Virus record (IMG/VR): IMGVR_UViG_3300020474_000153
Location: 1 to 21,164 of that record
DNA: 21,164 bases
Direction: 5' to 3' (one strand)
Origin: a virus
Position numbers and translations under genes: made by a program. Of the stretch, positions 1-21,164 are shown piece by piece. The notes below the pieces were generated by a model. The model saw only the letters and a program-made list of their open reading frames with translations, searched no databases and had not been told where the DNA came from. The first letter of the stretch is position 1. Each line of letters begins with the position of its first letter.

Positions 1-9
1 TTGTTGTTA

Positions 10-16
10 CTCCCTT
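10..16 (-). promoter_or_regulatory. Shine-Dalgarno site of a gene starting just off the left edge
   Basis: On the minus strand positions 16 to 10 read AAGGGAG, a strong ribosome binding site, followed by nine bases up to the window edge. No start codon is inside the window at the right distance, so the next minus-strand gene probably begins within a few bases beyond position 1. The stretch between this site and the stop codon at 71 holds no gene that I can see. Confidence 0.5.
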
Positions 17-70
17 TTGAACGAGTCTTACTCTGCTTCTTAGGCCACGTTAGTGTGGGGAGTCGACCTA

Positions 71-328
71 CTATACGGGCATGCCCGTAATTCCAAACCC
101 ACCCATTTCTTCGGGCGTAGTAAGAACAACATTTGCCTCTTCGGGCGTTGCAAAGTATTCTGTGAACCTATCGAATGGTTCTACAAAACCATCTGTCTTA
201 CAGATTTTACCGACATACCAACCGGCAGCAGATGCCATCACGATTGGTTCAGAAACCTTCATGGTTTCACCATAAACATTTTGGTAATTAAACTCAATGT
301 CTTTGATTTCTTTTTGTGTTTTAAACAT
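71..328 (-). CDS. Hypothetical protein, 85 residues
   Basis: A small soluble protein that I do not recognise. It starts MFKTQKEIKDIEFNYQNVYG and has no signal peptide, membrane segment or cysteine pattern suggesting a metal site; the middle (about residues 20-45) is fairly hydrophobic. The minus strand just before the ATG reads AGGGAGAATATATT, giving a clear ribosome binding site. It is the last of four small genes running from 1084 to 71, which look like one operon behind the promoter at 1117-1145. Small early-type phage genes of this kind often act on the host, but nothing here shows that. The last codons contain a 16-base perfect palindrome. Confidence 0.75.
   Translation of the reverse strand: MFKTQKEIKDIEFNYQNVYGETMKVSEPIVMASAAGWYVGKICKTDGFVEPFDRFTEYFATPEEANVVLTTPEEMGGFGITGMPV
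74..89. repeat. 16-base perfect palindrome at a gene end
   Basis: TACGGGCATGCCCGTA is its own reverse complement and overlaps the last codons of the 85-residue gene. It is G+C-rich compared with the surroundings. No T run follows on either strand, so it is not a standard intrinsic terminator. It could fold as a hairpin in the mRNA, bind a dimeric protein, or simply reflect the codons used. Confidence 0.45.
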
Positions 329-345
329 AATATATTCTCCCTAAA

Positions 346-582
346 TTAACTAATGTTCCACTTGACTTGAAGTTTTCCAGATTTCAAACATTCTGAAAGA
401 TACTTGACGTAATTTGCAGCAGAGGCCCTCTCATCTGAAGCACCATCTGTAATATTGATGTAGGCACTTTCTAAAGATTCTGCCATATTTTTTTCTGAAA
501 TACCAAAATCAAAAATGTATTGACCACCATTTTCAATGTGCATTTTTTTATCTCTCCACTCTTCACCAAACAGTATACTCAT
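346..582 (-). CDS. Hypothetical protein, 78 residues
   Basis: An acidic, soluble small protein starting MSILFGEEWRDKKMHIENGG, with no recognised domain, signal peptide or membrane segment. The C-terminal half looks helical (YVKYLSECLKSGKLQVKW). Its ATG at 582 shares one base with the stop codon of the upstream gene (TAATG), a layout that normally means coupled translation. This supports both the start and the operon. Function unknown. Confidence 0.75.
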   Translation of the reverse strand: MSILFGEEWRDKKMHIENGGQYIFDFGISEKNMAESLESAYINITDGASDERASAANYVKYLSECLKSGKLQVKWNIS

Positions 583-770
583 TATTGTGTTAACCCCTTC
601 TCATTCATTAAATTTTTAACCATTATTAATCTTTTTTCCAAACCAATCCAAACCTTTTCGTTTGTTTCAAACTGCATCATGTGTGGTAACACACGAGCAA
701 GTCTCTTGATTGATTCTGGCTTATCCTTAATATTCTTTTTTAGAACTGAAACTGAAACCATTTTACTCAT
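582..770 (-). CDS. Hypothetical basic protein, 62 residues
   Basis: I place the start at the ATG at 770, giving a protein beginning MSKMVSVSVLKKNIKDKPES. The reading frame stays open upstream to a TTG at 797, but the ATG overlaps the stop of the preceding gene as TAATG, like its neighbours, and is the better choice. The product is small, basic and probably helical (for example IKRLARVLPHMMQFE), with no recognised domain. It lies in the middle of the 1084-to-71 operon. Function unknown. Confidence 0.65.
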   Translation of the reverse strand: MSKMVSVSVLKKNIKDKPESIKRLARVLPHMMQFETNEKVWIGLEKRLIMVKNLMNEKGLTQ

Positions 771-1084
771 TATCCTGCTACTCCGTTTACTTCCCAATTA
801 AACACGGCAATTGCATCATTCCAAAGTTTCATTGCACCGTCATCTGTCGCAAAACCTTCTTCACTTGCAAAATCCATTGAAGAACCACCAGCAACACTGT
901 CTGCAATACCTTTTGTCTTTAGGGCATATGCAATCATCTCTGGTGTCTTACCCCATGCAACCAATTCACCACAACCATTACCATACATCTGAATACCACC
1001 ATTGTGAGCATTGATGTACCTAATAGGATTTTTCTTTTCTGTAGTGTCTTGCATCTCAAAGGTTTTCTCAATTTTTTTCATCAT
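770..1084 (-). CDS. Hypothetical protein, 104 residues
   Basis: First gene of the small-gene operon. The product starts MMKKIEKTFEMQDTTEKKNP, and the following part is glycine-rich (INAHNGGIQMYGNGCGELVA), then mixed helical. I recognise no family. Two ATG codons stand side by side at 1084 and 1081; a GAGAGA element lies a few bases upstream, so either could be used. The sigma70-type promoter at 1117-1145 sits just upstream, so this gene and the three after it are probably expressed early by the host polymerase. Confidence 0.75.
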   Translation of the reverse strand: MMKKIEKTFEMQDTTEKKNPIRYINAHNGGIQMYGNGCGELVAWGKTPEMIAYALKTKGIADSVAGGSSMDFASEEGFATDDGAMKLWNDAIAVFNWEVNGVAG

Positions 1085-1116
1085 TTAATCTCTCTTTCAA
1101 TTCATCTTACTTAATT

Positions 1117-1145
1117 AATATACAACACTTTTTAGGTAAAGTCAA
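1117..1145 (-). promoter_or_regulatory. Sigma70-type promoter for the 1084-to-71 operon
   Basis: On the minus strand TTGACT (1145-1140) is followed after exactly 17 bases by TATATT (1122-1117). Each box matches five of six consensus bases and the spacing is ideal. The first gene starts 33 bases further on. It differs from the TATAAATA late-type elements elsewhere in the window, which suggests early or middle expression by unmodified host polymerase. Confidence 0.7.
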
Positions 1146-1154
1146 CCCCCCTTC

Positions 1155-1183
1155 TGTAATCCTTGCTCAGTAAGAGTTACAGA
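1155..1183. other. Hairpin between the nitroreductase gene and the promoter
   Basis: CTGTAA (1155-1160) pairs with TTACAG (1178-1183); one mismatch is followed by four further pairs around a 7-base loop. It lies after the nitroreductase stop codon and before the downstream promoter. It has no T tract, so it may act as a 3' end stabiliser or an operator rather than an intrinsic terminator. The rest of the 1085-1210 gap shows no gene. Confidence 0.4.
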
Positions 1184-1210
1184 GTGGCGTGTATTTTAGA
1201 GTTTTTGGAA

Positions 1211-1762
1211 TTATTGCGAATCAGGCGAATCAACCCATTTGATAACATCGTCTACTTTGGGTTTGATATGTCTTGTATCTTTGTATACTTTGTCTGGAAT
1301 CCTATAACCTATTGAGATTGCCATTGTATACTCATTTGATGGAAGGCATTTAGTGTAAGAAACATCAATATCATATTCTAAACAAAGGCCTGTAAAGATT
1401 GTGGCAAACATACCGATTTCTACATCAACATCACTTGACGTAACATTTAGTTTACCACCTTTACTTGCAAACAATTCTGATTTCATATGTTCGGTTACAT
1501 ATACTTCTCTTGGTTGTAACAACAAAACATATGGAGCTTTAAGTTGATGATTATGATAACAATTAGAATGTGTTGAAAGTTCGTAAAGATTGTCTTTTTC
1601 TTTTGTGTGTGTATGGTCAAAAACATGTACACTATATGGCATCATATTTTGTTTTGATGGTGTCAATTCAAAGGTTTTTTTTAGAATTTGTTGGACTAAC
1701 TCCTTTGAGGGAACTTTATCTGAAAACTTTTTTAACTGTTTTCTTTTACTAAAGATTTCCAT
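1211..1762 (-). CDS. Nitroreductase-family protein
   Basis: Nitroreductase-family enzymes are FMN-dependent NAD(P)H oxidoreductases that act as dimers. The N-terminus shows the family pattern: a basic stretch SKRKQLKKFSDKVPSKELVQ, a helix, then TPSKQNMMPYSVHVF, which corresponds to the usual PS-x-x-N-x-Q-P-W segment with M for Q and Y for W. The middle DVDVEIGMFATIFTGLCLEY matches the helix that packs against the flavin in the family, and MAISIGYRIPD matches the late glycine-containing strand. At 183 residues it is close to the small members of the family. It begins one base after the kinase gene ends, so the two are probably cotranscribed. Substrate unknown. In marine phages such genes are usually viewed as auxiliary metabolic cargo. 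Confidence 0.7.
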   Translation of the reverse strand: MEIFSKRKQLKKFSDKVPSKELVQQILKKTFELTPSKQNMMPYSVHVFDHTHTKEKDNLYELSTHSNCYHNHQLKAPYVLLLQPREVYVTEHMKSELFASKGGKLNVTSSDVDVEIGMFATIFTGLCLEYDIDVSYTKCLPSNEYTMAISIGYRIPDKVYKDTRHIKPKVDDVIKWVDSPDSQ

Positions 1763-1763
1763 A

Positions 1764-2426
1764 TCATCGGCGCTTAAGTTCTAACTCTCTCGCAATCCAT
1801 GCTTTACCTCTAGTATTTCTTAGTTTCTGTCTAGTTAATGCACGAACTCTTTTGATTGCTTGACCCATAATGTCCTCATCTTTACTATTGTTATCTACAA
1901 TAACAAAGTTACCTCTAAAAAGGTTTTGAAACTTACCTATATTTCTTTGTACATTATTCCATGAAGTGGTTACTATTGATGTTGGTACACTTCTTTGTCT
2001 TTCTGCATTTCTTTGTAGTGCAACATCTAGTGATGTATTAACAAATATCATAAATGTATCGTATCCTAGAGTTTCTAGTGTTCTTGCCTGTCCAGCGATT
2101 TTATCATAATCGTGTCCAGTTCCATCGATCACAAGTCCTAGTCTACCCTCGACATAATTTGCTTGTCTTTGCTTAGTAAGTGCTTTAGATCTATCTCTAA
2201 TCTTATCTCTAGGTTCTGCTTCTACTTCAGGCATCTTTAGAGAAAGGCCAGCGTCCTTGAGTTTTTTCTCAAAAACCTCGTCTGAATTTACAATTTTTAA
2301 ACCCATACCACCAGTGGTTCTTTTTACAACATAAGATTTACCACTGCCTGGCCCTCCTGCTAAAAAGAATGCTTTAAGTATATTGGGATCGTAAACTCCT
2401 TCTTGTAGTTCTTTGTATGATTTCAT
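1764..2426 (-). CDS. P-loop kinase, zeta-toxin or polynucleotide-kinase-like
   Basis: The product has a clear Walker A motif, GGPGSGKS, at residues 24-31, followed by IVNSDEVFEKKL, where the aspartate fits the position used by P-loop nucleotide and polynucleotide kinases, and LVIDGTGHDYDKI as a strand plus second acidic site. A basic helical region (RNAERQRSVP) could form the lid. Such proteins transfer a phosphate to a nucleic acid 5' end, nucleotide or sugar; the substrate here is unknown. I choose the ATG at 2426, which has AAGG seven bases upstream; a TTG at 2441 in frame is less likely. The 5' end overlaps the small gene at 2374-2547 in another frame. The C-terminus is very basic. Confidence 0.7.
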   Translation of the reverse strand: MKSYKELQEGVYDPNILKAFFLAGGPGSGKSYVVKRTTGGMGLKIVNSDEVFEKKLKDAGLSLKMPEVEAEPRDKIRDRSKALTKQRQANYVEGRLGLVIDGTGHDYDKIAGQARTLETLGYDTFMIFVNTSLDVALQRNAERQRSVPTSIVTTSWNNVQRNIGKFQNLFRGNFVIVDNNSKDEDIMGQAIKRVRALTRQKLRNTRGKAWIARELELKRR

Positions 2427-2547
2427 GTTTAACCTTATCAATAGTTTTCAGCAAGTATTTATCTTCTTCTGAAAGTGGTTCAAGTGTTCTGTCTCTATTT
2501 AAGAATTTGGATCTGTTTCTCATATTAGCCTTAGTCTTTACGTTCAT
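2374..2547 (-). CDS. Small basic protein overlapping the kinase gene start
   Basis: This 57-residue frame starts at an ATG at 2547 with AGAGGG about nine bases upstream and ends with TAA at 2376-2374. It runs 53 bases into the kinase gene in a different frame. The product starts MNVKTKANMRNRSKFLNRDR and is basic and probably helical, with no recognised domain. The strong ribosome binding site and the fact that it fills an otherwise empty gap argue for it. The long overlap argues for caution. If real, its translation would pass over the kinase start and could couple the two. Confidence 0.5.
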   Translation of the reverse strand: MNVKTKANMRNRSKFLNRDRTLEPLSEEDKYLLKTIDKVKHEIIQRTTRRSLRSQYT

Positions 2548-2612
2548 GAGTATTTCCCTCTTTTTCTATTATGGTTGAAGCATAACAAATGTTCTATTGA
2601 TATCCCCCCTTT

Positions 2613-4040
2613 CTAAGTGTAAAATTGTTTACTTACCAAACCTTGTCTGCCTGTTTCAAAATCATCTACTTCACCTACAATTTTTATAGGTGATTCAAAT
2701 GAGTCTTTTGCAAGTCTCATTAGGATTGAGTGACTATTAGACATGTTTGAAAATGTGTGTCGTAGTGTGGTTATTAAGTATCTACCTTTGTAATATGGAT
2801 TGATCTCTTCGCCTGTATGGTTTCTACCTTGAATAGGCATATCAAACTCTACAATATCTCCACACGAAAGATGTGTCTGTCCAACCACTTGTAAGTTAAC
2901 TGAAGCGCCTTGGTTTAACTCCATTAACTTAGATTTTCGTGCCAAAGCAGAATCATGTGATCTGTCGTTTGAGTACAAGAAACCTTCTCCATACTTTGCA
3001 CCTTCTTGTATATAAGATGCATCTATATTTATATCATTTGGATGTGCTGAAATAGGCGTAATCATAATTCTTGCATCTGGAAAATCACTTATTTTATTAT
3101 CCCCATCAATTTTAGAATCTGGAAAAATTGGATTGTCTTTAGAAGAACTACCGTTAATTCTTTTGTGTTTCTTAAAATCATCTATATAATTAAAAGTCTG
3201 TTTGTTATATTTCTTTTGGAATATATCGTGTTGTATTAGTGTGCCTGCCATCATACCATTTCTATAACTAGTTACAGTATCAGAAATTGCACCTTGTTCA
3301 AAACTAGTAACTCTTTTTAATTCTTTTTCGATATTGGGTTGTTTTGAATCATTAGCGTTATTTTGAGTACCAGCTTCAGCAGAGAAAAATGATTGTTTGA
3401 TATCTTGGGAATACATACTCTGTAGACTTCTAAAATGTATGCCTTTAGTATTTTCGTAGAACAAATAGTGTGGTGAATTATCTTCTTCGGATATTGTTTC
3501 ACCAGCAAGTCTCTGTAAAAAATCATAAGGCCTTCGATTAGGAACTACTACGTTTCTGACACCCATAGATGGTTCGATAAAAAGATCTCTTTTTGTTCTT
3601 ATTTCATCCCTTAATACTTTTTCTGCAATCTCTGAACAAGTTCCAGTGTATGAACTAGATACTCTTATCCTTTGGTTTCTTAGTGCATCTTTTGTTATGA
3701 CTGATATTTCTGTCATATTTGCTTTACCACCCATCTCTTGCTTAGTACCTATTCTGTATACTATGAGTGGTGAGTTTGTAAAATCAATATTCTGTCCAGC
3801 ACCATCTAGTCCTGGCGTAGTAATTTTCAAAGTAACATAATCGTGGCCAGTAACAGGCAGATTTAAGTCTAGTGCATTAGTATCGTTAATCATGATACTT
3901 CCAGACATTTGTTTTTCAAAAATGTTCTCAAACAAATCCACAGATATAATCAATTTACTTATATCCGTTTTATTACCACTAGAAGTATGTAAGACACACT
4001 GTTCAATTTTAAATTCACCAGCAAAATTAATTCCAGCCAT
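2613..4040 (-). CDS. Baseplate hub protein, gp27-like
   Basis: A 475-residue structural protein. The N-terminus (IEQCVLHTSSGNKTDISKLI, then a strand-rich domain with HDYVTLKITTPG) and the middle segment RRPYDFLQRLAGETISEED resemble the hub family that includes T4 gp27 and gpD/VgrG, in which a barrel domain is followed by a domain opening with a P-x-x-F-L-x-x-L-A motif. The C-terminal part (GRYLITTLRHTFSNMSNSHS) also fits the last barrel of gp27. In T4, gp27 forms a trimer at the centre of the baseplate and holds the gp5 spike. The gene is TAATG-coupled to gp53 and belongs to the baseplate run starting with gp48, which supports the call. Sequence similarity to T4 itself is low, so the gp27 assignment is by pattern and context. 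Confidence 0.6.
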   Translation of the reverse strand: MAGINFAGEFKIEQCVLHTSSGNKTDISKLIISVDLFENIFEKQMSGSIMINDTNALDLNLPVTGHDYVTLKITTPGLDGAGQNIDFTNSPLIVYRIGTKQEMGGKANMTEISVITKDALRNQRIRVSSSYTGTCSEIAEKVLRDEIRTKRDLFIEPSMGVRNVVVPNRRPYDFLQRLAGETISEEDNSPHYLFYENTKGIHFRSLQSMYSQDIKQSFFSAEAGTQNNANDSKQPNIEKELKRVTSFEQGAISDTVTSYRNGMMAGTLIQHDIFQKKYNKQTFNYIDDFKKHKRINGSSSKDNPIFPDSKIDGDNKISDFPDARIMITPISAHPNDINIDASYIQEGAKYGEGFLYSNDRSHDSALARKSKLMELNQGASVNLQVVGQTHLSCGDIVEFDMPIQGRNHTGEEINPYYKGRYLITTLRHTFSNMSNSHSILMRLAKDSFESPIKIVGEVDDFETGRQGLVSKQFYT

Positions 4041-4564
4041 TATATCACCGATTCTTTTATCTTTGTTTTAAATTCATCTACAAAATCTGGCACATATTTA
4101 GGATCTAGTAATCTAATACTACGTTTACCATCTTCAAGTCTCTCTTCATACTGAAAATTAGTTATAGGTGTTGCATTAGGATATGTAACCAAATCATTTA
4201 CCTCAATCTTTGTTGTAGTGTCACCAGAAGTTTGTGCTATTTCATAGTGATGTATACCACTTGGATTTGTATACTTATCATTTACATATGCTTGAAATTG
4301 TGGGGTAGTCATAGGCCATCCATGATATCTATCTGTAACATTATTAATCAATAAAATAACCCAATGTAACTCTGGGTCATCATAAAATTTATCAGCAAGA
4401 ATTTCTGGTGTATCACCCTCTTTGATATCATATGTGTCAAACATTGCTGTATTAGTAGATACCTTTGACCTTATAGCAACTCTTCTTAACAGATTAGTTA
4501 CATCTTTTAAATTACCATTACCTTCATTGTCATACGGTATTACTGGAAATGAATTAAAATACAT
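4040..4564 (-). CDS. 53: Baseplate wedge protein gp53
   Basis: The product (174 residues) matches the gp53 pattern of T4-like phages: MYFNSFPVIPYD at the start, then a LysM-like segment YDIKEGDTPEILADKFYDDP, followed by ELHWVILLINN and YHGWPMTT. This second part is typical for baseplate proteins with the wedge fold, in which the HW and WP residues are conserved. In T4, gp53 joins neighbouring wedges during assembly of the hexagonal baseplate. The ATG at 4564 lies eight bases after the stop of the Fe-S carrier gene, and the gene end overlaps the hub gene start, so translation is probably coupled. Confidence 0.85.
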   Translation of the reverse strand: MYFNSFPVIPYDNEGNGNLKDVTNLLRRVAIRSKVSTNTAMFDTYDIKEGDTPEILADKFYDDPELHWVILLINNVTDRYHGWPMTTPQFQAYVNDKYTNPSGIHHYEIAQTSGDTTTKIEVNDLVTYPNATPITNFQYEERLEDGKRSIRLLDPKYVPDFVDEFKTKIKESVI

Positions 4565-4572
4565 TTGATCTC

Positions 4573-4878
4573 CTAAACTGCAAAACTCTCACCACACCCA
4601 CACGATGCAGTAGCATTTGGATTAATAACTTTTAAATAAGAACCACCCAACTCTTTTACATAATCTACAGTACATCCTATGACAAACATTTCTGCTACTG
4701 GGTCAAGGACTAAACAATCCTCATATGGTTTACTCCATTTTACATCAGGCCAGTTTTTCTTGTAATCCCAGACATATTGGAAGCCAGAACAACCACCCCC
4801 ATTGACTCCAAGGGTGATGTAGTCATCATTTCTAATACTATTTAAATATTCTTTTGCATTATCTGTAAGTTGTATCAT
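4573..4878 (-). CDS. A-type iron-sulfur cluster carrier (IscA/HesB-like)
   Basis: The protein (101 residues) has the full A-type carrier signature: C30 in GVNGGGCSGFQY, and C93 and C95 in SCGCGESF at the C-terminus. These three cysteines bind an iron or a [2Fe-2S] or [4Fe-4S] cluster between subunits and pass it to apo-proteins in the cytoplasm. The length is normal for the family. The gene is TAATG-coupled to gp48 upstream and lies eight bases before gp53, so it should be made together with baseplate proteins late in infection. Carriers of this type are known in marine T4-like phages. Whether it serves a virion protein or host metabolism cannot be seen from the sequence. Confidence 0.9.
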   Translation of the reverse strand: MIQLTDNAKEYLNSIRNDDYITLGVNGGGCSGFQYVWDYKKNWPDVKWSKPYEDCLVLDPVAEMFVIGCTVDYVKELGGSYLKVINPNATASCGCGESFAV

Positions 4879-6065
4879 TAGAATCCTTCGTGTACTCTTT
4901 CTCTAGTAATAAGTTCTAGTTCTCTAAAACTTAGTGTAATACTTGTTTCAACTGGTGGAGCACCATCTTCTTTTGCAGTAAATGTTTTATACCTACTTCC
5001 ACCTTGTGTTACTTGTAAATCTTCTAATACGCATGTAGATATTTTATGTAGGTAATCGTTTTCTTTACCATTGTACATGTACTCTATGTCAAATGTATTA
5101 GGCATTATCATCTCTCGCCCGTTTCTAACACCATCTTTAAACTCTGGCAACATGTTTGCTTTAAAGGCAAATATAATTTTGCGTATTTCATCTGATTCTC
5201 TGTCATTTCTTGGTATCATCTTAAATGTATATGAGAATGCTCTTTTGTCAATACCTTTAAATGCAAGTTCCATTCTGTCTGACTGAATATATCCTTCTGC
5301 AATTTCAAACGCTTCTCTTGCACCAGACATGCCAGGCAATGCACCTACCATCGAAAGTGTAGTACCTTTTATACCCTCTTTTAATGCTTGTCCACCTCTA
5401 TCAACTGCCACTTTCATAGCATTTTCTACACCCCTTCCAGCCATAACAGCAGAATATACATCCATTGCAGCTCCAACTCCACCACCGATTGGGGTATCGG
5501 AATACTGTGACTTATATGATACTTGTACTTGTGGGGGCATATACAATGCAATTGCTGTATCTAATCTTGTTGTTGGGGGTCTCTTCAAAAATACTGTAGA
5601 ACCAGAAGCTTTTGGTTTGATGTTTCGGTTTGGAGGCCCACCAGCAAATGGCATATCAGAGTGTACTTGTTTCTGTAATTCATTTGATTGTTTTGTATCG
5701 GTTTTACCAGAACCATCTGGTAGCATTTCCTTAATATATGCTGGAATATTTCTGTTCTTCTCTTCTCTCTCCATTTGAGCCGTACCAGATTCTGCCTCTC
5801 CAAATTTCAATTTAGCATTTGACTGTTGGTTGACATAAAAAATCATGTAGTGTCCATGATTACCAAGCCCAGGCGCTGCTGTAACATCTATTGGAAATGA
5901 ATACATATTTGGTGATTTTGCTTTTCGGTTTAGTCCAGCGAAATCAGAACTATCTCCACCTCTACCAGATATAATACCAGCAAGGCCTGGCAAATTACCA
6001 GATACTTTTCGTAATGTTTTTTTAACAGTTGAAACTGCTCTTGATCTACTAAAATCTATTGCCAT
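4878..6065 (-). CDS. 48: Baseplate tail-tube cap protein, gp48-like
   Basis: A 395-residue protein, first of the minus-strand baseplate run. The C-terminal part (ISTCVLEDLQVTQGGSRYKT, then SITLSFRELELITRERVHEG) matches the tube-like domain of gp48/gp54 family proteins, which in T4 cap the hub and start tail-tube growth. The N-terminal third is basic and glycine-rich (NLPGLAGIISGRGGDSSDF), and the middle contains SYTFKMIPRNDRESDEI, also typical of the tube fold. T4 gp48 has a similar length. The ATG has AGGGG five bases upstream, and a TATAAATA late-type element lies 33 bases upstream. gp54 is the alternative; the adjacency to gp53 and hub is compatible with either. Confidence 0.65.
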   Translation of the reverse strand: MAIDFSRSRAVSTVKKTLRKVSGNLPGLAGIISGRGGDSSDFAGLNRKAKSPNMYSFPIDVTAAPGLGNHGHYMIFYVNQQSNAKLKFGEAESGTAQMEREEKNRNIPAYIKEMLPDGSGKTDTKQSNELQKQVHSDMPFAGGPPNRNIKPKASGSTVFLKRPPTTRLDTAIALYMPPQVQVSYKSQYSDTPIGGGVGAAMDVYSAVMAGRGVENAMKVAVDRGGQALKEGIKGTTLSMVGALPGMSGAREAFEIAEGYIQSDRMELAFKGIDKRAFSYTFKMIPRNDRESDEIRKIIFAFKANMLPEFKDGVRNGREMIMPNTFDIEYMYNGKENDYLHKISTCVLEDLQVTQGGSRYKTFTAKEDGAPPVETSITLSFRELELITRERVHEGF

Positions 6066-6097
6066 AGTTACCCCTAAATAATACGGAAGGTTATAAC

Positions 6098-6105
6098 TAT
6101 TTATA
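6098..6105 (-). promoter_or_regulatory. T4-type late promoter for the gp48 operon
   Basis: The minus strand reads TATAAATA, identical to the T4 late promoter box recognised by gp55-containing polymerase. It lies 33 bases upstream of the gp48 start in the gap between divergent structural gene runs, with room for a leader and a ribosome binding site. On the plus strand the same gap contains only an imperfect CTAAATAA at 6074-6081 as a possible counterpart for gp4. Confidence 0.65.
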
Positions 6106-6552
6106 ATGGCTTATAAAGGTAAATACAAACTAAAGAATACCCACAAGTATATTGGTGATCCCATGAATGTAATATACCGTTCACTTTGGGAGCGTAAGTT
6201 CATGGTGTATGCCGATAATAGTGATAACATTCTAGAGTGGGGAAGTGAAGAACATATAATTCCATATGTATCTCCGTGGGATGGAAGAAGGCATAGATAT
6301 TTCCCAGATTTTTATATAAAAGCAAAACAGCACGATGGTTCTATTAAGAAGTTTATTATTGAAATTAAACCAAAAGTTCAATGTAGTCCACCAGAAAAGA
6401 AACCCAGCAGAAAGACAAAGGCGTGGTATAATAAAGTAAAAACATGGGGTATCAATCAGGCAAAGTGGAAATATGCAAATGAATATTGTCTGGATAGAAA
6501 TTGGGAATTTAAAATACTAACAGAAGATCATCTAGGAATAAGGTATAAATAG
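6106..6552 (+). CDS. 4: Head completion protein gp4, nuclease-like
   Basis: This 148-residue product fits the gp4 head-completion family of T4-like phages and shows a PD-(D/E)XK nuclease core: E29 in SLWERKF, D68 in YFPDFYI and E86-I-K88 in IIEIKP. In T4 the protein finishes packaged heads before tail joining. The start MAYKGKYKLKN and length agree with the family. A GGAAGG element lies about 15 bases before the ATG, which is a long spacing. It is the first gene of the plus-strand structural run and is divergent from gp48. Confidence 0.8.
   Translation: MAYKGKYKLKNTHKYIGDPMNVIYRSLWERKFMVYADNSDNILEWGSEEHIIPYVSPWDGRRHRYFPDFYIKAKQHDGSIKKFIIEIKPKVQCSPPEKKPSRKTKAWYNKVKTWGINQAKWKYANEYCLDRNWEFKILTEDHLGIRYK
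6544..6551 (+). promoter_or_regulatory. Possible internal late promoter overlapping the gp4 stop
   Basis: TATAAATA on the plus strand is a perfect late box but overlaps the gp4 stop codon and ends only five bases before the next ATG. Transcripts from it would start at or inside that start codon and so lack a leader for it, though they could serve the genes further down. In A+T-rich DNA a chance match is quite possible. Confidence 0.3.
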
Positions 6553-6556
6553 TAGT

Positions 6557-6988
6557 ATGTATGAATATAGATGTAAAATATTAAGAGTAGTAGATGGCGA
6601 CACTGTAGATGTTGACATTGATTTAGGGTTCGGTGTGTGGTTGCACAAGGAACGAATTAGACTATATGGGATTGATACCCCAGAGTCTAGAACCAGAGAT
6701 TTAGAAGAAAAAAGATATGGAAATATGGCAAAAGAATTAGTTAAGTCTTATATGCCTGTTGGTTCTATGCAAACACTTATTACTGAAAAAGATAAGTCTG
6801 GAAAGTATGGTAGAATACTTGGAAAGTTCAAAGTACTTGATATTAGACCAGATAGAAAAAATACATCTATGATATTAAACGACTTTATGATTGAAAAACA
6901 TTATGCAGTTGCATATCATGGACAATCAAAAGATGATGTTGAAGCAGAACACCTTGAAAATAGAAAGAAATTAGATGGCAGTTTCTAA
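6557..6988 (+). CDS. Staphylococcal-nuclease-like (SNase) enzyme
   Basis: A 143-residue SNase-fold protein that keeps the family's active site in almost the numbering of staphylococcal nuclease: VDGDT at 12-16, R35, then GIDTPES with D40, T41 and E43, and KYGRILG with R86. These residues bind calcium and cleave the phosphodiester in the known enzymes, so it is probably active on DNA or RNA. There is no signal peptide, so it acts in the cytoplasm or within the virion. It sits between gp4 and a further conserved phage gene, with a 14-base overlap at its 3' end. Its position in the head/tail completion cluster suggests a role in late DNA processing, but host DNA breakdown is also possible. Confidence 0.9.
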   Translation: MYEYRCKILRVVDGDTVDVDIDLGFGVWLHKERIRLYGIDTPESRTRDLEEKRYGNMAKELVKSYMPVGSMQTLITEKDKSGKYGRILGKFKVLDIRPDRKNTSMILNDFMIEKHYAVAYHGQSKDDVEAEHLENRKKLDGSF

Positions 6989-7532
6989 GTATATCAAAGC
7001 AGTTCAAGCTGCGGCAAAAGGCCGTCCAAAGTCTACTGAATGGTATAGAGAAAAAATAAAAGAGTTTGGCACACCAACATCTCTGGACTTAATCAGAGAT
7101 GGTAAAAGGTCAACCAAACCACACTTTGGTAGACTGAACATGTTTATCTACTCACCAAGGGATGCCAAGAAGTTACCCTACTATGATACTTTTCCTCTAG
7201 TCTTACCGTTAGAACAATACAACGATGGGTTTTTAGGTATCAACTTTCATTATCTACCTATACCTCTAAGAATGAGATTACTTGATAGGATTGTAGATTT
7301 TAGTAGTAATACACAATTTGATGAAAACACAGTATTAAATGTCACATATAACAAGGTAAAATCTATAAGATTAATTCGTCCTACTATACATAAATACTTA
7401 GCAGGATATACAAGAAGTCAATTCAGAAGAATTGATGCAGATGAATTAACTATAGCAACTTTACTGCCGGTGCAAAGATTCAAGAAAGCATCAGCAGACG
7501 CTGTTTGGTCAGATTCAAGAAAGATGGTATAA
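6975..7532 (+). CDS. Conserved T4-like phage protein, possible gp2-like DNA end protector
   Basis: This 185-residue protein has a segment that I associate with T4-like phages, LNMFIYSPRDAKKLPYYDTF, followed by PLVLPLEQYNDGFLGINFHY and a helix LRMRLLDRIVDF. The C-terminal part (FRRIDADELTIATLLPVQRF) is also family-like. The N-terminus is basic. Similar proteins in marine T4-like genomes are, from memory, sometimes labelled DNA end protector (gp2), and the neighbourhood of gp4 agrees with the T4 order of genes 2 and 4. I could not confirm this, and gp3 (tail completion) is another option. It overlaps the SNase gene by 14 bases and ends in TAATG with the next gene. Confidence 0.45.
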   Translation: MAVSKYIKAVQAAAKGRPKSTEWYREKIKEFGTPTSLDLIRDGKRSTKPHFGRLNMFIYSPRDAKKLPYYDTFPLVLPLEQYNDGFLGINFHYLPIPLRMRLLDRIVDFSSNTQFDENTVLNVTYNKVKSIRLIRPTIHKYLAGYTRSQFRRIDADELTIATLLPVQRFKKASADAVWSDSRKMV

Positions 7533-8260
7533 TGAGTATTGCAAAAGATATACTAAGACAATTAGGTGTAGTAAGTGATGACATTGAAAGCGCAGCCGCT
7601 GGGTTTCGTAATGACGGTGTTGCACAACCTAATAAGTTTGAAGTTATTCTATCTTGTCCAACTGGAACTAGAGGTTCACAAAGAGGTAATGCATTAGACA
7701 ATGTATTTTCTCTTCTCATGGGGAAAGTTAATAGTGACGGAACAGCAAGAGCAACTGGATTAAGATGTTCACAGATATCCTTCCCAGGCAGGACTCTTGA
7801 TACTGAAGCAGACACAAACATATATGGCCCAACAAGAGAGATTGTCCAAGGTTATAGTTATCCAGAAATAACAGGCACTTTTCAATGTGGCCCAGATATG
7901 AAAGAAAAACAATTATTTGAGAGTTGGCAAAGACTCGCATATAACCCACAGACTTGGTCTATGGGATACTACGATGACTACGTTGGTAGTGTTACTATAT
8001 ACCAGTTAAACAATTTGAACGCCAGAACATATGGCATTGAATTAGTTGAAGCGTTTCCAAAACAAATCGCAGAACAAGGTTTGGACTACGCTCAAAATGA
8101 CTCCTTTCACACTATAGGTGTAACATTCTCTTATAGATATTGGAAGTCTTTAAATTCTGAAAGTTCATTGCCTGCACCAATAGAAGAAATGCTTGAATCA
8201 ATTGGTGTTGACACGGTGAGAAGGACGAATTTGAAAAACGTAGCATTTACAAGAAGATAA
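7532..8260 (+). CDS. Tail-tube-family protein (gp54 or gp19 like)
   Basis: The product (242 residues from the ATG at 7532) has the pattern of the T4 gp19/gp54 tube fold: KFEVILSCP near the start, then CSQISFPGRTLDTEADTNIY, GYSYPEITGTFQCG, FESWQRLAYNPQTW and MGYYDDYVGSVTIYQLN, ending with FSYRYWK. In tubes and tube initiators these strands form the hexameric ring. The segment before the ATG stays open to a TTG at 7505, but the ATG overlaps the previous stop as TAATG and is preferred. Placement just before gp26 and the tape measure suggests the baseplate-tube initiator gp54 rather than the major tube gp19, which is usually next to the sheath gene. Confidence 0.6.
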   Translation: MSIAKDILRQLGVVSDDIESAAAGFRNDGVAQPNKFEVILSCPTGTRGSQRGNALDNVFSLLMGKVNSDGTARATGLRCSQISFPGRTLDTEADTNIYGPTREIVQGYSYPEITGTFQCGPDMKEKQLFESWQRLAYNPQTWSMGYYDDYVGSVTIYQLNNLNARTYGIELVEAFPKQIAEQGLDYAQNDSFHTIGVTFSYRYWKSLNSESSLPAPIEEMLESIGVDTVRRTNLKNVAFTRR

Positions 8261-8280
8261 TTAATAAAGGATGAATAATT

Positions 8281-8985
8281 ATGGCACTACCAAGACTAGA
8301 TACCCCTACCTATGAAATAACAATTCCTAGTACAGGCGAAACAACAAAATACCGTCCATTCTTAGTCAAAGAACAAAAGGTTCTTATGATGGCACAAGAG
8401 AGTGACGATATAGCAAACATAGCAAATACAATTAGTGAATTAGTATCATCATGTACAAACGGACAAGTTGATGCAATAGCATCACCAGTATTTGATATAG
8501 AATATTTGTTTATGAAAATTAGAGCAAAATCGGTTGGTGAGACAGCAAAACTAATTGTAACTTGCCCAGATGATAATGAAACAAAAGTTCCGATTGAGAT
8601 AAAATTAGATCAAATTGAAACTCAAATGTTTGATGATCACACAAATCAAATTAATATAACAGATACAATTAAAATCGTAATGCGATATCCTACATTAAAG
8701 GATTATGCACAATACTCAACACAGAAAGATGCATCTATGATGTTTGAGATGATTAATCACTGTATTGCAGAAATACATTATGATGATAAGATTTACAATA
8801 GAGCTGATACATCAGAAAAAGAGATACAAGAGTTTGTAGATCAAATGAATACTGAACAATTTCAAAATGTAGTAAGCTTCTTTGAAACTATGCCTAGACT
8901 TAGACATGAGATACAAGTAACAAATCCAAAAACTAAAGTTGAGTCTACGGTGCTGTTGGAGGGGCTGCAAAGTTTTTTAGGGTAA
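8281..8985 (+). CDS. 26: Baseplate hub protein gp26 (short form)
   Basis: The 234-residue zero-frame product belongs to the T4 gp26 baseplate family: PRLDTPTYEITIPSTGE, then YRPFLVKEQKVLMMAQES, and FDIEYLFMKIRAKSVGE, which are its most recognisable segments, followed by a cysteine-bearing CPDDNETKVPIEI strand. In T4, gp26 is part of the hub assembly pathway. An AAAGGATG element supports the ATG at 8281. The end of the gene carries a slippery heptamer and an internal Shine-Dalgarno-like site, and the -1 frame after it is open for 64 codons, so I expect this protein to be made in a short and a long (297-residue) form. Confidence 0.8.
   Translation: MALPRLDTPTYEITIPSTGETTKYRPFLVKEQKVLMMAQESDDIANIANTISELVSSCTNGQVDAIASPVFDIEYLFMKIRAKSVGETAKLIVTCPDDNETKVPIEIKLDQIETQMFDDHTNQINITDTIKIVMRYPTLKDYAQYSTQKDASMMFEMINHCIAEIHYDDKIYNRADTSEKEIQEFVDQMNTEQFQNVVSFFETMPRLRHEIQVTNPKTKVESTVLLEGLQSFLG
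8958..8979 (+). promoter_or_regulatory. Programmed -1 ribosomal frameshift signal in gp26
   Basis: In the zero frame the codons AGT TTT TTA GGG TAA contain the heptamer T TTT TTA at 8973-8979, an ideal -1 slippery site. GGAGGGG at 8958-8964 lies eight bases upstream, the arrangement that stimulates -1 shifting in E. coli dnaX, and stands out in such A+T-rich DNA. I see no strong downstream hairpin; GTAAT at 8982-8986 could pair with ATTAC at 9013-9017, but the loop is long. Confidence 0.75.
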
Positions 8986-9173
8986 TCCTTTCTCATGATA
9001 CGCTAGAAAACTATTACAAAATGAATTTTTCTATGATGCAACATCATAGTTATAGTTTGACAGAGTTAGAAGAAATGTTACCTTGGGAAAGGGAAATATA
9101 TACGGCATTACTCTCTGAATGGATTAAAAAAGAGAATGAAAGGATTGAAAGAGAGAATCAAAGGAATAAATAG
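8979..9173 (+). CDS. gp26 -1 frameshift extension
   Basis: After a -1 shift the ribosome reads AGG GTA ATC and on to TAG at 9171-9173, adding 64 residues for a total of 297. The added part begins RVILSHDTLENYYKMNFSMM and contains SLTELEEMLPWEREIYTALL, followed by a charged helix (IKKENERIERENQRNK). The segment ending LPWEREIY followed by a charged helix is what I remember from short proteins encoded right after gp26 in marine T4-like phages and resembles the T part of the G-GT tail chaperones. An independent start at ATG 9021 would lack a ribosome binding site. In T4 the related function could be that of gp51, but this is a guess. Confidence 0.7.
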   Translation, partial: RVILSHDTLENYYKMNFSMMQHHSYSLTELEEMLPWEREIYTALLSEWIKKENERIERENQRNK

Positions 9174-9190
9174 ATATAAAGGAAAATAAA

Positions 9191-9262
9191 ATGGAAGTTA
9201 GAATTGTAGGGGGAAGTGATGAAGACCCCTCTAATAGAACAGTTAAGGAAATGGGTGTTTAG
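9191..9262 (+). CDS. Possible 23-residue leader peptide
   Basis: The frame starts ATG GAA GTT AGA with AAAGGA eight bases upstream and ends with TAG at 9260-9262. It overlaps the start of the better supported 38-residue gene at 9219. The peptide MEVRIVGGSDEDPSNRTVKE is not recognised. It may be a real tiny protein, a translation leader for the next gene, or chance. Confidence 0.3.
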   Translation: MEVRIVGGSDEDPSNRTVKEMGV

Positions 9263-9335
9263 GGCATATATAGTTTGGAGTATATGTGCTGACATTGCTT
9301 TACTTAGCGGCATAATCTATCTTATCATTACCTAA
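9219..9335 (+). CDS. Small membrane protein, 38 residues
   Basis: The ATG at 9219 has AGGGGGA just upstream, one of the strongest ribosome binding sites in the window. The product starts MKTPLIEQLRKWVFRAYIVW and continues into one hydrophobic segment (about residues 16-37), with positive charges before it, so it should be a single-pass membrane protein with the N-terminus inside. The stop at 9333-9335 is followed at once by the ribosome binding site of the EF-hand gene. It lies in a run of three membrane proteins before the tape measure. A part in lysis or in membrane attachment is possible but not shown. Confidence 0.6.
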   Translation: MKTPLIEQLRKWVFRAYIVWSICADIALLSGIIYLIIT

Positions 9336-9349
9336 CGAGAGGAAAACAA

Positions 9350-9679
9350 ATGCCAGAAGAAATTAAAAAAGCAGGATATCATCCAGCAGATAGTAACGGT
9401 GATGGAACTGTGAGTTCAGACGAACAAAGAATGTATCTGGAATTTAAAAGAAAAGAATTAGAGGATGCTGATTCGAGGCGTGATGCAATGAGATATATGA
9501 CATGGTTTGCTTTGATGGGTATATTCAACTATCCAGCGGCGGTTTTGATTACAGCAATGTTAGGTTATGATACAGCGGCGAATATTATCGGAGATATTGC
9601 TCCGACTTACTTCGTTGCCACTTCAGCAATTGTTGCCGCATACTTTGGTGCAAATGCATACGCTGATAAAAAGAAATAG
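9350..9679 (+). CDS. EF-hand membrane protein
   Basis: A 109-residue protein with a textbook EF-hand loop at residues 14-25: D14, N16, D18, T20 and E25 occupy calcium positions 1, 3, 5, 7 and 12. A charged helix (LEFKRKELEDADSRRDAMRY) follows, then two hydrophobic segments at about 50-70 and 85-103 with proline and glycine at the turn, and a lysine-rich end. This suggests a calcium-sensing inner-membrane protein with both ends in the cytoplasm. Similar proteins occur, as I recall, in marine T4-like phages without known function; a holin or antiholin is conceivable from topology. AGAGGAAAACAA before the ATG gives a good ribosome binding site. Confidence 0.75.
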   Translation: MPEEIKKAGYHPADSNGDGTVSSDEQRMYLEFKRKELEDADSRRDAMRYMTWFALMGIFNYPAAVLITAMLGYDTAANIIGDIAPTYFVATSAIVAAYFGANAYADKKK

Positions 9680-9687
9680 GAAAGTAA

Positions 9688-9945
9688 ATGAGTGATATAA
9701 ACCAAACTATTAATAATCCATATGAAGATGGGAGTGAAGCAGATAGAATTGCTGTAGATTTTAACGATGAAGGTTTCGTTAAAAATATTACAATTGATGG
9801 AGAAACAGAAGGTATGGGTGATGTTCAGGCTGGTATAGAGTTTATATATCACATGAGAGAACATCTTCTTGATGTAAGTATTGCAACAGTATATTTATTT
9901 ACTTGTTATGCAATCTATCTATGGTTAAAAAAGGTAATTAAGTAA
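9688..9945 (+). CDS. Small single-pass membrane protein, 85 residues
   Basis: The N-terminal 60 residues are acidic and soluble (NNPYEDGSEADRIAVDFNDE, ITIDGETEGMGD). A hydrophobic segment at about 64-79 (SIATVYLFTCYAIYLW) is followed by a basic tail (LKKVIK), so it is probably tail-anchored with the acidic part on either side of the membrane. An AGGAAAGTAA site supports the ATG, and the stop overlaps the next gene as TAATG. The family is unknown to me. The direct coupling to the tape-measure gene suggests a late structural or membrane role. Confidence 0.65.
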   Translation: MSDINQTINNPYEDGSEADRIAVDFNDEGFVKNITIDGETEGMGDVQAGIEFIYHMREHLLDVSIATVYLFTCYAIYLWLKKVIK

Positions 9946-11843
9946 TGTCTGATAAATTTGATCCACAAATAATTGCAGAACTAAAAAAGCAAAATGAAAC
10001 TCTAAAAGAAACTGTTAAAGCGCAAAAACAGACAGACATAGAAGCAAAAAAATATAGTAAAGAACAAGTTGCAGAAATTAGAGAACTTGCATCTTCTAAC
10101 AAAAAAGGTGTATCTAAAGCTGCAAAAGAACAAGCTGCAAATGACATAAAACAACTAGATAATCAGGCAAGACTTCTTGGGATATCAGCAGAAGAATTAA
10201 CTGCTAGACAAAGAGAAAAAGATGATATTGAACAGCAAAAAGTTGCACTACAAGAAATGAAAGATGCAATAACAGCTGCTGGTGGTAATGCAGATGAGAA
10301 TCTAGAACTACAGAGAGAACAGGCAAACATTGCAAAGCAAGAGGCACGATTAGAGAAAAAGAATAAACTAGGTATCGCTGGTAGAATGAAAGAAGAAGCA
10401 AAATCTAGAGCATTGTCTATGCAAGCAACACTAAAATCTCTAACTAGTTTAGAGGGTATCAAAGATGGTTTAGCAAACATGGGTGGTGGTGTTATAGATA
10501 TGGCAAAAAAAGGTGGTGGTGGATTGTTGGATATGGTTAAGAAAGGCGCATTAGCGCTTCTACTTCCAGCAATATTTGCATTTGTTAATAGTAAATACTT
10601 TGATCAACTAAAAACTTTTTTAATAGACAAAGTGATACCAGCAGTTATGAAACTTGTTAAGGTATTCAAAGAAGATATTCTTCCAGTAATTATGAAAATA
10701 GTAGATTTTTTTGCAAAAGAAATATACCCAATAGTTGAGGATGTATTCCTTAAACAATGGGAAAATATTAAAGAGTTATTTTCATCTATAGGTGATGCAT
10801 TTAAATTATTCCAAAAAGGTGATATTCTTGGTGGTATTAAAAAACTTTTTGGTGGGATTGGAAAGTTTCTACTAAAAACTCTAGACAATCTACTTACTGG
10901 TGTTTTCAATATAATCGGTAAAGTATTTGGATTTGAAGGAACAGAATCTATAGGTAAATCTATTAGTGGGTTCTTTACTGATACCTACGAGAGATTTACT
11001 GGTTTTATATCTGGCACTTGGAATAGAGTAAAAGAGGGTGCAAAAAATACATTTAACAGTGTCAAAGATACCTTTTCATCAGCGTTTAGTTTTGCAAAAG
11101 ATAAGGTAGTTTCTGGTTGGAATGGAATTACTAATTTTGTTTCTGAAAAGTTTAAGAACATTATAGGATTCTTCAAAGATTTGTTTACATTTAAACCAGG
11201 CGATAGTTTTGCAACCAAGTTTATAGATATAATTCTAATGCCTTATAATCTTGCAATAAACTTCTTTAGAGATATATTTGGTTTTGGTAAAGATGAAAAA
11301 GGAAATGTAAAACCTTTTAGTATGGGTAAATTTATTATGGGTATTGTTGATGATGTTATAGATTTTATAAAAGGTTTATTTTCTTTTGTAAGTGAAGGGC
11401 CTAGTATAAAAGAAAGATTAAGTCAAACTGGTTCTATGATTGGTAATCTACTAAAAGGTATTTTACCACCCCCAGATTTTTTAACTTTTGAGTTACCATC
11501 TATGGAATTATTTGGTAAAAAGTTTGGTGGTGGAAAGGCAAATTTAAATCCTATCCCAGATGCAGTTTACAAGTTTGCTGGACTTGATCCAGCAACAGGC
11601 TTAGATTTAGTTACTGAAGCAAATGCAGTTGAGGCAGGATCAATTGATCCAGTTGCAGAGGCAGAAAAGAAAAAGTTTATTACTGGTTCAGAACAATTGT
11701 CAAATCAAAGAGGTACAAGAAATACCACTACAGTTATAGATATGACAGATAAATCAGATAAATCGGATAAGCGTACCACCTACACAGGCCAGTCGTTAAT
11801 GCATAATAACAACTCGCCTGCTGCTGCAGATGGTTTCTTTTAA
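9945..11843 (+). CDS. Tail tape-measure protein, gp29-like
   Basis: This 632-residue protein has the build of a tape measure. Residues 1-150 are a long charged coiled coil (KKQNETLKETVKAQKQTDIE, EKDDIEQQKVALQEMKDAI). About 155-205 is glycine-rich and hydrophobic. After that come repeated amphipathic and aromatic helical stretches (SKYFDQLKTFLIDKVIPAV, TFNSVKDTFSSAFSFAKDKV, NIIGFFKDLFTF), and finally a polar tail ending AAADGFF. T4 gp29 has 590 residues and sits in the hub, setting tail length; the similar length and the neighbours gp26 and tube-family protein support the call. It is the last gene of the plus-strand run, with its stop directly against the stop of gp32 on the other strand. Confidence 0.65.
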   Translation: MSDKFDPQIIAELKKQNETLKETVKAQKQTDIEAKKYSKEQVAEIRELASSNKKGVSKAAKEQAANDIKQLDNQARLLGISAEELTARQREKDDIEQQKVALQEMKDAITAAGGNADENLELQREQANIAKQEARLEKKNKLGIAGRMKEEAKSRALSMQATLKSLTSLEGIKDGLANMGGGVIDMAKKGGGGLLDMVKKGALALLLPAIFAFVNSKYFDQLKTFLIDKVIPAVMKLVKVFKEDILPVIMKIVDFFAKEIYPIVEDVFLKQWENIKELFSSIGDAFKLFQKGDILGGIKKLFGGIGKFLLKTLDNLLTGVFNIIGKVFGFEGTESIGKSISGFFTDTYERFTGFISGTWNRVKEGAKNTFNSVKDTFSSAFSFAKDKVVSGWNGITNFVSEKFKNIIGFFKDLFTFKPGDSFATKFIDIILMPYNLAINFFRDIFGFGKDEKGNVKPFSMGKFIMGIVDDVIDFIKGLFSFVSEGPSIKERLSQTGSMIGNLLKGILPPPDFLTFELPSMELFGKKFGGGKANLNPIPDAVYKFAGLDPATGLDLVTEANAVEAGSIDPVAEAEKKKFITGSEQLSNQRGTRNTTTVIDMTDKSDKSDKRTTYTGQSLMHNNNSPAAADGFF

Positions 11844-12722
11844 TTAGTTACTAGCCAATTTTTCAAAGTATGACATAGTATCGTCATCTTCTTCATTGGT
11901 AGTATCAGGCGCTGATACTGGTGTAGTATCAACAACTGGTGCTACTGGTTCGTCCATAATGGTTTCTGCTGTTTTAGCAACTACCGTTCCAGACAAAACA
12001 ATATCTAACCTAGTTTTAAGTTCATCATAAGACTTGAAGTTAGATGGAGCAAGAAACTCTTGTAAGTCATATTGACTAGCAAAGATTTCTTCCAACTTAT
12101 CATCCTCTGCAAGTTTAGATGGTTCAGCGAACTCTGATTTATCATAGTTCCAGTAACCGTCTACCTTACGAATCTTCAATTTGAAGTCAGCACCTTCATC
12201 CAAATCAAAAGCGTTTAAAGGTTTCTCATCTTCAAATGCTGGTGTTGCAGCTTCGGAAATCTTATCCCAAATCTTTTTACCATATCTGAACAAGAAAACT
12301 TTACCTTCGTTCTCTGGATGTTTAGGATCACTTACTACATAGATATTTGAGTAGTAAGATAACTTCCTCTTTTGTTTACGGGCAAGTTCCTTATCGGACT
12401 CTACACCACTATTCCACAATGCAGTATTATGTTCTGACACTGGGTCTTTACCGCCAGGCAGAGTAGTAAGAGAGTTCTCAATAAACCACTGTCCAGTAGG
12501 CCCTTGGAAAGCATGTGAATATAACTTCACCCATGATTTCTCAATTTGTGCCGCAGGCAAGAAACGAATAACAGCGTAACCATTACCAGTTTTATCCAAC
12601 TCTGGTTTCCACATTCTTTCGTCTACATATGATTTTTTTTGAACTTGTGGTTCATCAGCTTCTTTGATTGCACCAAGTAGTTTGTCCAAGGATTTGGACT
12701 TTCTATATTCTTCTAAAGACAT
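11844..12722 (-). CDS. 32: Single-stranded DNA-binding protein gp32
   Basis: The product (292 residues) matches T4 gp32 through its core: ATGQWYIEN-like QGPTGQWFIEN, SYYSNIYVVSDPKHPENEGK and FLFRYGKKIWDKI. The N-terminus (YRKSKSLDKLL) is the basic part used for cooperative binding, and the C-terminus is a long acidic tail (TNEEDDDTMSYFEKLASN) that in T4 contacts replication and recombination proteins. It contains no cysteine at all, so the zinc site of T4 gp32 (H64, C77, C87, C90) is absent; the segment is replaced by TTLPGGKDPVSEHNTALW. A strong AAGGAG lies before the ATG, one base from the previous gene. It coats single-stranded DNA during replication, recombination and repair. Confidence 0.95.
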   Translation of the reverse strand: MSLEEYRKSKSLDKLLGAIKEADEPQVQKKSYVDERMWKPELDKTGNGYAVIRFLPAAQIEKSWVKLYSHAFQGPTGQWFIENSLTTLPGGKDPVSEHNTALWNSGVESDKELARKQKRKLSYYSNIYVVSDPKHPENEGKVFLFRYGKKIWDKISEAATPAFEDEKPLNAFDLDEGADFKLKIRKVDGYWNYDKSEFAEPSKLAEDDKLEEIFASQYDLQEFLAPSNFKSYDELKTRLDIVLSGTVVAKTAETIMDEPVAPVVDTTPVSAPDTTNEEDDDTMSYFEKLASN

Positions 12723-12723
12723 T

Positions 12724-13485
12724 TTATACTCCTTTTTCGTATGTTTCGTATGTCATTGTTTTCTGATTTACGCCTAGGGTTTCATCCTTGTCACCAATCT
12801 TGTAAAACATGACGTTAGGAAATTCCTTGACTATCGTGTTATACTGATTATTCCAATTAATTGGATTAAAACCTTTAGCACTTTCGGATACATAATTCTT
12901 TGTACCCTTATACATGTTATTTATAGGTTTGCTGTAATCACTTCCATCAAACCCTACCATGTATATTTCTGTAGCACCTTGTTGACATGCAAGATGAATA
13001 GCAGTATTTCCAGTAGACCACCCTTTCGGATATTCTATATTTTGTACTCTATCTTCCCCTACATGTGTTATGTACAATCCCACATTATAAGATAATTTAT
13101 TATATAAATCTGTCTCATCCATATGTGGGTTTAGTGCCATAATTTCTTTTACTGTTTCTTTTACAGATTCTTTTGTTTTACCTTGAACGACACACCCCCT
13201 TTGTTCAGGCATTTCTTTTGTTTCATGTACATTACCATCACCCCAACCCATAATCAATGATTCAGGCCCGAACTCTGGTGGTAATATATCCCAATCTGCA
13301 AAGTGACATTTATTGTCCTTTACATAACCACTTTCATATATTTCTTGTTGCATATTATAGTCTACTGACACTAAATTGTCAACAACAAAATCACGATAGA
13401 TGGCATTACATCCCCAAGTCACTATGTATGCACTTAGAGGTAAAAACTTTCTTGATTCACCATTACCGTAAATTAGATGTTTCAT
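12724..13485 (-). CDS. DUF115 / MptE-like or sialyltransferase-like protein
   Basis: The 253-residue protein begins LIYGNGESRKFLPL, like the nucleotide-binding start of DUF115 and CST-type sialyltransferases, and later has STGNTAIHLACQQGATEIYM followed by VGFDGSDYSK, which corresponds to the TG...AI..A...G...I...G-F/I-D motif of that fold. Members are glycosyltransferases or pterin pyrophosphokinases; a sugar transferase acting on virion or host surface is one option, but the substrate cannot be read. The gene overlaps the 2OG oxygenase gene by four bases (ATGA) and ends one base before gp32, so it should be cotranscribed with both. A TATAAATA at 12918-12925 inside the gene could be an internal late start for gp32 or chance. 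Confidence 0.55.
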   Translation of the reverse strand: MKHLIYGNGESRKFLPLSAYIVTWGCNAIYRDFVVDNLVSVDYNMQQEIYESGYVKDNKCHFADWDILPPEFGPESLIMGWGDGNVHETKEMPEQRGCVVQGKTKESVKETVKEIMALNPHMDETDLYNKLSYNVGLYITHVGEDRVQNIEYPKGWSTGNTAIHLACQQGATEIYMVGFDGSDYSKPINNMYKGTKNYVSESAKGFNPINWNNQYNTIVKEFPNVMFYKIGDKDETLGVNQKTMTYETYEKGV

Positions 13486-14186
13486 TTAGACATCTTTCTT
13501 GCAATAGTAGAGTCTGAATTAGTACCTTGTACCTCATACTCTGCTGTTTCGTTATTAAAGAATCTTTCTTCCTTTTCAAACTTTAGTTTATAATGATCTC
13601 TATCAGATAAGTTTGCAAGTATATTAAATGCAAGACTTACTCTTTTATGATCTGTGTTATTCTTTCCAAACCCATGATATAAGTATGAGTTAAACATAAT
13701 CAATGAACCCTTAGTACATGGGAAAGCAAGTTGATTTGTAAAGTTTGGATTTGCTCTATTGTAATGTTTTCTTAAAGACATAAATGGGTCGGTATTGAAA
13801 GCAACCTTCTCAAAAGTTAATGGTGGTTGATTAGGATGACTGTCAAAGTAATATACACCACTGATTATAGAATTACCGTGGTTATGCATATTTTGTGAAC
13901 TGCCTGGGTTTGCTTCGTTTATCCAACTTTCATGTATCCAAAATTCATCATATGCAATAGTCATTACGTTATCAAGATAGTCTTTTGTACATTCCTCAAA
14001 CCAAACTTTCAAATCTTGCATCTCTGGTCGATTTACAATATTAGGAAGTTCATCACCAAACTGTGTTGTGTTTGGATTATTACCACCTTGTGTATTGAAC
14101 TTAAAGTCACTTTTATAAACAGGCGGATTAGGATTTTGATAAATCTTAATCACACCCATTGGAAAAATTGGAATGCCGTTATCCAT
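13482..14186 (-). CDS. 2OG-Fe(II) oxygenase
   Basis: A 234-residue protein of the putative 2OG-Fe(II) oxygenase family that is common in marine T4-like phages. The double-stranded beta-helix is visible as ESWINEANPGSSQNMHNHGN, then SGVYYFDSHPN, FPCTKGSLIMFNSYLYHGFG and KRVSLAFNIL. H101 or H103 and H171 are the likely iron ligands with N/D nearby, and R182 binds 2-oxoglutarate. Such enzymes hydroxylate proteins, nucleic acids or small molecules; the substrate here is unknown. It follows the 91-residue gene by two bases and overlaps the DUF115 gene. A TATAAATA box lies about 40 bases upstream of the ATG inside the previous gene. Confidence 0.8.
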   Translation of the reverse strand: MDNGIPIFPMGVIKIYQNPNPPVYKSDFKFNTQGGNNPNTTQFGDELPNIVNRPEMQDLKVWFEECTKDYLDNVMTIAYDEFWIHESWINEANPGSSQNMHNHGNSIISGVYYFDSHPNQPPLTFEKVAFNTDPFMSLRKHYNRANPNFTNQLAFPCTKGSLIMFNSYLYHGFGKNNTDHKRVSLAFNILANLSDRDHYKLKFEKEERFFNNETAEYEVQGTNSDSTIARKMSK

Positions 14187-14188
14187 AT

Positions 14189-14464
14189 TTACACCACTAT
14201 ACCACTTACTACTTCTGTATATGCTTTATTTATATCTGCATTACATGGTGTAAGTAATACCACACCCCCAGCACGAAAGACAGCGCTTTTAGCGTTCTCT
14301 TCGCCTGTCATACAGACACCCCTTGCAAATCCCATTTTACCTTCTTTGGTATTTACAATCATTTTTGGATTATCAATGTGAACACCAGTTTCATCATTCT
14401 TATCCAATCGACCAATAAATTCACCAGCGTTAGTCAACACTGTAACTAGGTCACCTTTTTTCAT
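14189..14464 (-). CDS. Small beta-rich protein, possibly Sm-like
   Basis: The 91-residue product begins MKKGDLVTVLTNAGEFIGRL, then DETGVHIDNPKMIV, a pattern seen in Sm-like small beta barrels where a strand with G-x-x-x-G is followed by D-x-x-x-I. The rest (GVCMTGEENAKSAVFRAGGV) is also strand-rich. This fold often binds RNA or mediates contacts, but the match is by eye only. Similar small proteins occur near replication genes of cyanophages as far as I recall. AAGAGGAAAC before the ATG supports the start; it overlaps the 60-residue coiled-coil gene by 14 bases. Confidence 0.65.
   Translation of the reverse strand: MKKGDLVTVLTNAGEFIGRLDKNDETGVHIDNPKMIVNTKEGKMGFARGVCMTGEENAKSAVFRAGGVVLLTPCNADINKAYTEVVSGIVV
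14227..14234 (-). promoter_or_regulatory. Possible late promoter before the 2OG oxygenase
   Basis: The minus strand reads TATAAATA about 40 bases upstream of the 2OG oxygenase start, inside the end of the preceding gene. The match is perfect and the distance suits a short leader, but the codons of the gene may explain it. Confidence 0.35.
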
Positions 14465-14633
14465 ATTGTTTCCTCTTTGATATATGTGGTTTACGAACAG
14501 AGAGATCTGAAATTCTCTCTACTAATTCTTTGTTTTTAACAACTAACTCAGCGTTGTTAAATTCCAAATTTTTAATACGGGCTTGGAGACCCTCTACTTT
14601 AGATTCAAAAAAACCTTCACTTCGTACTGACAT
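14451..14633 (-). CDS. Small coiled-coil protein, 60 residues
   Basis: The central part (VEGLQARIKNLEFNNAELVV, KNKELVERISDL) shows heptad spacing of leucine, isoleucine and valine, so the protein should form a coiled coil; the last residues are strongly basic (RKPHISKRKQYEKR). AGAAGGAATTAAATT before the ATG gives a ribosome binding site. It is the first gene after the sigma70-type promoter at 14675-14703. Function unknown. Confidence 0.6.
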   Translation of the reverse strand: MSVRSEGFFESKVEGLQARIKNLEFNNAELVVKNKELVERISDLSVRKPHISKRKQYEKR

Positions 14634-14674
14634 AATTTAATTCCTTCTAATGCCTGTTTCATTTTAATATACTG

Positions 14675-14703
14675 ATATTAACATAAATATTACCCATTGT
14701 CAA
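14675..14703 (-). promoter_or_regulatory. Sigma70-type promoter for the gp32 operon
   Basis: On the minus strand a perfect TTGACA (14703-14698) is followed after 17 bases by TAATAT (14680-14675), which matches the -10 box at four of six positions. The first gene starts 42 bases downstream, so the promoter could drive the coiled-coil gene, Sm-like gene, 2OG oxygenase, DUF115 and gp32 early in infection. Confidence 0.55.
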
Positions 14704-14721
14704 CACCTAATTTAATTTTTT

Positions 14722-14946
14722 TCATATAGGTAGTTTTGCATGTTTTGGTAAGAAATGTAAATCTCTTGCATTTGCTTCAATCTTCTCTTTTAATCCTTTA
14801 CTAATTAAACGCCCAACTGTATCAGGCTCAACTTCATTTTTTTCACAATAATCCAATACAGCATCCATGTGAGAAATCTTTTTCTCTTTTGCAATAGACT
14901 CTATTTTCATAGAAAATGTCTTGGAATTTTGTTTAAATTTTATCAT
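14722..14946 (-). CDS. 33: Late transcription co-activator gp33-like
   Basis: A 74-residue protein with the core pattern of T4-like gp33: KISHMDAVLDYCEKNEVEPD, followed by VGRLISKGLKEKIEANARDL and a hydrophobic end HFLPKHAKLPI. In T4, gp33 binds host RNA polymerase and the sliding clamp gp45 through its C-terminal hydrophobic residues and enables transcription from TATAAATA late promoters, which occur in this window. It is shorter than the T4 protein (112 residues), as in marine relatives. Start and end overlap the neighbour as ATGA. The call rests on pattern memory. Confidence 0.6.
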   Translation of the reverse strand: MIKFKQNSKTFSMKIESIAKEKKISHMDAVLDYCEKNEVEPDTVGRLISKGLKEKIEANARDLHFLPKHAKLPI

Positions 14947-15290
14947 TCGTGTTCTCCACCATATGGGTCTTTTATTCGTTTACCATTGACCCAAATATAT
15001 CTGGCACGACTTGGGGTATGATACCCCTTTTTAATAAAAAAACTTGGTTTACGTTTTGCAGTTTCAAAAGTTGCAACTGTTATTGTGATTGCAGCCAAAA
15101 TGATAATATGTGCAATAGTAGTAACACCAAAAATCCACATACTAGTAAAGTATGAACTGAAAGCAATACACCACATCCATGCTAATACTTGCATAATCAT
15201 ATGGCGTGTATTTGTATCTGGAATATGTCTTAGTGGATTTCTTTCGTAGTTCATAACAACATTCCAAGTATCATATATAAATTTTCTCAT
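14943..15290 (-). CDS. Membrane protein, 115 residues
   Basis: The protein has two or three hydrophobic segments, at about 31-53 (IMQVLAWMWCIAFSSYFTSM) and 54-75 (IFGVTTIAHIIILAAITITV), with a basic C-terminal tail that includes RARYIWVNGKRIKDP. It should be an inner-membrane protein with both ends in the cytoplasm. It has GAGGTTGATATG at the start and overlaps gp33. It lies 14 bases after the T tract that ends the tmRNA coding piece, so it is expressed either by readthrough or from an unseen promoter. Function unknown. Confidence 0.65.
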   Translation of the reverse strand: MRKFIYDTWNVVMNYERNPLRHIPDTNTRHMIMQVLAWMWCIAFSSYFTSMWIFGVTTIAHIIILAAITITVATFETAKRKPSFFIKKGYHTPSRARYIWVNGKRIKDPYGGEHE

Positions 15291-15303
15291 ATCAACCTCA
15301 AAT

Positions 15304-15337
15304 AAAAAATGAAGGCAGGACTATTATAGTTCCCTTC
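15304..15337 (-). terminator. Hairpin and T tract ending the tmRNA transcript
   Basis: On the minus strand GAAGG (15337-15333) pairs with CCTTC (15315-15311) around an inner ACTA/TAGT stem, followed by ATTTTTT at 15310-15304. CCTGCC in the 3' arm can instead pair with GGCAGG at 15358-15353, which suggests a final pseudoknot of the tmRNA competing with the terminator. Confidence 0.6.
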
Positions 15338-15670
15338 AGGCATCCAGCGCGCCCTGCCATTGTGGAATAATACGGCCATTTACTTCGAGTCTACCTTACA
15401 CTTATTGGTAGTCCATTCCACGTCGCCGATACAGTACATCATAGCTACTGATGCACATTCAAATAGTATCGCCTGCGAATCCTCGTTTTACAGAGGAAAC
15501 AGTGGTAGGTTTCTGTTGCTAAGTACCTACCGAACTCCATGAGATTAAGCAGCTAGTGCGAAATCCTCGATTGCAAAATTATCGTTTGCATTTGTAGTCT
15601 TGACCAATTACGGAGTCAACCGACAATTCTCCTCTTGTCTATCTCTGTTAGTCGATCCTATTTCGCCCCC
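15311..15670 (-). ncRNA. ssrA: tmRNA coding piece (5' acceptor strand, tag frame, pseudoknots)
   Basis: The RNA begins GGGGGCG at 15670-15664, then AAATA and GGATCGAC, the conserved tmRNA D-arm element. Next comes a pseudoknot-like region: GACAA/TTGTC, with loop GGAG able to pair with CTCC. The tag frame at 15589-15545 encodes ANDNFAIEDFALAA and stops with TAA. After it are further structured units: GGTAGGT/ACCTACC with loop AACAG pairing to CTGTT, CGATAC/GTATCG enclosing TGCATCA/TGATGTA, GTGGAAT/ATTCCAC enclosing CTACC/GGTAG, and GGCAGG/CCTGCC. No T arm or CCA end follows, so it is not a one-piece tmRNA; the 3' acceptor strand lies upstream at 15941-15947. tmRNA, with SmpB, frees stalled ribosomes and tags the products for proteolysis. 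The exact 3' end is uncertain. Confidence 0.9.
15545..15589 (-). other. tmRNA proteolysis tag frame
   Basis: Fourteen codons, GCA AAC GAT AAT to GCT GCT, encode ANDNFAIEDFALAA and are followed by TAA. The start AND and the end ALAA agree with tmRNA tags; LAA is the signal read by ClpXP in E. coli. The ANDNFA start resembles alphaproteobacterial tags as I remember them. The resume codon GCA follows the sequence CTACAAAT. Confidence 0.9.
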
Positions 15671-15936
15671 ATCATAAACACACGACTATTCGCAAGTCTT
15701 TTGACCTGCACATTTTTTAGGATAACATTGCATTTGTATACGATAGTATTTGTTAGTATTATGTACTGTCCAAGTTTTTTCTTCATCAGCCATGTACTCA
15801 CATTGTTGCTGAGTCATGTCTTGATTTAAAACTGATTGGTTTCCAATATACTCCCATTCTGTTCCATTGTTTCCCCACATTGAAACTACTAATACAAAAA
15901 TTTTAGCATCCATAAAGGTTTCCTCACATGTGTTTA
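15671..15936 (-). other. Intervening segment of the permuted tmRNA, with extended stem
   Basis: This 266-base segment separates the CCA end of the acceptor piece from G1 of the coding piece. Its two ends continue the acceptor helix: 15940-15927 (ACCATAAACACATG) pairs with 15671-15684 at 13 of 14 positions, with one C-A mismatch at C74 and one G-U. With the seven acceptor pairs this gives 20 of 21. The loop between the strands carries a complete protein gene. Cutting before G1 (RNase P in related systems) and after CCA would release the segment. Confidence 0.75.
15686..15913 (-). CDS. 75-residue protein encoded inside the tmRNA intervening segment
   Basis: The frame starts at ATG 15913 with GAGGA seven bases upstream (15925-15921) and stops with TAG at 15688-15686. 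The product begins MDAKIFVLVVSMWGNNGTEW, continues EYIGNQSVLNQDMTQQQCEY and ends in a cysteine-rich part (MQCYPKKCAGQKTCE); four cysteines may form disulfides. The first 12 residues are hydrophobic, a possible short export signal or anchor. I recall similar small proteins, with WGN and GNQ motifs, from marine phages, but not their function. The frame is open further upstream into the acceptor piece (to 15964), but the ribosome binding site and the RNA structure favour 15913. The gene exactly fills the loop of the permuted tmRNA precursor. Confidence 0.75.
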   Translation of the reverse strand: MDAKIFVLVVSMWGNNGTEWEYIGNQSVLNQDMTQQQCEYMADEEKTWTVHNTNKYYRIQMQCYPKKCAGQKTCE

Positions 15937-16000
15937 TGGTGGAGGCGATGGGTACTGCCCCCATGTCCTACCCAGCATTTAACTCGTATCAACGAATTGT
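15937..16000 (-). ncRNA. ssrA: tmRNA acceptor piece (T arm and CCA end)
   Basis: The minus strand ends CGCCTCC-ACCA at 15947-15937. These seven bases pair with GGGGGCG at 15670-15664, with G3 facing U70, the wobble recognised by alanyl-tRNA synthetase. Just before is a T arm: ATGGG (15964-15960), loop GGCAGTA, CCCAT (15952-15948). The seven-base loop has the right size but not the usual TTC-x-A-x-x sequence. Upstream GGGTAGGAC resembles the GTAGGA segment that precedes the T arm in other tmRNAs, and AATTCGT/ACGAGTT (15998-15981) forms a seven-pair hairpin around TGAT. The 5' end is set by the late promoter at 16006-16013 and is approximate. Confidence 0.85.
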
Positions 16001-16005
16001 AGTTA

Positions 16006-16013
16006 TATTTATA
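16006..16013 (-). promoter_or_regulatory. T4-type late promoter for the tmRNA locus
   Basis: TATAAATA on the minus strand, identical to the T4 late box, lies just after the stop codon of the exported-protein gene and would start transcription near 16000, at the 5' end of the acceptor piece. It is in non-coding DNA, which makes chance less likely than for the copies inside genes. Confidence 0.65.
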
Positions 16014-16019
16014 ACATAT

Positions 16020-16490
16020 CTATAACCCTTTGTCAAGAGAAATCTCTATTTTTGCCGTACTTTCTTTTGGTGTATGCATTTTCATACCCCAACCAGACCC
16101 CAAAAGACAAGCATAGCCTGTTGAATGATGTAATTCAACTAAAGTAAATCCACTAGATTCTGGATTCATTGACCACATAATCTGTATGGGTAAAGTTGCA
16201 CCGTTTTGTGTTACCAAATATGCATCTCCACTGATAAAAGGTATTTCACCATTTTTATCTTTTAAAAGAGCAACCATATCTGGTATTGATCTACATGTCA
16301 TTGGTCGCATTATAACAAATTCGTTTGGTGGCGCTTCTTCTGGTATTATTAGTTTTTCATCCTCATCATTTGGTTCATAAAGAGGGCTTTCTGTTACATC
16401 ACAACATGGGGGTTCTTGATTCGGTTCAATAGCATATACTGTAGTAGTTAGAGCAATACCGATAAGAAAACTAAGCAGTAAGTTTTTCAC
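16020..16490 (-). CDS. Exported hypothetical protein with signal peptide
   Basis: The 156-residue product starts with a signal peptide, MKNLLLSFLIGIALTTTVYA, with a likely cut before IEPN. The mature part is acidic and proline-rich (PPCCDVTESPLYEPNDEDEK), then turns into a compact domain (PMTCRSIPDMVALLKDKNGE to GYACLLGSGWGMKM) containing further cysteines, so it probably folds in the periplasm with disulfides. The start codon is GTG at 16490 with AAAGGA upstream and overlaps the nuclease gene by 20 bases. I do not recognise the family. It is followed at once by the tmRNA late promoter. Confidence 0.7.
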   Translation of the reverse strand: MKNLLLSFLIGIALTTTVYAIEPNQEPPCCDVTESPLYEPNDEDEKLIIPEEAPPNEFVIMRPMTCRSIPDMVALLKDKNGEIPFISGDAYLVTQNGATLPIQIMWSMNPESSGFTLVELHHSTGYACLLGSGWGMKMHTPKESTAKIEISLDKGL

Positions 16491-17154
16491 TTTCTTGTTC
16501 CTTTAAGTTAAAGACGCTAACTGCTTCTTCTAATAAAGGCAAATATTCTGTCTTATCCTTTATAAACTCTTGAACAGTTCCATCTTCGGTTACAACAAGT
16601 ATAACCACTTGATTTATGGGTTGACTTGTTCGTTCTTCAAACATCTCTGCATATGCAGAGCCTTGAATGTAATAGTTTTCATTCCAATCATCATTACGTT
16701 CTCTTCGTGATGTCTTGAAATCAATAATAGATAGGACTCCATCATATTCTGCAATACAATCTACTCGCCCTGCTACTTTATATTTATCAGAATAAAGGCC
16801 ACACTCTTGCGACCTAATCATATCAATTTTGCATAACAGCTGTGCAGATAACTCTTTGAATAAACAATATGGAAGAAAATCTTTTTTATGTTTAGTTTCA
16901 TCAAAGTTATTATTTAAATAGTCCTCACACATTTGATGAACTTTTGTACCACGACTAGCAGCAGTTCGCATAACATGATTAGCAACATCGTTACCAACCC
17001 TTTTACGCCACTCAAATAATCCCTCTGCTTTCCGTCCATTGAGAACAGTAGTAATAGAGGGATACTTATTACCCTCTGGCGTAAGATAAAATCTCTTACC
17101 ACTGATATTTTTTGTAGTAACTTCTGGTAATACTACCGTTTCATGCTTAAACAT
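16471..17154 (-). CDS. PD-(D/E)XK nuclease (RecB/Cas4-like exonuclease)
   Basis: The 227-residue protein has the ordered motifs of the RecB-type nuclease fold: H73 in RGTKVHQMCEDYL, D132 in VAGRVDCIAEYDG, D145-F-K147 in SIIDFKTSRR, and Q164-G-S-A-Y. These form the two-metal active site. No iron-sulfur cysteine pattern as in Cas4 is evident. Related nucleases are widespread in T4-like marine phages and may act in recombination or host DNA breakdown. It has AGAAGGATATATT before the ATG and a strong sigma70-type promoter 30-60 bases upstream, and is first in a unit with the exported protein. Confidence 0.8.
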   Translation of the reverse strand: MFKHETVVLPEVTTKNISGKRFYLTPEGNKYPSITTVLNGRKAEGLFEWRKRVGNDVANHVMRTAASRGTKVHQMCEDYLNNNFDETKHKKDFLPYCLFKELSAQLLCKIDMIRSQECGLYSDKYKVAGRVDCIAEYDGVLSIIDFKTSRRERNDDWNENYYIQGSAYAEMFEERTSQPINQVVILVVTEDGTVQEFIKDKTEYLPLLEEAVSVFNLKEQESEKLTA

Positions 17155-17184
17155 AATATATCCTTCTTTAATTATATAACTTAC

Positions 17185-17213
17185 AGTATATCACAAATCA
17201 ACACAATTGTCAA
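17185..17213 (-). promoter_or_regulatory. Sigma70-type promoter for the nuclease gene
   Basis: A perfect TTGACA (17213-17208) and TATACT (17190-17185, five of six) are 17 bases apart on the minus strand, the best sigma70-type promoter in the window. It overlaps the last codon of the lysozyme gene and leads to the nuclease gene 30 bases on. Confidence 0.75.
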
Positions 17214-17656
17214 GTATCAATTTGTCTCATTCTATCTACTAATCTATCTGCCCTTTTAGTCACTTGTCTATACCATCTGCTGTCAACCATTTCGTCTGCG
17301 GCCCGTTCCCAATCTCTCGCATCTACTCCTGCCTTCATACCTTTAAATTTAGACAATCTTGGGTAGCCCATATTAAACATCATATTGGCAATAATTTGTT
17401 TTGCTTCCTCTGGTAGATCATCAAAATCTTCATACAAAGATTCGCAATCACCGATAACAGTTTCTAAATCTGATTCAAAACATTCAATAACTCTTTCTTC
17501 TGAAACTGGTGTTCCAACTTCAGCACCATATTCTGGATCACTGTTTAGGACTAAATGCCCAATACCAAAAGTGGCCAATCCTAAATGATCAAGATATACT
17601 TCGTGTTTTATACCCTCATCTATTTCTAACTGTTTTCTCAACTTGATTATATCCAT
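17210..17656 (-). CDS. T4-type lysozyme (endolysin, GH24)
   Basis: The 148-residue product aligns with T4 lysozyme: LEIDEGIKHEVYLDHLG and LATFGIGHL contain the catalytic set E14, D23 and T29 (E11, D20 and T26 in T4). MMFNMGYPRLSKF matches the NMVFQMG region and SRWYRQVTKRADRLVDRMR the C-terminal helix. It hydrolyses the glycan backbone of peptidoglycan and releases phage at the end of infection. There is no signal peptide, so a holin is needed; the small membrane proteins in the window are candidates. It lies nine bases after the Rieske-like gene. Confidence 0.9.
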   Translation of the reverse strand: MDIIKLRKQLEIDEGIKHEVYLDHLGLATFGIGHLVLNSDPEYGAEVGTPVSEERVIECFESDLETVIGDCESLYEDFDDLPEEAKQIIANMMFNMGYPRLSKFKGMKAGVDARDWERAADEMVDSRWYRQVTKRADRLVDRMRQIDT

Positions 17657-17665
17657 TTTAACTCC

Positions 17666-18733
17666 TTAAGCTGCAAGTGGTTGTTTTGGATCAACATCTA
17701 AATGTTTACCCCACTCTGCATAGTAATGTCTCATACCCACTTCATCGTGAATAGTACGGTTTTCATGTCTACCATGTAATATATTTCTTGTTTCTGTACC
17801 CTCTCGCATTGTAGTTCCTTGTCCAGCAACTCCAATCAAATCTTCATGAAGGTTACGTCCAAATGGCCCCCAAATAGAATTGTGGTGATTAATACGAGTC
17901 ATTCTTTCTTCTTTAGTATCTTTCTTTAATCCATAACCACGAAATTCAATCAATACCTTATTAGGGCCTAAAGGTGTTACACTATCTGAACGATAAGCAC
18001 TCCCTCTTAGATTAAAATTATAGCCGGGAAATAAATCAACCATATACCATTGGTTTGGTGGTAGATTAGGGAAACTAAGTTCACCTCTATCTTCAAACCC
18101 AGCATATTCTTCATAGTTTACAGTAAACGAACTTACATTGACATGACCATTATCAAAAGCAATATTCTTACGAGCAAAGTATTCATCATTGAATCCAGAT
18201 ACACGATTAAAATAGTGCATAAAGTCATGGTAGAACTCACTGTTAGTATCATGCCATAGTTTATAGTTTGTATCTATAACTGCTTTGTGATAATGAAACA
18301 CTTCCATCTCTTCTGTATCAATTGCATCTGCGATACAATCAAATGCACCAGCAGTCCACTCATCCACACTTTGTGTAGGATTTGGATTAAGTGTTACCCA
18401 TACCATACCACCGTGTTTTACTTCACAATATAGTTTTGGTTCAGAGGTTACGATGGGTGCAGCAACCGTACCAGCTGGTTGATTAAATCCATAATTGCGA
18501 TATGCCTTAATACCATCTTTGGTATTCACTGCCATCACATTTTGACCAGCAATCTGTGATGTTCTATAGTTACCTTCATTATACATCTCACTGATATGAC
18601 ACATCGGCACCCACACTTTAGAGAAAATGTGTTCTTGTTCCTTTTCAAATATCTCATAATTGTTATAACACTCGCTAGAAATATATTCTACTTTAGGCGT
18701 TTTAGTCCAATTCTGATGATTGCGTGGCGGCAT
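17666..18733 (-). CDS. Ring-hydroxylating oxygenase alpha-like protein with degenerate Rieske domain
   Basis: The 355-residue protein has the layout of Rieske non-heme iron oxygenase alpha subunits. Residues 35-115 look like a Rieske domain (EHIFSKVWVPMCHISEM, GNYRTSQIAGQNVMAVNTKD), but the usual C-x-H...C-x-x-H ligands are not kept: the first pair is replaced by NYGFNQPAG and the second reads YCEVKHGG (C103, H107). The catalytic domain is better: NYKLWHDTNSEFYHDFMHYF has E166, H169 and H173, and HEDLIGVAGQG gives D298, compatible with the two-His one-Asp iron site. The start is the ATG at 18733, four bases after phoH. It may accept electrons otherwise or work as a mononuclear iron protein. 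Substrate unknown. Confidence 0.65.
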   Translation of the reverse strand: MPPRNHQNWTKTPKVEYISSECYNNYEIFEKEQEHIFSKVWVPMCHISEMYNEGNYRTSQIAGQNVMAVNTKDGIKAYRNYGFNQPAGTVAAPIVTSEPKLYCEVKHGGMVWVTLNPNPTQSVDEWTAGAFDCIADAIDTEEMEVFHYHKAVIDTNYKLWHDTNSEFYHDFMHYFNRVSGFNDEYFARKNIAFDNGHVNVSSFTVNYEEYAGFEDRGELSFPNLPPNQWYMVDLFPGYNFNLRGSAYRSDSVTPLGPNKVLIEFRGYGLKKDTKEERMTRINHHNSIWGPFGRNLHEDLIGVAGQGTTMREGTETRNILHGRHENRTIHDEVGMRHYYAEWGKHLDVDPKQPLAA

Positions 18734-18737
18734 TGGT

Positions 18738-19442
18738 TTACTCCATTCCTATCCCTAGTTTGGTTTTTTGTATCAAGTAGTTTCTTACAAACCCACTTCG
18801 TACAATATCACCGATTGTAAATTCTGTACAATTAAATTCTTTCATTTCCTCTGCGATTCTTAGAAAATCCCAAAGTCCGTTTTTCTCATTTGTTCTTACT
18901 AAATCACTTTGTGTAAAGTCACCACAAAATGCAATCTTGGAGTCTTGTCCAAGTCTAGTTGTAATCGTATCTAACTCATGAAAATTTAAATTCTGACATT
19001 CATCGACTATAACAAGAGCATTATCAAATGTTAGTCCTCGTAGAAAAGATGTTGATAAGAAAAACAATGTTCCTTGTGCTTTCAATCTTTCATACAAATT
19101 CGTAAAGGATTGTTCGTTAGGCATTTCAAACATAAACTGAACCATGTTAGAATATGGAACTTGATACAATGCAGACTTATCATCTTCATCGCCGGGCAAA
19201 AAACCTATCTCTCTTGTTGGTATAAGTGAACGAACTATAATAACTTTATCAATTTTTGATGTGTTATCTAGTGCTTCTCTTAATCCATTATATAAAGAAA
19301 TAAATGTCTTTCCAGTTCCTGCTGCTCCATATAAAAACTGACTTGTACCAGTTTTCCAACTTTCAAAAACCAATTTTTGGTTATCTGTTGCTGGTTTAAT
19401 AGCAACCATATTTTTATTTGTTATTTCTAATTTCTTACTCAT
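18738..19442 (-). CDS. phoH: PhoH-like P-loop ATPase
   Basis: The 234-residue protein has Walker A GAAGTGKT at 39-46, the PhoH segment VRSLIPTREIGFLPGDEDDK at 70-89, FLRGLTFDNALVIVDECQN with Walker B D147-E148, and CGDFTQSD as sensor. PhoH-like proteins are RNA or DNA-associated ATPases; their role in marine phages, where they are very common, is not settled although a phosphate-stress link is often quoted. The gene overlaps the methyltransferase gene by four bases (ATGA) and leads into the Rieske-like gene. Confidence 0.9.
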   Translation of the reverse strand: MSKKLEITNKNMVAIKPATDNQKLVFESWKTGTSQFLYGAAGTGKTFISLYNGLREALDNTSKIDKVIIVRSLIPTREIGFLPGDEDDKSALYQVPYSNMVQFMFEMPNEQSFTNLYERLKAQGTLFFLSTSFLRGLTFDNALVIVDECQNLNFHELDTITTRLGQDSKIAFCGDFTQSDLVRTNEKNGLWDFLRIAEEMKEFNCTEFTIGDIVRSGFVRNYLIQKTKLGIGME

Positions 19443-20014
19443 TTTTTACTCCACTTTGCATAGTATCTCAAACCTTTTAATTTAGTGGGATAATTAATAC
19501 CACTCTCTTCTTTAAAATCTAATAGTTCAAATCCATACTTATCTACAAAATATTTATTATAGTTCCAATCCCAAGGAAAAAAACTTAAAGATTTTTCCTC
19601 TTCTGGTAGTCTATTAATTTTATTGTATCTAATATTTCTTTGTTCAAAAGCATCCTTAAAGTTGGGATTATCTCCCATTGATTGTCGCCAAAAAATAATA
19701 TCACCACTTTTAGTTATTTCACTTAAATGTTTTATTTGTAATTCTACATAAGTTTCATCATAAAAATTTAAACTTCCTAATGCTAAAAATATATCAAAAT
19801 TTTTGTGTGGTATATAATCTTCAAATGATATCATTTCATCAGCTTCTTTATTATATGGATCTATCCCATATAAGTTTTTACAGTGTGGTTTAAATAAATT
19901 ATAACCACAACCAATATCTAATATGTGAGCATCCTTATCAAACTCCTCTAATAACTTCCAACCAGTGTAAGTATACTTGTTATAATCTGGCACTTTTCTT
20001 TGTAAAAATGGCAT
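19439..20014 (-). CDS. Class I SAM methyltransferase-like protein
   Basis: In the 191-residue product HILDIGCGYNLFKPH is motif I (SAM binding) and LYGIDPYN is the acidic end of the second strand; FDIFLALGSLNFYDE fits motif IV. The C-terminal part is aromatic-rich (SLSFFPWDWNYNKYFVDKYG). It resembles the methyltransferase gene two places upstream, including the unusual YFKP/LFKP after the glycine loop. The target is unknown; small molecules, proteins and glycans are all possible. The start is TAATG-coupled to the gene before it. Confidence 0.7.
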   Translation of the reverse strand: MPFLQRKVPDYNKYTYTGWKLLEEFDKDAHILDIGCGYNLFKPHCKNLYGIDPYNKEADEMISFEDYIPHKNFDIFLALGSLNFYDETYVELQIKHLSEITKSGDIIFWRQSMGDNPNFKDAFEQRNIRYNKINRLPEEEKSLSFFPWDWNYNKYFVDKYGFELLDFKEESGINYPTKLKGLRYYAKWSKK

Positions 20015-20394
20015 TACTTATATGTGTGTCTACCACCAATGGTTTCTGTTTTGTTTAAGTTGTGTTTAGTCGATACATTCACTGTGGCTCCAGTTCTTTT
20101 CTGAATGACACCTCTTGCCTTTTTCTTAGCATTTGTTTCACCACTACCATATCTATCTGCAAGTGGTGAGTTTGGATGTGCTTCTGCAATCCTAGACATG
20201 TTCTCTTTGAAACCGTCATCTACCTTATGTGTTTTCCCCTCAACACCACCTACAATTGCAACAGGCACCAGAACTTGTCTTACATCTGGGTTCTCTTCTA
20301 AATACTTTTCTTTATCTGCAATAGTCATAAAGTCTGTCCAGAGTTCCATCTGGTCTCCATGACATTCTTCTCTTTTAAATGTATATGTCGGCAT
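20014..20394 (-). CDS. Small phage protein, FmdB-like N-terminus
   Basis: The 126-residue protein begins MPTYTFKREECHGDQMELWT, like FmdB-type zinc-ribbon proteins (MPTYEYRCEKC), but only one cysteine remains, so the zinc site is lost. A basic region (GETNAKKKARGVIQKRTGAT) and a histidine-bearing end (GGRHTYK) follow. Similar proteins occur in cyanophages as far as I recall. It lies between two methyltransferase genes in the same operon. Function unknown. Confidence 0.65.
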   Translation of the reverse strand: MPTYTFKREECHGDQMELWTDFMTIADKEKYLEENPDVRQVLVPVAIVGGVEGKTHKVDDGFKENMSRIAEAHPNSPLADRYGSGETNAKKKARGVIQKRTGATVNVSTKHNLNKTETIGGRHTYK

Positions 20395-20409
20395 AATTTT
20401 CTCCCATGT

Positions 20410-21093
20410 TTATATATGTGTCCATCGCCACACATATCTAGGATTCTTTATCAAATCCTCACCATCTTGACACATCCCTATACTTTCCCTATGTTCTGGC
20501 ACTTGTTGTTGTATTCTCCAATGGTCTTTTGTCATCAATCTTGTATCCGTGATACCAATACCATCTATCTGTGTTTTAAAACCAACCTCATCACCCAACA
20601 TTGTAATGTTCTCTTCATTCCATATTGTTCTCTTACTATTTGCATGTAATATAGCAGTTCCATCTTTTTTTAGTAGATACTTTATTACTTTAATAACTCT
20701 TCTATTATATTCCCAATCCTCTGGCGCATCTAGTTCATAAACTGACCATGGGCCGAAACAAAATACAAAGTCTGCAACATTAGGTTTGAAGATATCAGGC
20801 AAAGTATTTACATCTCTTTGTAAATCTACTTGTGGTAAATGTGTAAGGTCTACACCAATAACATTTCTTACAATCGGTTTGAAATAGTTAGCACCACACC
20901 CCAGATCAATAACTAAATCTGGTTTATGTGCCGCTATCTCATTTGCTAACTTTTCACCAGAGAGAGTTCTGTATTTTGGTAGGTTTTGTCTAGTATCAAA
21001 ATCTACTGGATTTGTATATCTCTCTCTAACATCATCTATTTCTACACCACTAATATTTCTTTTTTGATGTAGTCTGGAATCATAATCGTTCAT
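20410..21093 (-). CDS. Class I SAM methyltransferase-like protein
   Basis: A 227-residue protein with VIDLGCGANYFKPIV as motif I, VIGVDLTHLP as the second strand, and ADFVFCFGPWSVYELD as motif IV. The C-terminal half contains HWRIQQQVPEHRESIG and ends RYVWRWTHI. It is related to the 191-residue methyltransferase downstream through the shared GCGxNxFKP pattern. The ATG overlaps the previous stop as ATGA. Target unknown. Confidence 0.7.
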   Translation of the reverse strand: MNDYDSRLHQKRNISGVEIDDVRERYTNPVDFDTRQNLPKYRTLSGEKLANEIAAHKPDLVIDLGCGANYFKPIVRNVIGVDLTHLPQVDLQRDVNTLPDIFKPNVADFVFCFGPWSVYELDAPEDWEYNRRVIKVIKYLLKKDGTAILHANSKRTIWNEENITMLGDEVGFKTQIDGIGITDTRLMTKDHWRIQQQVPEHRESIGMCQDGEDLIKNPRYVWRWTHI

Positions 21094-21164
21094 CGTGCCA
21101 TCTCAAAGTGCATCCTTGGTCTTACTCTAGTTTCACCCTCAATATACCATTCATGATTATGCCT
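21090..21164 (-). CDS. C-terminal end of an unidentified gene (partial)
   Basis: The last 24 codons of a minus-strand gene that begins off the right edge. They end WYIEGETRVRPRMHFEMAR and stop with TGA, overlapping the methyltransferase ATG as ATGA, like other genes here. Too little is present to assign a family. Confidence 0.6.
   Translation of the reverse strand, partial: RHNHEWYIEGETRVRPRMHFEMAR

Follow-up and report, generated by a model that had tools for sequence, protein, structure and literature searches.

The stretch of DNA analysed here, a 21 kb virus record of 21,164 nt from an ocean phage (the window), carries a permuted tmRNA gene of the alphaproteobacterial type on the minus strand at 15501-16040 (540 nt). 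The Rfam model RF01849 matched both tmRNA halves over model positions 1-355 of 355 (102 bits, E 3e-27), and RF04321 matched with 94 bits over positions 1-213. The acceptor piece (15937-15998, minus strand, from the RF04321 alignment) comprises the T arm and the 3' strand of the acceptor stem (CGCCUCC) and includes an encoded ACCA at 15940-15937, so CCA is present in the gene. The coding piece (15501-15670, minus strand, RF01849) starts at G15670 with the 5' strand of the acceptor stem, GGGGGCG (15670-15664). All seven pairs of the acceptor stem are formed, among them the G3-U70 alanine identity pair, and the tag reading frame ANDNFAIEDFALAA-stop (15545-15589, minus strand; Rfam and direct reading) is intact and ends with ALAA. 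Between the two pieces lies an intervening segment (IVS) of 266 nt (15671-15936, minus strand), delimited by Rfam and by its identity to the segment of another viral contig, L001. This anatomy suggests that the transcript is processed to two tmRNA pieces and a discarded segment. A sequence-only reading of this DNA had already described the segment, with a Shine-Dalgarno (SD) sequence and a gene inside it, and its coordinates were all reproduced base for base.

A promoter-like sequence of the tmRNA gene, TTGACA-17-TATAAATA (16006-16036, minus strand), is situated 65 nt before CCA. It combines a host-type -35 element with a -10 element that equals the T4-type late motif TATAAATA. The pattern TTGACN-15..18-TATAAATA preceded 93 of the 173 viral permuted tmRNAs, at a chance expectation of 0.0003 per sequence, and was present both with and without a gene in the IVS. 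A generic promoter scanner, for which the final base of the -10 element has to be T, did not list the window promoter at 16036-16006. ARAGORN did not call the tmRNA at 15501-16040, and phage annotation therefore probably undercounts tmRNA genes with long segments. In the 385 alphaproteobacterial genomes searched, tmRNA was found in 352; among the matches listed (best 150 by score) the precursors were about 300-440 nt long, as against 540 nt in the window.

The IVS is occupied by a 75-codon gene, P0001 (MDAKIFVLVVSMWG...; 15686-15913, minus strand), for which the ORF, its homologues, pN/pS and a predicted model point to a small alpha/beta protein. Its ATG is at 15913 and its stop codon at 15688-15686, one base from the stem foot at 15684, while the SD sequence GAGG (15922-15925, minus strand, read directly from the sequence) starts two bases past the other stem foot at 15927. 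SD, start and stop are thus all within the loop and outside the stem. The ORF was longer than in 300 of 300 dinucleotide shuffles (p = 0.003; the window's own record is row L008 of the IVS shuffle test), 501 homologues were detected in viral contigs, and four relatives showed 50-99% identity with homology over the whole length. Compared with two free-standing relatives, window P0001 gave raw pN/pS values of 0.19-0.23; the selection signal comes from this comparison with free copies, as the copies within tmRNA differ by one ORF base. Shuffle test, homologues and pN/pS bear out the claim that a complete gene with its own SD fills the discarded loop. Two other contigs also carry the same gene between the tmRNA halves: L001 and L002 have P0001 at the same position with 99% protein identity, which places one cassette in three contigs. 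The proposal of the sequence-only reading that one transcript is both mRNA and tmRNA precursor is favoured by the tmRNA gene's own promoter-like sequence, from which the loop gene would be transcribed and then presumably translated.

In other phages, P0001 relatives were located outside tmRNA genes, either about 100 nt or about 1.1 kb away from a tmRNA segment or at a great distance from one, and in L003 a relative lies outside the tmRNA, the segment of which holds another ORF. To judge from these homologues, the P0001 family (about 500 members) consists mostly of free-standing marine phage genes, and the window gene is best explained as a captured member of it. An AlphaFold2 model built from five sequences was of moderate quality (pLDDT 76) and showed a strand-strand-helix-strand arrangement. 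A Foldseek search of this model against PDB and viral models returned nothing at E < 0.1, comparison with PHROGs gave no family match, and tblastn with the P0001 protein as query gave zero matches in the phage record collection. Pfam matches to P0001 were sub-threshold alone and were judged to be chance.

For a broader view, permuted tmRNAs were collected by sequence motifs from viral contigs and cellular genomes, the viral loci being mostly metagenome contigs. The 163 distinct viral IVSs had a median length of 100 nt and reached 499 nt; the 108 distinct cellular ones had a median of 30 nt and a maximum of 116 nt. Of the viral IVSs of at least 80 nt, 52/100 contained an ORF beyond the 95% shuffle limit and 20/100 one beyond the 99% limit, compared with 0/1 cellular IVSs at the 95% limit; since IVS sequences are related, these counts are not independent trials. 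A held-out set, collected with a different motif, had an ORF beyond the shuffle limit in 18/45 IVSs. About ten unrelated families of small proteins, plus singletons, were encoded. An SD sequence was present at the start of 39 of 65 IVS ORFs against 4.5 expected, with weaker enrichment in the held-out set (6 seen, 1.9 expected). Eleven multi-member ORF sets gave raw proportions of pN/pS of 0.10-0.42 in frame and mostly at least 1 in the other frames; one of these sets (GDSD) overlaps with a second frame, and three could belong to a single superfamily (KYLSG). The multi-member families are, by this measure, under purifying selection. The cultured Methylophilales phage Melnitz (MZ577097, 45984-46436; PMC9004378) likewise has an IVS ORF, MFKWLSKTRLVVITRDYFRERNRKADAKIPKYLSG..., which belongs to the KYLSG family and is preceded by GGAG; its record lists no CDS within the tmRNA segment. 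In three contigs (L182, L025, L094) two consecutive or overlapping ORFs share a segment, e.g. a KYLSG-type peptide followed by a membrane protein.

Short ORFs on metagenome contigs could in principle be chance frames in AT-rich spacers or assembly artefacts. The shuffle, SD and pN/pS tests are all contrary to this, the window, L001 and L002 share one cassette, and a cultured phage has an SD-preceded IVS ORF. We rejected this explanation, which on the tests and the shared cassette is hardly credible.

The ends of the window segment extend the acceptor stem by 13 of 14 pairs, giving 20 of 21 in all. The 5' strand of the extension (UAAACACAUG; 15927-15936, minus strand) was supported by covariation and folding and the 3' strand (CGUGUGUUUAUGAU; 15671-15684, minus strand), which ends at the expected RNase P site, by covariation. 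An unconstrained minimum-energy fold of 346 nt reproduced the long stem (z = -3.9), and the pairing as counted agrees with the extended stem originally proposed. Compensatory changes, which the same reading had suggested looking for in relatives, were seen: among 62 distinct stems, taken from viral IVSs no shorter than 98 nt, the strands paired in register in 89% of the cells, compared with 36-61% when the strands were slid and 69% when partners were swapped (200 swaps, best 73.5%), and TA, AT, GC, CG and GT were exchanged at several positions.

Comparison of closely related loci revealed that segments are replaced as a whole. The window and L001 are identical at 264 of 266 IVS positions, while their tmRNA flanks are only 68% and 60% identical. 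Conversely, L001 and L003 have 98% identical tmRNA flanks and different genes. Presence/absence pairs were also found: L067 (204 nt, with gene) and L144, L194 and L199 (29 nt) have tmRNA flanks that are 99-100% identical, and the gene-less L167 (32 nt) and the gene-bearing L181 (120 nt) are identical at 293/300 and 399/400 flanking positions. L109 and L160 are likewise near-identical in their flanks (298/300 and 397/400). In these presence/absence and swap pairs similarity breaks off 0-3 nt from CCA and 4-7 nt from GGGG, and therefore the stem travels with the cargo. The alignments thus indicate that the IVS moves between phages as a unit, stem included.

The cargo genes are also found outside the slot. 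Seventeen contigs (17) have the MEIIWH gene within the segment, whereas others have it free; the Melnitz homologue is free, directly upstream of the tmRNA. Of 72 MDEV loci, 36 had the gene strictly inside the segment, a variant motif placed about ten more there, and others were free; the MVKG family likewise occurred in both states. The gene directly downstream of the window tmRNA (14943-15290) has a homologue with 58% identity inside the segment of L025.

Taken together, the IVS of permuted tmRNA genes in marine T4-like phages is very probably an exchangeable cargo slot, with the pre-tmRNA doubling as mRNA. The slot is apparent in the sequences from its anatomy, coding selection across families, cassette exchange and stem covariation; we infer that the precursor is translated, that RNase P processes it and by which route segments recombine. 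The precursor would be transcribed from the tmRNA's own promoter, starting just before the acceptor piece, so that the cargo is the first translatable gene on it and ribosomes could translate the loop gene. The base-paired stem would keep the ends of the acceptor stem together for end processing, and cuts by RNase P and 3' processing at CCA and before GGGG would release the segment and leave an ordinary two-piece tmRNA. As nothing between CCA and GGGG is retained, different genes can be accommodated in the slot. Whole segments probably swap by recombination in the conserved 10-20 nt tmRNA sequences on either side, although this route is a guess.

The window shares permuted halves, encoded CCA, G3-U70, a tag frame and a discarded segment with known permuted two-piece tmRNAs (RF01849, RF04321), but its segment is 266 nt long and protein-coding, whereas the sampled cellular segments have a median of 30 nt and a maximum of 116 nt. 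In the available part of a 2025 tmRNA survey (PMC11915505), the passengers of permuted segments are one tRNA-Ala and one repetitive element, and that part mentions no protein gene other than the homing endonuclease genes of group I introns; in our literature search of openly licensed papers, no account of a protein gene within the intervening segment of a tmRNA came up. The same part of the survey describes group I introns in tmRNA genes that carry homing endonuclease genes (PMC11915505), which likewise places a protein gene within a removed part of a tmRNA gene. The window segment, however, sits between CCA and GGGG and lacks ribozyme and splicing, there was no Rfam group I match in the window and no ribozyme at the T-psi-C loop, and no endonuclease was seen among the phage cargo families scanned.

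The closest parallel is the S23p-encoding intervening sequence in the 23S rRNA of Leptospira and Coxiella, also an excised, unligated, stem-closed segment with an ORF in the loop. It differs in the RNA concerned, as the window segment is located in tmRNA and not in 23S rRNA, and probably in the enzymes, RNase III removing the 23S rRNA segment (PMC4990558). Moreover, it carries the single S23p family, whereas the phage tmRNA slot holds many unrelated exchangeable cargos. The likeness raises the alternative that the phage segment is a selfish passenger, mobile like its 23S rRNA counterparts, inserted at a harmless site and with an ORF of little use to the phage. The precision of cassette exchange is in line with this, as is the anatomy shared with the Coxiella IVS, in which terminal inverted repeats form a stem and the loop contains an ORF (PMC4990558). 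However, the cargos are ordinary phage genes of many unrelated kinds, which also occur in the free state, and no nuclease, integrase or S23 domain was detected by Pfam in the ten proteins scanned; the S23 model gave no match (E up to 1) to P0001, eight other IVS cargos and one flanking gene. The frames are also under purifying selection and have good SDs, unlike Coxiella S23p, reported to be in decay and probably not made in vivo (PMC4990558). We thus regard a selfish passenger as very unlikely.

The cargo-slot reading leaves room for interplay between translation of the loop gene and tmRNA processing, which the sequence-only reading had raised. For the window gene a special tie to processing is not supported: by the refutation test that this reading itself had set, near-identical tmRNAs retain the stem whether they hold another gene or none. 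The P0001 family is mostly free-standing, and in the window SD and stop avoid the stem. The layout is different elsewhere. The SD overlaps the stem in 28 of 40 IVS ORF cases, and of 67 IVS ORFs 24 stop on the UGA of the UGAU leader (-4 to -2), 14 on a UAG at +13 in the mature tmRNA, 7 further in and 22 before the leader. Given these positions, ribosomes in many relatives have to unwind the stem or read across the processing site. Interplay in the relatives is plausible (28/40 SDs in the stem, 38/67 stops at -4 to -2 or +13).

A stronger version is that loop-gene translation and tmRNA maturation control each other: ribosomes would hold the stem open and delay RNase P, the formed stem would hide the SD, and with a stop in the mature tmRNA the RNase P cut would yield a nonstop mRNA tagged by the same tmRNA, an autoregulatory loop. 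The SD and stop positions in relatives fit this, as does the 35-aa MDEV peptide, which draws its last codons (MGAK-stop) from the 5' end of the tmRNA; yet the MDEV end varies where the tmRNA has GAAAC and not GAAAT, SD and stop avoid the stem in the window, cargo is unrelated from phage to phage, and gene-less alleles of near-identical tmRNAs retain the stem. The gene-less alleles rule out an obligatory coupling of gene and stem, and mutual control is in our view unlikely. Coupling is thus possible within the cargo slot, strongest where SD and stop are in the stem, but the gene-less stem-bearing alleles, the lack of relationship among cargos and the window gene's position clear of the stem argue against it as the reason for the gene's presence. 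A more speculative idea, which we consider quite improbable, is that loop genes are self-timed: each transcript would serve as a message up to the point at which the stem closes and RNase P cleaves it, and where the stop codon is in the mature tmRNA the cleavage would give a nonstop message tagged by the released tmRNA. If true, cargo output would be linked to ribosome-rescue capacity.

With the cargo slot, the discarded part of permuted tmRNA gains content, which would account for the long tmRNA genes of marine phages. It also points to nested phage genes as a class overlooked in annotation: the window tmRNA was not called by ARAGORN, and the Melnitz record has no entry in its segment. Cassette exchange bounded by processing sites in a stable RNA would be a new route of small-gene shuffling. 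As empty, filled and differently filled alleles of nearly the same tmRNA exist, interference between translation and RNA processing is directly testable. Melnitz, which shares with the window a phage-borne permuted tmRNA with an SD-preceded ORF in the segment and differs in the unannotated KYLSG-family ORF and the free MEIIWH homologue just upstream, is cultured and thus a good experimental system for the segment ORF.

The junction of MDEV cargo and tmRNA was seen in five contigs (L022, L081, L085, L086 and L103), where the mature tmRNA supplies the last codons and stop (..MGAK-stop) with its first 13 nt (GGGGGCGAAATAG). With GAAAC instead of GAAAT in the tmRNA this stop is absent and the frame continues (MGAKQDR...). 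The permuted tmRNA of L514 (2425-2794), which satisfies the betaproteobacterial model as well, has an MDEV frame that continues through the coding piece into the tag (ANDESYALAA).
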